Notes under the pieces: generated by a model | What the model was told of the DNA's origin: nothing | Seen by the model: only the letters and a program-made list of their open reading frames with translations | Database searches by the model: none | In this document: piece by piece, positions 1 through 64,000 of the stretch | Layout of the letters: each line of letters starts with the position of its first letter | Numbering within the stretch: the first letter of the stretch is position 1 | Made by a program: the position numbers and the translations under genes | DNA from: Chitinophaga pinensis | Lineage (GTDB): Bacteria; Bacteroidota; Bacteroidia; UBA4408 | Assembly: GCA_945861665.1 (NCBI GenBank) | Contig: CAMAVS010000002.1 | Location: 62,001 to 126,000, forward strand | Length of the DNA stretch: 64,000 bases | Direction of reading: 5' to 3'

Positions 1-1383
1 AACACAGGCACAAGCATTACATTAAAGAATAAAAACGGACAAGTTATTTCGGCTGTTAGTTATTCCGACAGTTGGTATCAGGACAATAATAAAACGGAAG
101 GGGGCTGGAGCTTAGAGCAAATTGATCCTCACAACCCTTGTGCGGGAATTGAAAACTGGAAAGCCTCTGCCAATGCAAGCGGTGGAACACCCGGCAGAAA
201 AAATGCAATTTTCGGCTCTAATCCCGATTCAAAAGCCCCTGAATTAGTTCGCGTTTCGGTTATTGACAATACAACGATACAAGCTTATTTTAGTGAAAGT
301 GTTGACTCTGCCACTACACTCAGTCTGGCTTCTTACTCTGTTGATAATGGTATTGGAAACCCTATTGCTGTTAACGGTGTGGAGCCCTTTTATAACAGTA
401 TTGCCCTTAGCCTTGGCGCTGCATTAATACAAGATGTAGTGTATACCTTAGCCATCAACGGCTCTGTTGTTGATTGCATAGGGAATGTTATTTCAACTAA
501 CAATACGGCACGTTTTGCCATTCCAAAACCTGTTGCCGCAAACGATATTGTAATCAATGAAATTCTACCAGACCCAAACGATGGTGGTGTTGATTTTGTA
601 GAAATATACAATCGCTCGAACAAGGTAATTGATTTAGAGGAACTTCGATTATCATCACAAGATACAATTACGGGAACGCTTGAGTCTATTTATGCCATTG
701 CCCCAGAGGGCTATTTGCTATTTCCAGAAGAATATATTGTACTCGCAAGCGACAGCAAAAAAATTTTAACACAATACAACACAACAAATAAAAAAAGGTT
801 TATTGATATGCCCAGTATCCCCTCTATGAATATTGACGGGGACGCTGTTGTGTTAAGCAATTTACAAGATGTAATGATTGACAAATTGGTGTATTACAAC
901 AGTTGGCACTTCCCATTGTTAAACAACACAAAGGGGATTTCGTTGGAGCGTATTGATTTTAATCGCCCAACACAAGATGCCACCAACTGGCATTCGGCAG
1001 CCGAGAATATAGGTTTTGCAACTCCTGCTTACAAAAACTCACAGTATAGCAATGGTTCGTCCTCGGGAACAGAAATTACACTAAGTCCCGAAATTTTTTC
1101 GCCCGACAATGATGGTTATAACGATGTGCTTAATATTAATTATGTATTTGACGAGCCGGGCTATGTTGGAAGTGTCAGCATTTTTGATGAGAAGGGGAGA
1201 TTGATAAGAAGCCTTGTTAAAAATCAATTATTGGCAGTAAGTGGAACTATTTCATGGGATGGGACCACAAACGATAAAGAGAAATGCCGTATTGGAATTT
1301 TCATTATTTTCTTTGAGACATTTGATTTGAAAGGAAATATGAAACACTATAAAAAAACCTGTGTGGTAGGCGGAAAAATTTAA
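1..1383 (+). CDS. Lamin-tail-domain secreted protein, C-terminal part (5' end outside window)
   Basis: The frame is open from base 1 with no start codon, so about 460 C-terminal residues are seen of a longer protein. It holds the end of one lamin-tail (LTD) domain, a linker beginning SKAPELVRVSVIDNTTIQAY that resembles a bacterial Ig-like/SbsA-type domain, a second LTD domain (NEILPDPNDGGVDFVEIYNR, about residues 183-345), and a C-terminal FlgD-like/gliding-type domain with SPDNDGYNDVLNI and a WDG motif. Such proteins in Bacteroidota are usually surface or secreted and exported by T9SS; that is inference from family. Function is unknown. The next gene starts 9 bases downstream. Confidence 0.8.
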   Translation, partial: NTGTSITLKNKNGQVISAVSYSDSWYQDNNKTEGGWSLEQIDPHNPCAGIENWKASANASGGTPGRKNAIFGSNPDSKAPELVRVSVIDNTTIQAYFSESVDSATTLSLASYSVDNGIGNPIAVNGVEPFYNSIALSLGAALIQDVVYTLAINGSVVDCIGNVISTNNTARFAIPKPVAANDIVINEILPDPNDGGVDFVEIYNRSNKVIDLEELRLSSQDTITGTLESIYAIAPEGYLLFPEEYIVLASDSKKILTQYNTTNKKRFIDMPSIPSMNIDGDAVVLSNLQDVMIDKLVYYNSWHFPLLNNTKGISLERIDFNRPTQDATNWHSAAENIGFATPAYKNSQYSNGSSSGTEITLSPEIFSPDNDGYNDVLNINYVFDEPGYVGSVSIFDEKGRLIRSLVKNQLLAVSGTISWDGTTNDKEKCRIGIFIIFFETFDLKGNMKHYKKTCVVGGKI

Positions 1384-1392
1384 TTTCGAAAA

Positions 1393-1752
1393 ATGGTATT
1401 AAGGTTTCTTAAAAGTGTAGGTTTTGCATTAAAAGGAATAATGTGGTTTATAAAAAACGAACGTAATGCCCCCATACATCTTCTTGCAACTATTGCAGTT
1501 ATTTCACTAGGGATATATACTCAATTAAATTTAACAGAATGGGGTTTTGTTGTTATTGCAATAGGCGTAGTATTTGCTGCTGAAATTTTTAACACCGCCA
1601 TCGAAAAAACCGTAGATGTTATTTTTAAAGAACAACACGAAAAGGCTGGATTAATAAAAGATCTTTCAGCTGGTGGGGTATTTATCTGTTCTCTTTTAGC
1701 AGTGGCAATAGGGCTGATTGTTTTTGCCCCAAAAATAATGATTCATTTATAA
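1393..1752 (+). CDS. dgkA: Diacylglycerol/undecaprenol kinase family protein
   Basis: A 119-residue integral membrane kinase of the DgkA family. It phosphorylates diacylglycerol or undecaprenol with ATP at the inner membrane; which lipid is used here cannot be told. The family signature AAEIFNTAIEKTVD (residues 62-75) and KDLSAGGV (89-96) are intact, and three hydrophobic segments fit the trimeric DgkA fold. Length is normal. It follows the lamin-tail gene after 9 bases and may be cotranscribed with it. Confidence 0.9.
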   Translation: MVLRFLKSVGFALKGIMWFIKNERNAPIHLLATIAVISLGIYTQLNLTEWGFVVIAIGVVFAAEIFNTAIEKTVDVIFKEQHEKAGLIKDLSAGGVFICSLLAVAIGLIVFAPKIMIHL

Positions 1753-1812
1753 AACTATTGTTGTTTTCCTTTAACTGTTTGTACATTTACTGTTCAATGT
1801 AATTTATTCGCA

Positions 1813-2385
1813 ATGAAAAAATTTGTAAAATATTTTTTGCAGGGCCTTTTATTTACGGTCCCAATATTTATTACCATAACAGTAATTTATCAGGTAATAA
1901 CGCGTGTAGGGTCTCTCATTCAAGATTTAGGGCTTCACATTCATCCCATTCTTGATCCTTTTTTAGGATTTATTATTGTTGTTATCATCATTATAATTGT
2001 AGGGATTGTTGGCACAAGTATTTTTTTCGACCCCATTTTTCGCTGGGTAGAACGCAACATTGAAAAAGCACCTCTTATTAAGGTAATTTATTCTTCCATA
2101 AAAGATTTAATGAGTGCAATGGTGGGACAAAAAAAACGATTTAACAAGCCCGTTTTAGTAACAGTAAACCTCCATCCATTGGTTGAGAAAATTGGATTTG
2201 TTACCCACGAAGACTTAGCCGAATTAGGAATAGAAAAAGATAAAGTAGCCGTGTATTTCCCCTATTCTTATGCGTTTTCAGGGCAACTGCTTATTGTATC
2301 AAAATTTAACATAAAGGTTATTGAAGCGTCTTCTTCCGAAGTAATGAAATTTATTATTTCGGGGGGGGTAACGGATATTGATTAA
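1813..2385 (+). CDS. DUF502 family membrane protein
   Basis: A 190-residue protein with two N-terminal transmembrane segments (about residues 7-30 and 50-75, the latter rich in Ile/Val) followed by a soluble region containing FFDPIFRWVERNIEKAPLIK and VAVYFPYSYAFSGQL, which match the DUF502 family. Members are widespread and have no established biochemical role. A run of eight G lies in the coding sequence at 2361-2368, encoding the C-terminal Gly-Gly. It is followed 32 bases later by a secreted coiled-coil protein on the same strand. Confidence 0.8.
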   Translation: MKKFVKYFLQGLLFTVPIFITITVIYQVITRVGSLIQDLGLHIHPILDPFLGFIIVVIIIIIVGIVGTSIFFDPIFRWVERNIEKAPLIKVIYSSIKDLMSAMVGQKKRFNKPVLVTVNLHPLVEKIGFVTHEDLAELGIEKDKVAVYFPYSYAFSGQLLIVSKFNIKVIEASSSEVMKFIISGGVTDID

Positions 2386-2417
2386 TTGCAATCGCCAATT
2401 GCACAAAAACAAACAAA

Positions 2418-3083
2418 ATGAAAAAAATATCTTTATTAGTGTCTGCACTATTTCTATTTGGAAATGTATTTGCTCAAAAAACAAAAGTAGAAGATGGCTC
2501 CGAAAATATAGGGGGAGGAAATAACACCGCTTTGTCTGTAATTATTTATGGAAGCAATGCCGATGATATTGAAAGGGCTTGGAAGTCGTATATTAAAGAT
2601 TTCAATCCCGACAAAATTTCCACAAAAGATGGCGTTTTTGCAGACAATGCAAAAATAAAAGCCATTAGCGAAAACACGGTGGACGTATATGCAAAAACAG
2701 ATAATAAAAAAGAAGGTGAAGTTTTATTCATAGTAGCTTTTGACTTAGGGGGGGGCTTTTTAAATTCATCACAACACGGCTCACAACTGAAAGACGCAAA
2801 GAAACTGCTTTATAATTTTGCCATCAAAATGACAAAAGAAGGAATGGAAGAACGAATAAAGGGCCAAACAAAAGTACTGGAAAAGCTTGAGGAAAAACAA
2901 AAAGACTTGGTAAGAGATCAAGAAGGACTAAAAAAAGATATTGAAAACCACAAAGAGAAAATAAAAAAAGCTGAAGACGATATTGCTAAAAACCAAGGCG
3001 ATCACGAAGTAAAACTAAAAGAGATTGAAGTACAAAAAAAAGTGGTTGAAGAATTAAAAAAGAAAAAAGATGCGGTTGATTAA
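2418..3083 (+). CDS. Secreted hypothetical protein with C-terminal coiled coil
   Basis: A 221-residue protein of unrecognised family. Residues 1-19 form a Sec signal peptide ending FAQ. The middle (20-135) has an alpha/beta look with no known motif. Residues 145-221 are almost entirely Lys/Glu-rich heptads (EKLEEKQKDLVRDQ...), a strong predicted coiled coil, so it probably sits in the periplasm and oligomerises or spans a distance. The start is preceded by an A-rich AAACAAACAAAATG-like leader rather than a Shine-Dalgarno sequence. A run of eight G lies at 2748-2755. The stop codon is inside the stem of a terminator shared with the convergent gene at 3100. Confidence 0.65.
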   Translation: MKKISLLVSALFLFGNVFAQKTKVEDGSENIGGGNNTALSVIIYGSNADDIERAWKSYIKDFNPDKISTKDGVFADNAKIKAISENTVDVYAKTDNKKEGEVLFIVAFDLGGGFLNSSQHGSQLKDAKKLLYNFAIKMTKEGMEERIKGQTKVLEKLEEKQKDLVRDQEGLKKDIENHKEKIKKAEDDIAKNQGDHEVKLKEIEVQKKVVEELKKKKDAVD

Positions 3084-3100
3084 ATAACCGCATCTTTTTT
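3068..3100. terminator. Bidirectional terminator between convergent genes
   Basis: Perfect inverted repeat AGATGCGGTT / AACCGCATCT (3068-3077 and 3086-3095) with an 8-base loop, preceded by A-run and followed by T-run. It contains the stop codon of the plus-strand gene and abuts the stop codon of the minus-strand gene, so it can end transcription both ways. Confidence 0.85.
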
Positions 3101-6100
3101 TAATGAATTTTATAAGTAGCACTGGCAGGGAAAAAAAGCACTCTGCTGCTTTGTGAAAGGTAACCGCTGCCATAGTAGAATTCTTCCTTACGTGTTTTGC
3201 CGTTACTAAGTTTTACCAAGGCGTATTTATCGTATGGCTTTACTCTAACAATGTTATTTTGTGATGCCTTAGCAAACGAAAACACTTTTGTAAGATCACT
3301 ATTTTGTGTTGCAATAACGAGCGTTTTATTTTCTTTTGGACTGCTCAATAAGACCAGGCCTCTTGCATCTCTTTCTACTAAAAATCCGCTCGACTCAATA
3401 CTCTGCGGAACAAAGTTGTTACTACCATCACCAATTAAATAGAGTCCCTTTCCAGCATCGTATTTCCCTCTTTCAATTTCGGGATAATAAAAATTTCCAA
3501 CCAATACTATATCCAAATTGCCATCCTCGTTAACATCCTTTACAACGACTCCATTTACAGGAGACGTTTGTGCTATTTTAGGCAATTCTTTAAATTCAAA
3601 CTTCCCATTTCCTTTGTTTTCAATGTAACAGGTGGCGCTTGTATATGCCCATAATTTTTTTGCTCTACTGTACGCTGCGCTATCAAGAATGTCTCTTATT
3701 TCTGCCTTTTCAAACATCTTTGCTTTATAAAACTTTTTACTCATCCCGTTTATTCTTGCAGATAACTGTGTTAGTTGTTTACAAGGGTATTGTGATCCAT
3801 TTTCATAGTAGGTGGTGATTATGTCTACAGAGCCATTATCATCAACGTCTCCATAAAAGAGATTAAGCGGGTAGTCTTGATTAGCCTCATAACGTGTATT
3901 CAATCCTAGATTACCGGCTACATAATCCATGTCCCCATCATTATCAAAATCCCCGGCCGTTATACTATTCCAAAGGCCATCGCTTTTTATATTAAATATT
4001 AAATTAGGGTTATCTAATATAAATTTTCCACCACTATTTTTAAAAAAAGTTACAGGCATCCACTCCCCAACAACAATCAAATCAAGCTTATCGTCGTTAT
4101 TGTAATCCGTAAAAATTGCAGATGTTACCATTCCTATTTTTGACAATGCGGGGGCAATAATATTTGTTACATCCTTAAAACTCCCCTTTGTGTTTTCTAG
4201 AATATAACTATTGGGTATCACAGGATAGTTTTGGGCTGTTATTCTTCCGCCAACAAAAAGATCCAAATCTCCATCGTTATCATAATCTGCTGCAATAACA
4301 CAAGAGCCGCTTGATTTAATACCGGAAATCCCTTTTTTAGAAAATGACCCGTCTTTTTTTGCTGTATATAATCTGTGCATATACTTTTTGTCAGATGCTT
4401 CAACTTCATTTCCCCCGGAAACAACAAATACATCGTTTAAGCCATCGTTGTTAGCATCAAAAATTAAAGCTCCTTGATCTTCATAGGAAGTATCTAGAGT
4501 AATCTCGTTTTCTTTACGAATAAAGGCCCCCATATCTTTCTGAATAAAAAAACCTCTTGCATATCCCATTGCACCGCCAACATAAACATCATCCTTTCCA
4601 TCATTATTAATATCCCCAACAGCTAATCCAGGTCCCCCTTTCGAATAAAAATTGCAGATTAATGGGTCTTTTCTGAAATCGTAATACTCGTTCTCCTTGT
4701 GTTTAAAATCAATTCCTGTATTTTTTTCTTCTATAAAGGGTGGCTCAAAAATTTCTTTAGGCCCCCTAATAATGTTGGCATCCTTATTATACACTGTTAT
4801 AAGTTGATTTACCTTCAGGTTCGTTTTTTTCTCCATCTTTCCATCAGGCCATTTTATTAATAATGAATCAATTGTTGAGATATCGCCTAAACCGAAATGA
4901 AGCATATTTTCAGAGCAAGAATAAAAACCTCTTGTTGGTTGAAGTTCCAAAAACTGCATTTTGTTTTGGTAGTAAATTGTGGCTGTGGATGATTCGATAG
5001 GGTGGTTATCCGTGTTTTTTAATTTTAATCGGAGATAGTTGCCTCCCTTTTGCTGAACTGATTGGTTTTCGTAAATAAATGAAACTGAGCCTTTATTATT
5101 AATAACAATATCTAAGTCTCCATCATTATCTAAATCCCCATAGGCAGCGCCATCAGAATTTACAGGAGGCCCCATTCCCCATTTTTCCTTTTTATCAGTA
5201 AAAGAAAGGTCTCCATTATTTTTAAAAATAAAATTAACGTATTGTCGTTTTGGTTTCTTATCATTCATCATTATATTTCGCATGTACTCGCTTCGCTTTT
5301 CAATTGGCACATTAACATTTGCCCTTCTTAATGAATCGGCTACATGAGGCATGTCGAACATTAAACTCATTTGGTTTGTTAACCCATTTGCAACGAATAT
5401 ATCCTTGTTGCCATCATTGTCAAAGTCGGCTATCAAAGCCGCCCAGCTCCACTCAGTTGCGTCAACACCTGCCATTTCCGAAATTTCATTGAATTTACCG
5501 CTACCCATATTGAGTTGTAAGCAATTTTTAACCTGTTGGCGTACAATATCGTCAGGAGATACGCCAATTAACAACTCTTTCTCGAAGGTTGATTCAAATT
5601 TAGTTGTTTTTTGTCCGGAGTTTGTGGCAGGCCTCATATCTGTTGAATACAAATCTAATAACCCATCATTATTTACATCGGCAATATCAACACCCATTGT
5701 GTAGTAGCTTGTATGTCGGAACATTTTCGAAGCCATTTCAGTAAAGGTGCCATCATGATTATTTCTAAAAAAATAATCGGGAGACTCAAAATCGCTATTC
5801 GCATAAATATCTGTCCAACCATCTTGGTCGAGGTCAGAAGCAAACACATTCAAAACAAAATGTGCTTTACTGTCAAACTGAATGTTTGATTTGCCGATTA
5901 TATTTTCAAACTTTTTTCCATTAATATTTTTAAATAGGTAGGCTGGTTGAAATTTTTCTCCTCTGGTTTCTGCATTAAGTCCTTGTATAGAATATGTGCT
6001 TCGTTTATACACATAGCTGCCATCCATATAAATATCCAACAAGTTATCTTTGTCTATATCTAAGAATATTGCCTGTCGCAATAATTTATCTGTTTTAATT

Positions 6101-6684
6101 CCGTATTCTTTTGCTCTTTCAGAAAACGTTAAATTCCCATTGTTAATGTAAAGGCAAACATTTGCAGTATCTAGCATTGAGCCATTTGCTGGTCGTTGGT
6201 TATACTCAAAATTGGAAGTGTCGTTCAGAGCAAGCGCAAACTCCTTTTGTCTGTTTTTTTTAACATTTAAACTGTCCTTGTTCGGACCTTTTTTAACATT
6301 TTTTTTACCAAACATTGATTCTCTACAAATAAGGATGTCTAAAAATCCATCATTATTGATATCGCCCATGGTAACTCCGGTAGAAGATAAGTTTTGTTTT
6401 ATTCCTGCCTTATCTGTGATGTCTTCAAACACCATATTCCCTTTATTTAAATACAGGGCAATTACACTATCAGCGGTAAAAAAAACATCCAATAACCCAT
6501 CGTTGTTTATATCTCCAAGCGCAACCCCTCCTCCTTCAATTATTTGACGGCTAGAGTGCCCACTAAATATGATTTTGCTTTCTGTGGGTTTCAGTATTTT
6601 AAAAAGAGGCTCCTCTATTTTTACTTGAGCAAATACTGCAGCCCCAATTAACAAAAAGCATAGTGTGTGAATTCGTTTTTGCAT
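3100..6684 (-). CDS. FG-GAP/VCBS repeat protein with ASPIC/UnbV domain (CRTAC1-like)
   Basis: A 1194-residue secreted protein. A signal peptide ends at about residue 20 (FAQ). The body has many calcium-binding FG-GAP loops of the form DINNDGLLD, typical of integrin-alpha-like beta propellers, in two blocks (about 50-540 and 690-1110). Between them lies an ASPIC/UnbV domain (HFGLGD, IDSLLIKWPDGK, about 600-650). Proteins of this kind are extracellular; their ligand or substrate is generally unknown. It is the last gene of an apparent minus-strand operon after two vanadium-haloperoxidase-like genes (7-base gap to the nearer one), which suggests joint export or joint function. No T9SS sorting domain is obvious at the C terminus. 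Confidence 0.85.
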   Translation of the reverse strand: MQKRIHTLCFLLIGAAVFAQVKIEEPLFKILKPTESKIIFSGHSSRQIIEGGGVALGDINNDGLLDVFFTADSVIALYLNKGNMVFEDITDKAGIKQNLSSTGVTMGDINNDGFLDILICRESMFGKKNVKKGPNKDSLNVKKNRQKEFALALNDTSNFEYNQRPANGSMLDTANVCLYINNGNLTFSERAKEYGIKTDKLLRQAIFLDIDKDNLLDIYMDGSYVYKRSTYSIQGLNAETRGEKFQPAYLFKNINGKKFENIIGKSNIQFDSKAHFVLNVFASDLDQDGWTDIYANSDFESPDYFFRNNHDGTFTEMASKMFRHTSYYTMGVDIADVNNDGLLDLYSTDMRPATNSGQKTTKFESTFEKELLIGVSPDDIVRQQVKNCLQLNMGSGKFNEISEMAGVDATEWSWAALIADFDNDGNKDIFVANGLTNQMSLMFDMPHVADSLRRANVNVPIEKRSEYMRNIMMNDKKPKRQYVNFIFKNNGDLSFTDKKEKWGMGPPVNSDGAAYGDLDNDGDLDIVINNKGSVSFIYENQSVQQKGGNYLRLKLKNTDNHPIESSTATIYYQNKMQFLELQPTRGFYSCSENMLHFGLGDISTIDSLLIKWPDGKMEKKTNLKVNQLITVYNKDANIIRGPKEIFEPPFIEEKNTGIDFKHKENEYYDFRKDPLICNFYSKGGPGLAVGDINNDGKDDVYVGGAMGYARGFFIQKDMGAFIRKENEITLDTSYEDQGALIFDANNDGLNDVFVVSGGNEVEASDKKYMHRLYTAKKDGSFSKKGISGIKSSGSCVIAADYDNDGDLDLFVGGRITAQNYPVIPNSYILENTKGSFKDVTNIIAPALSKIGMVTSAIFTDYNNDDKLDLIVVGEWMPVTFFKNSGGKFILDNPNLIFNIKSDGLWNSITAGDFDNDGDMDYVAGNLGLNTRYEANQDYPLNLFYGDVDDNGSVDIITTYYENGSQYPCKQLTQLSARINGMSKKFYKAKMFEKAEIRDILDSAAYSRAKKLWAYTSATCYIENKGNGKFEFKELPKIAQTSPVNGVVVKDVNEDGNLDIVLVGNFYYPEIERGKYDAGKGLYLIGDGSNNFVPQSIESSGFLVERDARGLVLLSSPKENKTLVIATQNSDLTKVFSFAKASQNNIVRVKPYDKYALVKLSNGKTRKEEFYYGSGYLSQSSRVLFFPASATYKIH

Positions 6685-6691
6685 AACAATT

Positions 6692-7993
6692 TTATCTAGT
6701 ATAAATGTTTTCTACAATGTATTTCCCTATTGCTGTTCCTTGCACAGCTCCCCCAGTTACACCAGTCATAAAATGTATGCCCCCATACACTCTGCTAATA
6801 CTTGACTCATTTGCAGCATCCATAAATGAGTTGAATGTTCTAGGTTCATAACCAAAGTCTCTTTCGGAAGAATCGGTAAATTTATAATTTGCACCATAAA
6901 GTTTTGTCAGTACCGTTGCCGCTGATGCAGATATGCAGCTGTGTCCGCTTGGGTGCTCAGGGAAGGGGGGGGTAACTAATAATGAAATCCAATCTTGGTC
7001 CATATTCTCTTGAATAAAAGTAACGGGGCGAATAAAATTACTTGAATATTTTTCTTTAAAACAGGCAATAAAACCATCCGCCAATGCAACTCCTACCAAT
7101 GAGTATGTTTCTGCCGTTTGTAAAATAGGCGCTTTTTCATTTAAACATATAATCATTGCTATTCCCATCCAGTGAGCAGCCGGACTCATCTGTCTCCGAG
7201 GCACCATATCGTGACCGGTAAATGTAATAAGGTCAGGATTGTCGTCCCAAAATTTCGCAATGGTAGTTTGTTCTGATGTTCTATTTTTATCGATATCGTA
7301 TACTTGTTTTGCAAGTTTATAAAACTCTGAAGCGCTATCCGTGCTAAATTTAACAGGAACGGGGTTTCTATAATCGTCTACCGATTTAATGACAAAAGGG
7401 CGCAGCGTGCCCCAATTAGGTTCGCAAGCCGGTCTAAATTCTGGAGGAGTTGGCTTCCATGCTCCCGGAGCTTTTGTATATATATATGCCGGGAGGGCTT
7501 TTGTTTGTGCATAGCTATCGGCCTTTGCCCACTTTAATATGGCTAATGCCATTTGTTTTCCATACTCAACAGAATTTTTAAACACAGCCCCATCCACTAT
7601 TGGTTTTAGTTTATTAAGTTGTTCTAATAATAATGAGTCGCACACATCTTCCCTGTAAACAAGCTTTTTTCCAACAATAGCTGTTGCTTGTATTGCGGCA
7701 ACTTCCCAATTATATTTTAAAGATGTATCGGCTTTGGGTAAATCTTTTAATGCATTGAATTGATTTTGAAAACTTTTATAGTTTTTGTCCCCGTTTATTA
7801 ACACTTCATATGCAGCAATAAAAGGGTATGTGTAAGTACGACTAGCCAACTTGGGGCTAAAGCCATCCACAACCATTGCCGAAGTTAAGGTAGAATTCCA
7901 CTCGTGAAGAAAATTCTCAGAATGCTCGACAGTTTGTGAAAAGCCCCTTGAAATGACTATTAGCAATAAAAACGAGATGAATTTCTTTATCAT
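6692..7993 (-). CDS. Vanadium-dependent haloperoxidase-family / PAP2-like protein (paralog 1)
   Basis: A 433-residue secreted protein with a signal peptide (residues 1-19, ending FSQ). The vanadate/phosphate-binding signature is complete: K315-x6-R322-P323, P348-S-G-H351, S400-R401-x5-H407. The Asp that follows in true PAP2 phosphatases (x3-D) is absent (Gly here), as in haloperoxidases. Length and the PTPPEFRP segment fit the vanadium haloperoxidase family; some members are acid phosphatases, so halide oxidation is not proven. It lies between a paralog (50 bases upstream) and the FG-GAP protein (7 bases downstream). A run of eight C in the coding strand (6965-6972) sits just before the catalytic PSGH. 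Confidence 0.85.
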   Translation of the reverse strand: MIKKFISFLLLIVISRGFSQTVEHSENFLHEWNSTLTSAMVVDGFSPKLASRTYTYPFIAAYEVLINGDKNYKSFQNQFNALKDLPKADTSLKYNWEVAAIQATAIVGKKLVYREDVCDSLLLEQLNKLKPIVDGAVFKNSVEYGKQMALAILKWAKADSYAQTKALPAYIYTKAPGAWKPTPPEFRPACEPNWGTLRPFVIKSVDDYRNPVPVKFSTDSASEFYKLAKQVYDIDKNRTSEQTTIAKFWDDNPDLITFTGHDMVPRRQMSPAAHWMGIAMIICLNEKAPILQTAETYSLVGVALADGFIACFKEKYSSNFIRPVTFIQENMDQDWISLLVTPPFPEHPSGHSCISASAATVLTKLYGANYKFTDSSERDFGYEPRTFNSFMDAANESSISRVYGGIHFMTGVTGGAVQGTAIGKYIVENIYTR

Positions 7994-8043
7994 AAAAGTG
8001 CCTTTTTCAATACAAAATTAAAAAATTTTTACTCGAAACATCA

Positions 8044-9372
8044 TTATTTACTCGTTATTACTTCCTCCAGAATCAGGTTTCCTACCTTTCTGCCCTGTAT
8101 TGCTCCATTTACAACTGCTTCTCTATAGTGAATCCCCCCGTATAGCCTGCTAATTGCTGCTTCATTCGCAGCCTGATTAAAAGAGGAAAAATGGCGAACA
8201 GTGAGGCTGTACTCATACTCTGTTGAGTCAGTAAAAGCAAAATTGTCGGAAATCAACTTAGTTAATACTGTTGCTGCAGCTGCCGAAATTACACTATGAC
8301 CACTTGTATACTCTGGAAATGGAGGGGTTTGCAAAGGGGGGCTCCACTCTTTATCAATGTAGCGATTAATGTATGTTATTGGCCTAACTAAATTGCTCCT
8401 AAACTTTTCATCCCAACAAGAAATAAATCCGTCCATTAAGGCAATAGATGTAAGCACTATTACTTGTGCTGTTTTAATTGATGAATAATGTTGCATTTTT
8501 GTTGCTTTTGAGGCAATTGAAATCCAGTGTCCCCCCGGTTGTGTTTTTTTTATAAAATATTTCAAATGCCCCTCCGTTCGGCTAACCTTACAATTATCGT
8601 CCCAAAATGATAAAAAATTAAGTTGTTCGTTTGTTAGCACTTTTGAAGAATCGTATACTTCCTTCGCTAAATTATAAAATACTGACGCCCTTGTAGAATC
8701 AAAAACTGCCGGGGGGGGCGATTTAAATTGTGCTGCCGAATCCAAAACTATCGGGCGAATGGTATTCCAATATGGTTCAATCGCATCCATATAATCGGGA
8801 GGTGTTGGTTTCCAATATTGAGGGCCTTCTTTTAATACATAACGTTCGTACGTTCGCGATTTAGCAAAATTGTCCTTTTGGGACCAGGCCAATATTTTTT
8901 TTCCTACCTCCTCTCCATAGTTTACCGAATTATTAATCAGTAACGAGTCATTTATTTCATTCTTCGCTTTTTCGATATATAATTTCATAAAATCAACAAA
9001 CTCATATTCAGAGTAAATCATTTTTTTTGCAACAGTACAAAATGCTATTAATGCAGATAAATCATAGCAGTATGAACTTTTTTCATCGGGCCGAGGAATA
9101 CTATCTAGTCCATTCAACTGCTTTGAAAGCGACAAATATGATGTGTCTTTATGAATAAGGACTTCATACGCAGCGATGTTTGCATAGGCAAATATTCTAC
9201 TGCCAACCGGAGGAGTAAAAATGTCGATTACAATAGCATCTTGTAGTTTTTTATTACAGCTTCTCAGCCATTCAGGCTTATCGTAAGATGCATTATCAAA
9301 ATTGCTTGTAGTGTTATTTTTACACGCCCCAAGCATCAAAAACAAACTCAGCAAAAAAAGCAATTTATTCAT
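8044..9372 (-). CDS. Vanadium-dependent haloperoxidase-family lipoprotein (paralog 2)
   Basis: A 442-residue paralog of the gene downstream. The N terminus is a lipoprotein signal with lipobox LGAC (Cys17), so it is membrane-anchored while paralog 1 is soluble. Signature: K323-x6-R330-P331, then T356-S-G-H359 (Thr in place of Pro), S408-R409-x5-H415. The Asp of PAP2 phosphatases is again missing. KPTPPDY is shared with paralog 1. First gene of the three-gene minus-strand operon (8044, 6692, 3100). A run of eight C in the coding strand lies at 8711-8718 (Pro-Pro-Pro). The substrate is not evident. Confidence 0.82.
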   Translation of the reverse strand: MNKLLFLLSLFLMLGACKNNTTSNFDNASYDKPEWLRSCNKKLQDAIVIDIFTPPVGSRIFAYANIAAYEVLIHKDTSYLSLSKQLNGLDSIPRPDEKSSYCYDLSALIAFCTVAKKMIYSEYEFVDFMKLYIEKAKNEINDSLLINNSVNYGEEVGKKILAWSQKDNFAKSRTYERYVLKEGPQYWKPTPPDYMDAIEPYWNTIRPIVLDSAAQFKSPPPAVFDSTRASVFYNLAKEVYDSSKVLTNEQLNFLSFWDDNCKVSRTEGHLKYFIKKTQPGGHWISIASKATKMQHYSSIKTAQVIVLTSIALMDGFISCWDEKFRSNLVRPITYINRYIDKEWSPPLQTPPFPEYTSGHSVISAAAATVLTKLISDNFAFTDSTEYEYSLTVRHFSSFNQAANEAAISRLYGGIHYREAVVNGAIQGRKVGNLILEEVITSK

Positions 9373-9449
9373 TTTCGATAAAATTTGTGACTAAGGGGCC
9401 ATATAAAAGTAATAATATTTTACTTTAGGAGATTCTTATACTATCATTT

Positions 9450-9875
9450 ATGGAGAAAGAACTCATTCAAAACAAATCGCTAATTCTCCTTCGAGGCTTG
9501 CCGGGAAGTGGAAAATCAACATTGGCAACCCTATTAAGTGAACAAAACAAATATCCCATTCTGTCAATCGATAATTATTTTATAGATACTAAAACAGGAG
9601 AATATAGCTTTAGTCACTTAAGCAATCATATAGCATACAAGCAATGTGAAGAAAAAACGAAAATTCATTTACAAGAGGGGAGCGAGAAAGTTTTTGTAGA
9701 CAACACATTTACTCTTGAATGGGAAATGGAGCCTTATTTTAAAATGGCAAATGAATTTAATTATAGAATTTTTGTGATTACTGTTGAAAACCGCCATAGA
9801 GGGAAAAATATACACAACATTCCTTTTGAACAAGTTGAAAAAATGGCAAAAAAATACCGTGTACAATTGCTGTAA
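9450..9875 (+). CDS. P-loop AAA-type ATPase / polynucleotide-kinase-like protein
   Basis: A 141-residue single-domain P-loop protein. Walker A is GLPGSGKSTLA (about residues 16-26), then SIDNYFID as the Asp-containing strand, and VFVDNTFTLEWEMEPYFKMA as in NEDD4-binding-protein-2-like and T4 polynucleotide-kinase-like small kinases. The phosphate acceptor is unknown. It diverges from the haloperoxidase operon and is followed 27 bases later by a membrane protein on the same strand. Confidence 0.75.
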   Translation: MEKELIQNKSLILLRGLPGSGKSTLATLLSEQNKYPILSIDNYFIDTKTGEYSFSHLSNHIAYKQCEEKTKIHLQEGSEKVFVDNTFTLEWEMEPYFKMANEFNYRIFVITVENRHRGKNIHNIPFEQVEKMAKKYRVQLL

Positions 9876-9887
9876 AATAAATACAAG

Positions 9888-9895
9888 TATATTTG
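9888..9895 (+). promoter_or_regulatory. Bacteroidota -7 promoter motif TAnnTTTG
   Basis: TATATTTG, seven bases before the ATG at 9903. Matches the known Bacteroidota -7 consensus TAnnTTTG; the short distance would give a leaderless or nearly leaderless mRNA. Confidence 0.5.
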
Positions 9896-9902
9896 CGCTT
9901 GA

Positions 9903-10592
9903 ATGGAAGAAAACACATCTATAATAATTGAAGGGGTAAAAATTATGGAGCCTATAGCTGGGCTTACCAATTTGGTTATTTCAGCATCCGGAATTTTTAT
10001 TTTTTTACAACTCACCGGCAGGCAACCATTCTCCTTTTTACGCAAACAAAAATGGCCCTATTTCTTCTTATTTATGGGCGCTTCCTCCTTTTTAGGTGCG
10101 CTTACACATTCCTGCCGTTTTTATACTGACGATACAACGTTTTACGTTTTATGGTTAACAATGCAAGTAATAATTGGCGCAGGGGTAAGTTTTGCTCAGC
10201 TTGGAACCAATGAATATGTTTTCAGTGACACTAAAAATAAACGCATTTTTAATACAATTGTTTGGATACAATTATTGCTGTTTATTATAATTGCCATTAG
10301 CATGAAAAGGTTTGTTATTGTTATCATTCATAGTGCTGTGGGGCTACTCTCCGTATTTTTTATAAATCTGTTTAGTTTTAAAAAGGAACCGCTTGCCGTT
10401 GCGTGGATTTCAGCAGGTATTTTTGTAACAACAATAACAGCATTAGTTCACGGAACAAAATTTTCAATGGGCAAATGGTTTAGCTATAAAGACTTGTCAC
10501 ACCTTCTTATTGTAGTAAGTCTTTTTTTTATGTTTGTTGGGGTAAAGCGCATTAATAAAACATATCAAAAAAAAACGGTTAGGGCGAATTAA
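9903..10592 (+). CDS. Multi-pass membrane protein of unknown function
   Basis: A 229-residue protein with about seven hydrophobic segments (roughly residues 18-38, 48-66, 77-97, 112-130, 138-155, 164-184, 200-218) separated by short loops, and conserved-looking polar residues in membrane regions (GALTHSCRF, VHGTKFSMGKW with His and Lys) that suggest a binding or redox role. No family recognised. A TAnnTTTG motif immediately upstream supports this start; an in-frame ATG at residue 15 (EPIAGLTNLV) is an alternative. Confidence 0.6.
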   Translation: MEENTSIIIEGVKIMEPIAGLTNLVISASGIFIFLQLTGRQPFSFLRKQKWPYFFLFMGASSFLGALTHSCRFYTDDTTFYVLWLTMQVIIGAGVSFAQLGTNEYVFSDTKNKRIFNTIVWIQLLLFIIIAISMKRFVIVIIHSAVGLLSVFFINLFSFKKEPLAVAWISAGIFVTTITALVHGTKFSMGKWFSYKDLSHLLIVVSLFFMFVGVKRINKTYQKKTVRAN

Positions 10593-10594
10593 TA

Positions 10595-11383
10595 TTATTC
10601 TATTACAATAGACATTTTTCTTTTCTTGAATTGGTTTTTATACAAAAAGTGAGAGATTGAGTGTCCTAATATTGCTCCAAAAAATACATCCGAAGCCCAA
10701 TGCTTATTATCGTTTATTCGTGACAAACCCACCCCTGTTGCAAGCACATATGCAACAATTGGAATAATGGGGCGATCTTGGTATTCAAAAGCAAAAGCTG
10801 TTGCAATTGCAAAAGCCGTAGATGTGTGTCCCGATGCAAAAGAGTGATTTTTGCCATCACCAAAGGGGCCAAAAAACAGCAATGAGTTGTTTGTGTTTTG
10901 GGGTCTTTTTCGCTGAAAACCATACTTAATAGCTGAAACAATTATGCCATTAAATAAAATGGATTTAGTTGCTAGTAGGGCTGCCTCTTTGGGTTTTTCC
11001 TTCTTTGCAAAATACCCGTAGCCGAACACCAAACCCACTAATGGAAAAGTATACAACCCGCTTCCCATTCGCTCGAAACCATAGACTGAAAGGTTGTTGG
11101 TAGTGTTACTTCTGTTGCGTTGAAAAAACAATTTAATATCCATGTCGACATAATAAATCAACCCTGTTGTAACGGCACATACCCCACCAAAAGCTAGGAA
11201 CTTGGTATATTTACAATGCAAAGGAGAAAGGGTTAATTCTTTCCCGTCTTTAAACAAAGAATGAAAATATTCTTTATTTATGCGTGAATAGCCTATTGTA
11301 GAAACACTGTCACTTTGTTCTGATTTTTGAGAGAAAGAATAATGGCCATTTATTAAAAAAATTAAGAATAAAAAATACTTCAT
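10595..11383 (-). CDS. PAP2-family phosphatase
   Basis: A 262-residue protein with an N-terminal signal/anchor ending FSQ, then four or five hydrophobic segments. The phosphatase signature is complete: K-x6-RP in KYGFQRKRP, ASGH in SFASGHTSTAF, and SR-x5-H-x3-D in SRINDNKHWASD. It therefore is a true PAP2 lipid phosphatase (phosphatidic acid, undecaprenyl diphosphate or lipid A type substrates are known for the family; which one is not shown). Its start overlaps the stop of the TauE/SafE gene upstream by four bases, so the two are translationally coupled. Confidence 0.85.
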   Translation of the reverse strand: MKYFLFLIFLINGHYSFSQKSEQSDSVSTIGYSRINKEYFHSLFKDGKELTLSPLHCKYTKFLAFGGVCAVTTGLIYYVDMDIKLFFQRNRSNTTNNLSVYGFERMGSGLYTFPLVGLVFGYGYFAKKEKPKEAALLATKSILFNGIIVSAIKYGFQRKRPQNTNNSLLFFGPFGDGKNHSFASGHTSTAFAIATAFAFEYQDRPIIPIVAYVLATGVGLSRINDNKHWASDVFFGAILGHSISHFLYKNQFKKRKMSIVIE

Positions 11384-11748
11384 TTCCAGAAAATCATTTT
11401 AAGGGAAATCAGAAGCATCGTACATCCGAATATTTTTTTTACTACCTCTTGTTCTAAACTTATGGCCAGCTTAGAGCCAAAATAACTGCCCACAACAAAA
11501 GTGCTGGCAATAATAAAAGCATATTTAATATCCACATTGCCACTTTTGTAATAATTAAAAACGCCAAGAATTCCTATTGGGAGTAGAAGCATAAACAACA
11601 CCGTTCCTTGCGCTTGGTGTTGCGTTAAGCCCAAAAAATAAACCAGTACCGGCACAATAACAATGCCGCCACCAACACCAACCATTCCGCTTAAAAAGCC
11701 GGCAAACAGGCCAACAAAAAGCAATGCCGACAGTTGTGTTATTGTCAT
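11380..11748 (-). CDS. Half-size TauE/SafE (TSUP) family permease
   Basis: A 122-residue protein with four predicted membrane segments and the glycine-rich TSUP start GFLSGMVGVGGGIVIVPVLV (residues 17-36). Usual TSUP anion exporters have about 250 residues and two such halves; this is one half, as in a known group of small Bacteroidota members that would have to dimerise. Substrate may be sulfite, sulfonate or another anion. Overlaps the PAP2 phosphatase gene downstream by four bases. Confidence 0.8.
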   Translation of the reverse strand: MTITQLSALLFVGLFAGFLSGMVGVGGGIVIVPVLVYFLGLTQHQAQGTVLFMLLLPIGILGVFNYYKSGNVDIKYAFIIASTFVVGSYFGSKLAISLEQEVVKKIFGCTMLLISLKMIFWK

Positions 11749-11750
11749 TA

Positions 11751-14700
11751 TTAAAAATCTAAACTAAGTGAAAGGTAAAAAATGCGGGGCTGCTTTTCGC
11801 CATCAGCAAATCCGTGCGACCAATCAGCCCGAAAATAATATCCGAACAAGCGGCTACGCATTCCCCACCCATAACCTGCTACAACCGGTTCCCTATTCCC
11901 CTTTAATATAACGGTAACGGGATTCTGTTGAATTGTTTCAAGATTGTATGTGTTGTCTTCTGAAAAAGGGTTAGGTCCGTTCCAGGCAGACCCTACATCC
12001 CCAAAACCAACAACTTGAAAACTATTTAGAAAATCGGACCGCATTGGACGATTGAATAAATAATTAAATATAGGCCAACGCAATTCGCTATTGATTACTG
12101 CAAAATTATTTCCATTGCGAACGTTTTGTGAAAACCCGCGCATATTGGTAGCAAGGGCTTGGTAGGAATAGTTTTGAGTATTATCGACCGGAATATTATT
12201 ATTAAAGGTTGGTGTCTTTGTACTCAAATTTATCCAATTATCGACACCCCCTAAATAATATACTAATTTTTGAGTTCCCGATGTAGTGCTTGCCGCCAAT
12301 CTATTTGCCCAAATAAGATTGCGATGAATTTTTTGATAATGTCTAAAGTCAAGCCCTAAGACATAAATGTAACTTTTCTGTTTGTTCACTTGATTATAAT
12401 ATTCTGCAAACAATTTATAACGGGTGCCATTATATATATTTAATCCTTTACTGATGGTGTTATCGTATACATATTCCAATTTTGCCGTTCCCCAATATTC
12501 ATATAAAGTTGGCTCCTTTAAGCTATTAATATCGGTCGACAAAAATGTATTTCTATCAGCCCGTGTGGCAATTGACCCTCTAATACTCGCCACCTCATTA
12601 AAAGGCCATTTTACAGCATATTTCAATTGATGCGTTAGCACTTTTGGTGCTGAGCCAGTACGGTTTATTGGAAAGCTTTGGTGTTGAAATGTTAATAATT
12701 TATCCAATCGTTTTCCTCTATTATCGTATCCTAGCGAAAACTCATTGCTCTTTAAATCTGCCGAAAGTCGAATTCCTCCAACAATTCTATAGTCTTCAAA
12801 AACATCACTAATGCCTATTTTCATCAAGCCATTAAACCCTGGGTTAAAATACACTGCGCCTCCAGTATATTTTTGATAGCCAACATTCAAAAAAGTATTG
12901 TCGACTTGCGTTACAAATTGGTCGGGAGAAAAGTTGCGCAAATAATTTCGTTGCTTTGGCAAAGTAAATCCTTCCGTTGAGCCGGCTCCATTTGCAACAT
13001 TCAGTGTGTTTTTAAATTCAAGACTTGTGTTCCTTTTCAGTTCATTTGTAGTTGAGGGGGCCTTTTTTACAGCACTGTCCTTTATTGCTCCCTCACCGGT
13101 AAAGCGATACTCGTTTATGTCTATCGTATTGGGGTTATTTGACAAATTGTTTTCTTCCGGAATTTTAATTGTTGGCACAATTGGTGCATTGTTATTCAAT
13201 GACGTGCCCACACCTATTCGTTTCGTGTTTTTTTCATTTGCTTTGGGGGTAATAACCCCTAAAGCTGCGGCAGGTTTTAACTCCCCCCAATTAAAACGAT
13301 ATTTTCCTTTGTAGAATATAATTTCTGAAAATTTATTTGCCATCATATTAATGTCCTGCTCTACAATATTCCGAGAATAATTGGTGGCTTGCACAGATGT
13401 AGAAAAATAACGATAATGCTCAGCAGTATCCACAAAACTTAATGCACTGTCGTATTTTGCTACGTAGCAATTAACAATCCCATTATTATCCGAAAGATAG
13501 GATACGTGAGAGGTGTCGTATGGAGCCGGCATCGTTTCGTTGCTATTAGGTGTATTTGTTAAACGGGTTAACACAGGCGATTTACTTATGTAATTATACA
13601 TAAAAATATCGTTACTTTTTTTATACACCTGCCCTCTCACAGTTTCTCCAAAACGAATTGTATCAGTTACTCTATTTGAAGCAAAAATTATGTTCCTTGA
13701 CTTCGTCATAAAACGAGGATTAAAATCGTCAAAAGGGTCTTTGGTAATTCGTTCAACCTGACTAGAGCCAACAGTAAAAACAAATATGTCTGTTTGTCCG
13801 CTTTGGACACCACTAAACACCATTTTTTTACCATCATCTGAATAGGATAAATCAATTATTTTTTCAAAGTCAAACAAAGGTGGCCGCTTGTTTCTTTTCT
13901 TCTCTTTTAGGTTGTAATAATTCATAATTACTTCCCCTTTTTCTTCTGTAACATATGCGAATAATTCCGAAGAAGGATGCCATGCAACAATAGGGTAAGA
14001 GTAATCATTTATGCGACCGAGTTTTTTATCCCGCTTAAACAAGCGTTTCGTTTTTTTTGTTTCAAAATTATAGAGGAACAATTTATATTGGCCCATTTCA
14101 TTGGTGGTGTAGGTGGCAAATTTCCCGTTTGGGCTAGTTTTAAATTGGCTATACACCCGTGTTTTTTTTGTGTTTATCCGCAACAACGCTTCTGGAGGTA
14201 CTGTTGTAAATTTTTCTCCTCTGCTAAATTGTGTACGGTAATATTCTTGCCACTCCTTGGTGAGTGTTTTAAGCGAAGAATTGAGCGCATATATAAATCC
14301 ACTTTCAATATTCCTGCTGCTTTTAGTCAGATAAAGTATATTCTCAAAATTGGCTATTCCCAACATTTGTGCAATATAACGCCAAAGAGAGTGCCCTGCA
14401 TAAACAGCATCCAGGCCACTTAGCCTATTAAAATTAGCGTATTTACCATTTAATATACCATCCTTTACTCTATTTTCTACCTCGGTGTTCCACTCTTCTG
14501 CAAGGTAGGATATTAGTCCCTTTATATACCAGTCGGGCAAATTAAGCAGAGTTGAACTTTTTACTTTATCTTTCCAACTGCCACCGTACATATATTGATC
14601 AATCAACACCTCTGCAACACCTGCCCTTATTTGTTTTTCTAACTTTCTGTGATCGCCTTCATAATATATAAACACTTTTGAACCAACAATTCTAGTGGCT

Positions 14701-15056
14701 CCACCTATGTTATAGAGCTCATCATTAACGAGCCCTATATTACTTTGCTTATAATCTGATTGCTTATTATAGATTACAAACTGGATGTTGTCTTCTAGTT
14801 CTGTTCCCAATATTTCTTCTAAATCCTTTATGTTTCTTGTAGCCGACTCGGCAGTGTAAATAGCAATTTCTTTGCCTCCTAAATAAAAATAAGTGTCGAA
14901 TTTTTCGAAACGAAAAAACTGCCATAAATAGGGTGCGTACTGAATTCTGTTTTTCCCGAAATCCGCTTGTGTTCCATTATAAAATTGTGCAAATAACGAA
15001 GTGCTGCTAAATAATATTACCGCAATCAATGAAAGCAAAAAAAAAGTGGAACGCAT
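11751..15056 (-). CDS. TolB-like beta-propeller protein with C-terminal outer-membrane beta-barrel
   Basis: About 1101 residues from the ATG at 15054-15056, chosen because it begins a clean signal peptide (RSTFFLLSLIAVILFSS, ending LFAQ); the frame is open 47 codons further upstream but that would overlap the divergent methyltransferase gene. An N-terminal peptidase-MA-like region precedes TolB/WD40-type propeller repeats (about 290-600: FSPNGKFATYTTN..., SYSDDGKKMVFSG). A low-complexity linker (620-740) leads to a C-terminal barrel with alternating strands ending in LSLSLDF, the terminal Phe typical of outer-membrane proteins, resembling the Omp85/surface-antigen barrel. Likely sits in the outer membrane with the propeller in the periplasm; role unknown. 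Confidence 0.75.
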   Translation of the reverse strand: MRSTFFLLSLIAVILFSSTSLFAQFYNGTQADFGKNRIQYAPYLWQFFRFEKFDTYFYLGGKEIAIYTAESATRNIKDLEEILGTELEDNIQFVIYNKQSDYKQSNIGLVNDELYNIGGATRIVGSKVFIYYEGDHRKLEKQIRAGVAEVLIDQYMYGGSWKDKVKSSTLLNLPDWYIKGLISYLAEEWNTEVENRVKDGILNGKYANFNRLSGLDAVYAGHSLWRYIAQMLGIANFENILYLTKSSRNIESGFIYALNSSLKTLTKEWQEYYRTQFSRGEKFTTVPPEALLRINTKKTRVYSQFKTSPNGKFATYTTNEMGQYKLFLYNFETKKTKRLFKRDKKLGRINDYSYPIVAWHPSSELFAYVTEEKGEVIMNYYNLKEKKRNKRPPLFDFEKIIDLSYSDDGKKMVFSGVQSGQTDIFVFTVGSSQVERITKDPFDDFNPRFMTKSRNIIFASNRVTDTIRFGETVRGQVYKKSNDIFMYNYISKSPVLTRLTNTPNSNETMPAPYDTSHVSYLSDNNGIVNCYVAKYDSALSFVDTAEHYRYFSTSVQATNYSRNIVEQDINMMANKFSEIIFYKGKYRFNWGELKPAAALGVITPKANEKNTKRIGVGTSLNNNAPIVPTIKIPEENNLSNNPNTIDINEYRFTGEGAIKDSAVKKAPSTTNELKRNTSLEFKNTLNVANGAGSTEGFTLPKQRNYLRNFSPDQFVTQVDNTFLNVGYQKYTGGAVYFNPGFNGLMKIGISDVFEDYRIVGGIRLSADLKSNEFSLGYDNRGKRLDKLLTFQHQSFPINRTGSAPKVLTHQLKYAVKWPFNEVASIRGSIATRADRNTFLSTDINSLKEPTLYEYWGTAKLEYVYDNTISKGLNIYNGTRYKLFAEYYNQVNKQKSYIYVLGLDFRHYQKIHRNLIWANRLAASTTSGTQKLVYYLGGVDNWINLSTKTPTFNNNIPVDNTQNYSYQALATNMRGFSQNVRNGNNFAVINSELRWPIFNYLFNRPMRSDFLNSFQVVGFGDVGSAWNGPNPFSEDNTYNLETIQQNPVTVILKGNREPVVAGYGWGMRSRLFGYYFRADWSHGFADGEKQPRIFYLSLSLDF

Positions 15057-15148
15057 GTGTTTATTTGTGTCCATAAAACGGATAGCTAAGGTACTTATTT
15101 TTAACGAATCGACAACAAACAAAACGATTAGAACAATATAAATAATAG

Positions 15149-15156
15149 TACTTTTG
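15149..15156 (+). promoter_or_regulatory. Bacteroidota -7 promoter motif TAnnTTTG
   Basis: TACTTTTG five bases before the ATG at 15162, in the divergent region between the TolB-like gene and the methyltransferase gene. It favours the ATG at 15162 over the in-frame GTG at 15156, which would lie in the motif itself. Confidence 0.5.
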
Positions 15157-15161
15157 TGTTT

Positions 15162-16418
15162 ATGTATAAACAAGCAAAAAAACCTGTACGTCCTCAAGCA
15201 GATACAATAAAGCTTATAAAAGAAGTATTTGTCACACTCGAAAATGTTTTTTTGAACGACCAGTATATGGACAAAGCCATTGAAAAAACAATGCGCAAAA
15301 ATAAACGGTGGGGAGTTAAAGACAGGGCTTTTGTGGCTGAAGCAACCTATAATATTGTTCGTAATTGGCGATTATTATGCACGGTAAACGATGTTAGGGA
15401 AGGGGAAAAAATAATTAATTGGTGGCATTTATATTTTACATCCTTGTTGCTTTTTGAAAAAACTATTCCTGAAATATCTCAAGCAAAAGGATTTAATCGC
15501 GACAAAACGCTCAATAAATTAGAAAAATATTGGAAGATAAGAAAATTGCGAGAATCCTACCCTGATTGGCTTGACAACCTATGTCAAAAAGAAATAGGCT
15601 TACGTTGGGAAAAGCTGTCTTCGGCACTAAACAAACCTGCTCGTATGGTTTTACGAGCCAACTCACTGAAAACAAAACCCGAAGAACTGCAACAATTATT
15701 GCAAGAAATAAACATTGAAACTACACTCATCGAATGGTCGCCTGAAGCATTGGAGCTCACCTACAGCAGAAACGTTTTTCGTACCGAAGAGTTTGCTGCA
15801 GGATTGTTTGAAGTGCAAGATTCTGCTTCGCAAATGGTAAGTGAGTTTTTAGACGCAAAGTCCGGCATGCGTGTGGTAGACGCTTGTGCGGGAACTGGTG
15901 GAAAAACATTACACATTGCGGCGTTAATGAGAAATAAAGGGCGGATAATTGCCTTGGATAACAAAGAATTTAAATTGCAAGAACTGCGAAAGCGTTCTGC
16001 CAGGGCAGGCATAAACATTATTGAAGCGCGTGCAATCGATTCAACAAAAGTGATTAAGCGCCTATACGATTCGGCAGACCGAGTACTGCTGGATGTGCCA
16101 TGTAGCGGAACAGGTATCTTAAGGAGGAATCCGGATAGTAAATGGAAGCTTACCGAAGAAGAAGTTATTCGAGTAAGAGAACAACAAAGGGATTTGCTAC
16201 AACGATATGCACCGATAACAAAAATTGGTGGCAAAATGCTTTACGCCACTTGCAGTATATTGCCTTCTGAGGGCGAAGAGCAAGTGAAGTGGTTTTTAGA
16301 AAACAATGCCAATTGGAGCTTTGTTGGGGAAAAGCGTTATTGGACAGACACATTGGGTTGCGATAGCTTTTATATGGCTTTATTGGAGAGAAAAATAGTT
16401 GATGGTTGTTGGTTATGA
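15162..16418 (+). CDS. RsmB/NOP-family RNA (cytosine-C5) methyltransferase
   Basis: A 418-residue SAM-dependent methyltransferase acting on rRNA or tRNA cytosine. An N-terminal NusB-like helical region (residues 20-130) is followed by the catalytic domain: SAM motif DACAGTGGKTLHIAA, motif IV DVPCSGTGILRRNPDSKW with the catalytic Pro-Cys, and motif VI YATCSILPSEGEEQV with the second Cys. The family includes RsmB (16S m5C967) and other members; which base is methylated cannot be assigned. Confidence 0.88.
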   Translation: MYKQAKKPVRPQADTIKLIKEVFVTLENVFLNDQYMDKAIEKTMRKNKRWGVKDRAFVAEATYNIVRNWRLLCTVNDVREGEKIINWWHLYFTSLLLFEKTIPEISQAKGFNRDKTLNKLEKYWKIRKLRESYPDWLDNLCQKEIGLRWEKLSSALNKPARMVLRANSLKTKPEELQQLLQEINIETTLIEWSPEALELTYSRNVFRTEEFAAGLFEVQDSASQMVSEFLDAKSGMRVVDACAGTGGKTLHIAALMRNKGRIIALDNKEFKLQELRKRSARAGINIIEARAIDSTKVIKRLYDSADRVLLDVPCSGTGILRRNPDSKWKLTEEEVIRVREQQRDLLQRYAPITKIGGKMLYATCSILPSEGEEQVKWFLENNANWSFVGEKRYWTDTLGCDSFYMALLERKIVDGCWL

Positions 16419-16469
16419 TTTACAGGACTTAAACCCATCACAGGTGCGCACGCTTTTTGTATTTAATTT

Positions 16470-17405
16470 TTACAAAATATATCTTGTGTCACTAAGCACT
16501 TTTTTTAAGCCTTCTTCCAATACAATTAACGGACTACTGAGCAGTGTTTTCATTTTAGCAATGTCGGGTTTTCTACGTGTCATATCGCCTTCGGTTAGTG
16601 CCGGAAGGTGCTCAATTACCGAATTAGAACCTGTAAGTTTTATGATGGTGTTTGCTAAATCCAATACCGAAACTTCAATGTCTCCACCAACATTCACCAC
16701 ATCGTTTACAAATTGTTGTTTATAAAAAGCATTTACAGTTGCCGAAATATTATCGTCAATAAAACAAAACGTGCGTGTTTGTGACCCGTCCCCGTATATG
16801 CTTATAGGCTTATTTTGCAGTGCCAGCGAAATAAATTTCGAAATAACAAAGTCTTTGCTTTGTTTTGATCCATAGGTATTGAAAAACCTAAAAATAGTGT
16901 AATCCAAACCGTATTCTTTTTTATAAGAACGTAAAAAAGCTTCGCATACATTTTTTACAATAGCATAGGGAACTCTTGAGTTTAATGGCGTTGTGTGTTC
17001 ATTTTGTGGGAACTCAACCGGCTCACCATACACCTCGGATGAAGAAGAATAATACACTCTTTTTACGCCCTTGCCTCTTGAAAAATTCAATATGTTTTTA
17101 ATCCCTTCAATGTCATTCAGCACCATTGCTGGATTGTCGGTTGTTCGTTTTACACCTACCAGTGCGGCATAATGAAACACATAGTCAAAATTGTTTTCGG
17201 TGAAAATCCCTGAAAGCTCTTCTGCATTGTTTACATCAGCTTTTACAAACCCTATATTATTATTAGTTGATATTGGCAACTTTTGCTCATCCCCTGTAAT
17301 AAAGTTGTCAATTATTACAATAGCATTGTCCGTATTTTCCGCCAACTTTTCCGCCAAACAACTGCCTATAAAGCCTGCCCCTCCCGTAATTAATATTTTA
17401 TTCAT
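16470..17405 (-). CDS. NAD-dependent sugar-nucleotide epimerase/dehydratase
   Basis: A 311-residue extended short-chain dehydrogenase. The start at 17405 places the NAD-binding motif GGAGFIGS near residue 8; an upstream in-frame start would only add eight residues. The catalytic triad is visible as SSSSEVYGEP and YAIVK (Y-x3-K). It acts on nucleotide-activated sugars (UDP- or dTDP-sugars), probably for surface polysaccharide; the exact substrate is not readable. A TAGCTTTG promoter motif lies at 17427-17434 on the minus strand. No other sugar genes are adjacent apart from a decayed glycosyltransferase at about 18 kb. Confidence 0.85.
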   Translation of the reverse strand: MNKILITGGAGFIGSCLAEKLAENTDNAIVIIDNFITGDEQKLPISTNNNIGFVKADVNNAEELSGIFTENNFDYVFHYAALVGVKRTTDNPAMVLNDIEGIKNILNFSRGKGVKRVYYSSSSEVYGEPVEFPQNEHTTPLNSRVPYAIVKNVCEAFLRSYKKEYGLDYTIFRFFNTYGSKQSKDFVISKFISLALQNKPISIYGDGSQTRTFCFIDDNISATVNAFYKQQFVNDVVNVGGDIEVSVLDLANTIIKLTGSNSVIEHLPALTEGDMTRRKPDIAKMKTLLSSPLIVLEEGLKKVLSDTRYIL

Positions 17406-17535
17406 ATTGCTGTCATTCGTTGAACGCAAAGCTAATAAGTTTTATTTTACCAATGCATACATCACTCCATCAATCTAAACTCTGTTGTATTTCTGCCCCA
17501 AAATCTGTACTTTCGTCTCCCATAACAATAACACA

Positions 17536-17952
17536 ATGGCAGAAAACATAATACACTCCGGCAAGGCTCCGGAACCGGTTGGCGCCTATCCGCATGCTCG
17601 AAAAGTGGGCAATTTGCTGTTTCTTTCTGGAGTTGGCCCGCGTGAACGTGGTACAAAAAAAATCCCTGGTGTTGAATTGGATGAAAAGGGAAATATCGTT
17701 TCGTACGATATAGAAATACAGTGCAGAAATGTTTTTCAAAACATAAAATACATACTTGAAGATTCCGGGAGCAGCTGGGATAAGATTGTAGACGTACAGG
17801 TTTTTTTGACCAATATGAAAGACGATTTTCAAACCTATAACAAAGTGTATGCTGAATGGTTTAAGGATAATCAGCCCTGCCGAACAACCATTGAAATTAA
17901 CTGTTTGCCTACACCCATTGCGATAGAATTAAAGGTAATCGCTGCTATTTAG
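17536..17952 (+). CDS. RidA/YjgF-family protein, 2-aminomuconate-deaminase-like
   Basis: A 138-residue protein starting at MAENIIHSGKAPEPVGAYPH; an upstream in-frame ATG adds 17 residues that do not fit the family. The RidA fold is clear: GAYPHARKVGNLLFLSGVGP and TTIEINCLPTPIAIELKVIA. The long insertion RERGTKKIPGVELDEKGN resembles 2-aminomuconate deaminases of the 3-hydroxyanthranilate pathway rather than the standard enamine/imine deaminase RidA. The aldehyde dehydrogenase at 28361 belongs to the family of the preceding step, though it is 10 kb away. General reactive-imine hydrolysis is the alternative. Confidence 0.8.
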   Translation: MAENIIHSGKAPEPVGAYPHARKVGNLLFLSGVGPRERGTKKIPGVELDEKGNIVSYDIEIQCRNVFQNIKYILEDSGSSWDKIVDVQVFLTNMKDDFQTYNKVYAEWFKDNQPCRTTIEINCLPTPIAIELKVIAAI

Positions 17953-17959
17953 TTCTGGG

Positions 17960-18387
17960 GTGTTAAAAAAGACTCTACCCTTCTGGCTTATCGCCATTGC
18001 TTTTTTTCTTGTTGCCTGCGTTTCGCAATTGATGCTTTTAGAGCATTTAAGTTGATTGCAATTATTTTGGCCACCTCACCCTTTGGTTTTACCCTTACCT
18101 GTATTGGAAAAACAAAAAGAAACAACGATATGCTTCACGATGTTTATATTATCGGAAAAATGATCCCCCAAGGGTCCACTCTTTCTTCAACTTCGGAAAT
18201 TTATACACAATGGTCACTACAAGCATATTTGAATCGCTATTTTTATATCAGTTTAGACGATTCGGAACGAAATAATACCTACCTAATTGTTGACAAATCG
18301 ACCAACCCTTCAAGCGTTCGAGCCCATTATACTATAATACCCATCGCCACGATTAAATACAATATATATAAATATTCCGAAGGGTAA
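17960..18387 (+). pseudogene. Remnant of a membrane glycosyltransferase (ArnT/PMT-like C-terminal region)
   Basis: Two pieces in different frames. Frame A from a GTG at 17960 gives a transmembrane segment (LKKTLPFWLIAIAFFLVACV) and stops at 18053. Frame B, open from 17953 and continuing to 18387, gives FRAFKLIAIILA and then IIGKMIPQGSTLSS, WSLQAYLNRYFYISLD and NTYLIVDK, a pattern like the periplasmic C-terminal part of ArnT-type glycosyltransferases. Neither piece has a good ATG (frame B would need TTG at 18052). I read this as the decayed 3' end of a polytopic glycosyltransferase with a frameshift near 18030. Assignment is inference from pattern only. Confidence 0.4.
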
Positions 18388-18457
18388 TTAGACATTTCAT
18401 TATTCTAAATTGCTTTAGCTTAAGTCATTAGAGAGTGTGCTTTTAGATATTATTCAC

Positions 18458-18465
18458 TACATTTG
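18458..18465 (+). promoter_or_regulatory. Bacteroidota -7 promoter motif for ileS
   Basis: TACATTTG, 33 bases upstream of the chosen ileS ATG (18499). It overlaps an upstream in-frame TTG at 18463, which argues that the TTG is not the start. Confidence 0.5.
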
Positions 18466-18498
18466 TCCTCCTTTTTAAAATTTGAATCGTCCTCTTTT

Positions 18499-21400
18499 AT
18501 GAGTAATTACAAAACATATACTAATCTCAATCTCTCACAAACCGCTAAGGATATACAAATAAAGTGGGAGAAAGAGAACACCTTTGAAAAATCCATCACA
18601 TTACGTGAAGGGAAAGCGCCTTTTATTTTTTATGAGGGGCCTCCCAGTGCCAATGGATTACCGGGTATTCACCACGTTATGGCGCGCTCCATCAAAGATA
18701 TTTTTTGCCGATACAAAACACAAAAAGGTTTTCAGGTAAGGCGTAAAGCAGGTTGGGATACCCACGGATTGCCAATAGAATTGAGCGTTGAGAAGATATT
18801 GGGAATTACAAAAGAAGACATCGGTAAAAAAATTACTGTTGAAGAATACAACCTTGCTTGCCGCAAAGATGTAATGAAATATACCGATGTATGGGCTGAT
18901 GTAACAGAAAAGATGGGCTATTGGGTGGATATGGAACATCCGTATATTACCTATGAAAACAAATACATTGAAAGCGTTTGGTGGTTGTTGAGTAATTTAT
19001 ATTCTAAAGGTGCCATTTACAAAGGCTTTACAATACAACCTTATTCTCCCGCTGCAGGAACAGGGCTTTCTTCTCACGAATTAAATCAACCGGGATGTTA
19101 TCGGGATGTGAAAGACAGAACGGCTGTGGCAATGTTTAAGGTAATTGATAATTTGCAATTGAAAATTGATAATTTAGTTGGCGATGCTTATTTCCTTGCT
19201 TGGACTACGACCCCTTGGACATTGCCTTCGAATACAGCTTTAGCTGTAGGAAAGAATATTGATTATGTTTTAGTGAAAACATTTAATCCTTTCTCTCACA
19301 TATTAACGAATGTTATTCTTGCAAAAGAATTAGTTGGAAAACATTTTTCTGAAAAAAATAAAGAATTAAAATTCGAAGATTATAAAGTTGGAGACAAAGC
19401 AATTCCTTTTGAAATTGTTTCAGTATTCAAGGGCTCCGATTTAGCAGGAATAAAATATGAGCAACTTCTTCCGTTTGCACAACCAACAGATGGTGATGCA
19501 TTCAAGGTAATCATAGGTGATTTTGTTACTATCGAAGACGGGACGGGTATAGTACACATAGCTCCAAGCTTTGGTGCAGACGATTTTCGTGTGGCTAAAC
19601 AAAATGGAATTGCTTCGTTAACGCTTGTTGATAAACGCGGTAAATTTTTATCGGAAGTAAAAGACGGAACATTTTTGTATGGAGAAGAATACGTTAAAGA
19701 AGCTTATTTAACCGATCCTGAAAAAGAAACAGAATTCAAAAATCAGAAAACAATTTTAGAAACTGCAGGAAAAATAAAAGAGTTAAAAGCCTATCTAAGT
19801 GTTGACGAACGTATCGTGTTAAAATTACAGGAAGAAGGAAAACTTTTCCAAAAAGAAACCTACGTCCATAGTTATCCGCATTGCTGGAGAACCGATAAGC
19901 CTATTTTGTATTATCCCTTGGATAGTTGGTTTATCAAAACTACCGATTACAAAGAGCGAATGATTGAGTTAAACAAAACCATCAACTGGAAACCTGAATC
20001 AACCGGCACAGGCCGTTTTGGGAACTGGTTAGAAAATTTGAACGACTGGAATTTATCACGTTCACGCTTTTGGGGAATTCCAATTCCTATCTGGACAAGT
20101 GAAGATAAATCGGAGCAAATTATCATCGGTTCGGTGGAAGAGTTGAAAAAAGAAATTGAAAAGGCGGGTGCGAAAAAAGTGATGACAGAAAATCCGCTTG
20201 CGAAATTTACTGCTGGTGATATGAGTGAAGCAAATTACAATACATTCGATTTACATAAACCGTATGCAGACAACATTGTGTTGGAACGCAATGGCAAAAA
20301 GCTTTTCCGTGAACCGGATTTAATTGATGTTTGGTTTGATTCCGGAGCAATGCCCTATGCGCAATTGCATTATCCGTTTGAGAATAAAGAATTGATCGAT
20401 GGCCGCTCAGCCTTTCCTGCCGATTTTATTGCAGAAGGTGTTGACCAAACACGTGGCTGGTTTTTTACTTTACACGCCATTGCAACAATGTGTTTCGACT
20501 CTGTTGCATTTAAAAATGTAGTGAGCAATGGTTTGGTATTGGATAAAAACGGACAAAAAATGAGTAAGCGTTTGGGCAATGCTGTTGACCCATTTTCAAC
20601 AATTGAAAAATATGGGCCAGATGCTACACGCTGGTATATGATTACCAATGCGGCACCTTGGGACAATTTAAAATTTGATTTAGAAGGAATAACCGAATCG
20701 CAACGTAAGTTTTTTGGAACATTGCACAATACCTATTCGTTTTTTGCATTGTATGCAACCGTAGATGGATTCAATTACTCGGAGGCTGACATTACAATGA
20801 ATGAACGTGCAGAAATTGACAGGTGGATTATTTCGGAACTCAATACCTTGATTAAAAAAGTAGACGAAGCGTATTCGGATTACGAACCGCATCGTGCAGG
20901 TCGATTGATTGAAAATTTTGTGGACAAACATTTAAGCAATTGGTACGTTCGTTTGTGCAGAAGACGTTTCTGGAAAGGAGATTATTCGCAAGATAAAATT
21001 GCAGCATACCAAACATTGTACACTTGCATTGAAATAATTGCCAAACTTTCAGCACCCATCGCTCCATTTTTTATGGAAAGGTTGTATGGCGATTTAAATT
21101 CAATAACTGCACGTGATAAATCGGAATCAATACACCTGAGTGACTTTCCTGTATTTAATGAAAATGTAATAGATAGTGACTTAGAAGAGCGAATGGAGTT
21201 GGCACAAAAAATTTCTTCGATGGTATTGTCGATTCGAAAAAAGGAAAATATCCGTGTTCGTCAGCCATTAAATAAAATTCAAATTCCAGTTTTGGACGAC
21301 TCTTATAAAGCAAAAATTGAAGCCGTTAAGGAGTTAATTTTGTCGGAAGTAAATGTGAAAATTTTGGATCTTGTGAATGGGTCACAAACACAAATTGTGA

Positions 21401-21930
21401 AAAACCTGAAGTTGAATTTCAAAACGTTGGGAAAAAAATGCGGCAAGTATATGAAAGATGTTCAAACTGCTGTAAACGAAAATTCTCAAGAAATTATTTC
21501 AGGAATTGAAAAAACGGGGGCGTTTGAACTGAAATTTGGTGACGATTCTATTATTTTAGAAATGGAAGACGTGGAAATTATTCCTATAGATATTCCCGGG
21601 TGGAAAGTTGTAAATTCAGGGCAATTAACTGTAGCTCTTGACATTACAATTAGTCAAGTTTTGAAAGAAGAGGGGCTTGCAAGAGAATTAGTTAACCGTA
21701 TTCAGAACATTCGAAAGGAAAGCAATTTGGCCGTTACAGACCGAATTGACATAAAAATTCAAAAAAATTCAGAAATTGATACTTCAATAAACAATAATTT
21801 GAACTATATTTGCTCGGAAACTTTGGCTTCTTCGCTGGAACTAGTTGACAATGTGGATACAAGGACATCTGTGGAGGTGGAATTAACAGAAGGAGTAAAG
21901 ACCTTAGTCGCGATTACCAAATTGAATTAA
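18499..21930 (+). CDS. ileS: Isoleucyl-tRNA synthetase
   Basis: A 1143-residue class I synthetase that charges tRNA-Ile. The HIGH motif is GIHH (residues 56-59) within PPSANGLPGIHHVMARS, and the KMSKS motif is KMSKR (687-691), variants normal for the eukaryote-like long IleRS found in many Bacteroidota. The editing domain (about 200-400, with TTTPWTLPSN) and the anticodon-binding domain are present and length is standard. The start is the ATG at 18499 since the preceding codons read as leader. Followed 11 bases downstream by the H1-like/DksA fusion gene. Confidence 0.97.
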   Translation: MSNYKTYTNLNLSQTAKDIQIKWEKENTFEKSITLREGKAPFIFYEGPPSANGLPGIHHVMARSIKDIFCRYKTQKGFQVRRKAGWDTHGLPIELSVEKILGITKEDIGKKITVEEYNLACRKDVMKYTDVWADVTEKMGYWVDMEHPYITYENKYIESVWWLLSNLYSKGAIYKGFTIQPYSPAAGTGLSSHELNQPGCYRDVKDRTAVAMFKVIDNLQLKIDNLVGDAYFLAWTTTPWTLPSNTALAVGKNIDYVLVKTFNPFSHILTNVILAKELVGKHFSEKNKELKFEDYKVGDKAIPFEIVSVFKGSDLAGIKYEQLLPFAQPTDGDAFKVIIGDFVTIEDGTGIVHIAPSFGADDFRVAKQNGIASLTLVDKRGKFLSEVKDGTFLYGEEYVKEAYLTDPEKETEFKNQKTILETAGKIKELKAYLSVDERIVLKLQEEGKLFQKETYVHSYPHCWRTDKPILYYPLDSWFIKTTDYKERMIELNKTINWKPESTGTGRFGNWLENLNDWNLSRSRFWGIPIPIWTSEDKSEQIIIGSVEELKKEIEKAGAKKVMTENPLAKFTAGDMSEANYNTFDLHKPYADNIVLERNGKKLFREPDLIDVWFDSGAMPYAQLHYPFENKELIDGRSAFPADFIAEGVDQTRGWFFTLHAIATMCFDSVAFKNVVSNGLVLDKNGQKMSKRLGNAVDPFSTIEKYGPDATRWYMITNAAPWDNLKFDLEGITESQRKFFGTLHNTYSFFALYATVDGFNYSEADITMNERAEIDRWIISELNTLIKKVDEAYSDYEPHRAGRLIENFVDKHLSNWYVRLCRRRFWKGDYSQDKIAAYQTLYTCIEIIAKLSAPIAPFFMERLYGDLNSITARDKSESIHLSDFPVFNENVIDSDLEERMELAQKISSMVLSIRKKENIRVRQPLNKIQIPVLDDSYKAKIEAVKELILSEVNVKILDLVNGSQTQIVKNLKLNFKTLGKKCGKYMKDVQTAVNENSQEIISGIEKTGAFELKFGDDSIILEMEDVEIIPIDIPGWKVVNSGQLTVALDITISQVLKEEGLARELVNRIQNIRKESNLAVTDRIDIKIQKNSEIDTSINNNLNYICSETLASSLELVDNVDTRTSVEVELTEGVKTLVAITKLN

Positions 21931-21941
21931 ATTCATTAAAA

Positions 21942-22895
21942 ATGGCAAAGAAAACAACAAAAAAAGTGAGCAAGCCTGTTAAAAAAGCAGTTGCTAAAAA
22001 AGTTACCCTAAAAAAAGTAATTAAGAAGGCGGCACTTAAAAAAGCCGCGAAGCCTGTTAAGAAAGTTATTGTTAAAAAAGCAGCACCTAAAAAAACTTCA
22101 AGGTCGATAAAAAAAATAGCCGCGAAAAGGGTTGTAGCTAAAAAACCCGCAACTAAAAAAGTTGCAAAACCTATTAAAAAAGCAATTGCAAAAAAGGGTG
22201 CGCCAAAAAAAGTTGTAAAGCCTACAAAAAGGGTCACAATTAAAAAAACTACTCCAAAAAAAGCGGCTAAACCGGTAAAGAAAGCAATAGCAAAAAAGCG
22301 GATGGCAAAGAAGGTGGCCAAAAAAATTGAAGTTAAAAAAGTTGTTCCTGCCAAGCAAATTGCAAAAGTATTACTTAAGAAAGCTGCGATTATTGCAAAA
22401 CCTGTTGAGGTTGTTAAGGCTGTTGTTGCCTCCGCTAAAAAACCTGAACCAATGAGCAAGCCTACCGTGTTTGCACAAAAACAAATTCCGATAGCAAAGC
22501 TGCCTATAATTATAAGATCAAAAGAAGTGGTTAAATATTCAGACAAGGATTTAGTAGAATTTAGAGCGCTAATTTTAAAGAAATTAGATAGTGCAAAAAT
22601 AGATTTTGAATTATTAAAAGATACCTTATCGCACAAGGACAATAACGGCACGGACGACACCTCCCCTACCTTTAAATTATTAGAAGATGGGTCGGATATT
22701 ATGTCGAAAGAAGAGACTGCGCAATTAGCGATTCGTCAACAAAAATTTATTTTAAACCTTGAAAACGCCTTGATTCGTATTGAAAATAAAACCTATGGTA
22801 TTTGCCGGGAAACAGGTCGACTTATTTCAAAAGAACGACTACGGAGTGTGCCGCACGCAACTTTAAGCATAGAGGCAAAAAAGGCACAACCCTAA
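21942..22895 (+). CDS. Histone-H1-like Lys/Ala-rich tail fused to TraR/DksA-family regulator
   Basis: A 317-residue protein in two parts. Residues 1-170 are an almost pure Lys/Ala/Val/Pro repeat (AAKPVKKAIAKK-type units), like bacterial H1-like proteins and AlgP, expected to bind DNA non-specifically. Residues 171-317 match the Bacteroidota TraR/DksA family: a coiled-coil arm (about 200-275), then YGICRETGRLISKERLRS and VPHATLSIEAK; only one Cys of the classical four-Cys zinc finger is left, which is usual in this group. DksA-type proteins bind RNA polymerase in the secondary channel. The frame runs without break between the parts, though a start at Met171 would give a separate normal-size DksA-like protein. 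It sits between ileS and lspA, a conserved order for dksA-lspA. Confidence 0.85.
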   Translation: MAKKTTKKVSKPVKKAVAKKVTLKKVIKKAALKKAAKPVKKVIVKKAAPKKTSRSIKKIAAKRVVAKKPATKKVAKPIKKAIAKKGAPKKVVKPTKRVTIKKTTPKKAAKPVKKAIAKKRMAKKVAKKIEVKKVVPAKQIAKVLLKKAAIIAKPVEVVKAVVASAKKPEPMSKPTVFAQKQIPIAKLPIIIRSKEVVKYSDKDLVEFRALILKKLDSAKIDFELLKDTLSHKDNNGTDDTSPTFKLLEDGSDIMSKEETAQLAIRQQKFILNLENALIRIENKTYGICRETGRLISKERLRSVPHATLSIEAKKAQP

Positions 22896-22952
22896 AATAT
22901 AATTATCCTTAAAGCACTTTTCTTTACGGATTTTTCAATCAGAAGCAATTAC

Positions 22953-23615
22953 GTGAAAAAGGCCCTTGTCCTTATTTTGTTGGTTTTGTTTATCGACCAG
23001 TTTATCAAAATCTGGATTAAAACCCATATGTATTTTGGTCAAGAATACAATGTGTTGGGCCATTGGTTCATTATACATTTTACCGAAAACAATGGAATGG
23101 CATTTGGAATGGAGTTTGGTGGGGAATGGGGGAAATTATTTCTGAGCTCATTTAGGATTATTGCTATACTTGGTTTGGGTTATTATTTATACACGCTTAC
23201 CAAAAACAACGAGCCAACAGGATATATTTTAAGTATAGCTTTAATTTTTGCAGGTGCATTTGGAAATATTATCGACAGCACTTTTTACGGTAAGTTTTTT
23301 AGTGAAAGTTATTCCGAAGTTGCGACTTTTATGCCTCCCGAAGGAGGTTATGCCAAACTCCTTCACGGCAAAGTGGTAGATATGTTTTATTTCCCCTTAA
23401 TTGAAGGTCGTTTTCCTTCTTGGTTCCCCTTTTGGGGCAGCGAAGATTTTGTTTTCTTTCGACCGGTATTTAATTTTGCCGATGCTTCGATTACGGTTGG
23501 CGTATGTATTATCATTTTAAATCAACGCACTTATTTTAAGGACAAAACCCCCATCCTTGCCGAAGAAAAAAATCCTGTCACAGAACAAATACCAACACCC
23601 AATGAAGAAGCTTAA
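22953..23615 (+). CDS. lspA: Lipoprotein signal peptidase (signal peptidase II)
   Basis: A 220-residue aspartic membrane protease that cleaves prolipoproteins before the lipidated Cys. Four membrane segments; conserved FTENNGMAFGM (about 45-55), the first catalytic Asp in GKVVDMFYF and the second in FNFADASITVG. The start is GTG. It is longer than enterobacterial LspA (about 165) because of a loop around residues 110-165, as in other Bacteroidota. Its last 14 bases overlap the start of the lipoprotein reading frame at 23602. Confidence 0.93.
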   Translation: MKKALVLILLVLFIDQFIKIWIKTHMYFGQEYNVLGHWFIIHFTENNGMAFGMEFGGEWGKLFLSSFRIIAILGLGYYLYTLTKNNEPTGYILSIALIFAGAFGNIIDSTFYGKFFSESYSEVATFMPPEGGYAKLLHGKVVDMFYFPLIEGRFPSWFPFWGSEDFVFFRPVFNFADASITVGVCIIILNQRTYFKDKTPILAEEKNPVTEQIPTPNEEA

Positions 23616-24105
23616 TTTTCAATTGCTTCTACCGATTTTCATTCTAACATTAGCACTCTTTCATTCATGCTAAAATCATAACGAGAAGCCTGAAGGCAAC
23701 TCTATACAACAATTAAAATGGATATACGATACTTGGCAAAATGTGTCCGGCTCTATTTTAACAAAAGAGGAATGGACTGCCCAAGGAGACACTTTGCTTT
23801 CAAGGATAGGCTTGGCGTTGTCAAACAACAAGGATACTCTTTTTTGTGAACGTTTAAAGATTGGCTTTAGAAATAATACACTTTATTATATACCTATTGT
23901 ACAAGACCAAAACAATGGAAGAGAAGTTCTATTTAAACTAACTGCACTTAGTGACACGCGCTTTGTCTTTGAGAACCCTATGCACGATTTTCCACAAAAA
24001 ATTTCCTATTATCATCATGCAAAAAATGAATTGTATGCTGAGGTGGAAGGTTTAATAGATGGTAAAATAAGAAAAAGGGCCTTTCGTTTATCTCGCGCCA
24101 ATTAG
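23602..24105 (+). pseudogene. DUF6265-like lipoprotein gene with in-frame stop right after the lipobox Cys
   Basis: From the ATG at 23602 the frame reads a lipoprotein signal (KKLNFQLLLPIFILTLALFH) ending HSC, then a TAA at 23671-23673, then continues in the same frame as NHNEKPEGNSIQQLKWIYDTW with ENPMHDFPQKISYYH, the hallmark of DUF6265 proteins. The 164-codon reconstructed length is normal for the family. One base change (for example AAA or TAT to TAA) accounts for the break. A GTG inside the gene (about 23743) could give a truncated cytoplasmic product, unlikely to be useful. It overlaps lspA by 14 bases, suggesting former cotranscription. Confidence 0.7.
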
Positions 24106-24596
24106 CATTTAGGTCGACTTTCATAATATATCACCTTCCATTCATCTTTTATTTTTCTAACTAACAATTGGCAATCAACTTTTTGAGAAGTGTCATTAAA
24201 TGGCACATAACCAACCTTGCCGTTTTTCATAACAATTTTACACCAACGATTTCCTTTACTGTCATTCGAATCGCTTTCATTATTTGATTTCACAATTGTT
24301 TTCGATAATGAAGCAATCACTTTGGAAGTAAAAGTTGGCATTGCATATATTTTTTGATTATTCTCTGTAAGAAATAAGTCATAAATATTAGTTATCTTAT
24401 TAAAATAATAAGGCGCTTCATAAACAACATTATGCTTTCCTGTAATCCTTGAATCTATTAGCAAAGAATTTCCATCTGGATATATTACAAATCCTTGGTT
24501 TACAATAAAAAGCATTCTGTCCATCCATAATCGAGCATATCCCGTATCGTGTTTCAAATGATTGTAAATACTTTTTTTGCGGAACGCATCCCACAT
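24102..24596 (-). CDS. Hypothetical protein with SH3-like C-terminal domain, 5' end probably frameshifted
   Basis: 164 residues from an ATG at 24596. No family is certain. Residues 85-164 (KIYAMPTFTSKVIASLSKT, WCKIVMKNGKVGYVPFNDTS) look like a bacterial SH3-type domain. No signal peptide is seen from this start. Upstream on the same strand another frame is open (24597-24727: VINDSTFIVFRNELSFVLKN, VGAFILLVSDTIASDL) and would join this one if the A7 tract (T7 on the plus strand, 24572-24578) were one base longer. That upstream frame itself lacks a start codon. The gene is therefore probably broken, or mis-sequenced at the homopolymer. Its stop overlaps that of the convergent DUF6265 gene. Confidence 0.5.
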   Translation of the reverse strand: MWDAFRKKSIYNHLKHDTGYARLWMDRMLFIVNQGFVIYPDGNSLLIDSRITGKHNVVYEAPYYFNKITNIYDLFLTENNQKIYAMPTFTSKVIASLSKTIVKSNNESDSNDSKGNRWCKIVMKNGKVGYVPFNDTSQKVDCQLLVRKIKDEWKVIYYESRPKC

Positions 24597-24850
24597 AAAT
24601 CTGATGCAATCGTATCAGATACAAGCAAAATAAAAGCACCTACATTTTTGTTTTTTAAAACAAACGAAAGTTCGTTTCGGAAAACAATAAAAGTAGAGTC
24701 GTTAATAACATCGGGCTTAGCGACCGTTTAGCCAAATAAACAAGTACTTTAAAAAAATAAAGCGATGAGTAGTTTTTGTGCTGCTTTCGTTTCGTTCATT
24801 TAACAATAAATATACCGAAAGAAAAATATTGACTGTCTGAGTGGCTCTTA

Positions 24851-26215
24851 TTAGCCAAACAATTGTTCAAAAACATCCTCCACTTTACTTACAGCGTGTA
24901 TTTTAATTCCCGCTTTTGGCAGTCCTTTTAAATTATATTTTGAAATAAATATTTCTTCGAACCCTAGTTTTTCAGCTTCTAGGATTCGCTGATCAACTCG
25001 TGTTACTGGACGAATTTCGCCCGACAAACCCACCTCTGCCGCAAAACAAACTTTGGGCGATATAGCAATGTCTTCGCTGGAAGATAGTATTGCACAAACA
25101 ACACCCAAATCAATCGCGGGATCGTCTACACGCAAGCCTCCAGCAATGTTTAAAAAAACATCTTTTATGCCCAACTTAAAACCACAGCGTTTTTCCAACA
25201 CGGCCAACAACATAGATAGCCTTCTCAAATCAAATCCTGTTGACGAACGCTGAGGCGTTCCATATGCAGCGCTACTTACCAATGCTTGTGTTTCAATTAA
25301 TAAAGGGCGCACACCTTCCAGTGTTGCCGAAATGGCTATCCCGCTCAACTGTTCATCGCGGGTTGTAATTAAAATTTCAGAGGGATTATTTACTTCGCGC
25401 AAACCACTGCCTTGCATCTCATAAATCCCTAACTCGTTAGTTGAGCCAAAACGATTTTTTTGTGAGCGCAATAAACGGTACACGTGGTTACGGTCGCCCT
25501 CAAACTGAAGCACTGTATCAACCATGTGTTCTAGTATTTTGGGACCAGCAAGGTTTCCGTCCTTGGTAATATGCCCCACTAAAAAAACTGGGATTGACGA
25601 CTCCTTTGCAAAACGAAGCAACTCAGATGCGCATTCGCGTATCTGCGAAATGCTCCCCGGTGAAGAATCAATGTATGCGGTATGCAATGTTTGTATCGAG
25701 TCAATGATGAGAATATTTGGCTCAAGTGTCTCTATTTGCTTAAAGATGTTTTGGGTAGATGTTTCAGTAAGGATATAGCAATTGGGATTACTATAGCCAA
25801 TGCGTTCGGCCCTCATCCTAATTTGCTGTTCGCTTTCTTCCCCCGAAACATACAATACTTTCAGCTTGTTTTCTTTCAACGCCAACTGTAACATCAAGGT
25901 AGATTTTCCAATCCCGGGCTCCCCACCAAATAACACAATAGACCCGGGAACCAACCCTCCGCCTAATACACGAGCCAGCTCTTTGTCTTGTATCTCAATT
26001 CTGTTTTCGGAAGAAAAGGTTATTTCATTGATTAGGTGTGGGGTGTTTGCCCTTTGGCTTTTTGCACTTATTCCCGGAGTTTTTTTATCCCCCTCTCCCT
26101 GTATTATTTCCTCAACATATGTATTCCACTCGTTGCAAGAAGGGCAGTTGCCAATCCATTTAGCAGATTGCGCACCGCAACTCTGACAAAAAAATGCCGA
26201 TTTTGTTTTTGCCAC
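24851..26215 (-). CDS. radA: DNA repair protein RadA
   Basis: A 454-residue RecA-like ATPase that aids branch migration in recombinational repair. N-terminal zinc finger C-x2-C-x11-C-x2-C (FFCQSCGAQ, GNCPSCNEW), Walker A GGEPGIGKSTL (about residue 96), the RadA-specific KNRFG motif (SQKNRFGSTNELGIYEM), and a C-terminal Lon-protease-like domain without catalytic Ser. Length is standard. Confidence 0.96.
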   Translation of the reverse strand: MAKTKSAFFCQSCGAQSAKWIGNCPSCNEWNTYVEEIIQGEGDKKTPGISAKSQRANTPHLINEITFSSENRIEIQDKELARVLGGGLVPGSIVLFGGEPGIGKSTLMLQLALKENKLKVLYVSGEESEQQIRMRAERIGYSNPNCYILTETSTQNIFKQIETLEPNILIIDSIQTLHTAYIDSSPGSISQIRECASELLRFAKESSIPVFLVGHITKDGNLAGPKILEHMVDTVLQFEGDRNHVYRLLRSQKNRFGSTNELGIYEMQGSGLREVNNPSEILITTRDEQLSGIAISATLEGVRPLLIETQALVSSAAYGTPQRSSTGFDLRRLSMLLAVLEKRCGFKLGIKDVFLNIAGGLRVDDPAIDLGVVCAILSSSEDIAISPKVCFAAEVGLSGEIRPVTRVDQRILEAEKLGFEEIFISKYNLKGLPKAGIKIHAVSKVEDVFEQLFG

Positions 26216-26301
26216 CAGCTTACACTATATTATTTGTCGTGTTTTTTGTTTTATAGGCCTCTAAAATACTAATTTTTAAAGAGCAAAAACTATAATTTAA
26301 A

Positions 26302-26309
26302 TATCTTTG
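26302..26309 (+). promoter_or_regulatory. Bacteroidota -7 promoter motif TAnnTTTG
   Basis: TATCTTTG ending four bases before the ATG of the yraN-like gene at 26314; predicts a leaderless transcript. Confidence 0.45.
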
Positions 26310-26313
26310 TAAT

Positions 26314-26676
26314 ATGGCCCAACACAATCAAACAGGAAAAGAAGGGGAGTTAATTGCTAAAAAATTTTTGAAATCTAACGGCTATGCCATTTTAAAAACA
26401 AATTGGCGCAAGGGAAAGGCGGAAGTTGACATAATCGCCCAACATAACGGGTTAATTGTTTTTATAGAAGTTAAAACCAGAACAAGTGCTACGTTTGGAA
26501 TGCCTTACGAGGCGGTACATTCTCAAAAAGAAGACCTGCTTATAGGTGCTGCCGAAATTTTTATAGAAGAACTAAATAGTAATGCGGAAATACGCTTTGA
26601 TATTTTATCCATTATTTTAAACAACAATGCCCCTAAAATAGAACACATTCTGGATGCTTTTTCGGGACACCGCTAA
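26314..26676 (+). CDS. YraN/UPF0102 family endonuclease-fold protein
   Basis: A 120-residue protein of the UPF0102 (YraN) family, a Holliday-junction-resolvase-like fold. Conserved features: G-x2-GE-x-LA-x2-FL near the N terminus (GKEGELIAKKFL), NWRKGKAEVDIIA with the metal-binding Glu/Asp, and FIEVKTRT with E-x-K. The fold suggests nuclease activity, but the cellular role is not established. Diverges from radA. Confidence 0.88.
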   Translation: MAQHNQTGKEGELIAKKFLKSNGYAILKTNWRKGKAEVDIIAQHNGLIVFIEVKTRTSATFGMPYEAVHSQKEDLLIGAAEIFIEELNSNAEIRFDILSIILNNNAPKIEHILDAFSGHR

Positions 26677-26682
26677 AAACCG

Positions 26683-26690
26683 TATATTTG
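26683..26690 (+). promoter_or_regulatory. Bacteroidota -7 promoter motif TAnnTTTG
   Basis: TATATTTG ending four bases before the ATG at 26695, just after the yraN-like stop codon. Suggests that the pseudouridine synthase has its own, leaderless, transcript and supports the far-upstream start with the long N-terminal extension. Confidence 0.5.
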
Positions 26691-26694
26691 CACT

Positions 26695-28359
26695 ATGAGA
26701 GAGAAATTTGAATCAAAAAAGGGAGGCAAGAAGTTGGCAGGTAAAAAAATCAGGAAAGCAGGCGGTGGGCCATACAATAAAAAGCCGTTCCGAAAATCAG
26801 AAGGAGTCAGGCCTTTTTCTTTGAAAAGAAAATCGGACATAGAAGACAGCGATGATAAGCCCTTCAGAAAGATTCATGGAAGTGCCGATTCGCCCTCTGA
26901 AAAGACTAAAAAAAGAGTGCCAAATGGGTCCGGCTATTTAAAAAGAGAAGAATTTAAAACGCCTTTTAAGAAATCCTTTTCAAAATCAGAAAGCGGAAGT
27001 AGTGCCAAAAAAGATTTTTCTCCACGATTTAAAAAACCGTTTAGAAAACCGGAAGGCGATACGGCTTTTTCTTTAAAAAGAAGTGAAAAAAAAGATGGTT
27101 CTGAAAAAAAATCATTCCGGGCGCCTTTTTCAAAATCGGAAAGCGGTAGTGTTGGCAAAAAAGATTCTGCTTCGCGATTTAAAAAGCCATTCCAAAAATC
27201 AGGAGGAGATGCAAAACCGCAATTTAAAAGAGGTAGAGATACTGGCGATTCGGGCAATAAGCCATTCCGGAAATCGTATGGAGATGCCGACAATTCTTTT
27301 AAAAACAGAAATCGCGAAGACAAAGAGCGGTCTTTTAAAAGCACAAACAATACAGAAGGAAATGCCTCTTCACCACTTAAAAGAACGGGCGAAAAAGCTG
27401 CATCAACATTTGTAAAAAAAACACCCTTTAGAAGAAAAGATAGTGATGCAAAATCCTATTTTAAAGGCGACAGGGTAACTGATACAGGTGAGGAGGGGTT
27501 TAAAAAATCGTTTGCGCGAAACTCCGACAAGGAAAGTGCTGAAGAAAAAAGAGTGCCTTCTCCGCACTATACAAAAAAACCGTTTCAAAAAACCCCTTCC
27601 AAGTACAGTAAGGGTGAAAAAATAAACCACACAAGTAAAAAGGAAGATGATGGATTGATGCGCCTCAATAAATACATTGCCAATGCCGGAATTTGTTCGC
27701 GCAGAGAGGCTGATGTGCTTATTCAAACAGGTTCGGTGAGTGTTAACGGAACAATGATTACCGAGTTGGGCTATAGAATAAAACCTACCGATATGGTCAG
27801 CTATGGCGGACAAACCATTAAGCGCGAAAAACTGGTTTACATAGTAATAAACAAGCCTAAAAACTTTATAACAACTTCCGATGACCCCTACGACAGGGAA
27901 ACTGTTTTGTCTTTAATAAAAGATGCTTGTAAGGAGCGCGTTTATCCGGTTGGACGACTTGATAGAAACACTACCGGTGTTTTAATCATTACCAACGATG
28001 GCGAAATGACGAAAAAGTTAACGCACCCTCGTTATGAAAAGAAAAAAATATACCACGTTGTGCTTGACAAAACCGTTACAGGGGTAGATATAAAACAAAT
28101 TAAAGAAGGGTTAGAATTAGAAGACGGCCTTATTCAAGTAGATGAGGTTAGTTACGTTTCAGGAGCAGACAAAAAAGAGGTTGGCATAGAATTGCATTCC
28201 GGGAAAAACAGAATTGTGCGCAGAATATTTGAACACCTTGGTTATGATGTGAAAAAACTTGATAGGGTTTCATTTGCTGGACTAACAAAAAAAGATTTGC
28301 CACGTGGAAGATGGCGATTTTTAACCCAACAAGAAATTGATTTTTTAAAAATGAGCTAA
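26695..28359 (+). CDS. RluB/RsuA-family pseudouridine synthase with long disordered N-terminal extension
   Basis: A 554-residue protein. Residues 322-370 are an S4 RNA-binding domain (MRLNKYIANAGICSRREAD), and 375-550 the RsuA/RluB catalytic domain with GRLDRNTTGVLIITNDGE containing the catalytic Asp; it converts a uridine of rRNA (RluB: 23S U2605) to pseudouridine. Residues 1-321 are low-complexity, rich in Lys, Ser, Phe, Gly and Arg, with repeats of the form KPFRKSEG and FSKSESGS; such heads are common in Bacteroidota homologues and are presumably RNA- or ribosome-binding. A start at Met322 would give the usual 233-residue enzyme. Two bases separate it from the aldehyde dehydrogenase gene. 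Confidence 0.9.
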   Translation: MREKFESKKGGKKLAGKKIRKAGGGPYNKKPFRKSEGVRPFSLKRKSDIEDSDDKPFRKIHGSADSPSEKTKKRVPNGSGYLKREEFKTPFKKSFSKSESGSSAKKDFSPRFKKPFRKPEGDTAFSLKRSEKKDGSEKKSFRAPFSKSESGSVGKKDSASRFKKPFQKSGGDAKPQFKRGRDTGDSGNKPFRKSYGDADNSFKNRNREDKERSFKSTNNTEGNASSPLKRTGEKAASTFVKKTPFRRKDSDAKSYFKGDRVTDTGEEGFKKSFARNSDKESAEEKRVPSPHYTKKPFQKTPSKYSKGEKINHTSKKEDDGLMRLNKYIANAGICSRREADVLIQTGSVSVNGTMITELGYRIKPTDMVSYGGQTIKREKLVYIVINKPKNFITTSDDPYDRETVLSLIKDACKERVYPVGRLDRNTTGVLIITNDGEMTKKLTHPRYEKKKIYHVVLDKTVTGVDIKQIKEGLELEDGLIQVDEVSYVSGADKKEVGIELHSGKNRIVRRIFEHLGYDVKKLDRVSFAGLTKKDLPRGRWRFLTQQEIDFLKMS

Positions 28360-28360
28360 G

Positions 28361-29803
28361 ATGCTAGCTATTAAAAATTATATCAATGGGGAATTGGTTG
28401 AACCTATTGCTAAAACATATATTGATAATTACAACCCCGCTAAAGGGTCCGTTTATTCCCTCACTCCCGATTCGGACGAACGTGATGTGCAAATGTCTGT
28501 TAATGCCGCGACAGCAGCCTTTCCATCGTGGAGCACAACACCAAAAAGTGAACGTTCGGCAATACTCTTACGCATTGCTGAACTTATTGAAAAAAACTTA
28601 GATAAACTTGCCATCGCTGAGTCAATTGATAACGGGAAACCTATTTGGCTAGCTAAAATGGTTGATATTCCTCGTGCTGCAAGCAACTTTCATTTTTATG
28701 CCACGGCTATTTTGCACGATGCTACTGATACATACGCTATGGAAAACACTGCCATCAACTATACCTTGCGACACCCAATTGGGGTTGCCGGCTGCATCTC
28801 TCCATGGAATTTACCTCTTTATTTGTTTACTTGGAAAATAGCCCCCGCCTTAGCTTCCGGGAACTGTGTGGTTGCTAAGCCATCAGAAATTACCCCTATG
28901 ACCGCTTATCTATTATCAGAATTATGTATTGAAGCCGGTTTACCCAAAGGTGTTTTAAATATCGTTCATGGATATGGGCACAAAGTGGGTGCCGCTATTA
29001 CAGCCCACCCTAACATTCCCGTAATTTCATTTACAGGAGGAACAAAAACAGGGGCAGAAATTGCTCGGATAGCAGCGCCAATGTTCAAAAAGCTTTCATT
29101 GGAGCTAGGGGGGAAAAACCCAAACATTATTTTTTCAGATTGCGATTTTGACAAAATGTTAAAAACCACCATCAATTCTTCGTTCTCAAATCAAGGGGAG
29201 ATTTGCCTTTGTGGTTCGCGAATATTTATTGAAAGGGGCATTTATGAAAAATTCAAAACGGGATTTGTTGCTCAAGCAAAACAGTTAACCATAGGCAATC
29301 CTGCCGATGACAAAAATAGACTAGGGGCAATTGTTTCAAAGCAGCATATGGAGAAAATACTTTCCTATATTGATCTTTCAAAACAAGAAGGCGGAAGCAT
29401 TTTATGTGGAGGAAAACAAGCACATATAGCAGGCGAATTTGAAAAGGGGTGGTATATTGAGCCTACTATTATTGAAGGACTCGCCTATGATTGTCGCACC
29501 AATCAAGAGGAAATATTTGGACCTGTTGTAACGTTAACTCCTTTTGATAACGAAGAAGATGTATTGAAAATGGCAAACAGCACTATTTACGGTTTAGCCG
29601 CAACGGTTTGGACAGAAAGTTTAACGAAAGCGCATCGTGTGGCAAATAATTTGCACTCAGGAATAGTGTGGGTAAACTGTTGGTTGTTGCGTGATTTAAG
29701 AACACCATTCGGAGGTGTTAAGAGTAGCGGAATAGGTCGCGAAGGGGGATTTGAGGCTCTTCGCTTTTTTACAGAACCTAAAAATGTATGCATAAAATTG
29801 TAA
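28361..29803 (+). CDS. Aldehyde dehydrogenase, 2-hydroxy/2-aminomuconic-semialdehyde type
   Basis: A 480-residue NAD(P)-dependent aldehyde dehydrogenase. Visible motifs: SPWNLPLYLFTWKIAPALAS, the glycine motif FTGGTKTG, catalytic Glu in LELGGKNPN, catalytic Cys in FSNQGEICLCGSR, and EEIFGPVVT. The C-terminal VNCWLLRDLRTPFGGVKSSG matches the ALDH8/2-hydroxymuconic-semialdehyde dehydrogenase subgroup. In the 3-hydroxyanthranilate branch of tryptophan breakdown this enzyme precedes 2-aminomuconate deaminase, and a deaminase-like gene is at 17536. Other pathway genes are not in the window, so the pathway is inference. Two-base gap to the preceding pseudouridine synthase. Confidence 0.88.
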   Translation: MLAIKNYINGELVEPIAKTYIDNYNPAKGSVYSLTPDSDERDVQMSVNAATAAFPSWSTTPKSERSAILLRIAELIEKNLDKLAIAESIDNGKPIWLAKMVDIPRAASNFHFYATAILHDATDTYAMENTAINYTLRHPIGVAGCISPWNLPLYLFTWKIAPALASGNCVVAKPSEITPMTAYLLSELCIEAGLPKGVLNIVHGYGHKVGAAITAHPNIPVISFTGGTKTGAEIARIAAPMFKKLSLELGGKNPNIIFSDCDFDKMLKTTINSSFSNQGEICLCGSRIFIERGIYEKFKTGFVAQAKQLTIGNPADDKNRLGAIVSKQHMEKILSYIDLSKQEGGSILCGGKQAHIAGEFEKGWYIEPTIIEGLAYDCRTNQEEIFGPVVTLTPFDNEEDVLKMANSTIYGLAATVWTESLTKAHRVANNLHSGIVWVNCWLLRDLRTPFGGVKSSGIGREGGFEALRFFTEPKNVCIKL

Positions 29804-29812
29804 GCAAAAAAA

Positions 29813-29911
29813 CTAAGCGACACCTTGCTTCATTCCGTTTGTTACAAACCAGCTAAATTTTTTATCAAACCACGTTTCTATGCGCAAATACATCTTAAAA
29901 GTTAGCTTCAT
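29813..29911 (-). CDS. Small 32-residue amphipathic protein (candidate)
   Basis: A 32-codon frame on the minus strand from ATG 29911-29909 to TAG 29815-29813, reading MKLTFKMYLRIETWFDKKFS followed by WFVTNGMKQGVA. It is rich in aromatic and basic residues (WFDKKFSWF) and could lie on the membrane as an amphipathic helix. It fills the otherwise empty gap between the aldehyde dehydrogenase gene and ybeY and has 110 bases of AT-rich sequence upstream for a promoter. Nothing proves that it is translated; short open frames this size arise by chance. Confidence 0.4.
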   Translation of the reverse strand: MKLTFKMYLRIETWFDKKFSWFVTNGMKQGVA

Positions 29912-30022
29912 TGCAACTGATTTTTTGGTTTACAATTTCAAATAATAGCGAAAAGATATGGTTTGTTGTGCAAATATTATAACTTCGATTTTTCGTTTTA
30001 TTAACACGTTATTGTTAGCATA

Positions 30023-30469
30023 GTGAAAACAAAATTTGCAATTAACTATTTTAGTGATCAATGCCCCTTCGTATTAAAAGGTAAAAAGAACTGCTCTGCT
30101 TGGTTAGCAAAAGTGTTACAAAAAGAAAGCAAAATTGCTTGTGAAATAAATTATATTTTTTGCAACGATGCTTACTTAATCAAACTAAACAAAACGCACC
30201 TACAACACAATACATATACTGATATTATCACCTTTAACTACAGTGGTAAATTAAGTAAAAGTGTTGCTGCCGATATATATATTAGTGTAGATAGGGTGAA
30301 AGACAATGCGAAAACGTTTAGTACATCATTTCAACAGGAACTTAATCGAGTGATGGTACACGGGGTGTTACATTTATGCGGCTACACCGATAAAAAATCG
30401 GGAGAGCAAAAGAAAATGAGATGCAAAGAAGATTTTTATTTGAAAGCCTATTTGCTTATTTCCAATTAA
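30023..30469 (+). CDS. ybeY: Endoribonuclease YbeY (rRNA maturation factor)
   Basis: A 148-residue UPF0054 metalloprotein needed for 16S rRNA 3'-end maturation and ribosome quality control. Motif HGVLHLCGYTDKK gives H-x3-H-x5-D; many Bacteroidota members carry Asp in place of the third His. N-terminal strand pattern and NKTHLQHNTYTDIITFNY fit. The start is GTG at 30023. Its end overlaps the end of the convergent gldE-gldD reading frame by 14 bases. Confidence 0.9.
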   Translation: MKTKFAINYFSDQCPFVLKGKKNCSAWLAKVLQKESKIACEINYIFCNDAYLIKLNKTHLQHNTYTDIITFNYSGKLSKSVAADIYISVDRVKDNAKTFSTSFQQELNRVMVHGVLHLCGYTDKKSGEQKKMRCKEDFYLKAYLLISN

Positions 30470-32384
30470 AAGTGCGTATCATTCTGTCCACGTCCGCTTT
30501 AATAAATTTTTCAACGGGAGCTATCGAATCACTATTGGGTTGTGCATTAAAGTATAGGGCCCCGCGTATAAAATTGTAAACACTGTCGGTTAAATAAAAC
30601 TGCAAAGAAGATGCCGTATTGCCATTTATTTCATAAATCACCCCATAAACACTTTTTGTAAAATCAGAAACGGCATACTCCTCAATTGCTTCCGCCTTTA
30701 CACTGTGCTTATATGCAAGGTTTCGTGAATCTTCTGTATGTTTTTCTAAATCGTTTTTCAATGGGAAGTGGCTAAGGTGAAGGGTGCCGCTATATTTAGG
30801 GTAATCTATATTTAACCAGCACTTTTCATTTTGTGATCCTTTATAAGGAATAACTTCCGAATAAACTGGTGTTTCAAAAGAGAAAGGGCATTCCGAAACA
30901 TAAGAAATATACTTTTTTTCGGGAAAGTCTATTCGAAAATATCCTCGAGGTTTCGGCACAAAGTTCGAACTGCAAGAAACAAAAAACAAAGGCAACAATA
31001 GCAACAAAACAGTTGTTGTTGAAAAAATTGTACTCGTTTTGTCGGAAGAATTGCCGTCCCTGCTTTTTACCAACACTTTCACTCGTTTTATCTTTCTTCT
31101 GTCGACACTTTCTATTTCAAAAATAAAATTTTCAATTTCTGTTTTTTGGTTTTTTCTAGGCATCGTTCCTAGTTGCTCAAGTATATAGCCTCCCAACGAA
31201 TCAGCCGCCCCCTTCTTGTCTTCAAAAGTGTGTGTGTCTACGTCCATTACTCTGCACATGTCGTTTAAGGGTATTTTTCCTTCAAAAACAAATGTGTTAT
31301 CATCCAGCTTTGAATAGGTTAATTCTTCATCATCAAACTCGTCACTAATATCCCCTATAATTTCCTCAATAATATCTTCAAAAGTAACAATACCACTGGT
31401 TCCTCCGTACTCATCTACAACTACTGCTAAATGTGTTTTTTTTTGCTGAAACTCCTTCAGTAAATCGTCTATTTTTTTGTTTTCAGGGACAAAAAATGGT
31501 TTTCGAAGCAGGTCTGTCCACTTAAAGTGAGCATCGCTTTCCAAATAGGGCAATAAATCTTTTATGTATAGTACCCCTTTTATATTGTCAAATGAATCCT
31601 CGTATACAGGCACCCTTGAAAACCCCGATTCAATTATTGATATTACCAACTCTTCAAATGAGGTTTCAATATCAAACGCAATCACATCCATACGGGGTTT
31701 CATAATTTGCTTTACATCTGTGTTCCCAAACTTTACTATTCCTTTTAAAATTTTATGTTCTTCTTCGGGTGTATGTTCATTGGTAGTAAGTTCAATGGCG
31801 TGCGAAAGATCATCGACAGAAATATCGTGTGTTCGGTGCTTTATCCTACTATCAATTAGGGATGTTAAAAACAATAACGGTGCACTTATCGGACTTAACA
31901 GTTTTTGCATAAATGCAAGCGGATATGCCAATTTAGTTGCAACACGAATTGCGTGTTGAGTAGAATAAATTTTTGGAATTACCTCACCAATTAAGAGCAA
32001 TAAAAAGGTAATGATTACAACGCGAATTAAAAATCCAAGTGCCGGATTAAAAGTAAAATGAAACAACTCGTCAACCACCGACTCAGAAGCAATAATTATC
32101 CCAATATTTACAAGGTTGTGCGAAACAACAATTGTTGCCAATAGTTTTTTAGGAGCACGCAACAACTCGCCTATTTTTGCATTTACAGGAGTTAAATTGC
32201 TTTTTATTTTTTCAAGATGTGCAGGAGACAATGAAAAAAAGCCAACTTCAGCGGCTGCAATCAGTGCAGAAAAAACCAACAAAACCAACATCACCAACAC
32301 ATTTATAATAAAATGCGGGTCTGCAAAAACAGTTGCTAAAAGTGTATTTGATGGGTGAAATAGGCTGACAAAATGGTCTTTCAA
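30456..32384 (-). CDS. gldE-gldD: Fused GldE (CBS/CorC hemolysin-type) and GldD (gliding lipoprotein)
   Basis: One 642-codon frame holding two proteins that are normally separate. Residues 1-440 are GldE: three or four membrane helices of the CNNM/DUF21 type (about 25-150), a CBS pair (about 205-330), and a CorC/transporter-associated domain (345-437). Residues 450-470 are a second hydrophobic segment ending in a lipobox, FFVSC with Cys471. Residues 471-642 are GldD, starting with PKPRGYFRIDFPEKKY. No stop codon lies between. A GTG at codon 435 or 437 could start a separate GldD with its own signal peptide. In Flavobacterium gldE lies upstream of gldD and downstream of ssb; ssb is here directly upstream. 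GldD is essential for gliding and T9SS. Confidence 0.88.
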   Translation of the reverse strand: MKDHFVSLFHPSNTLLATVFADPHFIINVLVMLVLLVFSALIAAAEVGFFSLSPAHLEKIKSNLTPVNAKIGELLRAPKKLLATIVVSHNLVNIGIIIASESVVDELFHFTFNPALGFLIRVVIITFLLLLIGEVIPKIYSTQHAIRVATKLAYPLAFMQKLLSPISAPLLFLTSLIDSRIKHRTHDISVDDLSHAIELTTNEHTPEEEHKILKGIVKFGNTDVKQIMKPRMDVIAFDIETSFEELVISIIESGFSRVPVYEDSFDNIKGVLYIKDLLPYLESDAHFKWTDLLRKPFFVPENKKIDDLLKEFQQKKTHLAVVVDEYGGTSGIVTFEDIIEEIIGDISDEFDDEELTYSKLDDNTFVFEGKIPLNDMCRVMDVDTHTFEDKKGAADSLGGYILEQLGTMPRKNQKTEIENFIFEIESVDRRKIKRVKVLVKSRDGNSSDKTSTIFSTTTVLLLLLPLFFVSCSSNFVPKPRGYFRIDFPEKKYISYVSECPFSFETPVYSEVIPYKGSQNEKCWLNIDYPKYSGTLHLSHFPLKNDLEKHTEDSRNLAYKHSVKAEAIEEYAVSDFTKSVYGVIYEINGNTASSLQFYLTDSVYNFIRGALYFNAQPNSDSIAPVEKFIKADVDRMIRTFNWK

Positions 32385-32438
32385 AACAATCTATGTTCGT
32401 GAAACAATATGGAATAAAACAATGCTGTTCGTTTCATT

Positions 32439-32852
32439 CTAAAAAGGTAAATCATCCGCTGTGGCATTGTGACCTGCAGTTGCGGCATTGTCAGTTGCAG
32501 AGGCCTGGTTGTTGTCGTCCCTACGCTGATTGAGTATTGAAATATTGTCGCCAATAATTTCAGTTGTGTATCTTTTGTTTTTGTCTTTATCTTCCCAAGA
32601 GCGTGTTCTTAACTTTCCTTCAACAAAAATGGTGGTTCCCTTTTTTAAATACTTTTCTGCAAACTCAGCCTGCGCTCTCCACAAAACAATATTGTGCCAC
32701 TCTGTTTGTTCAACACGATTACCACTTTTATCTTTATAGTTTTCAGAAGTTGCCAATGTAAAATTACATACTGTTGAGCCTCCCTCTAAATGTCTTACTT
32801 CGGGATCTTTTCCTAAATTGCCTACCAAAATAACTTTATTAACGCTTGCCAC
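32439..32852 (-). CDS. ssb: Single-stranded DNA-binding protein
   Basis: A 137-residue OB-fold protein that coats single-stranded DNA in replication and repair. N-terminal [17 protein letters not shown] and [20 protein letters not shown] with [15 protein letters not shown] are typical; the C terminus is acidic, ADDLPF, the protein-interaction tip. Length is normal. Followed by gldE-gldD after 54 bases, a conserved order in flavobacteria. Confidence 0.95.
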
Positions 32853-32914
32853 AGTTGTTGATTATGCTTGTTTAAGCAAAGATATAAAAAAGATTGAATG
32901 CGCTATTAGGATTG

Positions 32915-33355
32915 TTAATCATTCCACATTAAAAATTTTGGGTTTCCAATGTATTTTGTTCCCTCGCTATCCATTAATAAGGATATTGCGTCAACCAACA
33001 ATATTATACCGCAACCACTTCCGGTACAAATATAACCAAGCAATATTTTACCTATCCCGTCACCAACACCTAAATACAAACGGTGGAGAGGAATAAACCA
33101 TCCTATTCCGGTAACAATTTGTGCAATGGCAATAATTCCTGCAACCATTTGTTTGTCTTCCTTACCATCTAGCACGTCCTTTTTTCCAAACAAAGCAATG
33201 CTTGTATAATCCATAAACGGGCTACTGCTTATATCGGATGCTTTGTTAAAACGCGATTCTACTGCTGAATCGTCCAATTTATATGAATTTGCCGTACAAT
33301 TATTATTACATAAAAGAGCAAACATAACAACTAAAATAATTACTATATTTTTCAT
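32915..33355 (-). CDS. TM2-domain membrane protein (1)
   Basis: A 146-residue protein with an N-terminal signal peptide (residues 1-22), a polar region (KLDDSAVESRFNKASDIS) and a C-terminal TM2 domain: two hydrophobic helices around the turn GWFIPLHRLYLGVGDG (about 85-125). TM2 proteins are small inner-membrane proteins without a fixed function. The N-terminal polar region parallels that of the neighbour at 33435, so the two are probably diverged paralogs. Confidence 0.7.
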   Translation of the reverse strand: MKNIVIILVVMFALLCNNNCTANSYKLDDSAVESRFNKASDISSSPFMDYTSIALFGKKDVLDGKEDKQMVAGIIAIAQIVTGIGWFIPLHRLYLGVGDGIGKILLGYICTGSGCGIILLVDAISLLMDSEGTKYIGNPKFLMWND

Positions 33356-33382
33356 AAATAAGTTTTAGATAGGTACAAAAAT

Positions 33383-33419
33383 AAGAAACCCCGCTTTAAT
33401 TAAAAAGCGGGGTTTCTTA
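33383..33419. terminator. Intrinsic terminator after the TM2 gene at 33435
   Basis: Long inverted repeat AAGAAACCCCGCTTT / AAAGCGGGGTTTCTT around an AATTAA-type loop, GC-rich in the core. It lies just after the stop codon of the minus-strand gene at 33435 and between the two TM2 genes. Confidence 0.85.
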
Positions 33420-33434
33420 TTTTATTGAACAATT

Positions 33435-33851
33435 CTATTTATCATTCCAAACAACCCACTTATCGTTTCCTTTAAATTTGTTGAAAGCTTCGTCACCTTT
33501 GATAACAACCCACCAAAAATCAACACAACCAATTACACCAAAAGTACAGAAGTACTTAATGAATAAGCCTTTTGTTCCCATATAGCTTCTGTGAAGAGCA
33601 AAGTTTCCACAAAAGAAAGTTCTAATAAGGAATCCTGTTTTTGTTGCCTCAGCATCTGCTGAAAGGTTCGTAACAGAAGTTGGAGCCATTAATTCAGGAA
33701 CATTCATTCCTGCGGCAGCCATTGACACGTCACTTGACTGTGCAAATAAATTGTCTACTGTCGTTTCGTCAACAGTATACTTTGCGTTACTAGCAAAGCT
33801 AGCGGTTGCAACACAACCAACAAACGCAGTTAATAAAAGTAATTTTTTCAT
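33435..33851 (-). CDS. TM2-domain membrane protein (2)
   Basis: A 138-residue protein with a signal peptide ending SFA (about residue 20), a short linker (YTVDETTVDNLFAQSSDVSM), and a TM2 domain with FFCGNFALHRSYMGTKG between two hydrophobic helices. The C terminus FKGNDKWVVWNDK is close to that of its neighbour (PKFLMWND). Codon use looks less AT-skewed at some positions than neighbours, which may reflect high expression. Role unknown. Confidence 0.7.
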   Translation of the reverse strand: MKKLLLLTAFVGCVATASFASNAKYTVDETTVDNLFAQSSDVSMAAAGMNVPELMAPTSVTNLSADAEATKTGFLIRTFFCGNFALHRSYMGTKGLFIKYFCTFGVIGCVDFWWVVIKGDEAFNKFKGNDKWVVWNDK

Positions 33852-33896
33852 AGGTATAGTATATATTTTAGTTTGTACAATTATAGGAATTATTTT

Positions 33897-34166
33897 TTAA
33901 CTTTGGTAATCGTTCACATACTGCAAATAATACTTTGCTTTCAGGTAATTTACGGAATCCTCTGTTGATTTGCCTGATAACTGAGTAATATAGGAGAGGC
34001 GCTCCTTGCTTAAATTGTCTTCGCTTAAATGTTTTACAAAAGGATAATTAACCTGTGCAATAGCAGGCGTGAAAATCAAGGGAAAAAGAATAAATAACAG
34101 GGACTTTGCTCCTATCATCGTTTCAGAAAAAAACCTTAATTTGGAAATTGCTTTCTTAAATTCCAC
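33897..34166 (-). pseudogene. N-terminal piece of a split tetratricopeptide-type membrane protein
   Basis: An 89-residue frame from a GTG at 34166, two bases after the YidD-like frame ends. It has a signal peptide (LLFILFPLIFTPAIAQ) and then short helical segments (LSEDNLSKERLSYITQLSGK, YLKAKYYLQYVNDYQS) as in TPR-type proteins, ending abruptly at DYQS. The plus-strand gene at 35083 begins in the same reading frame with S-LKLNIIANYRKAGYY and has the TPR and membrane part but no signal peptide. Joining the two restores a normal protein, so this is probably the 5' part of that gene, separated by an inversion. Confidence 0.6.
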
Positions 34167-34168
34167 TT

Positions 34169-34593
34169 CTATTTATTCAGCTGATTTCGGACTTTCGATT
34201 CAGAAGAAATCATATAATCAGGATAGTCGTATACTACTTCTGTAAAGCAGCAATTTAACTGGTTAATGTCTGAAAGAAGGCCCTTTATGCCAAATTCCTG
34301 AATACTTAACTTGGTGTAGTTTGAGCAACTAATTTCGTACACACAACTTGCCTGAATTTGCTCCGAGAAAACTCGCTGGTAAAAAAAAGAGCCCCTGCCG
34401 CAATATAATTTAATGGATTTATCTTTGCTATAAATCTTTTATTTTTCAAAGAAAGAACTTTTCGTTTTTCGGCCTGCTCATATTTGTATCCAATAAATGC
34501 ACTTTTTGCTAAAGAACTATTTAGCAAATCTGCCGTTTGTGATTTACTATTTTGGTAAGAGAAAATAACAATTAGTAATAGAAAACGCTTCAT
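34169..34593 (-). pseudogene. YidD-like membrane-insertion factor, frameshifted
   Basis: The ATG at 34593 gives a signal peptide (KRFLLLIVIFSYQNSKSQ), a linker ending in KINPLNYIAAGALFF, and then a switch of frame at a run of eight T in the coding strand (plus strand A8, 34381-34388). In the uninterrupted frame the protein stops at TAA near 34306. In the other frame it continues YQRVFSEQIQASCVYEISCS followed by NYTKLSIQEFGIKGLLSDIN, the YidD/haemolytic domain with its C-x-Y-x3-C-S core, to TAG at 34169-34171. One extra T would restore it. YidD proteins assist membrane protein insertion; this secreted Bacteroidota type is a side branch. Confidence 0.7.
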
Positions 34594-34761
34594 TTTTAAT
34601 TATTTATGACAAACCAATAAACAAAAGTAATCAATTCGATAGTATATACAACGGACAAAGCGTTTCAGAAACTCAATAGACAAATTTAAGCATTAAGCTC
34701 TTCTTGGGGTTTCAATAATTTAGATTAACCCATGCGTGTCTGCCATAAAAAAGTTAACAAA

Positions 34762-35082
34762 TTACTTTGTAACAGTAAACTTTTTAGTTAAACGGTTTGT
34801 GTCTGAATTAACTGTGCAGTAATAAACACCTGCAGCAAGATCTTTTGTGTCAATATCAAAAGAGTTAACAGCACCTGCCGTAGCAGAGATTTCATTCACA
34901 AATACTTTTGCGCCTAATGCATTCACAATTTCAAGCGTTGACTTCGCATTTAATTGAGAAACATAAGATATCTTAACTATACCGTTTGAAGGGTTTGGAT
35001 TAGCACTAAGCTTGTAGCCTGAAGCAAAATCATTTCCTTCAATCCCAGCTGCTGCTGCATCAAAAACCGCCCAAATAGCGAT
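34762..35082 (-). pseudogene. C-terminal fragment of a T9SS cargo gene (paralog of 36913)
   Basis: Without a start codon, this minus-strand stretch reads AIAIWAVFDAAAAGIEGNDF then SNGIVKISYV, VDTKDLAAGVYYC-type sequence and ends RLTKKFTVTK, matching the last 105 residues of the full-length gene at 36913-38007 (AIWATFDDAD ... RLTKKFTVTK). 44 bases including the stop (34751-34794 and 36902-36945) are identical between copies. It ends abruptly on the 5' side at the point where the plus-strand TPR gene begins, so it is a partial duplicate cut at a rearrangement junction. Confidence 0.8.
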
Positions 35083-35754
35083 AGCTTGAAATTGAATATT
35101 ATTGCAAACTACCGAAAAGCAGGATATTATTCCAAAGGCTTAGATCGAGCAACACAATTATTTCCGGAAATACTATCTGCTCCACAAAGCATTGCAAAGG
35201 AATATGCTGCTACTTTATTATTGAACAAAGAATACGAACAAGCAAAAAGCTATTGTGTAAAAAACAACACGTTATCGTCTATTCAAAAAACACATTTTAT
35301 TAGCACAGCACAATTGTTACAATTCGATTGGAAAGGGGCAACGAAAAGCATATTGAACTATGATAGTTTACAAAAAACAAACCCTGATAACACTTGGCTA
35401 CAATCAATCTCTTATAAAAAGCTTGCAGAAGAAGAGGCCAAAGCTCGATATAAAAAACCTGCAATAGCGATGTCGCTCTCAGCCGTTATTCCGGGATTAG
35501 GAAAAGTGTACACCAAAGATTACAAAGATGCTATTATTGGATTTATCATTGTTGGTTCATCCGCTTTCAATACTTACCGAGGATTTTCAAAACATGGAAT
35601 TAACAGTGCCTATGGCTGGGTGTTTGGAGGGGTTGCCTTGGGGTTTTATAGTGGCAATATTTATGGAGCATACAAAGCAGTAAAAAAACACAACCATCGT
35701 TTACGCGATAAAATATATAACAAAGTTGAAACAGAATTTATTCAGTCTCTTTAG
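35083..35754 (+). pseudogene. C-terminal part of split tetratricopeptide membrane protein
   Basis: About 223 residues with only a TTG (35086) as possible start and no signal peptide. TPR-like helices (YSKGLDRATQLFPEIL, EYAATLLLNKEYEQAKSYC, about 1-125) lead to a membrane part with SLSAVIPGLGKVYTKDYKDA and GFIIVGSSAFNTYRGF, a glycine-rich pattern shared with the next gene (CLPGLGQFYAGDIKNG). It lacks the N-terminal export signal, which is found in the same frame on the opposite strand at 33897-34166. It may still be translated as a truncated protein. It overlaps the next gene by 29 bases. Confidence 0.65.
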
Positions 35755-36574
35755 CATTTTTTTTATTTCGGCAGCTGTTGCGCAAACGCAAGAGCAAACC
35801 ATTGCTATGGGAATGGAACAGCAGCAGTTAAAAAATTACGATGCTGCAACGGCTTTTTATTTACGTTCACTTTATTTCGAACAAGGCAGCAAACGAGCCT
35901 TTTTGTATCAACAACTTGGCGACTGTTACTTTGGTGCTGCGAACTACGAAAAAGCAGCATATAGCTATGAATTAGGCTATAGCAGCGAAATCAATGACAG
36001 TGTGAAAACAGAACTTTTATTTAAAAAAACCAGCGCATTGTTACTTCAAGAAAAGTACCAATATGCACTTGCGGAACTGTTTAGTTTACCGGATTCAATG
36101 TCTAACATTTATTTTAACCGAAAAAAAAACTTTTACTTGGGTATTGCCTATTTCGGGAATAACGAATTTCCTCTTTCAGAAAAAAATTTTTTAGGCGCAT
36201 TGCCCAAAAACACTATCACAGAGGCTAAACAAATAAAAGACCTGTTTATTAAAAACAAAAAAGTGAGCAGAGTAAAACCCAAAACTGCCCGTATACTCAG
36301 TATGTGTTTACCTGGGCTGGGTCAATTTTATGCGGGCGATATAAAAAACGGATTTAATTCTTTAATCATAAACGCACTCTTTGTGGGTTTGTTTACTTAT
36401 TCCTTTGTTACTATTTCCCCAATAGATGCTTACTTTTCTGTTCTGCCCTGGTTTCAGCGTTATTACAAGGGAGGTTATACCAAAGCAGGAATTATTGCTG
36501 AACAAAAAGTAAAAAAAAGAAGAGTTAAAGTATATAATCAGATTATAACAACTGTTTCAAACATAAATAAATAA
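35726..36574 (+). CDS. Tetratricopeptide-type secreted/membrane protein
   Basis: A 282-residue protein with TTG start and a signal peptide ending AVAQ. TPR-like helical repeats follow (DAATAFYLRSLYFEQGSKRA, YEKAAYSYELGYSSE, about 25-160), and a C-terminal membrane part with MCLPGLGQFYAGDIKNGFNS and two hydrophobic helices (about 190-250). It resembles the split gene just upstream, with which it overlaps by 29 bases, so the two formed an operon. The family often occurs next to secreted YidD-like genes in Bacteroidota (known to me from general pattern, not checked). Role unknown. Confidence 0.7.
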   Translation: MKQNLFSLFSIFFISAAVAQTQEQTIAMGMEQQQLKNYDAATAFYLRSLYFEQGSKRAFLYQQLGDCYFGAANYEKAAYSYELGYSSEINDSVKTELLFKKTSALLLQEKYQYALAELFSLPDSMSNIYFNRKKNFYLGIAYFGNNEFPLSEKNFLGALPKNTITEAKQIKDLFIKNKKVSRVKPKTARILSMCLPGLGQFYAGDIKNGFNSLIINALFVGLFTYSFVTISPIDAYFSVLPWFQRYYKGGYTKAGIIAEQKVKKRRVKVYNQIITTVSNINK

Positions 36575-36908
36575 AAATAGGAGACTTTGACGATTTAGTT
36601 GGCAAATTAATCTAACTTATAGGGTACTGGTACGACAACTACTTTGTTGCCTGGGGTTACCAACGTATCAAAAATGTGAAGGATAAAGACAAAAATGGTG
36701 GGCGTAAGCGTTCTGTTTTCTATTTTAACAAAATTCCTTTCGAATAAAAGCGTAAAATCATATTGTGAAATTCCAGGCTCGTTCCTTTTATATATAAGAG
36801 TTTTGCATTATATTTGCATTTATGAACAGAACTCGTAACGACTAATCAAACTGTTATACATAAAAAAGCCCCGATGCAATGCATCGAGGCTTTTTTAAAA
36901 TAAGTTAA
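36575..36908. other. Gap with decayed coding fragment, promoter-like motif and terminator
   Basis: No intact gene. Plus-strand 36616-36747 is open for 43 codons without a start and reads YWYDNYFVAWGYQRIKNVKD followed by GGRKRSVFYFNKIPFE, after FDDLVGKLI and a stop in the same frame; it looks like the eroded 3' end of a gene I cannot identify. A TATATTTG motif (36809-36816) is followed by a seven-codon frame from 36831 and then by the terminator at 36862. Confidence 0.45.
36862..36897. terminator. Intrinsic terminator after the T9SS cargo gene
   Basis: AAAAAAGCCCCGATGC / GCATCGAGGCTTTTTT hairpin with A- and T-tracts on both sides, able to act in both directions. It ends the minus-strand gene at 36913, and would also end any plus-strand transcript from the TATATTTG motif at 36809. 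Confidence 0.85.
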
Positions 36909-36912
36909 CAAA

Positions 36913-38007
36913 TTACTTTGTAACAGTAAACTTTTTAGTTAAACGCCCTAATTCTGAACTAACTGTGTAGTAATAAACACCAGTCGCGAAGTCTTTTGTG
37001 TCAACCTGTACGTTGTTAACGGCGCCCGCATTTACAGAAGATGTGTTAGCAAATACTTTTGACCCAACAGTGTTAAATATCTCAAGTTTTGCTTCTGTGT
37101 TTTTTTCAGCAGCATACCCAATTTTAATTACCCCGTTTGTGGGATTTGGAAAGGCGTTCAATTTAAAACCAAAACCATATTCTTCACCTTCAATAATAAA
37201 ATCTGCATCATCAAACGTTGCCCAAATAGCCAATGATCTTGATGCGAAGTTGGCATTAGGGTCGCTATACAAATGATCGGCCTCCCACCACCACATTGCA
37301 GCGTTTTGATCAGGCAAGCCAATGAAAGTAAGTGTTGGATCAATTCCTCCACCTTGACCAGAACAAACGATACCCATAGTATCAGCTGCTGCAGCTATTG
37401 CAGTAAAGTCAACTGAAATTGCGTATTTAGTAGAAACAAACACTGGAGGATTAAATGAAGCAACGGATAGCATGCCGTTATTTGTGTCTAAAGAGCCCCA
37501 AGCGATTGTTTGTGTTCCTAAAACAGCGCCAGGACAAATAATTGTATTTTGTCCGTAAGTTGATGTTCCGTCTAATTTTTGGATTTTTACAGTAAGTGGC
37601 TGTCCACTACCAACAGAAACTTGCTCTTTTGCACCAACCCAAACCAAAGCATCAAGAATTTTATATGACCCTTTGCCTTTGTAGCCACCTGCGCCAGTTA
37701 AATACCCTTGCGCAACAGCTTTTTCTGATTTATACAATGCCGGTTGTCCTTGTGCAGCAAAATTAATTTTGTTAACACCAAAACAATATCCTCCTCCAAA
37801 GTTGCCGTATATCTGAGATTGGCCACCACCCAGGTAAGTAGGTAAATCAACAGTATCTGTAGATGCATTAACTTTACCAGCAGCAATCGCTGACGGATTT
37901 AAGGATAGGTTCTTCGATGCCCCAACTTGTGGCTGAGGGTTATTGTTTTGTGCAAAAACAACTGAGCCTATGGAAATAATTCCAATAAGTGTGTAAATTT
38001 TTTTCAT
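36913..38007 (-). CDS. T9SS type A sorting-domain secreted protein
   Basis: A 364-residue secreted protein. Signal peptide 1-19 (ending FAQ). The middle (60-265) is a jelly-roll-like region with no recognised enzyme motif, containing YCFGVNKINFAAQG and FVSTKYAISVDFTAIAAA. The last 75 residues are a type A T9SS sorting domain: NAFPNPTNGVIKIGY, AKLEIFNTVGSKVF, GVYYYTVSSELGRLTKKFTV. It is therefore exported through T9SS and probably surface-attached. A truncated second copy of its 3' end lies at 34762. Long AT-rich leader upstream (38008-38100). Confidence 0.85.
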   Translation of the reverse strand: MKKIYTLIGIISIGSVVFAQNNNPQPQVGASKNLSLNPSAIAAGKVNASTDTVDLPTYLGGGQSQIYGNFGGGYCFGVNKINFAAQGQPALYKSEKAVAQGYLTGAGGYKGKGSYKILDALVWVGAKEQVSVGSGQPLTVKIQKLDGTSTYGQNTIICPGAVLGTQTIAWGSLDTNNGMLSVASFNPPVFVSTKYAISVDFTAIAAAADTMGIVCSGQGGGIDPTLTFIGLPDQNAAMWWWEADHLYSDPNANFASRSLAIWATFDDADFIIEGEEYGFGFKLNAFPNPTNGVIKIGYAAEKNTEAKLEIFNTVGSKVFANTSSVNAGAVNNVQVDTKDFATGVYYYTVSSELGRLTKKFTVTK

Positions 38008-38138
38008 TTTTAAAATTGTGTTTTAAGTTTATGTTAACAAATATAAGCATTGTTTTTAAAACAAAATTAAAAATCGCCTCTTTTTAACATTCGCAAAAGG
38101 AGATTATTTACCATTTAAAGTAAACTGTAAATAATAAC

Positions 38139-38243
38139 ACATAATATTTGTAGGCAGAAGTTGAGTATAAAAAACATAAAAATTGCATTTAATATAAAAG
38201 GCCCTGTAATATGCAAGGCTTTTCGCTCCCTCTCTTGGGCTCG
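38139..38243 (-). repeat. Left copy of the tRNA-Asn 3' end / terminator / nuclease 5' unit (degraded)
   Basis: Matches 38505-38609 in the same orientation. It holds 18 bases identical to the tRNA-Asn 3' end (38226-38243), a copy of the tRNA terminator hairpin (38197-38224) and a decayed start of a GIY-YIG reading frame (LYSTSAYKYYV in place of LYSISADKYYVG), after which the frame is lost. The tRNA and terminator part is nearly identical; the coding part has diverged by roughly 15-20 percent by eye. Confidence 0.8.
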
Positions 38244-38270
38244 CCCCGATAGCCATCGGGGCAAGGGACC
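38244..38270. repeat. Palindrome inserted in the T-arm remnant of the duplicated tRNA end
   Basis: CCCCGATAGCCATCGGGG (38244-38261) is a near-perfect palindrome placed between CAAGGGACC (38262-38270, like the 5' T-arm strand of tRNA-Asn) and the 18-base tRNA 3' end. GCCCCGATnnnnATCGGGGC-like palindromes are frequent in many Bacteroidota genomes; this is from memory and unchecked. Confidence 0.6.
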
Positions 38271-38554
38271 TAACTTAATCTGGCAATAAGCTTGTGTATT
38301 ATGTCGGGATGCTGCTTTAGGTTTTGGTAGTATATTCTTGATTTCATCCGTTTAATATGCTTTTCTACTCTTCTTGCAACCAAAAGAGAACCACAATCAT
38401 ACGTCCAATAAACCTCCCAATCATCGGCTATTTTCGTTGAGGACTTCTCAAATGCTTTTGCACGATGCAAAAATAACCGCTCGTTTAAATCTTTGGTTTC
38501 TCCAACGTAATATTTATCGGCAGAAATTGAGTATAAAATATATACAAAGTGCAT
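38270..38554 (-). CDS. GIY-YIG nuclease family protein
   Basis: A 94-residue single-domain nuclease of the UPF0213/GIY-YIG type. GIY is VYI (residues 4-6, FVYILYS), YIG is YVG (YYVGET), then the catalytic Arg in NERLFLH and Glu in ARRVEKHIKRMKS. Such small Bacteroidota GIY-YIG proteins often occur in several copies per genome, frequently near RNA genes. Here it follows the tRNA-Asn terminator directly, ends exactly where the remnant of a second tRNA 3' end begins, and a degraded copy of its own 5' end follows. It is thus part of a tRNA-linked repeat unit of about 366 bases. Confidence 0.85.
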   Translation of the reverse strand: MHFVYILYSISADKYYVGETKDLNERLFLHRAKAFEKSSTKIADDWEVYWTYDCGSLLVARRVEKHIKRMKSRIYYQNLKQHPDIIHKLIARLS

Positions 38555-38609
38555 ATAATATAAAAAGCCCTGCTATGTGCAAGGCTTTTCGCTCCCTCTC
38601 TTGGGCTCG
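38505..38609 (-). repeat. Right copy of the tRNA-Asn 3' end / terminator / nuclease 5' unit
   Basis: Functional counterpart of 38139-38243: start of the GIY-YIG gene, the tRNA terminator, and the last 18 bases of the intact tRNA-Asn gene. The offset between copies is 366 bases. Confidence 0.8.
38563..38589 (-). terminator. Terminator of tRNA-Asn
   Basis: On the minus strand AAGCCTTGC / GCAGGGCTT forms a nine-pair stem (two G-T pairs) with a five-base loop and T-run, three bases after the tRNA 3' end. It separates the tRNA from the GIY-YIG gene. Confidence 0.75.
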
Positions 38610-38665
38610 AACCAAGGACCCCATGATTAACAGTCATGTGCTCTAACCAGCTGAGCTAAGAAGGA
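38592..38665 (-). tRNA. tRNA-Asn (GTT)
   Basis: A 74-nt cloverleaf on the minus strand. Acceptor stem TCCTTCT/AGAGGGA with one G-T pair and discriminator G; D-arm AGCTCAGCTGGTTAGAGC; anticodon loop CTGTTAA with anticodon GTT at about 38629-38631; T-arm CTTGGTTCGAGCCCAAG. CCA is not encoded. Its last 18 bases recur at 38226-38243. Confidence 0.97.
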
Positions 38666-38712
38666 ATGTTATTTTGGGAGGGCAAAAGTAGACAAAACAA
38701 ATAAATATACAA

Positions 38713-38720
38713 TATATTTG
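38713..38720 (+). promoter_or_regulatory. Bacteroidota -7 promoter motif for the PfkB kinase
   Basis: TATATTTG 27 bases before the ATG at 38748, with an A-rich leader ending AAACAAACAAAATG, as often found before well-translated Bacteroidota genes. Confidence 0.55.
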
Positions 38721-38747
38721 TGCGAAAATTTAAAAAAAACAAACAAA

Positions 38748-39674
38748 ATGAGCTTGTTAGTTGTAGGTACAGTAGCCTTTGATGCCATTGAAACTCCTTT
38801 CGGGAAAACAGATAAAATTGTAGGTGGGGCAGCTACATACATTGGCTTATCTGCGAGTTATTTTACAAATAAAATCAATTTGGTTTCAGTAGTTGGCGAA
38901 GATTTCCCACAAGAAGCCATTGATATGCTGAAAAAGCACAAAATAAACACTTCGGGCTTACAAATAAAAAAAGGAGAAAAAACTTTCTTTTGGAGTGGTA
39001 AGTACCACAACGATATGAATACGCGCGACACTTTAGCAACGGAACTAAATGTGCTGATGAATTTTGACCCGATTGTTCCCGAAGAGGCAAAGAATTGCGA
39101 TTTTTTAATGCTAGGAAACTTAATGCCAGCTTTACAACGACAAGTTATTGAGCAAATGAGCAAACGGCCAAAGCTAATTGTAATGGACACGATGAACTTT
39201 TGGATGGACTCGGCTATGGACGAACTTAAAAAAACCATTGCTATGGTAGATGTGTTGGCAATAAACGATGCAGAAGCCCGTCAACTTTCGGGAGAATATT
39301 CTCTTGTAAAGGCGGCTCAAAAAATATTGGAAATGGGTGCTAAATACCTCATTATTAAAAAAGGAGAACACGGAGCTTTGTTGTTTAACAAACAACAAGT
39401 GTTTTTTGCTCCAGCATTACCATTAGAGGACGTGTTTGACCCAACTGGCGCAGGCGACACTTTTGCCGGTGGTTTTATTGGCTATCTTGCACAAACAGAA
39501 GATATCTCTTTCGAAAATATGAAAAGGGCAATTATTTTTGGCTCTGCAATGGCTTCGTTTTGCGTTGAAAAATTTGGCACCGAAAAATTAATTGGATTAA
39601 CTCAGGAACAGGTTAGTGAAAGAGTGCAAGAGTTTATTGACCTTGTACAGTTCGATATTTCTTTAGTAAGTTAA
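38748..39674 (+). CDS. PfkB-family carbohydrate/nucleoside kinase
   Basis: A 308-residue ribokinase-like enzyme that uses ATP to phosphorylate a sugar or nucleoside. The signature DPTGAGDTFAGGF (about residues 235-247) holds the catalytic Asp and anion hole, and the N-terminal GGAATYIGLSA (about 27-37) the substrate-binding Gly-Gly. The start is the ATG at 38748 (MSLLVVGTVAFDAIETPFG); an upstream start would overlap the promoter. Substrate is unassigned. It overlaps the end of the convergent gene by 12 bases. Confidence 0.88.
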   Translation: MSLLVVGTVAFDAIETPFGKTDKIVGGAATYIGLSASYFTNKINLVSVVGEDFPQEAIDMLKKHKINTSGLQIKKGEKTFFWSGKYHNDMNTRDTLATELNVLMNFDPIVPEEAKNCDFLMLGNLMPALQRQVIEQMSKRPKLIVMDTMNFWMDSAMDELKKTIAMVDVLAINDAEARQLSGEYSLVKAAQKILEMGAKYLIIKKGEHGALLFNKQQVFFAPALPLEDVFDPTGAGDTFAGGFIGYLAQTEDISFENMKRAIIFGSAMASFCVEKFGTEKLIGLTQEQVSERVQEFIDLVQFDISLVS

Positions 39675-40088
39675 CTCTCTAGCAAGATTTCCTGTTTCGT
39701 CCCAATAAGTCCACTTTCCGGACTTTACATCGTTTTTGTATTCCCCCTCGTAACGCTTTTTACCATTCTCGAACCAAACTGACGTTTTGCCGTTCTTCTT
39801 TCCTTCGTTATACTCGCATTCGCTCCAGATAGAGCCATCTTTATACCAATACATCCACTTCCCTTGTCGCTTACCATTTAACACTTCGCCCTGATATTGC
39901 TTCACTCCGTTAGGGTACCTAACCAAATTTTTACCTTCCGACAAATCCTCCACTTTAATGGGCTTAATGCTTTCCGTTTGACCTTTCGCCTTTTCAATCG
40001 TTTGTTCTATTGGGGCAACTGAATGATTGCCTGTACAAGAAAACAAGAGGGCAAGCGAACACGAAAAAGGCAAAAGTCTTTTCTTCAT
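39663..40088 (-). CDS. MORN/YwqK-repeat lipoprotein
   Basis: A 141-residue lipoprotein (lipobox LLFSC, Cys18) with MORN-like repeats of the type GKRQGKWMYWYKDGSIW, EYNEGKKNGKTSVWFENGK and GEYKNDVKSGKWTYWDETG (about residues 70-140). Databases often call such repeats YwqK-family antitoxin, but no toxin partner is here and the lipobox argues for an envelope role. Last gene of a minus-strand operon (42713, 40571, 40088) with gaps of three and six bases. Confidence 0.75.
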   Translation of the reverse strand: MKKRLLPFSCSLALLFSCTGNHSVAPIEQTIEKAKGQTESIKPIKVEDLSEGKNLVRYPNGVKQYQGEVLNGKRQGKWMYWYKDGSIWSECEYNEGKKNGKTSVWFENGKKRYEGEYKNDVKSGKWTYWDETGNLARELTY

Positions 40089-40094
40089 ATTGTA

Positions 40095-40571
40095 CTATTG
40101 CGGTGCTATAATCGAGTAGTCGGGTGTTGTTTCGTGATTACTTTCATGCAATGCTTTATCTTTTATATAAAACTCATAACGCAAGGTATCGAAATTGGAA
40201 AAAGGGTTATAATATGTAGGTGCTATGTCAATTATTACCTCTCCCTGAAAGGCTTTCTTTTTACCACTTTTATTGACTTCAGGCATCCTGTAATTAAACG
40301 GAGCGGGTAAAATAATCTCTTTCCAGTTTCCGTTCTGCAACTCAAAATATTTAATAAAAAAATCAAAGCCCGTATCTGATTTTGCTAACCCTATATCGCC
40401 ATCACCGTCAGTAAAAGTAAAGTAGAGTTTTGCAGAATCGCCCGTGATAACAAAATTGCTATATTTTATTACAGGTTCAATTGGGAATTCTCCTTTCTTC
40501 TTACAGCTACTCACTCCTATCAAGCCAATGATGGGTAATGATAAAAATATTCTTTTTACTATTCGTTTCAT
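40095..40571 (-). CDS. Hypothetical lipoprotein
   Basis: A 158-residue lipoprotein (lipobox GVSSC, Cys23). Residues 40-158 hold FTDGDGDIGLAKSDTG, a calcium-loop-like Asp-rich turn, and strands typical of Ig-like or cadherin-like domains. Similar small lipoproteins are often encoded next to gliding-type cargo in Bacteroidota. It lies six bases before the MORN-repeat gene and three bases after the PKD gene in the operon. Function unknown. Confidence 0.7.
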   Translation of the reverse strand: MKRIVKRIFLSLPIIGLIGVSSCKKKGEFPIEPVIKYSNFVITGDSAKLYFTFTDGDGDIGLAKSDTGFDFFIKYFELQNGNWKEIILPAPFNYRMPEVNKSGKKKAFQGEVIIDIAPTYYNPFSNFDTLRYEFYIKDKALHESNHETTPDYSIIAPQ

Positions 40572-40574
40572 TTT

Positions 40575-42713
40575 TTATCTCAATATGGTTACAAAGCCTG
40601 TTATAGGTTCTTTGTTTGGAATTTGTAGAATGTAATAATATATACCATCGGGTGCCTTTCCTCCATCCCAATCGTTTTTATAATCGGCACTTTCAAATAT
40701 TTTGTTTCCCCAACGATTATAGACACGAAGACTACTGTTAGGAAAATACTGTAAATTTTTAAATGCCATAAAATTATTGTCCTTATCGTTGTTAGGTGTA
40801 AATATATTTATGGGCAATATTATCTGCGGTAAAATTTCATATTCCTTTGTTATTGTATCTAAGCAGCCGTCTTGTGTTTCAACAATTAATTTTATCGTAT
40901 ACTTTCCGGGAGTCAGAAAAGTATAGCTTGGGTTTTGTAAAACAGATATTCCAACAGCATCTCCAAAATCCCAGTCCCAGCCAGCAATAGCGGCAGGTGC
41001 AGCAACTGTTGATTGGTCGACAAAAGAAGTTATGGTGTTGATGAAATTTTGATCAGCAGGAGCAATGGAAAATGCTGCCACAGGCTTTGTGCTTGGTGTT
41101 ACATTAATTGCTGCCGATGTTCCAATGCAGCCATTTGCGTCCGTTACTGTAACAGTAAAAGCGCCTGCTCCGGTACGTATTGAAGGGCCTGTGTTTCCTC
41201 CGGGATTCCATAGGTAGGAAGTGTAAGTAGAGTCAACACTTAATATGGCACTATCATTATCACAAGTATGCAACAATCCAATAATTTCAGGTGAAGCATT
41301 TGGATACTGAACAACAGTGTGTGTAGCTACTTTAGAGCAGCCATTGAAAGAAATAATTACAGTGTAGGTTCCTGCAGGAACTTTAACCGAAGGTGTTGTT
41401 TGCCCCCCCGGCAGCCATTCATAGGTTGAATAATTACTATTTAAATTTAACACGGTACTGTCTCCCGGGCAAACGCCTGCCGCTCCAATTATTACAGGAA
41501 GTACGGTGGCGAATGTATCAATGTGCACTACTACGTTCACAGTAGTCGTTTGAACAGGGGTCCCGTTATCTGTTCCGGTGAAGGTAATTGTGTTGTATCC
41601 AAAATTACTCGCATCGGCAATAATTTGTGCAATAATAACAGCGGTATTGCCAGGGGTGTTACTTAAAATGGAAAAATTATTTACCCCAGGAGCTGTTGCG
41701 TTTGTTGTTGTAATTTGACCTAACTCTGGCGAAAGGTAAGTAACGGGCAAGGCAAGGGTGTCGCCTTCACAAATTTTTATGGTATCGCACAATGCAACGC
41801 CACTCACAATGGGTGGGGTGTTTCCGTTTGCACAAGCATCAAAAATAAATTGCTTGTAGTCCAGCCAGTCGATGCCGTCAGGTAAATTAAAAGGCCCATC
41901 GAATGCTGAGCCGGCTTGGTCAAAAGTTCCAAACTGAATAGAACTCACTCCGTCTCCTTTATTAGCGCCTACGGTAGCTGCAATGCCTCCGAAACCGCCA
42001 AACCCGCCCGATGCGTCACCAGTTGTCCATTGCATTTCCTTGTAACAAAATGAAACATTTGTGCCTAAAGGCAATATTGGATCAGCACCATTTGTAATAA
42101 TTAATTGAAACGTATTCCTAAGGTCTCCATGTGCAAAAAAATAGCCCACAGAGTCCCAGTTTACAAAAACAGCTGTGGGCGTTATTTTGTACCAAACTTT
42201 GCCAAGCCATCCGCCATTGCCATCTCCCGTATGAACATCCGCCCAAAATGGCGCCACCATGACAAAGCTCGGGTCTGGGAATGGATTTGCTGAAAAGGTT
42301 CCATAGGGTGAACCGAAGGAAACATTCCCGTTGTTATTTATATACAGCGAATTGTATTGTGTTCCATAAAGGCAAAAGTTGAATGGAATTGAAATAAGCG
42401 GAGAAGAGCCGTCATCGTTCGGCTGCATTGCCAATGAATAGTTATTGTCGGGAGGAATATAACAGTTACAACTTCCTGATAATGTTTGAGGTGGACGATT
42501 TGGTTTTTTTTGAATAATGCTTGTCACCTCCTTTTTCTTTTGTTGTATTAGTATGTCTTTGTTTAAAGCTCCATTAACGATTATTGGAAGTTTGCCTTCT
42601 TTTTTTAGCTGCTTGTACTCTTTGCTCTCCACCACAATGTTCTTTTGAGCAAAAACAAAAACTACGTTGCAAACAAAAAAGTAGGCAAGAAAGAAGGCCA
42701 CACTTGTTCTCAT
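40575..42713 (-). CDS. Nidogen-like/PKD-domain protein with gliding-type T9SS C-terminal domain
   Basis: A 712-residue secreted protein. Signal peptide 1-22 (ending VFAQ). Residues about 70-300 form a NIDO-like domain (LYINNNGNVSFGSPYGTF, APFWADVHTGDGNGGW). Ig-like segments follow (300-535), then a PKD domain (IAGWDWDFGDA, about 540-625) and a gliding-motility-type type B C-terminal domain: INIFTPNNDKDNNFMAF, RVYNRWGNKIFES, WDGGKAPDGIYYYIL. It is exported by T9SS and likely an adhesin or surface layer protein. First gene of a three-gene operon with two lipoproteins. Confidence 0.88.
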   Translation of the reverse strand: MRTSVAFFLAYFFVCNVVFVFAQKNIVVESKEYKQLKKEGKLPIIVNGALNKDILIQQKKKEVTSIIQKKPNRPPQTLSGSCNCYIPPDNNYSLAMQPNDDGSSPLISIPFNFCLYGTQYNSLYINNNGNVSFGSPYGTFSANPFPDPSFVMVAPFWADVHTGDGNGGWLGKVWYKITPTAVFVNWDSVGYFFAHGDLRNTFQLIITNGADPILPLGTNVSFCYKEMQWTTGDASGGFGGFGGIAATVGANKGDGVSSIQFGTFDQAGSAFDGPFNLPDGIDWLDYKQFIFDACANGNTPPIVSGVALCDTIKICEGDTLALPVTYLSPELGQITTTNATAPGVNNFSILSNTPGNTAVIIAQIIADASNFGYNTITFTGTDNGTPVQTTTVNVVVHIDTFATVLPVIIGAAGVCPGDSTVLNLNSNYSTYEWLPGGQTTPSVKVPAGTYTVIISFNGCSKVATHTVVQYPNASPEIIGLLHTCDNDSAILSVDSTYTSYLWNPGGNTGPSIRTGAGAFTVTVTDANGCIGTSAAINVTPSTKPVAAFSIAPADQNFINTITSFVDQSTVAAPAAIAGWDWDFGDAVGISVLQNPSYTFLTPGKYTIKLIVETQDGCLDTITKEYEILPQIILPINIFTPNNDKDNNFMAFKNLQYFPNSSLRVYNRWGNKIFESADYKNDWDGGKAPDGIYYYILQIPNKEPITGFVTILR

Positions 42714-42822
42714 TGTAAATTTTGTCGGTTAACAAACAAATATAGTGTTTTAATGTCACTCGAATCAAAATTTTCGTTAGCCTGCTGTTTAAAACTGCTT
42801 TAATTTATGCAATTTTGCACCT

Positions 42823-43809
42823 GTGCTACCCTCTTTTTTTACTCAAGATGTTTTTTCCATACAATCCAAAAAGACCTTTGATGAAATGGCTTTGAGGGTA
42901 TTTGAATACCAAAGCCAAAAATGCAATGTGTATAAAAAATATATTGACTTGATGGGCGTAAATCCTAAAGGTGTGACTAAAATTGAGCAAATCCCGTTTT
43001 TGCCGATCGGGTTTTTTAAGTCTGCAAGTGTGCGGTGCCGAAAAAAAACAGAAGTTTTGTTTAAGAGCAGCGGAACAAGCGGGGGCGTTGAAAGCAAACA
43101 TTTTGTTGCGGATCTTGCGTTATATGAAAACAGTTTTCGAACCTGTTTCAACTTGTTTTATGGCCCCGTTTCTGATTATTGTATTCTCGCACTGTTGCCT
43201 TCCTATTTGGATAAAACAGGCTCCTCTTTGATATATATGGCGAATACACTAATAAAAGACTGCAAACATAAAAGTGGCGGCTTTTACAAAAATAATTTTT
43301 CGGAACTAAGGGCTGTTCTCGATGAGCTGCAAAGTGCAAATCAAAAAACTCTCTTGTTGGGTGTAAGTTATGCGCTTCTTGATTTTGCAGAAAAATATTC
43401 ATTGCCATTGAAAAACACCATTGTTATGGAAACGGGCGGAATGAAAGGCAAACGAAAAGAGCTTACACGCGAAGAGTTGCACGCCCAACTAAAAAAAGCA
43501 TTTGCCATAGAACGCATCCACTCAGAATATGGAATGACAGAGCTGCTATCGCAAGCATATTCAAAAGGAGACGGGGTGTTTTCAACGCCTCCTTGGATGA
43601 ATGTGGTGATACGTGATGTAAACGACCCACTAAGTATTTTAGAAAATAATTACAGTGGCGGATTAAACATTATCGATTTAGCAAACATACACTCCTGCTC
43701 TTTTATTGCTACGCAAGACCTCGGAAAAAAACTGGACGACAATACTTTTGAAGTACTCGGGCGATTTGACAACAGCGATATTCGCGGCTGTAATTTATTG
43801 GTTGAGTAA
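42823..43809 (+). CDS. LuxE-like acyl-protein synthetase / acyltransferase
   Basis: A 328-residue enzyme of the LuxE/adenylate-forming family. Motif FKSSGTSGGVESKH (about residues 77-90) is the ATP/AMP-binding loop, and METGGMKGKRKELTREEL and HSEYGMTELLSQAY follow as in LuxE-type acyl-protein synthetases; the second is the family's Y-G-x-T-E motif. It probably activates a carboxylic acid for transfer to another molecule. No luxC/D partners are near, so the natural substrate is unknown. Start is GTG; an ATG at 42886 (MALRVFEY) is an alternative. One base separates it from the convergent pdxA. Confidence 0.8.
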   Translation: MLPSFFTQDVFSIQSKKTFDEMALRVFEYQSQKCNVYKKYIDLMGVNPKGVTKIEQIPFLPIGFFKSASVRCRKKTEVLFKSSGTSGGVESKHFVADLALYENSFRTCFNLFYGPVSDYCILALLPSYLDKTGSSLIYMANTLIKDCKHKSGGFYKNNFSELRAVLDELQSANQKTLLLGVSYALLDFAEKYSLPLKNTIVMETGGMKGKRKELTREELHAQLKKAFAIERIHSEYGMTELLSQAYSKGDGVFSTPPWMNVVIRDVNDPLSILENNYSGGLNIIDLANIHSCSFIATQDLGKKLDDNTFEVLGRFDNSDIRGCNLLVE

Positions 43810-43810
43810 T

Positions 43811-44872
43811 TTACCGCTCTCGTCTTTGGTTAGAAATTTTCAAGGGGTTTGATGTTAATGACTCTAATTGTTTTCGCTGTTTTACAATATCAACAGCAAG
43901 ATAAATTGCTTGTCTGATGGACGATTCTGAAGCTTGGTTTTTTCCGGCAATATCATATCCGGTACCGTGATCAGGTGAAGTACGAACAACTGGCAAACCT
44001 GCTGTAAAATTAACCCCTTCGCCAAAAGACAATGTTTTAAAAGGAATTAAGCCTTGGTCGTGATACATAGCAAGTGTTGCATCAAAATTTTTGTATGTGC
44101 CCGAACCAAAATAACCATCAGCAGCATAGGGCCCCATTACAAATACTCCTCGCTCCTTTAGTTGATTAACTGCAGGAATAATTATTTTTTGTTCTTCATC
44201 GCCCAACAAGCCATTATCGCCCGCGTGTGGATTAATCCCCAACACTGCTATTTTGGGTTTACGTATTCCAAAGTCTTTTATTAAAGACCGGTTTAACACT
44301 AGCGCCTTAGACACAATTTCATCAATGGTAATTGCTCCCGAAGCCTTTCCTAATGGAAGGTGCCCGGTAACAGTTCCTATCTTTAAATTTTCACTTACCA
44401 TTAACATCAAATAATTACTTACAGCAAATCGCTCCGCAAAAAACTCAGTATGGCCGGCAAATTTAAAATCGGTTGATTGTATGTTTTGTTTATTGATTGG
44501 CGCAGTAACAATGGCGTCTATTTTGCCCGATTTTAAATCGTTGCTTGCGGCATCTAACGCTTTGAATGCCATTTGTCCGGCAAGGGCTGTAGATGTCCCT
44601 ATTTCAACCTTAACTTCTTCGTCCCAACAATTAATAATATTGATGTTTTTAGCATTCGCTTGGTCGGCATATTTGATTGTAGAGAGATTAAAATCAGTTA
44701 TCCCCAGCTCCTTTTTATGATGAGAAAAAACTTTTGAAGATCCATAAATAATTGGCGTACAAACTTTCAACATCAAAGGATCCATAAATGCTTTCATTAT
44801 CACTTCTGTGCCAACGCCATTAAAGTCGCCTTGTGTAATACCTACTATTATTGGTCGTTCCTGTTCGCTCAT
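43811..44872 (-). CDS. pdxA: 4-hydroxythreonine-4-phosphate dehydrogenase
   Basis: A 353-residue NAD-dependent dehydrogenase of the DXP-dependent pyridoxal phosphate pathway. Typical motifs: GITQGDFNGVGTEV at the start, APINKQNI and FAGHTEFFAER with metal-ligand His, GINPHAGDNGLLGDEE, and YHDQGLIPFK. Length is normal (about 330-350). It is the last of three tightly spaced minus-strand genes (pepA, hypothetical, pdxA; gap of four bases to the latter). Confidence 0.95.
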   Translation of the reverse strand: MSEQERPIIVGITQGDFNGVGTEVIMKAFMDPLMLKVCTPIIYGSSKVFSHHKKELGITDFNLSTIKYADQANAKNINIINCWDEEVKVEIGTSTALAGQMAFKALDAASNDLKSGKIDAIVTAPINKQNIQSTDFKFAGHTEFFAERFAVSNYLMLMVSENLKIGTVTGHLPLGKASGAITIDEIVSKALVLNRSLIKDFGIRKPKIAVLGINPHAGDNGLLGDEEQKIIIPAVNQLKERGVFVMGPYAADGYFGSGTYKNFDATLAMYHDQGLIPFKTLSFGEGVNFTAGLPVVRTSPDHGTGYDIAGKNQASESSIRQAIYLAVDIVKQRKQLESLTSNPLKISNQRRER

Positions 44873-44876
44873 AATT

Positions 44877-46019
44877 TTATTTTTCTATAATGCCTATTAC
44901 TCCTAATACCGAAGGGTTATCTACACTTTTCCACTTTCTGTAATCCTTGTTCCAAACAATAATTCCTTGTGCGTATTTTTCGTTTTTAAATACTATTTCA
45001 AAAGGGACAACAATAATATTGTTGGCTGTTTTTGTTCGATTGTAATCACAGTAGTAATTACCAATTTCTTGTCCTTGATACTTGATACTTCTTCCTGATG
45101 TTCTGTACTCGTTGAGGCTTATAGTAAAGCCGTTTCCGATGTTTTCGCTTTCCTGCCAAGTCATTTTCTTTTCTTTCAAACTTATAACATATTTTGCTGT
45201 TGCTGTACTTGCAAATACCAATTCGTTCGCAGCATTTTTATATATCAAAGGATTAACAGCAGAATCAAGCGGCAAATCTATTTTTGCAGAAGCAATTTTT
45301 TCTTTCCCTTTCTTCACATTTACCTTGTAAAGGGTAACTATATTTTCCCCATTTTCATTTGAATAATTAGGATAAATAAAATTGTCATTGTCTAGCCAAT
45401 AAGTGGGTATCTTAAGCTTGTCTTTTTTAACAAAACCGGCATTGTCTATCAGCAGTTTTTTTTCAGCACCTATGGGGTAATAGTATATTTTAAAAGGGGG
45501 TGAGGAATAGTCTACTTCTACGTCTTGACCTAAAAACGGTTTATAAGAAAGGTTTTCTATTTTTTGGTAAGTATTGGTTAACGTATTATAATAGGAGTAA
45601 TATTTCCCTTTAAAAATATCGTTGGTATAAAAAACAATGCTGTCGTTTGCGCACTTTACAAGTTGTGCTTTTTCTTCCATAACCACCTTGCCTGTTTGAA
45701 TATCAACAATGGGTCCATTTCCTGCAACAATATAACGGTTTTTATACAGCGTGTTTGTTGCCAAATCAAAGCGGACGTAATCTTCCTTGCTCCCTCTTTT
45801 TTTGGTTGATACACTAATTAATTTTTCCTTTCTAACCATTTCGCCTTTTTCAAAACAGTAACGAACTATCGCCTGGTTAAGGTTAACGTTACTGCTTTCT
45901 TCGTACTCAGCAACCAATACCGAAAATTTCCCTTCGGTGGTTTGAGCATTGATTCCTTGAGAAAATAAAAACAGCCCACACAATAATTGTTTAAAAAAAC
46001 CTGTTGCTGTTTTTCTCAT
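44877..46019 (-). CDS. Secreted hypothetical protein
   Basis: A 380-residue protein starting at 46019; this start gives a signal peptide (MRKTATGFFKQLLCGLFLFS, ending INAQ) and ends the overlap with pepA that an upstream in-frame start would cause. The body has alternating strands of WD40/propeller character (YRFDLATNTLYKNRYI-like repeats, VDIQTGKVVMEEKAQLVKC) but no catalytic motif is seen. Middle gene of the pepA-to-pdxA operon. Not recognised. Confidence 0.65.
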   Translation of the reverse strand: MRKTATGFFKQLLCGLFLFSQGINAQTTEGKFSVLVAEYEESSNVNLNQAIVRYCFEKGEMVRKEKLISVSTKKRGSKEDYVRFDLATNTLYKNRYIVAGNGPIVDIQTGKVVMEEKAQLVKCANDSIVFYTNDIFKGKYYSYYNTLTNTYQKIENLSYKPFLGQDVEVDYSSPPFKIYYYPIGAEKKLLIDNAGFVKKDKLKIPTYWLDNDNFIYPNYSNENGENIVTLYKVNVKKGKEKIASAKIDLPLDSAVNPLIYKNAANELVFASTATAKYVISLKEKKMTWQESENIGNGFTISLNEYRTSGRSIKYQGQEIGNYYCDYNRTKTANNIIVVPFEIVFKNEKYAQGIIVWNKDYRKWKSVDNPSVLGVIGIIEK

Positions 46020-46029
46020 AGCAACATTT

Positions 46030-47469
46030 TTAGTTGGAAATTTTTTTGAAAAAATCAAACAGTAAACGCACACCGTATCCCGTTCCGCCTTTTCCTCTGT
46101 AACTGTCTTTTGTGGAAAGAAACGCTGGCCCTGCAATATCAAAGTGCATCCAAGGATAATCTACAAAGTGCTGTAAAAATTTTCCGGCTGTAATTGCGCC
46201 GGCATAAGGCCCGCCAATATTCTTTATTTCTGCAATGTCCGATTTTATCAATTCATCATACTCTTCCCAAAAAGGCATTTCTGCTAAGCGTTCGTATACG
46301 TTATTGCCGCTTTCTTTCAATTTATTTTTTGTTTTTTCGTCTGCCGTTCCCATTGCAACAATCCCATAAGGGCCTACTGCAGCAACTGCAGCTCCGGTAA
46401 GCGTTGCTAAATCAATCACCAATTCGGGCTTGTATTTTTGTGCATATACAAGTGCGTCTGCTAATATCAATCTCCCCTCTGCATCTGTGTTTAACACCTC
46501 AACCGTTTTGCCATTAGAAATAGTAATTACATCTCCAGCAACGTAAGCTTTTCCGTCAATGCGATTATCTGTTGCGGGAATTAATCCTATTACATGTACA
46601 TTCAATTTTGCTTTTGCAATGGTGAACAGTGCGCCTGTTACAGCTGCCCCTCCTGCCATATCACACTTCATTGTTTCCATTCCCACTCCAACTTTAATAT
46701 TGTAACCGCCCGTATCGTAAACAACACCTTTTCCAACCAAAACATAGGGCTTTTTGTTTTTTGCATTTTTAGGTTTCCACTCCAACACATTAAATGTAGG
46801 GGGTTCGTTACTTCCTTTATTGACAGCCAAAAGGCCACCCATCTTTAAAGATTCTATTTTTGATTTAGTAAATATATCTAAGGTAAAGCCTGCCTCTTTT
46901 CCTAACCTTGTCATCTCTTTAGAAAATTTGGTTGCTGTTAATACTGCAGGAGTTTCATTCACCAAATCGCGTGCAGCAATTGTGCCGGCAATCATAATTT
47001 GCAATTCATTTATTGCGCCATTATTAACCTTGTTGCTGTGTATATTTATTTTATTTAATGAATTTGGGTTGCGTGTTTTTTGCATCTTATACTGCAAAAA
47101 CTGGTAATTTGCTAAGGCCATTCCTTCTGCAAAAGCCAAGGCTTCTTCACCGTTATTATTTGTGTCAACAATGGTAACACTTGTTTCTTTTAATTCATTG
47201 AGCATTGCACACAAAACTGCGCCCGACTTCCTGCAAGACTCCAATAACAAATGTGTTTCCTTTTTTTCTTCTACTACTTGCAAAAACACTCTATGGGTAA
47301 AACGGTTTATGCCAATTAGTTTTTTTTCCTTTTTCTCAATCTCTTGCTTTATGTATGTTTTTTCTGCTGTAGAAAAGGGCAAAACTGAAGTTGCGTTTTT
47401 ATTGTTACATAAATAAATGGAATTTTTCTTATTGGAAACCGCAACGACTTTGTGAATAGATATGTTCAT
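46030..47469 (-). CDS. pepA: Leucyl aminopeptidase (M17)
   Basis: A 479-residue cytosolic aminopeptidase starting at ATG 47469; the frame is open 27 codons upstream but that part would overlap the divergent mqnC gene. Metal and active-site motifs are intact: VGKGVVYDTGGYNIK (Lys and Asp ligands), MKCDMAGGAAV, and NTDAEGRLILADAL. It removes N-terminal residues in peptide turnover; some family members also bind DNA. First gene of a minus-strand operon with the hypothetical protein and pdxA. It reads outwards from the mqnC start with about 50 bases between. Confidence 0.93.
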   Translation of the reverse strand: MNISIHKVVAVSNKKNSIYLCNNKNATSVLPFSTAEKTYIKQEIEKKEKKLIGINRFTHRVFLQVVEEKKETHLLLESCRKSGAVLCAMLNELKETSVTIVDTNNNGEEALAFAEGMALANYQFLQYKMQKTRNPNSLNKINIHSNKVNNGAINELQIMIAGTIAARDLVNETPAVLTATKFSKEMTRLGKEAGFTLDIFTKSKIESLKMGGLLAVNKGSNEPPTFNVLEWKPKNAKNKKPYVLVGKGVVYDTGGYNIKVGVGMETMKCDMAGGAAVTGALFTIAKAKLNVHVIGLIPATDNRIDGKAYVAGDVITISNGKTVEVLNTDAEGRLILADALVYAQKYKPELVIDLATLTGAAVAAVGPYGIVAMGTADEKTKNKLKESGNNVYERLAEMPFWEEYDELIKSDIAEIKNIGGPYAGAITAGKFLQHFVDYPWMHFDIAGPAFLSTKDSYRGKGGTGYGVRLLFDFFKKISN

Positions 47470-47519
47470 ATTATTTGTACTTTTGAGAACGGTAAATGTA
47501 GAAAAAGATTTTAAGATTA

Positions 47520-48644
47520 ATGAAGGTAGACAAACTTTTACAAAGAGCATTGGCTTTTGAGTTTCTTCTTGCAGAAGAGGGCTTGTTTTTATTTAAAAAT
47601 GCAAGCATTAGCGAATTGATGTGGGTTGCGAACGAATTGCGAAAAAAACAGAAGCCTGACGGCAAGGTAACTTGGCAAATTGACAGAAACGTAAACACCA
47701 CCAATGTGTGTATTGCCAACTGCAAGTTTTGCAACTTTTATCGTATACCGGGGCATAAAGATGCTTACATCACAGACATAGAAACGTATAAAAGAAAAAT
47801 TGAAGAAACCCTTCGTTTTGGTGGCGACCAATTACTATTGCAAGGAGGGCACCACCCCGAATTAGGATTGAAGTTTTACGTTGATACTTTCAAACAATTA
47901 AAAAGTCTTTACCCTCAAATAAAGTTACATTCCCTTGGTCCGCCCGAAATTGCACATATAACTAAATTAGAAAAATCAACACATACAGAAGTTTTAAAAG
48001 CACTAAAAGATGCAGGGTTGGACTCTTTGCCTGGAGCAGGTGCAGAAATTTTAAATGATCGCGTACGTAGATTAATTTCAAAAGGTAAATGTGGTGGTAA
48101 GGAATGGTTGGATGTAATGCGTGCTTCCCATCAATTGAACATTACCACCTCTGCAACAATGATGTTTGGACACATAGAAACATTGGAAGAACGATTTGAA
48201 CATTTGGTTTTTTTGCGCGAAGTGCAAAGTGAAAAGCCTGCCGATGCGAAGGGGTTTTTGGCATTTATTCCTTGGCCATTTCAAGACGATGGTACTTTGT
48301 TAAAGCGCCACAAAGGAATTAGCAATACTGTTAGTGGTGAAGAATACATTCGCATGATAGCCATTAGTCGCATTATGTTACCCAACATCATTAACATTCA
48401 GGCCAGTTGGCTAACAATAGGAAAACAGGTTGCGCAAGCTTGTTTACACGGGGGAGCAAACGACTTTGGAAGCATTATGATAGAGGAAAATGTTGTTTCG
48501 GCTGCTGGTGCTCCACACCGTTTTACTTCTAAAACCATACAAGAGGCGATACGTGAAGCAGGCTTTGAGCCCCAATTACGCGGACAACAATATAATTATC
48601 GTGATATTCCTGTTGATATGGAAGAGCAAATAATTGACTATTGA
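47520..48644 (+). CDS. mqnC: Cyclic dehypoxanthine futalosine synthase
   Basis: A 374-residue radical SAM enzyme. The cluster ligands are C64-x3-C68-x2-C71 in CIANCKFCNFY. QLLLQGGHHPELGLKFYVD and LHSLGPPEIAHI, and TTSATMMFGHIETLEERFEH are typical of MqnC. It forms the cyclic dehypoxanthine futalosine in the futalosine route to menaquinone, so this bacterium likely makes menaquinone without the MenF-MenE path. The UbiA-type prenyltransferase at 51726 would be a later step (MqnP). Other mqn genes are outside the window. Confidence 0.94.
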   Translation: MKVDKLLQRALAFEFLLAEEGLFLFKNASISELMWVANELRKKQKPDGKVTWQIDRNVNTTNVCIANCKFCNFYRIPGHKDAYITDIETYKRKIEETLRFGGDQLLLQGGHHPELGLKFYVDTFKQLKSLYPQIKLHSLGPPEIAHITKLEKSTHTEVLKALKDAGLDSLPGAGAEILNDRVRRLISKGKCGGKEWLDVMRASHQLNITTSATMMFGHIETLEERFEHLVFLREVQSEKPADAKGFLAFIPWPFQDDGTLLKRHKGISNTVSGEEYIRMIAISRIMLPNIINIQASWLTIGKQVAQACLHGGANDFGSIMIEENVVSAAGAPHRFTSKTIQEAIREAGFEPQLRGQQYNYRDIPVDMEEQIIDY

Positions 48645-48751
48645 TTTTTTGTTTAGTGGTGTCGCCATTGCAATAAAAAAGAATATAAATAATCGCTTCT
48701 TGATTTTCTTTTGTATTTTTATGTCATCTAGTTTTTGTTGATTGACACATT

Positions 48752-49276
48752 GTGAAAATTAAACACCCACTCTTTTTCTTAACCCTGTGTTTGTTAAGCA
48801 CGGTTGTAATCGCGCAAAAGCCAGTCGCAAAACCTGCTCAAAAAAACACGACAACTAAACCAAAAGCTAAAGTTGCTGATAATGGTGGGCTTGTTGCAAG
48901 TTTAGCAGAACTGTATTTGGGAACGGGGGAAAATAAATATGCGGGAAACGCAAAAGTGCTAAGGGGGGCAATGAGGCCCGGGGATAAATTTGAAATCATT
49001 ACAAGGGATGACAAAAGAGTAAACTGCACGATTAAAACGATTCAGCTACAATCCAATCGTTTAAAAATTGAAAGGGCTGGAAAAGACGCTGAATTGTTAA
49101 TTGTTTTTACTGTTGACAAATCGGATGTTGAATGCGATTTTGGGTGCATGTGTACTTTGAGCACTCTAAAAAACTACGCAGAATTTGAGCAAGTTAAAAA
49201 GGCCTATAAGGCTTCGCCCAATTCAGGAAAGGGGGCCATTGGTAACTCACAATTGTTTTCGTTGGATAAGGAATAG
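48752..49276 (+). CDS. Secreted hypothetical protein
   Basis: A 174-residue protein with GTG start, a signal peptide ending VIAQ (about residue 22), a Lys/Pro/Thr-rich linker (KPVAKPAQKNTTTKPKAKV), and a compact beta-rich domain (60-150) with MRPGDKFEIITRDDKRVNCT, which recalls elongation-factor-domain-2-like beta barrels. A Cys pair-like FGCMC segment lies at about residue 131. Family not recognised. Gap of about 110 bases to mqnC, so probably its own transcript. Confidence 0.6.
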   Translation: MKIKHPLFFLTLCLLSTVVIAQKPVAKPAQKNTTTKPKAKVADNGGLVASLAELYLGTGENKYAGNAKVLRGAMRPGDKFEIITRDDKRVNCTIKTIQLQSNRLKIERAGKDAELLIVFTVDKSDVECDFGCMCTLSTLKNYAEFEQVKKAYKASPNSGKGAIGNSQLFSLDKE

Positions 49277-49412
49277 CAGCCATTCATTTCACAAATAAAT
49301 TGGCGGCACTTATTGTTTAATTATAGTCGTTGAATACACCTTATTTGGTTGGCGGCACTGCTACTCCTTTATACTAAAGAGCTTTGTTGGTGTTAAAAAA
49401 GCAAAGGCCGAC

Positions 49413-51632
49413 CTATTTTTGTACAATTAATTTCATTTTAATAGTTGCGCCATTAACCGTAATTGCTTGTAGTATATAAATTCCTGAAGGCTGTGTTGAT
49501 AAATCAACGATTTGTAATTGCCCTTTTGTTGTTTTGAAAATTGGCTCTATTATTTTTTGGCCAACAATATTCTTAATCGTTATTAACTCAAGCTGGTATT
49601 CGCTTTTTACATTAAAAACTCCACTGTAAGAAGGCATTGGAAAAACTGTTATTTTGCTTTCGTCATTAAAATCAATTGTTCCATTCGGGAAAACCTGAGT
49701 ACAAATTGTGTCCGAACAGCCAAGGGAGTCATAGCTTATTAAACAAGCTATATACGCAGGATTTGGAGCATTATAAATATGAGACGGGTTTTGTAAAAAA
49801 CTATGTGGAGAAGCGTCTCCAAAGTCCCAATCGTAAGAATAAGCAGGAATACCTCCGGTAATATTAGAAGTAAAATTTACCGTGAGTCCGTTTATGGAGC
49901 TTGAGTAATTGGCTTGTATGGCAGGGGCAACAACAACAACCTGATATGCGGTATCCAAACATCCAACATTGGATGTTACAATTAAACGTACATTGTATTG
50001 ATTAGAAAAAGCATAAATGTTTTGCGCGTTTTGAGTAAATGCTGTGTTTCCATCGCCAAAATCCCATTGCCAAGCAACAATGCTACCGGCTGCAATCGTT
50101 GATTGATCTATAAAAACCATTGGGGCTCCATAACAGGTGTCTGCGGTAGCTATTTGTGCTACCGGCAGCACTCCGCCAACAGGAACCTGCTGAGAAACAG
50201 TATCCGAACAACCAAAAGCATTGACAACAATTAATGAAACAGTGTACGTTCCGGGAACCAAATAAGTGTGCGATGGATTTTGTTGTGCTGAAGTATTTCC
50301 GTCACCAAAATCCCACGCTCTGCTTATTATATTAATATTGCCCCCTGCCTGGGAGGTGTCTTGGAAATTAATAATTGTGCTTGCGCAACCATTGCTTGAA
50401 TAGGAAAATGCCGCGATGGGATTTGGATTTACGGTGACTGAAATTGTTACACAGGCAGTGCAATTCTTGTTTGTTCCAACACAAAGCGTTGCTGCGTAAA
50501 CGCCTATTGACGGATAGACGTGTGTTGGATTTTGCACATTGCTGTGTGGTGAGTTGTCACCAAAATCCCAGTCCCAAATTGCGATTGCGTTTCCCCCTCC
50601 GTTAACAGAAGACGTATCTGTAAACACAGTGCTTGCCCACAAACATTCGGTGGTGGCAGAAAATGCCGCGACAGGCAAAGGGTTTACTACCACTATGTAG
50701 GTAATAGAGTCTTTGTTGGCAAGGTCATCTTTAACAACTACCGTCACATTATATGTTCCAGCTGAAGGGTAGGTATAACAAGGGTTTTGTTGTGCCGATG
50801 TTCCCCCATCGCCAAAACGCCAAGCCCAGCTGTTTATATTTCCCAACAAACTAAATGAAGAGTCTGTAAAACATGATTGCTGTCCTAAGCAAACTGAATC
50901 TCTTACAATTCCAAATCGAGCTGTAATAGGCAAAGGATTTGCTATTACGGTAATGTCGTCAATGGCAAACTCATCGCGTAAGCCAGCGCCGGCAACATCA
51001 TTTCCTGTCCACTTTAAATAATAGAATCCGTTGTTTGGAATATTTAATCCTGACAAAATAGTTTTTTTGTTGTTTAGTTGCCAAAAGAGGATGTCGGCTA
51101 AAATATCAGATGTGTCGTTTAGGGATGCCACCGGGCTATAAATAAGATTGTCATTTGAGTGAGAAAAAGCCAACAAGTTCGACCGGCCTTGGTCGTTGTT
51201 TATCCACAATTCATATGAAACATACAGGCTTGTAACGGTTGACCCCGTAGTGTTTTGTATTTTAAAAACAAAATCTCCTGGAGTAAAATCGGCTGCAATT
51301 GGCTGAACCCCCATTGCTGTGTCGCCATTTATATTGAAAGCATATAGCCCACCGGCACCAGCGCCTCCGTTGTTAATGCCGCGCGTAAAATCGGTATTGG
51401 GCGTATTCATTGTGCCACCAAAAAGCAAATCCCCGTCGCTCATTCCTGTTACCGACCACGTATTCGAACTTAGTTCGCCTGGTGCGGGAGTGGGCTGAAG
51501 TCCGTTACCCGTAAAACCATTGAAGGCTGTAATGTATTGCGTGTTAACGGCCGTTATTACTTGTTGCGCAATTGATGTAGAAAACATTAATATACACAAC
51601 AACAAGGGTGGGAGTTTAAACACTTGCTTCAT
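49413..51632 (-). CDS. PKD-repeat T9SS type A secreted protein
   Basis: A 739-residue secreted protein with a signal peptide (1-23). Residues 24-235 are a jelly-roll-like region (FTPGDFVFKIQNTTGSTVTS), followed by five PKD domains with the WDFGDG core (SWAWRFGDGG, WDWDFGDNS, RAWDFGDGNTS, WQWDFGDGNT, YDWDFGDAS, about 235-650) and a type A T9SS sorting domain (TVFPMPSYSGVFNV, LELITIKNIVGQK, LQIVDLSTQPSGIYIL). Exported by T9SS; probably a surface adhesin or polymer-binding protein. Separate from mqnC and UbiA genes by 130 and 90 bases. Confidence 0.88.
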   Translation of the reverse strand: MKQVFKLPPLLLCILMFSTSIAQQVITAVNTQYITAFNGFTGNGLQPTPAPGELSSNTWSVTGMSDGDLLFGGTMNTPNTDFTRGINNGGAGAGGLYAFNINGDTAMGVQPIAADFTPGDFVFKIQNTTGSTVTSLYVSYELWINNDQGRSNLLAFSHSNDNLIYSPVASLNDTSDILADILFWQLNNKKTILSGLNIPNNGFYYLKWTGNDVAGAGLRDEFAIDDITVIANPLPITARFGIVRDSVCLGQQSCFTDSSFSLLGNINSWAWRFGDGGTSAQQNPCYTYPSAGTYNVTVVVKDDLANKDSITYIVVVNPLPVAAFSATTECLWASTVFTDTSSVNGGGNAIAIWDWDFGDNSPHSNVQNPTHVYPSIGVYAATLCVGTNKNCTACVTISVTVNPNPIAAFSYSSNGCASTIINFQDTSQAGGNINIISRAWDFGDGNTSAQQNPSHTYLVPGTYTVSLIVVNAFGCSDTVSQQVPVGGVLPVAQIATADTCYGAPMVFIDQSTIAAGSIVAWQWDFGDGNTAFTQNAQNIYAFSNQYNVRLIVTSNVGCLDTAYQVVVVAPAIQANYSSSINGLTVNFTSNITGGIPAYSYDWDFGDASPHSFLQNPSHIYNAPNPAYIACLISYDSLGCSDTICTQVFPNGTIDFNDESKITVFPMPSYSGVFNVKSEYQLELITIKNIVGQKIIEPIFKTTKGQLQIVDLSTQPSGIYILQAITVNGATIKMKLIVQK

Positions 51633-51710
51633 TTTAATTTATTTAAAACGCAAAGGTAATTAGAAAAAAGTAATCTTCTATTAATATGTCAATAAGATAT
51701 TGTTATTGTT

Positions 51711-51718
51711 TACATTTG
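51711..51718 (+). promoter_or_regulatory. Bacteroidota -7 promoter motif TAnnTTTG
   Basis: TACATTTG seven bases before the prenyltransferase ATG at 51726; predicts a very short or absent leader. Confidence 0.45.
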
Positions 51719-51725
51719 TTTCAAT

Positions 51726-52589
51726 ATGGCAACGCCTGGTTTTAAAAACTATCTTTCTCTCATTAAGTTTTCGCACACTATTTTTGCAATGCCCTTTGCG
51801 TTTATCGGTTTTTTTTACGCAACAAAAACAACAAACACGCCTTTTAATGCTCTTCTTTTTTTGCTGGTAACGCTTTGTATGGTTTTTGCACGAGCCGCCG
51901 CAATGGGATTTAACAGGTACGTTGACAGGGCCATTGATGAAAAAAATCCACGAACATCAATTCGGGAAATCCCCTCAGGGGTTATTTCCCCCTCCAAAGC
52001 CCTAGCTTTTGTTGTTATAAACAGCTTGCTGTTTGTTGCCACAAGCTGGTTTATAAACACTCTCTGTTTTTTTCTTTCGCCTATTGCTTTGTTGGCGGTA
52101 TTGGGATATAGTTACACTAAACGATTTACAGCAATGTGCCACCTGGTTCTGGGCTTTGGATTAGCGCTTGCTCCTATTGGCGCATACATTGCCGTTACCG
52201 GAAAATTCGATTTGACTCCTTTGTTGTTTTCTTTTGCTGTGCTTTGCTGGGTAAGCGGGTTCGACATTGTTTATGCCTTACAAGATGAAACTTTCGATTC
52301 GCAACATCAATTAAATTCCATTCCTGTTTTATTAGGTAAAAAAAACGCGCTTGCATTTTCGCTTGGATTGCATTTTTTATCTGCGTCGATTATTGTTGTT
52401 GTGGGGCTATTGGAGCAGCTTGGTGTTTTTTATTGGATAGGAGCAGGCGTATTTTGTGCTCTGCTTGTGTATCAGCACAGTCTGGTTAAACCAAACGACC
52501 TTAGCAGGGTTAACTTGGCTTTTTTCACTACTAATGGCATTGCTAGTGTTGTTTTTGCTTGCTTCGTGATTCTCTCTCTTTATTTTTAA
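51726..52589 (+). CDS. UbiA-family prenyltransferase (4-hydroxybenzoate-type, likely MqnP)
   Basis: A 287-residue membrane enzyme with about eight transmembrane helices. The two Asp-rich motifs are intact: NRYVDRAIDEKNPRTSIREI (N-x3-D-x3-D) and FDIVYALQDETFDSQHQLNS (D-x3-D-type). In futalosine-pathway organisms a UbiA-like protein annotated as 4-hydroxybenzoate polyprenyltransferase is taken to attach the prenyl chain (MqnP); with mqnC at 47520 and no ubiquinone genes in sight, that is the likely role. Followed three bases later by the broken dipeptide epimerase frame. Confidence 0.88.
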   Translation: MATPGFKNYLSLIKFSHTIFAMPFAFIGFFYATKTTNTPFNALLFLLVTLCMVFARAAAMGFNRYVDRAIDEKNPRTSIREIPSGVISPSKALAFVVINSLLFVATSWFINTLCFFLSPIALLAVLGYSYTKRFTAMCHLVLGFGLALAPIGAYIAVTGKFDLTPLLFSFAVLCWVSGFDIVYALQDETFDSQHQLNSIPVLLGKKNALAFSLGLHFLSASIIVVVGLLEQLGVFYWIGAGVFCALLVYQHSLVKPNDLSRVNLAFFTTNGIASVVFACFVILSLYF

Positions 52590-52592
52590 TAA

Positions 52593-53569
52593 ATGCTTCT
52601 GCTTCGATTTAAGCCTTATACGCTTCAGCTAAAACGCCCTTTTAGCATTGCCGGAAATACGCGCACTACCACCCCAATTGTTTTAACTGAGCTAGAGTTT
52701 GAAGGCGTGATTGGCTAAGGAGAAGCTTCCTTGCCACCTTATTTAGGTGAAACACAAGAAAGTGTTCAGTTGTTTTTATCACAACTATCCTTGGTAAATT
52801 TTCACCCCTTGAGCCTAAAGAAATATTAATTTATGTAAACAATTTAACCCAAGGAAACACTGCAGCAAAGGCTTCGATAGATATTGCGCTACACGACTTG
52901 TTTGGAAAACTAAACACCATTCCTTGTTATAAAATATTTGGCGCAAATCCTTCATTGATGCCCAAAACATCTATCACAATTGGAATAGACACAGAGGAGG
53001 TGGTTGCCAAAAAGTTAAACGAAACGGCAGGGTTTGATATTTTGAAAGTAAAATTAGGGGGCGCCGAAGACAAAAAAACAATTGGTGCCATTCGCAATGT
53101 CACCAGAAAAGCGTTGAGCTTAGATGTTAACCAAGGCTGGAAAGACAAGCACTTTGCCTTGGAAATGATACAGTGGCTGAACGAACAAAACGTCTTGTTT
53201 GCAGAACAGCCTATGCCGAAAGAAATGTTGAATGAAATTTCCTGGCTAACAGAGCAGAGCCCTATGCCAATCATTGCGGACGAATCCTTTCAGCGATTAT
53301 CGGACTTAAGCAGAATTAAAAATGCTTAGCACGGCATCAATATTAAACTAATGAAATGCACAGGAATGTATGAGGCGAAACAGCTTATTGACAAAGCGCG
53401 CGAATACAATTTGAGAATACTTATCGGCTGTATGAACGAAAGTTCTTGCGCGAATATGGCGGCGGCTCACCTTGCCCCTCTGGGCGACTGGGTGGATTTA
53501 GACGGGCCGTTTTTAATTAACAACAACCCGTTTAAAGACCCTGAGGTGTTCGGTGGAAAAATTGTATAA
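52593..53569 (+). pseudogene. Dipeptide (L-Ala-D/L-Glu) epimerase, inactivated by two stops and a frameshift
   Basis: An enolase-superfamily gene of normal length (about 325 codons) with three lesions. From ATG 52593 it reads to TAA at 52716-52718, where the family has Tyr (GYGEAS); then GEASLPPYLGETQESVQLFL until a one-base loss at the T4 at 52799-52802; then IYVNNLTQGNTAAKASIDIA and ALHDLFGKLN to a TAG at 53327-53329, and on with HGINIKLMKCTGM to 53569. Catalytic and metal residues remain (LKVKLGG, LDVNQGW, LFAEQP, IIADES, NIKLMK), so decay is recent or the assembly is wrong. The normal enzyme epimerises L-Ala-Glu from peptidoglycan recycling. Confidence 0.85.
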
Positions 53570-53608
53570 AGGGGGCTCCCGGGGATAGGGTTGAAATTAA
53601 ACAGGTAA

Positions 53609-54487
53609 TTAAAACCTAATATGCTCTTGCGGATCAACGGGCGCCCCCTTGTACCAAAGCTCAAAATGCAAGTGCGGGCCGCTAGTTAATTCGCCCGAAT
53701 CGCCCACAATTGCAATGGCCTCTCCTGCCTTTACTCTTTCGCCTGCCTTTTTTAGCAACACAGAATTGTGTTTGTATACCGACACTATTTCATTGTCGTG
53801 CTGTATAGCAATGGTATAGCCTGTTTCAGAGGTCCAGTTGGCAAGAATTACGGCACCGTCCAAGGTGGCTTTTACCGCCTCGTTCTTAGGTGCAGCAACA
53901 TCCACACCGTAATGGTCGATGGTTGACCTGAATGTGTTGGTAACAATTCCGTTAATCGGCGCAAAAAAGAAAAAGTTACTTATTCCTCGCTTGCTGCTTT
54001 TGCCGGAGCCATTAAGTGACAAGCTATATTTGTCTTGCGACTCTATCTCCGCCCTCAACAAGGAGTCTTCCTTTGAAGGGCGCGTTGAAATATACTCGTG
54101 TTTTTTTATGCTGTCCTTTGCGGCCTTTTCCGACCGGCCTTCCATCGGTCGGCCCTGAACAATATTGTTTAAATTTTCAATATAAAATCCTTTTGTCATT
54201 AAGTCTTGTTGCAGGGAGTCAGCTTTTAAGCTCAGCGCAACAATATTTTTCCGAATCGTTACATCGGCATAGCCGGGAATATATTCGCGCAAAGGCGTGA
54301 AAGCTATAATATAAGTAACCAGCGTTATCATAAATATAGTAGCTGCTATAATAAAAATTAAAAAGCTCAAAGGCGACATTACAAAAGACGCCCTTTCTTC
54401 AAAGGTTTCAGCGTCCATAATAACAAAGCGAAATTTGTTTTTTAGCCAGTTAATAAATCTGCTTTTCTTTTTTTTCTCCTCTGCCAT
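53609..54487 (-). CDS. M23-family peptidase with N-terminal membrane anchor
   Basis: A 292-residue protein starting at 54487 (MAEEKKKKSRFINWLKNKFR); the upstream in-frame ATG would overlap the divergent gene. One transmembrane helix (about residues 33-57), a coiled-coil linker (90-130) and a C-terminal LytM/M23 domain: HYGVDVAAPKNEAV and SGPHLHFELWYKGAPVDPQE. The first zinc-binding H-x3-D (HYGVD) and the final HLH are present, so it may be an active endopeptidase of peptidoglycan, or an EnvC-like regulator. Its upstream region is shared with the M28 gene. Confidence 0.85.
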   Translation of the reverse strand: MAEEKKKKSRFINWLKNKFRFVIMDAETFEERASFVMSPLSFLIFIIAATIFMITLVTYIIAFTPLREYIPGYADVTIRKNIVALSLKADSLQQDLMTKGFYIENLNNIVQGRPMEGRSEKAAKDSIKKHEYISTRPSKEDSLLRAEIESQDKYSLSLNGSGKSSKRGISNFFFFAPINGIVTNTFRSTIDHYGVDVAAPKNEAVKATLDGAVILANWTSETGYTIAIQHDNEIVSVYKHNSVLLKKAGERVKAGEAIAIVGDSGELTSGPHLHFELWYKGAPVDPQEHIRF

Positions 54488-54620
54488 AAAAACAAATATC
54501 GAAATTCTAGGTGAATATTCTAGTTGTTCTTTTTCATTACAGAATACTTTAACTACAATTAACATTGTTTCACCTGATAAAACGCAAGTGCTAATTTTAT
54601 TTTATTTTTACCTTTACCCA

Positions 54621-55922
54621 ATGCGCAAACAAATTGTGGTCGTCTTTCTTTTACTTTCAAACACCCTGTTTGCACAGGATGTAAAGTATGCACACAGCAT
54701 TGTTGACTCCTTAGCCTCACCAAAAATGTTTGGAAGAGGGTATGTAAAGAACGGTGATAAAATGGCTGCCAATTTTATTCAACACAAATTACAAGAATCG
54801 AAATTAAATTTCTTTGGGGCTGCGTATTTTCAAGCTTTTACATTATCCGTAAACACATTTCCCAATAAAGTGTCACTTGTTGTTAATGGCTTTAATTTTA
54901 ATACTCTTCCGGGGATTGATTTTTTGTTGGGGTCGGGCAACCCCAAAATTAAAAAGAAAAAGCGAGAGGTTGTTTGGTTGGATAGCACATTACTTTCTTC
55001 AAAAGAACAAACTGCTCGTTTTTTAAGCTCCAACTTAAAAAACAAATGGATAGTCGTAAACAAAAAAGACATAAGCAACAAAGAAAAATTATCCTTTGTA
55101 AATGCCATACAAGGTAACTTTCTAAACGCTTTTGGAATTGCCGCCATTGAGTCCAAAAAATTAAGATGGCATGTTTCACAACAAAAACAGTTGTTTCCAA
55201 CACTTGAATTGCTTATTTCCGATTCCGCTTATTCAAAGATTGATAAAAAGAATACGTCCTACATCACTTTGTCTTACGATGAAAAATTTATTAAAAAGTA
55301 TAAGACGCAAAACGTAATTGGCTACATAAAGGGCTCGCAGCACCCCGACTCCTTTATTGTTTTTTCGGCACATTACGATCACCTCGGACAAATGGGCGAT
55401 GGTGCCATTTTTACAGGCGCAAACGACAATGCAGGCGGAACAGCGATGCTGCTCGACCTTGTAAAATATTATTCCAAACCCGAAAACAAACCAAATTACT
55501 CCATCGCTTTTATGTTTTTTGGCGCAGAGGAAGCCGGCTTGGTGGGTTCAAAATTCTACACGGAGAATCCCTTATTCCCTTTAAAAAATATTCGCTTTTT
55601 AATTAACCTAGATTTAATGGGTGCTGCCGAAGAGGGCATTACGGTTGTGAATGCCACAGAATTCACAAAAGAATTTGAAACCATTAAGCAACTAAACGAT
55701 TCGAAAAAATATGTATCACAGGTTAAAAGTCGTGGCAAAGCAGCCAACAGCGACCATTACTTTTTTTCCGAAAAAGGCGTTCCCTCATTTTTTATTTATA
55801 CAATGGGAAGCATAAAAGCATACCACGATATTTATGATACAGCCGACAAACTTCCCTTTGTTAAATACAATGAATTGTTTGGTTTGATAACAGATTTTTC
55901 CAAAGAACTGCAGCTTAAGTAA
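54621..55922 (+). CDS. M28-family zinc aminopeptidase, secreted
   Basis: A 433-residue protein starting at ATG 54621, which begins a signal peptide (MRKQIVVVFLLLSNTLFAQ). Earlier in-frame starts overlap the M23 gene. The M28 domain (about 215-430) has all metal ligands: His in SAHYDHLGQ, bridging Asp in GANDNAGGTAM, catalytic Glu-Glu in FGAEEAGLVGS, Asp in INLDLMG and His in KAYHDIYD. It releases N-terminal amino acids from peptides in the periplasm or outside. Its stop codon overlaps the start of the next gene by one base. Confidence 0.88.
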   Translation: MRKQIVVVFLLLSNTLFAQDVKYAHSIVDSLASPKMFGRGYVKNGDKMAANFIQHKLQESKLNFFGAAYFQAFTLSVNTFPNKVSLVVNGFNFNTLPGIDFLLGSGNPKIKKKKREVVWLDSTLLSSKEQTARFLSSNLKNKWIVVNKKDISNKEKLSFVNAIQGNFLNAFGIAAIESKKLRWHVSQQKQLFPTLELLISDSAYSKIDKKNTSYITLSYDEKFIKKYKTQNVIGYIKGSQHPDSFIVFSAHYDHLGQMGDGAIFTGANDNAGGTAMLLDLVKYYSKPENKPNYSIAFMFFGAEEAGLVGSKFYTENPLFPLKNIRFLINLDLMGAAEEGITVVNATEFTKEFETIKQLNDSKKYVSQVKSRGKAANSDHYFFSEKGVPSFFIYTMGSIKAYHDIYDTADKLPFVKYNELFGLITDFSKELQLK

Positions 55923-56695
55923 TGGATTATTTCATCATCATACTTGTTTCTTTATTTGCCTCGGCACTCACACTTTTTTCGGGTTTTGGCTTGGGCACAT
56001 TATTGCTTCCAGCTTTTGCAATCTTTTTCCCGATTGAGATTGCCATTGCCTTAACAGCCATTGTGCATTTTTTAAACAATATTTTTAAACTCACATTGTT
56101 CGGTAAAAGGATTGACAAAGAAATTTTAATCCGTTTTGGTATCCCCTCTGTATTGGCTGCATTTATTGGCTCTTGGTGCTTAACACATTTAACCGACTTG
56201 TCTCCACTTTATACCTATACTTTATTTGAAAAATCATTTTCTGTAACTCCTATTAAATTTACAATGGCTCTGGTAATGGCATTTTTTGCTTTGTTTGAGC
56301 TTATCCCGGCATTGGCAAACGCCAACTTTAATAAAAAATATTTGCCGCTTGGTGGATTGCTAAGTGGTTTTTTTGGTGGACTCTCCGGTCACCAAGGTGC
56401 TTTGCGAAGCGCCTTTTTGGTAAAGGCAGGACTAAGCAAAGAGTCGTTTATTGCAACAGGTGTTTTAATTGCTTGTTTTATTGATATTACAAGGCTTGCT
56501 GTGTACTACAAACAAATTAATATTGCTTCAGGTAACATCAACTATTTGTTGCTTTCGCTCGCTACACTTTCGGCATTTTTAGGAGCGTATTTAGGTAGCA
56601 AATTACTCAAAAAAACCACCATTGAATCGGTAAAATTACTGGTAGGTATTTTGTTGTTGATTTATTCTGTTGCTTTCGGAATGGGGCTTTTTTGA
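55922..56695 (+). CDS. TauE/SafE (TSUP) family permease
   Basis: A 257-residue protein with eight or nine membrane helices. The first half has the TSUP pattern SALTLFSGFGLGTLLLPAFA and the second GGLLSGFFGGLSGHQGALRS. Normal full length, unlike the half-size homologue at 11380. Members export sulfite, sulfonates or related organic anions; the substrate is not known. The start codon overlaps the M28 stop by one base, showing translational coupling. Confidence 0.85.
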   Translation: MDYFIIILVSLFASALTLFSGFGLGTLLLPAFAIFFPIEIAIALTAIVHFLNNIFKLTLFGKRIDKEILIRFGIPSVLAAFIGSWCLTHLTDLSPLYTYTLFEKSFSVTPIKFTMALVMAFFALFELIPALANANFNKKYLPLGGLLSGFFGGLSGHQGALRSAFLVKAGLSKESFIATGVLIACFIDITRLAVYYKQINIASGNINYLLLSLATLSAFLGAYLGSKLLKKTTIESVKLLVGILLLIYSVAFGMGLF

Positions 56696-56698
56696 TTC

Positions 56699-58270
56699 TT
56701 ACAAGGGTATATTCCCGTGTTTCTTTCTCGGCAATTTATCCACTTTATTCTTCAGCATACTGAACGCCTTTATCAATTTCTCGCGCGTGTCTTCCGGTTT
56801 TATTACTTCGTCAACATAGCCTCTTTCGGCTGCACGATAAGGGTTTGCAAAATGGTCAATGTATTCTTTTTCTTTCTCCGCCAATTTGGCCGCAGGGTCT
56901 TTTGCAGCAGCAATTTCTGCTTTAAAAATAATTTCGGCAGCTCCTTTTGCCCCCATAACAGCTATTTCAGCCGTTGGCCAAGCATAATTCATATCGGCAC
57001 CAATGTGTTTGCTGTTCATTACATCGTAGGCTCCTCCATAAGCTTTGCGCGTAATAACAGTCACTCGTGGCACTGTTGCTTCGCAAAAAGCATAGAGTAA
57101 TTTTGCTCCGTTGGTGATGATTCCGTGCCACTCTTGGTCGGTACCCGGCAAGAAACCCGGCACATCTTCAAATACCAATAAGGGAATATTAAAGCTATCG
57201 CAGAAACGCACAAAACGAGCTGCTTTGATAGAAGAGTTTATGTCTAACACCCCAGCTAAATATGCAGGTTGATTAGCAACAATGCCAATACTTTTACCCG
57301 CCAAACGAGCGAAGCCAACAACAATGTTTTCGGCAAAATTTTTATGTACTTCTAAAAAACTATCTGCATCTATTGTTCCGCTAATCACTTCTCTAATATC
57401 GTAGGGTTGGTTCGGGTTTTCTGGAATAACCTTATTTAATTCAGGGCGCTTTTCGTTGCCAGAGCTTTCATAGGGAAGTTTTGGCGGCTCCTCTTCGCAA
57501 TTTTGCGGCATATAGCCCAACAGCGCTTTAATATTATTGATACACTCTATTTCGTTTACGCAAGAAAAATGTGTTACACCGGATTTCGTTGAGTGTGTTG
57601 ACGCCCCCCCTAATTCTTCGCTTGTTACATCTTCGTGTGTTACCGTTTTCAGTACATTCGGGCCGGTTACAAACATATACGAAGTGTTCTCCACCATCAT
57701 AATGAAGTCGGTAATAGCCGGAGAATATACTGCACCGCCTGCACAAGGACCCATAATAGCCGACAGCTGAGGCACCACTCCCGACGCTAATGTGTTTTTA
57801 TAAAAAATATCGGCATAGCCGCCCAAAGAAACAACACCCTCTTGTATTCGTGCTCCGCCGCTATCGTTTAAGCCAATAACGGGAGCTCCGTTTTTCATTG
57901 CTAAATCCATTATGCGGCAAATTTTTTCTGCATGAGTTTCGCTCAACGAGCCACCGAATACTGTAAAGTCTTGCGAAAAAACATACACCAATCTTCCGTT
58001 AACGGTTCCGAATCCTGTAATAACACCATCGCCCAAATATTTTTCCCTGTCCAGCCCAAACTCTGTGGAGCGATGCGTTACAAACATCCCTATTTCTTCA
58101 AAAGTCCCTTCGTCCAACAAAAAATGCAACCGTTCGCGTGCCGTTAGCTTCCCTTTTTTATGTTGCGAATCTATGCGTTTTTGTCCACCACCCAATTGGG
58201 CTTCTGCTATTTTGATGTTAAGTTCCTCTGTTTTGTTTTTTTTCACTTTTCCTGATTTTAAGAACAACAA
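56699..58270 (-). CDS. Acyl-CoA carboxylase beta (carboxyltransferase) subunit
   Basis: A 523-residue carboxyltransferase of the PccB/MmdA type, which passes carboxyl from biotin to propionyl-CoA (or a related acyl-CoA). Typical segments: [71 protein letters not shown] and [15 protein letters not shown]. The true start may be GTG or the next internal start ([10 protein letters not shown]); the first eight residues look non-family. No biotin carboxylase or biotin carrier gene is in the window. Convergent with the TSUP gene. Confidence 0.92.
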
Positions 58271-58415
58271 AAATAAAAGATAATTCCTAACCCTATTGCT
58301 TTTTGCGAATTAAATATACTTTATTGGGTTTTTAAAATTGCATTTCTTAACACAAGGTTACATTAATTTACTTATTTTTATTTGAAAAATTGTTTTACGG
58401 ACATAGAAATATACG

Positions 58416-60332
58416 ATGAAAAAAAGTTGCTACCCAACAATCCTTTTGTTACTTTTAATGCAAAGCTTATTGCAAGCCCAACCCTTAACACCAACAGTCG
58501 ACTCCATCCCAATGCGCGATGGAAGAAAGCTTGCTGCTAGTATTCATATTCCAGCAGGATGTGTTGGAGCTTGTCCTGTACTATTAATACAAACACCATA
58601 TAACAGACAATTGTATAATTTCACGGGACTCCCATTAGGCATTGGAATGAATCTTAACAACAGCAATTACATTTTTGTTATTGTTGATTGGCGTGGCTTT
58701 TATGGATCGGCAGCAGCAATGCACGTGGGTGCGCCAACAAGAGGACAAGACGGTTACGATGCAGTAGAGTGGGTTTACGCCCAACCTTGGTGTAATGGAA
58801 AAATTGGAACCTGTGGACCATCTGCCCTTGGAAGGGTTCAGTTTATGACTGCAAAAGAAAACCCTCCTCATCTCACCTGTATAAACCCTTCGGTTGCGGG
58901 CCCACAATATAATTATTTAGAGTATTTTCCTGGCGGTGTTTACCGTACCGAATATGTTGAACAACTTGACGGACTTGGCTTTGGAATGTCTCCGATACTA
59001 CTTGCAAATCCTATATATAATTTATTATGGACCGGAGCCGAACAAGCTAATTATTATCCAGATAGCATTCGCGTTCCCACTTTTATGATTGGCGGTTGGT
59101 ATGACCATACAATCGTAAATATGCTCGACTTTTTTAATGGGATTAAAACAAATTCTCCGGCAAATGTTCAGCATCAACACCGCCTCCTAATGGGTCCTTG
59201 GGTACATGGAGGCAATGGCATTGCAAAAGTAGGAACCGCCATACAAGGTCAGTTAACATATAATAATGCAGCTGGCTGGAACGACTCTTTATCATTGGCC
59301 TTTTTCGATTACCACTTGCGAAATATAAACAACAACTGGCAAAATACGCCTACCGTGCGATACTATCAAATGGGCAGCAATACCTGGGAAAGCTCCACAC
59401 AGTGGCCACCCTGGGGCATAACAAACACAAATTATTATTTACATAGCGATAATAGTATCGACAACGTTGCCCCCGCAAATGCAAACGGCAGCTTGTCTTT
59501 TAATTATGATCCAACAAACCCCTCTCCCACAATTGGTGGCTCAACACTGCGCAGCGACCTTGATCAAGGGCCTTACGACCAAGCGCCTATAGTTGAAAAC
59601 AGAAACGACATTTTGATTTTCAGCACAACAACACTTGCTCAAGACCTAATGGTAAAAGGCAAAATAGAGGTTCACTTAAGTGTTTCGTCCGATAAAAAAG
59701 ATACAGACTTTGATGTTCGGCTTACCGATGTATACCCAAACAACACTTCTATGTTGGTTATGGATGGCACTTACAGAATGCGTTTCAGAAATGGCTTTGC
59801 GGCAGCAGATACAATGGTGATGACACCCAATCAAAAATACAATTGCGTTATTGAATTGCCTTCCACTTGTATCACTTTTTTGGCTGGACATAAACTTCGT
59901 TTAGATATTACATCCAGCAATTATCCTCGTTTTAATCGCAACGATAATTCAGGTGGTGCAATGTATCCCGGCAACAATGGCGATAGTTTACTAAACCCTC
60001 AAACAGCATCGAATACTGTTTATACAAACAGCAACAATACTTCTTTTTTGGTATTGCCTATTGCTGTTCCTTCATCCATAAATGAAATTTCTAATGGCAT
60101 AGAAATGACTGTATTTCCTTCGCCAGCAAATAATTTCTTAACTATTGATTTCGGTAAGGAATTCATTGGAGAAATTTTGTTTAATAATTCAAATGGAATA
60201 CTGGTTGGAAGAGAGCAAATAAAGGGAAAGCGACTTACAAAAAACATTTCTCAATTGCCTGCAGGAATTTATTTTATTCGTGCTATTGGCAATGATTTTG
60301 CGCTGACAAAAAAAATTGTTATTTGTAGGTAA
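58416..60332 (+). CDS. CocE/NonD-family hydrolase with T9SS type A sorting domain
   Basis: A 638-residue secreted alpha/beta hydrolase of the X-Pro dipeptidyl peptidase (S15)/CocE type. Signal peptide 1-21 (LLQAQ). The hydrolase domain runs about 25-340 with PMRDGRKLAASIHIP, VDWRGFYGS and the nucleophile elbow IGTCGPSALG (Ser in G-P-S-A-L-G). The jelly-roll X-Pro domain (about 380-560) follows, then a type A sorting domain (TVFPSPANNFLTIDFG, LPAGIYFIRAIG). Export by T9SS to the surface or medium is likely. Substrate could be esters or proline-containing peptides. Confidence 0.88.
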   Translation: MKKSCYPTILLLLLMQSLLQAQPLTPTVDSIPMRDGRKLAASIHIPAGCVGACPVLLIQTPYNRQLYNFTGLPLGIGMNLNNSNYIFVIVDWRGFYGSAAAMHVGAPTRGQDGYDAVEWVYAQPWCNGKIGTCGPSALGRVQFMTAKENPPHLTCINPSVAGPQYNYLEYFPGGVYRTEYVEQLDGLGFGMSPILLANPIYNLLWTGAEQANYYPDSIRVPTFMIGGWYDHTIVNMLDFFNGIKTNSPANVQHQHRLLMGPWVHGGNGIAKVGTAIQGQLTYNNAAGWNDSLSLAFFDYHLRNINNNWQNTPTVRYYQMGSNTWESSTQWPPWGITNTNYYLHSDNSIDNVAPANANGSLSFNYDPTNPSPTIGGSTLRSDLDQGPYDQAPIVENRNDILIFSTTTLAQDLMVKGKIEVHLSVSSDKKDTDFDVRLTDVYPNNTSMLVMDGTYRMRFRNGFAAADTMVMTPNQKYNCVIELPSTCITFLAGHKLRLDITSSNYPRFNRNDNSGGAMYPGNNGDSLLNPQTASNTVYTNSNNTSFLVLPIAVPSSINEISNGIEMTVFPSPANNFLTIDFGKEFIGEILFNNSNGILVGREQIKGKRLTKNISQLPAGIYFIRAIGNDFALTKKIVICR

Positions 60333-60344
60333 AGAAATAATTTT

Positions 60345-61886
60345 ATGAAAAGAGTTTCTCACATCATCTTATTTGCAATTTTATCAAGCTTGTTTTCTTG
60401 TCTCGATTCAACAAAAAAAGAAGAGCCTAAACAAGAAAAAGATTTTTGTTCAAGCATACACAGAAATGACTCTTTAACGCTTTCCGGAGAACTTGCTTCC
60501 GTTTCGGATTCAATGAAAAACAAAACAGGTGTGTATGTGCTAGAAGATGGTGGTGGCTCTATGGTAGCAAGAGCATGGCTTTGCGAATACGCAGAAAAAA
60601 CAATCGATATACAGTACTTTATTTTTTCGGCAGACAATGTGGGGCTTATTGCTTGCGATTATTTGGTACGTGCTGCCGACAGAGGCATTAAGGTTAGAAT
60701 ACTTGTTGACGATATTATGGTGAATGCAGAAATAGATGAAGTGCTAACGCTGGATTCTCACAAAAACATTTCCATTAAAATATACAACCCGGGTGTTAAT
60801 CTTGGTAAAAACATTTTCAGTAAAATAAAAAAATATGCGAGCGATTTTAGATCGGCAAATCAGCGTATGCACAACAAAACATTTACCGTAGACGGCAAGG
60901 TTGTTATTACAGGTGGACGAAATATTGCAGACGAATATTTTGATTACGATCACGAGTATAATTTCAGAGATAGAGATGTGCTTTTACTTGGAAAAGTTAC
61001 AAACGATGTTCAAAATACATTTAACGATTTTTGGAATAGCTCCTTGAGCGTTGATGTTAGCTCTTTGGCAAAGAAATCTGAAAATAATTTTAATGATTCA
61101 AATAGATTCGAAAAACTTCACCAATATGCTTGCAAGCCTGAAAACTTCTGGCCACAAGTGCGTGATAAAATAAAAAACCTACCCGATGCATTTAAGCAAA
61201 TACAACATTCGGGCGAACTTGTTTGGCTAGACAGCGTTACATTTGTTTCTGATATTCCCGGAAAAAATGATGGAACAAATGGTTTAGCAGGAGGTGGAGT
61301 TTGTACAGACGCATTAATAAAACTTGTAAAAGAGGCAAAATATTCACTTGAAATTCAATCCCCTTACTTGATTACTTCGGAATTAAGTCAAGGGCTTTTT
61401 AGAGATGCTGTGAAACGCGGAGTGAAGGTTCGGATACTTACAAACAGTCTTGCTTCAACAGATAATTTAGAAGCCTTTAGCGGCTATCAACGCGACAGAA
61501 AAAAGTTGTTGGAAACAGGAGTTAAAATATATGAATTTCGTCCCGATGCAGCAGAACGCATAAGGGTTATGACAGGGGCGTTGCAGGAAAAATTAAACTT
61601 CACTCCCATTTTTGGACTTCATGCAAAATCAATGGTAGTAGATGGAAGAATAACAGTAATTGGTACTTTTAATCTTGATCCACGAAGCGCAAATTTGAAT
61701 ACGGAATGTGTTGCCATTATTTACTCTAAAAAAATAACCAAAGCTGTTCTAAAAGGAATGGAAGAAGAATTCAAACCGGAAAACTCTTGGGAAACAACAC
61801 TTGAATCTAACCCCGATTCAAAAGTGGAATTTAAAAAACGAGCCAAAGCATTCACAAGAAAAATTGTTCCGAAAAATATTTTATGA
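60345..61886 (+). CDS. Phospholipase D-like lipoprotein (cardiolipin-synthase family)
   Basis: A 513-residue protein with lipobox LFSCL (Cys19). Two HKD motifs are intact: HNKTFTVDGKVVITGGRN (about residue 179) and HAKSMVVDGRITVIGTFN (about 425), each with H-x-K-x4-D, forming one active site. Family members make cardiolipin from phosphatidylglycerol or cleave phosphodiesters. As a lipoprotein it would face the periplasm or outside, which suits phosphodiester hydrolysis of lipids or nucleic acids better than standard synthesis; that is inference. It starts 12 bases after the CocE gene. Confidence 0.85.
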   Translation: MKRVSHIILFAILSSLFSCLDSTKKEEPKQEKDFCSSIHRNDSLTLSGELASVSDSMKNKTGVYVLEDGGGSMVARAWLCEYAEKTIDIQYFIFSADNVGLIACDYLVRAADRGIKVRILVDDIMVNAEIDEVLTLDSHKNISIKIYNPGVNLGKNIFSKIKKYASDFRSANQRMHNKTFTVDGKVVITGGRNIADEYFDYDHEYNFRDRDVLLLGKVTNDVQNTFNDFWNSSLSVDVSSLAKKSENNFNDSNRFEKLHQYACKPENFWPQVRDKIKNLPDAFKQIQHSGELVWLDSVTFVSDIPGKNDGTNGLAGGGVCTDALIKLVKEAKYSLEIQSPYLITSELSQGLFRDAVKRGVKVRILTNSLASTDNLEAFSGYQRDRKKLLETGVKIYEFRPDAAERIRVMTGALQEKLNFTPIFGLHAKSMVVDGRITVIGTFNLDPRSANLNTECVAIIYSKKITKAVLKGMEEEFKPENSWETTLESNPDSKVEFKKRAKAFTRKIVPKNIL

Positions 61887-62014
61887 TTTTTCTAAAATCA
61901 TGTTCATTTATAACTACTTAATTTTCTGCTTGTTTTGTATTGCTATTTCTATTACTTTTGGTAAGATGGGCTTAATAATGAAAACTATAATTATACAAAA
62001 ATTAGTAGTGGTAA

Positions 62015-64000
62015 ATGGGTAAGAAATTTACTTTTATTCTAAAATTGTGCTTTGCTCTTTTGTTTATAAACAACACAAACAAGAGCATTGCGCAATGTAA
62101 TGGTACTTCCGTTGTAAACCCTTCTTTTGAAGGGCCAACGGGAGCTAACCTAACTCCGGCACCTTGGGTTATTTGCACAAATACGCCAGATACACAACCT
62201 TGTTATGGGGGAGTTTTGTCTCCCTCAAATGGCAATTCCTATATAGGAATTACAGCTTATTACCCAAATGGCAACATTTACGAATCCTTTTCCCAACAAT
62301 TGAGTCAAAATTTTAGCGCAGGGCAAGCTTATACATTTAGTATTGATTTAGCAAAGTGGAATGCAAACGGTTATGCCAATGGAATTGGTGAAGTTCAAAT
62401 ATGGGGTGGTTTTGCTAATTGTACAAAAAGTCAACTATTATGGAGTTCGGGTAGTATTTTAAATTATACTTGGCAACCTTATCAGGTTGCTTTTACACCC
62501 AATGCAAATTATACGCACCTTTATTTTGAAATTGTGGATTTTAATTGTGGTTGCTTTGAAACCCCATACATATTTTTGGATAATATGAGCCAAATTGTTA
62601 CCCTAAGTACTCAAATACAAAGCACTACAACTTGTTTTGGTCAATGTAATGCAACAGCCAAAGCAAACGTGTATGCAGGTACCCCACCTTTTAATTATAC
62701 TTGGAGTACGGGTGCTATAACGGATAGTATTGGTAATTTATGTGCCGGTACTTATTGGGTAAATGTAAGCGATGCAAACGGTTGTTTTGCTACAGATACT
62801 GTTACCATTGGTAATCCTGCCATTAATATTGTTTCCAATTTCCAACAACCACTTTGCAATGGAGACAGCAACGGTGTTGCGAGTGTTATAGTTACTGGTG
62901 GTAGTTCACCCTATACCTATCTTTGGAGTAACGGCAGTACCAATGATACTATTCCAAATTTGAGGGCAGGTACATATACCTTAACCGTTACCGATAGTGT
63001 AGGCTGTACGGCTAGTACACAAATAGTAATTAACGAGCCTGCTATTTTACAATTAGCTATAAACGCTGTTAACATAAGTTGTTTTGGTGTAAACGATGCT
63101 ATAGCAATTGCTTTGGTTAATGGTGGCACCCCTCCTTATCTTTATTTGTGGAGCAATGGAAATACCAATGATACACTTCTTAATCCTCCTCCCGGAACTT
63201 ATACGCTAATAGTGTATGATTTTAACTCCTGTTCTGTAACTGCACAGGTAACAATTATTGAACCACCTGCAATTGCAGTAAATTTAAGCATTGTGGATGT
63301 AAGTTGTTTTGGTGGTAATGATGGTTCTATAACATTAAATACTTCTGGTGGTACAGCTCCCTATAATTACGCTTGGACACCAAACGTAGGCAATACAGAT
63401 ATAGTAAGTAATTTAACAGCAGGCAACTATTCCTGTACTATTACAGACGCTAATGGATGTACGTTTACACAAATTTTCTATGTAGGCGAAAATCCATTGC
63501 TTCAATTACAATCAGGGCAACAAAATGTAAATTGTTTTAACGGCACAAGCGGAATTGCGTATGTTACTGTTTCGGGTGGAATGGCACCTTATACTTATTC
63601 TTGGAGCAATGGCTCCATAAATGATAGCATTGTAAATATTCCTGCGGGTACTTACAATGTTACTGTAACTGATGCGAATGGTTGTGCTGTTGCTACAACT
63701 ATTAACATTACTGAGCCTGCTAGTGGCATCACTATAAACAATTTAATTATTAATTCTCCCTTGTGTAATGGTGCAGCAAATGGTAGCATTAGCTTTACGG
63801 TTACAGGCGGCACATCACCCTATTTGTATGTTTGGAATCCAAACGTAAGCAATACAAATACTGCAAACAATTTATCGGCAGGTAATTATTCAGTTACAAT
63901 TACAGATGCGAATGGTTGTAATTTGACTCAGCAATTCAATGTTGTTGATCCCCCTGCAATTGTCATAAATAGCTCAATTACAAATGCAAGGTGTAACGCA
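62015..64000 (+). CDS. SprB-repeat secreted adhesin, N-terminal part (3' end outside window)
   Basis: Open from ATG 62015 to the window edge (662 codons). Signal peptide 1-28 (ending SIAQ). Residues 29-195 are a carbohydrate-binding-like jelly roll (NPSFEGPTGANLTPAPW, TFSIDLAKWNANGYANGIGE). From about 203 tandem SprB repeats of roughly 75 residues follow, each with a C-x-G start, GGTPPY-Y-WSNG core, AGTY/VTVTDANGC end: six full repeats and the start of a seventh. SprB is the mobile gliding adhesin of Flavobacterium johnsoniae and such proteins go out by T9SS. A T9SS domain would be expected beyond the edge. The gap 61887-62014 shows no gene. Confidence 0.88.
   Translation, partial: MGKKFTFILKLCFALLFINNTNKSIAQCNGTSVVNPSFEGPTGANLTPAPWVICTNTPDTQPCYGGVLSPSNGNSYIGITAYYPNGNIYESFSQQLSQNFSAGQAYTFSIDLAKWNANGYANGIGEVQIWGGFANCTKSQLLWSSGSILNYTWQPYQVAFTPNANYTHLYFEIVDFNCGCFETPYIFLDNMSQIVTLSTQIQSTTTCFGQCNATAKANVYAGTPPFNYTWSTGAITDSIGNLCAGTYWVNVSDANGCFATDTVTIGNPAINIVSNFQQPLCNGDSNGVASVIVTGGSSPYTYLWSNGSTNDTIPNLRAGTYTLTVTDSVGCTASTQIVINEPAILQLAINAVNISCFGVNDAIAIALVNGGTPPYLYLWSNGNTNDTLLNPPPGTYTLIVYDFNSCSVTAQVTIIEPPAIAVNLSIVDVSCFGGNDGSITLNTSGGTAPYNYAWTPNVGNTDIVSNLTAGNYSCTITDANGCTFTQIFYVGENPLLQLQSGQQNVNCFNGTSGIAYVTVSGGMAPYTYSWSNGSINDSIVNIPAGTYNVTVTDANGCAVATTINITEPASGITINNLIINSPLCNGAANGSISFTVTGGTSPYLYVWNPNVSNTNTANNLSAGNYSVTITDANGCNLTQQFNVVDPPAIVINSSITNARCNA

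Follow-up and report, generated by a model that had tools for sequence, protein, structure and literature searches.

What process leaves a tRNA gene followed by a nuclease gene and then by a second copy of the tRNA's own 3' end? This question is raised by a tRNA-Asn locus in a stretch of 64,000 nucleotides from Chitinophaga pinensis (the window; positions refer to it). All parts of the locus lie on the minus strand. The intact tRNA-Asn(GTT), which is the working copy (38591..38665; ARAGORN; Rfam tRNA 64 bits), is separated by a terminator-like hairpin (38562..38590) from a gene for a GIY-YIG nuclease of 94 amino acids without any other domain (38270..38554; PF01541, E 4.4e-10). The stop codon of this gene (38272-38270) abuts a displaced tRNA piece consisting of the variable-arm GGTCC and the start of the T stem (38262..38270, by direct reading), and base 38270 is common to both, being the first base of the piece. 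An 18-nt palindrome, CCCCGATGGCTATCGGGG, stands in place of the T-arm GTT (38244..38261, by direct reading) and is predicted to form, together with the T stem, a hairpin of 11 pairs. Next come the displaced tRNA-Asn 3' end (38225..38243), a second terminator-like hairpin (38201..38219), and the decayed start of a second, truncated nuclease gene left by an older unit (38139..38188, identified by repeat alignment). The two terminator-like sites of the locus compare with a mean of 0.7 after shuffling.

An initial annotation, made from the sequence alone, had described this order of parts and a repeat offset of 366 bases, and both were borne out: all parts are present, and a direct repeat of 105 nt with 88% identity (38139-38243 and 38505-38609, spacing 366) contains, in this order, the last 19 tRNA bases unchanged, the terminator, and the start of the nuclease frame. 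The second tRNA 3' end is indeed an unchanged duplicate; its length had been given as 18 bases and is 19 of 19 by alignment. Similarly, the palindrome does lie in a T-arm remnant, where it replaces GTT, and the remnant is larger than had been supposed, as the nuclease stop runs directly into the variable-arm GGTCC. The layout of this piece recurs in related loci. We found no convincing RNA family besides tRNA in 37900-39000, and between the intact tRNA and the displaced end the GIY-YIG gene is the sole recognizable gene, with no integrase. The locus at this tRNA-Asn is of the 3' type and comprises one intact and one decayed unit. The suggestion that old ends had been pushed downstream twice is only partly borne out, as the second, decayed unit may stem from a second insertion or from a duplication.

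Is the association of nuclease and tRNA peculiar to this locus? A match to the nuclease was present in 83 of the 198 genomes searched, the window's own included. Among the first 30 loci, which were the best matches (L010-L039), a tRNA gene on the same strand lay at most 200 nt upstream in 24 and downstream in 2 more. The 40 follow-up loci were weaker matches picked non-randomly down the match list, with contig-edge matches, array copies and known loci excluded; 35 of them had a same-strand tRNA within 200 nt up- or downstream, the exceptions being L257, L261, L262, L275, and L279. For comparison, a tRNA was that near in only 1 of 40 Y1-transposase loci taken from palindrome-rich genomes. The tRNA kinds concerned were Asn, Met, Leu, Val, Ala, Phe, Thr, Arg, Pro, His, Ser, Lys, Asp, and Glu. 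A link between this nuclease family and tRNA ends, whose absence would have counted against the initial annotation, holds in most of the Bacteroidota relatives examined, and also elsewhere in the window's genome. There, a tRNA-Arg gene is preceded at a distance of 31 nt by the other small GIY-YIG gene (L001), upstream of which lie a displaced tRNA-Arg 5' end of 11 bases and hairpins, and a site near tRNA-Val carries a probable scar. A third PF01541 match lies in an open frame of 609 amino acids, with no tRNA in its 3.2-kb locus. At the tRNA-Val site (L064, C5:4146-4163), the D loop that holds the palindrome belongs to a displaced tRNA-Val 5' end, which directly precedes the intact tRNA-Val; with no nuclease between the pieces, this is likely an ORF-less 5'-end scar.

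The displaced 3' end proved to be equally recurrent. Counting one unit per locus, we found in 65 of 92 loci a copy of the adjacent tRNA's own 3' end no more than 250 nt from the end of the ORF (score at least 9); when ten other tRNAs were tried at each locus, 2 of 920 trials gave such a match. At a score of 11 the figures were 61/92 and 0/920. When array members were counted individually, a displaced 3' end was seen at 99 of 137 ORFs with a tRNA upstream (up to 5 kb). Chance is thereby excluded as the source of the displaced end. In most displaced copies a short hairpin directly precedes the matched 3' end, within a former loop or arm of the tRNA. These counts support, together with the empty sites described below, the proposal of the initial annotation that an integrase-free unit with a nuclease as its only gene comes with a tRNA 3' end of its own and shifts the previous end downstream; homing, that is, cutting followed by copying, has not been demonstrated.

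The arrangement also exists in mirror image. In Flavobacteriaceae and others (for example L133, L135, L136, L140, L142, and L154), a displaced 5' end with a palindrome or hairpin in its D loop is followed by the nuclease ORF and then by the intact tRNA-Asn; L001 of the window's genome is of this mirror 5' type. A displaced 5' end was detected in 24 of 29 such 5'-type loci, in 23 of those 24 with a hairpin right after it. It was also present upstream in 23 of 99 3'-type loci (22 of the 23 with a hairpin), so that, both types pooled, a hairpin directly followed the displaced 5' end in 45/47 cases. The control with other tRNAs gave 16/1280, and no displaced 5' end was found in 13 empty loci of the pfkB/tRNA-Asn neighbourhood described next. 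The left and right tRNA pieces overlap in G012 and in G112. Three fragment ends in the genus of G112 fall after the T-loop GGTTC, which would fit a cut at that place, although there are only these three cases. Separately, ARAGORN reported at L240 (complement 1991-2069) a tRNA-like gene of full length to which no amino acid was assigned; in this tRNA-Asn body the hairpin TCCCGAATCTCGGGA takes the place of the anticodon arm.

Empty sites, for which the initial annotation had advised looking in related genomes, were found in two genera and in the window's own family. The tRNA-Asn of the window is divergent from a pfkB-type sugar kinase gene (38591-39674 in the window; L196-L224), a conserved neighbourhood that 18 of the 30 loci retrieved with the kinase share and that is filled in four genomes (G000, G035, G027, and G012). 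Four members of the same family (G001, G002, G005, and G007) carry the tRNA-Asn without a nuclease at this place and have no nuclease match genome-wide; in G006 the locus is cut by the contig end. Two nuclease lineages occupy this one neighbourhood, with their hairpins in different arms.

More detailed evidence came from the tRNA-Leu(caa) locus of the genus g8, where six genomes were readable: G010, G183, and G092 are filled, G056, G198, and G154 are empty, and the flanks align on both sides at 84-92% (in a seventh genome, G124, only the right flank). The filled form consists of a 5' piece with hairpin, the intact tRNA, the terminator, the nuclease, and a 3' piece with hairpin. The outer pieces of G092 have the acceptor pair GCCCGG/CCGGG, as does the empty G154, while the intact tRNA between them has GCCCAG/CTGGG. 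It is as if the intact tRNA of G092 had come with the element, an argument that is drawn from these letters and rests on one genome. G010 is mixed, as its 5' piece matches the intact tRNA, and in the window the two ends are identical, so a differing origin of substitute and native end is clear only in G092. Moreover, the empty G056 and G198 are of the GCCCAG type, their tRNA being identical to the intact tRNA of the filled alleles, and this may equally be the native type. The same identity implies that a target lying wholly within the tRNA would leave the donor open to cutting, and self-cutting must then be avoided in some other way.

The units can also be multiplied. At the tRNA-Asn locus of one genus, we counted about 4.5 units and three 5' pieces in G112, two units in G199, and none in G200, which carries a relocated copy of the unit on another contig. 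In this relocated copy (L333, C5), which lies away from any intact tRNA and whose frame seems to hold a stop, the limits are a start in a tRNA anticodon arm and an end after the T-loop GGTTC. The arrays of G112 comprise ten near-identical units with a period of 457 after tRNA-Met (L041) and the approximately 4.5 units with a period of 379 after tRNA-Asn (L040); the three 5' pieces before this tRNA-Asn have a period of 127. The two units of G199 are identical at 81 of 83 residues. Such near-identical arrays are best explained by local duplication, and the window's own terminators and ORF starts, 88% alike between the two copies, are compatible with the same process. It might be argued that nothing else is required, namely that a tRNA-nuclease segment was duplicated in tandem and then decayed, with the nuclease as a mere passenger. 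The initial annotation had stated that simple tandem duplication gives the same picture, which stands for the arrays of G112 and G199. It fails for the mirror 5' form with its hairpins at lineage-specific places and for the displaced halves of G092, which match each other and the empty relative and not the intact tRNA; in addition, many kinds of tRNA genes have been occupied independently, and the pfkB/tRNA-Asn locus has been occupied by two nuclease lineages that differ in the arm of the hairpin. As an account of the whole, we consider plain duplication improbable.

Tandem arrays at tRNA genes might alternatively point to a service to the host: the nuclease would amplify tRNA loci when tRNAs are under attack, or act on tRNA, and the displaced ends would be by-products. 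A precedent is SegB of phage T6, which amplifies tRNA-Tyr against Septu according to the available part of the account (PMC13096335). However, what is multiplied in the arrays of G112 is the nuclease together with tRNA fragments; intact tRNAs are not, ARAGORN having found one each in L040 and L041. The patchy presence of the nuclease (83/198 genomes) and the truncated or stop-bearing copies that occur among relatives likewise speak against such a service, and we find this explanation hardly credible.

What kind of protein does the unit encode? The GIY-YIG catalytic residues Y5, Y16, G18, R26, H30, and E64 are conserved or nearly so among the homologues, and the AlphaFold2 model of the window nuclease has a mean pLDDT of 94.7. 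The nearest solved relative by profile is a UPF0213 protein (1zg2, E 4.5e-6). The top rows of the Foldseek search were 1zg2 and SLX1, with the catalytic domain of I-TevI lower, all at E > 0.001. PHROG 5123, "homing endonuclease with GIY-YIG motif", matched the window protein (E 3.6e-4) and gave no match for the two other proteins that were tried. Among curated protein families, a group I intron endonuclease was the sole match, below its cut-off. No relatives of the window protein were found in plasmids, phages, or IMG/VR (two IMG/VR scans), and we rejected plasmid or phage cargo as an explanation for want of such matches.

The remaining component is the hairpin. On a FastTree phylogeny of 150 nucleases, with one row per listed array locus and proteins shorter than 68 amino acids or with stops excluded, the tRNA label changed 37 times (n = 102, 20 labels), compared to a mean of 66.7 and a minimum of 60 in 1000 shuffles. 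Hairpin position, in six classes, changed 22 times (n = 63; shuffled mean 36.4, minimum 30), and no shuffle in 1000 was as low. This was also true when positions were shuffled within isoacceptors (mean 29.7, minimum 24; 0/1000 as low). One locus, L013, was misclassed in this test; by eye it belongs to the T-loop class of its clade, so the error works against the result. In the clade of the window, which occurs at Asn, Met, Phe, and Thr genes, the hairpin is constant at the T-loop bases. As hairpin position follows nuclease lineage, we read the hairpin as lying where the presumed cut is made.

Of the hairpins mapped at 67 loci, 35 have the core CCGAWAGCTWTCGG or a near form and 20 another CCCG..CGGG stem. 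Their pairing alone is no evidence, since mapping required complementary arms. A second type of hairpin, ATGGCGAG....CTCGCCAT, was seen at L250, L273, and L001, in units at tRNA-His, tRNA-Ser, and the tRNA-Arg of the window's genome. In G112 all seven words of the type TCCCGNNNNNNCGGGA lie at the nuclease locus, where its congener G199 has other inner letters, and we rejected a purely dispersed palindrome on account of these seven copies. The first inner pair was complementary in 10 of 10 hairpins at nuclease loci (AT 4, TA 3, CG 3) compared to 27 of 50 elsewhere (P 0.005). Here the seven copies of G112 were counted as two types, and one of two identical copies of G035 was dropped. The count had initially omitted ten G076 rows outside its nuclease contig; with these restored, it was 35 of 60 elsewhere (P 0.008). 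Thus, judging from the letters of a small sample, pairing seems to be kept while the sequence changes.

Palindromes of this kind are not restricted to tRNA genes. In the whole genome of the window, the pattern CCCCGATNGCNATCGGGG occurs at 6 places, compared to 0 in the reversed control. CCCGATNGCNATCGGG is dispersed in 64 of 198 genomes, and its reversed control was 0 in all listed genomes but one. Of the 18 genomes in which the nuclease has a close relative (E at most 1e-12), 17 contain it at least twice, compared to 31 of the remaining 180; when only Y1-bearing genomes were compared, the numbers were 17/18 and 29/125. TCCGCCTNAGGCGGA is carried by the array of G168 and occurs 23 times in that genome, compared to 6 times in G014 and 0-1 times in the 18 others searched. 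The Fisher tests treat related genomes as independent. T and A flanked the dispersed palindrome (TCCCG..CGGGA) in 43 of 63 copies examined, in which we detected no convincing insertion motif. One 18-nt palindrome of the window's genome (L061, C2:23622-23639) lies inside an open frame of 446 codons without breaking it and may be an in-frame insertion in a protein gene.

These observations raise the possibility that the hairpin is the active part of a nuclease-hairpin mobility with a logic like that of RAYT/REP or IS200/IS605, in which the GIY-YIG protein recognizes hairpin DNA and can spread hairpins, tRNA arms serve as targets, and the inserted hairpin serves as a mark or end. The pairing kept in a changing inner stem, the excess of CCCGATNGCNATCGGG in genomes with a close nuclease, the copies of TCCGCCTNAGGCGGA in G168 and G014, and the structure-specific SLX1 among the nearest folds all fit this explanation. 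Nevertheless, dispersal is not general, given the seven words of G112; tRNA sequence lies on both sides of the hairpin, which is hence not the outer end of the element; and tRNA-like flanks accompany only 11 of the 63 dispersed copies. In addition, many copies occur in genomes without a detected nuclease (32 in G195, 28 in G101, 20 in G191), and the palindrome correlates with Y1 transposases as well (46/143 vs 2/55 genomes). On balance we regard an active hairpin as unlikely, without dismissing it. An ordinary RAYT/REP repeat was rejected, as CCCGATNGCNATCGGG was near only 4 of 40 Y1 loci in the 1.4-2.5 kb that had been fetched and several Y1 genes are accompanied by hairpins with a different sequence. 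Some of these RAYT-like genes (L092, L098, L102, and L110) have paired hairpins of their own type; at L092, CCCCGGGTTTTAACCCGGGG lies on both sides.

Overall, we think it probable, while being some way from certain, that the locus holds a compact homing-like selfish element that targets tRNA genes and consists of a GIY-YIG nuclease and a replacement tRNA or tRNA end; its cutting, its mobility and the role of its hairpin are unproven. What we observed directly is how its parts are arranged in either orientation, the empty alleles, the arrays and scars, and the association of hairpin position with nuclease lineage. From these we infer a cycle of tRNA-gene cutting and repair-driven copying. The nuclease would be expressed by read-through from the tRNA in the 3' type and from the promoter of the displaced 5' end in the 5' type. 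It would cut the tRNA gene in the D, anticodon, variable, or T arm according to its lineage, as inferred from hairpin position; the T-loop case would fit the published motif of SegB discussed below. Recombinational repair, with conserved tRNA sequence as homology, would then copy in the intact tRNA and the nuclease. This would disrupt the resident tRNA and displace one or both of its ends, with the cell surviving on the one tRNA that is intact; the end state of this step is seen directly. In the displaced ends the observed hairpin replaces the presumed cut site, and would leave them uncuttable and without tRNA function; the intact tRNA of filled g8 alleles, by comparison, equals that of the empty G056 and G198. 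Arrays would grow through further cycles or unequal exchange, and recombination would delete units to leave scars; arrays, empty sites, and scars themselves were found.

Several points count against this homing-like element. A hairpin with conserved ends exceeds what the mere destruction of a cut site needs. The overlapping left and right pieces of G012 and G112 are not given by a single clean split, and the near-identical arrays indicate that plain duplication is also at work. The absence of relatives from plasmids, phages, and IMG/VR leaves the transfer vehicle unidentified. Finally, no displaced 3' end was scored in 27 of 92 loci, and 5 of the 40 follow-up loci had no near tRNA. We can also formulate a bolder version, about which we are doubtful and which we offer only tentatively: these would be widespread minimal mobile elements whose nuclease of about 90 amino acids uses hairpins as marks, takes tRNA arms for its targets, spares one functional tRNA, and labels displaced pieces with a covarying hairpin that became a dispersed repeat in some lineages, a nuclease-hairpin system that would belong to none of the transposase, integrase, intron, and RAYT classes.

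Phages and organelles are the best-known sources of homing endonucleases that are not encoded within introns or inteins. If the favored explanation is true, essential tRNA genes house a nuclease family that is common on Bacteroidota chromosomes and avoids killing its host by keeping a working tRNA, the displaced tRNA ends form a readable fossil record, and many orphan GIY-YIG genes and tRNA fragments in Bacteroidota genomes are explained. It also raises the questions of how so small a nuclease (about 90 residues) selects a single tRNA gene, what function the hairpin has, and whether recombination driven by nucleases remodels tRNA loci in bacteria. In the open-licence literature, as covered by titles and the starts of abstracts, we found no account of tRNA-linked GIY-YIG genes in Bacteroidota, and other papers may exist. 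What is possibly new is a homing-type endonuclease element of a known kind in tRNA genes, with the hairpin as a new component.

How does the unit relate to known systems? Integrative elements that insert at the 3' ends of tRNA genes by means of a tyrosine integrase restore the gene with a copy of this end, which they bring along. Unlike these, the nuclease unit has no integrase, measures about 0.4 kb, exists in a 5'-end version, and has a hairpin inside the displaced end. A group I intron in the tRNA gene was rejected, as no intron family was found at the window locus or at 13 further loci and the tRNA-Asn is uninterrupted. The GIY-YIG domains of UPF0213, SLX1, UvrC, and I-TevI have their fold and sequence motifs in common with the window nuclease. 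REP/RAYT systems are described, in the excerpts at hand, as short palindromes, some of them dispersed over the genome, that are tied to a nuclease-type gene (PMC2817692, PMC3116915). In contrast, the tRNA unit has no Y1 transposase and its hairpin lies inside displaced tRNA pieces; the palindrome is not linked to Y1 transposases as a REP/RAYT system would require (near only 4/40 Y1 loci).

Closer in layout are the mobile ORFs of fungal mitochondria, known as hybrids of atp6, atp9, cox2, and nad3 and from Allomyces atp6, which bring a substitute gene end together with an endonuclease ORF and push the native end downstream, as far as the accessible part of the source goes (PMC3630166). The corresponding displacement of a native tRNA end beyond an endonuclease ORF is what we observed in 65/92 loci versus 2/920 trials. 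The fungal cases differ in that they concern protein genes and use a LAGLIDADG enzyme in the atp6 case; that part of the source presents 3' ends only and mentions no hairpin in the displaced end (PMC3630166).

Closest in kind are SegB and the free-standing GIY-YIG homing endonucleases of T-even phages, which, like the window locus, present a single GIY-YIG gene among tRNA genes in the sections of the papers available (PMC13096335, PMC2988022). SegB of phage T6 is reported there to cut inside tRNA genes at the motif RAWTSGAAC, and recombination amplifies the tRNA-segB segment (PMC13096335). By our own reading, the reverse complement of this motif, GTTCSAWTY, fits the tRNA T loop, which is the hairpin site of the window clade; this rests on a comparison of letters only. 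Three marks of a Seg-type gene were found: a GIY-YIG domain with its catalytic residues, a gene outside any intron or intein, and presence/absence polymorphism at one site. Unlike SegB, this family resides in bacterial chromosomes and not in phages, encodes proteins of only about 80-100 amino acids, has a displaced tRNA end with a hairpin at nearly every well-preserved unit, and forms lineages tied to single tRNA kinds, and its cutting is inferred. By analogy with these two systems, our best reading is that of a putative SegB-like, homing-type element laid out as the fungal mitochondrial mobile ORFs are, which leaves one intact tRNA.
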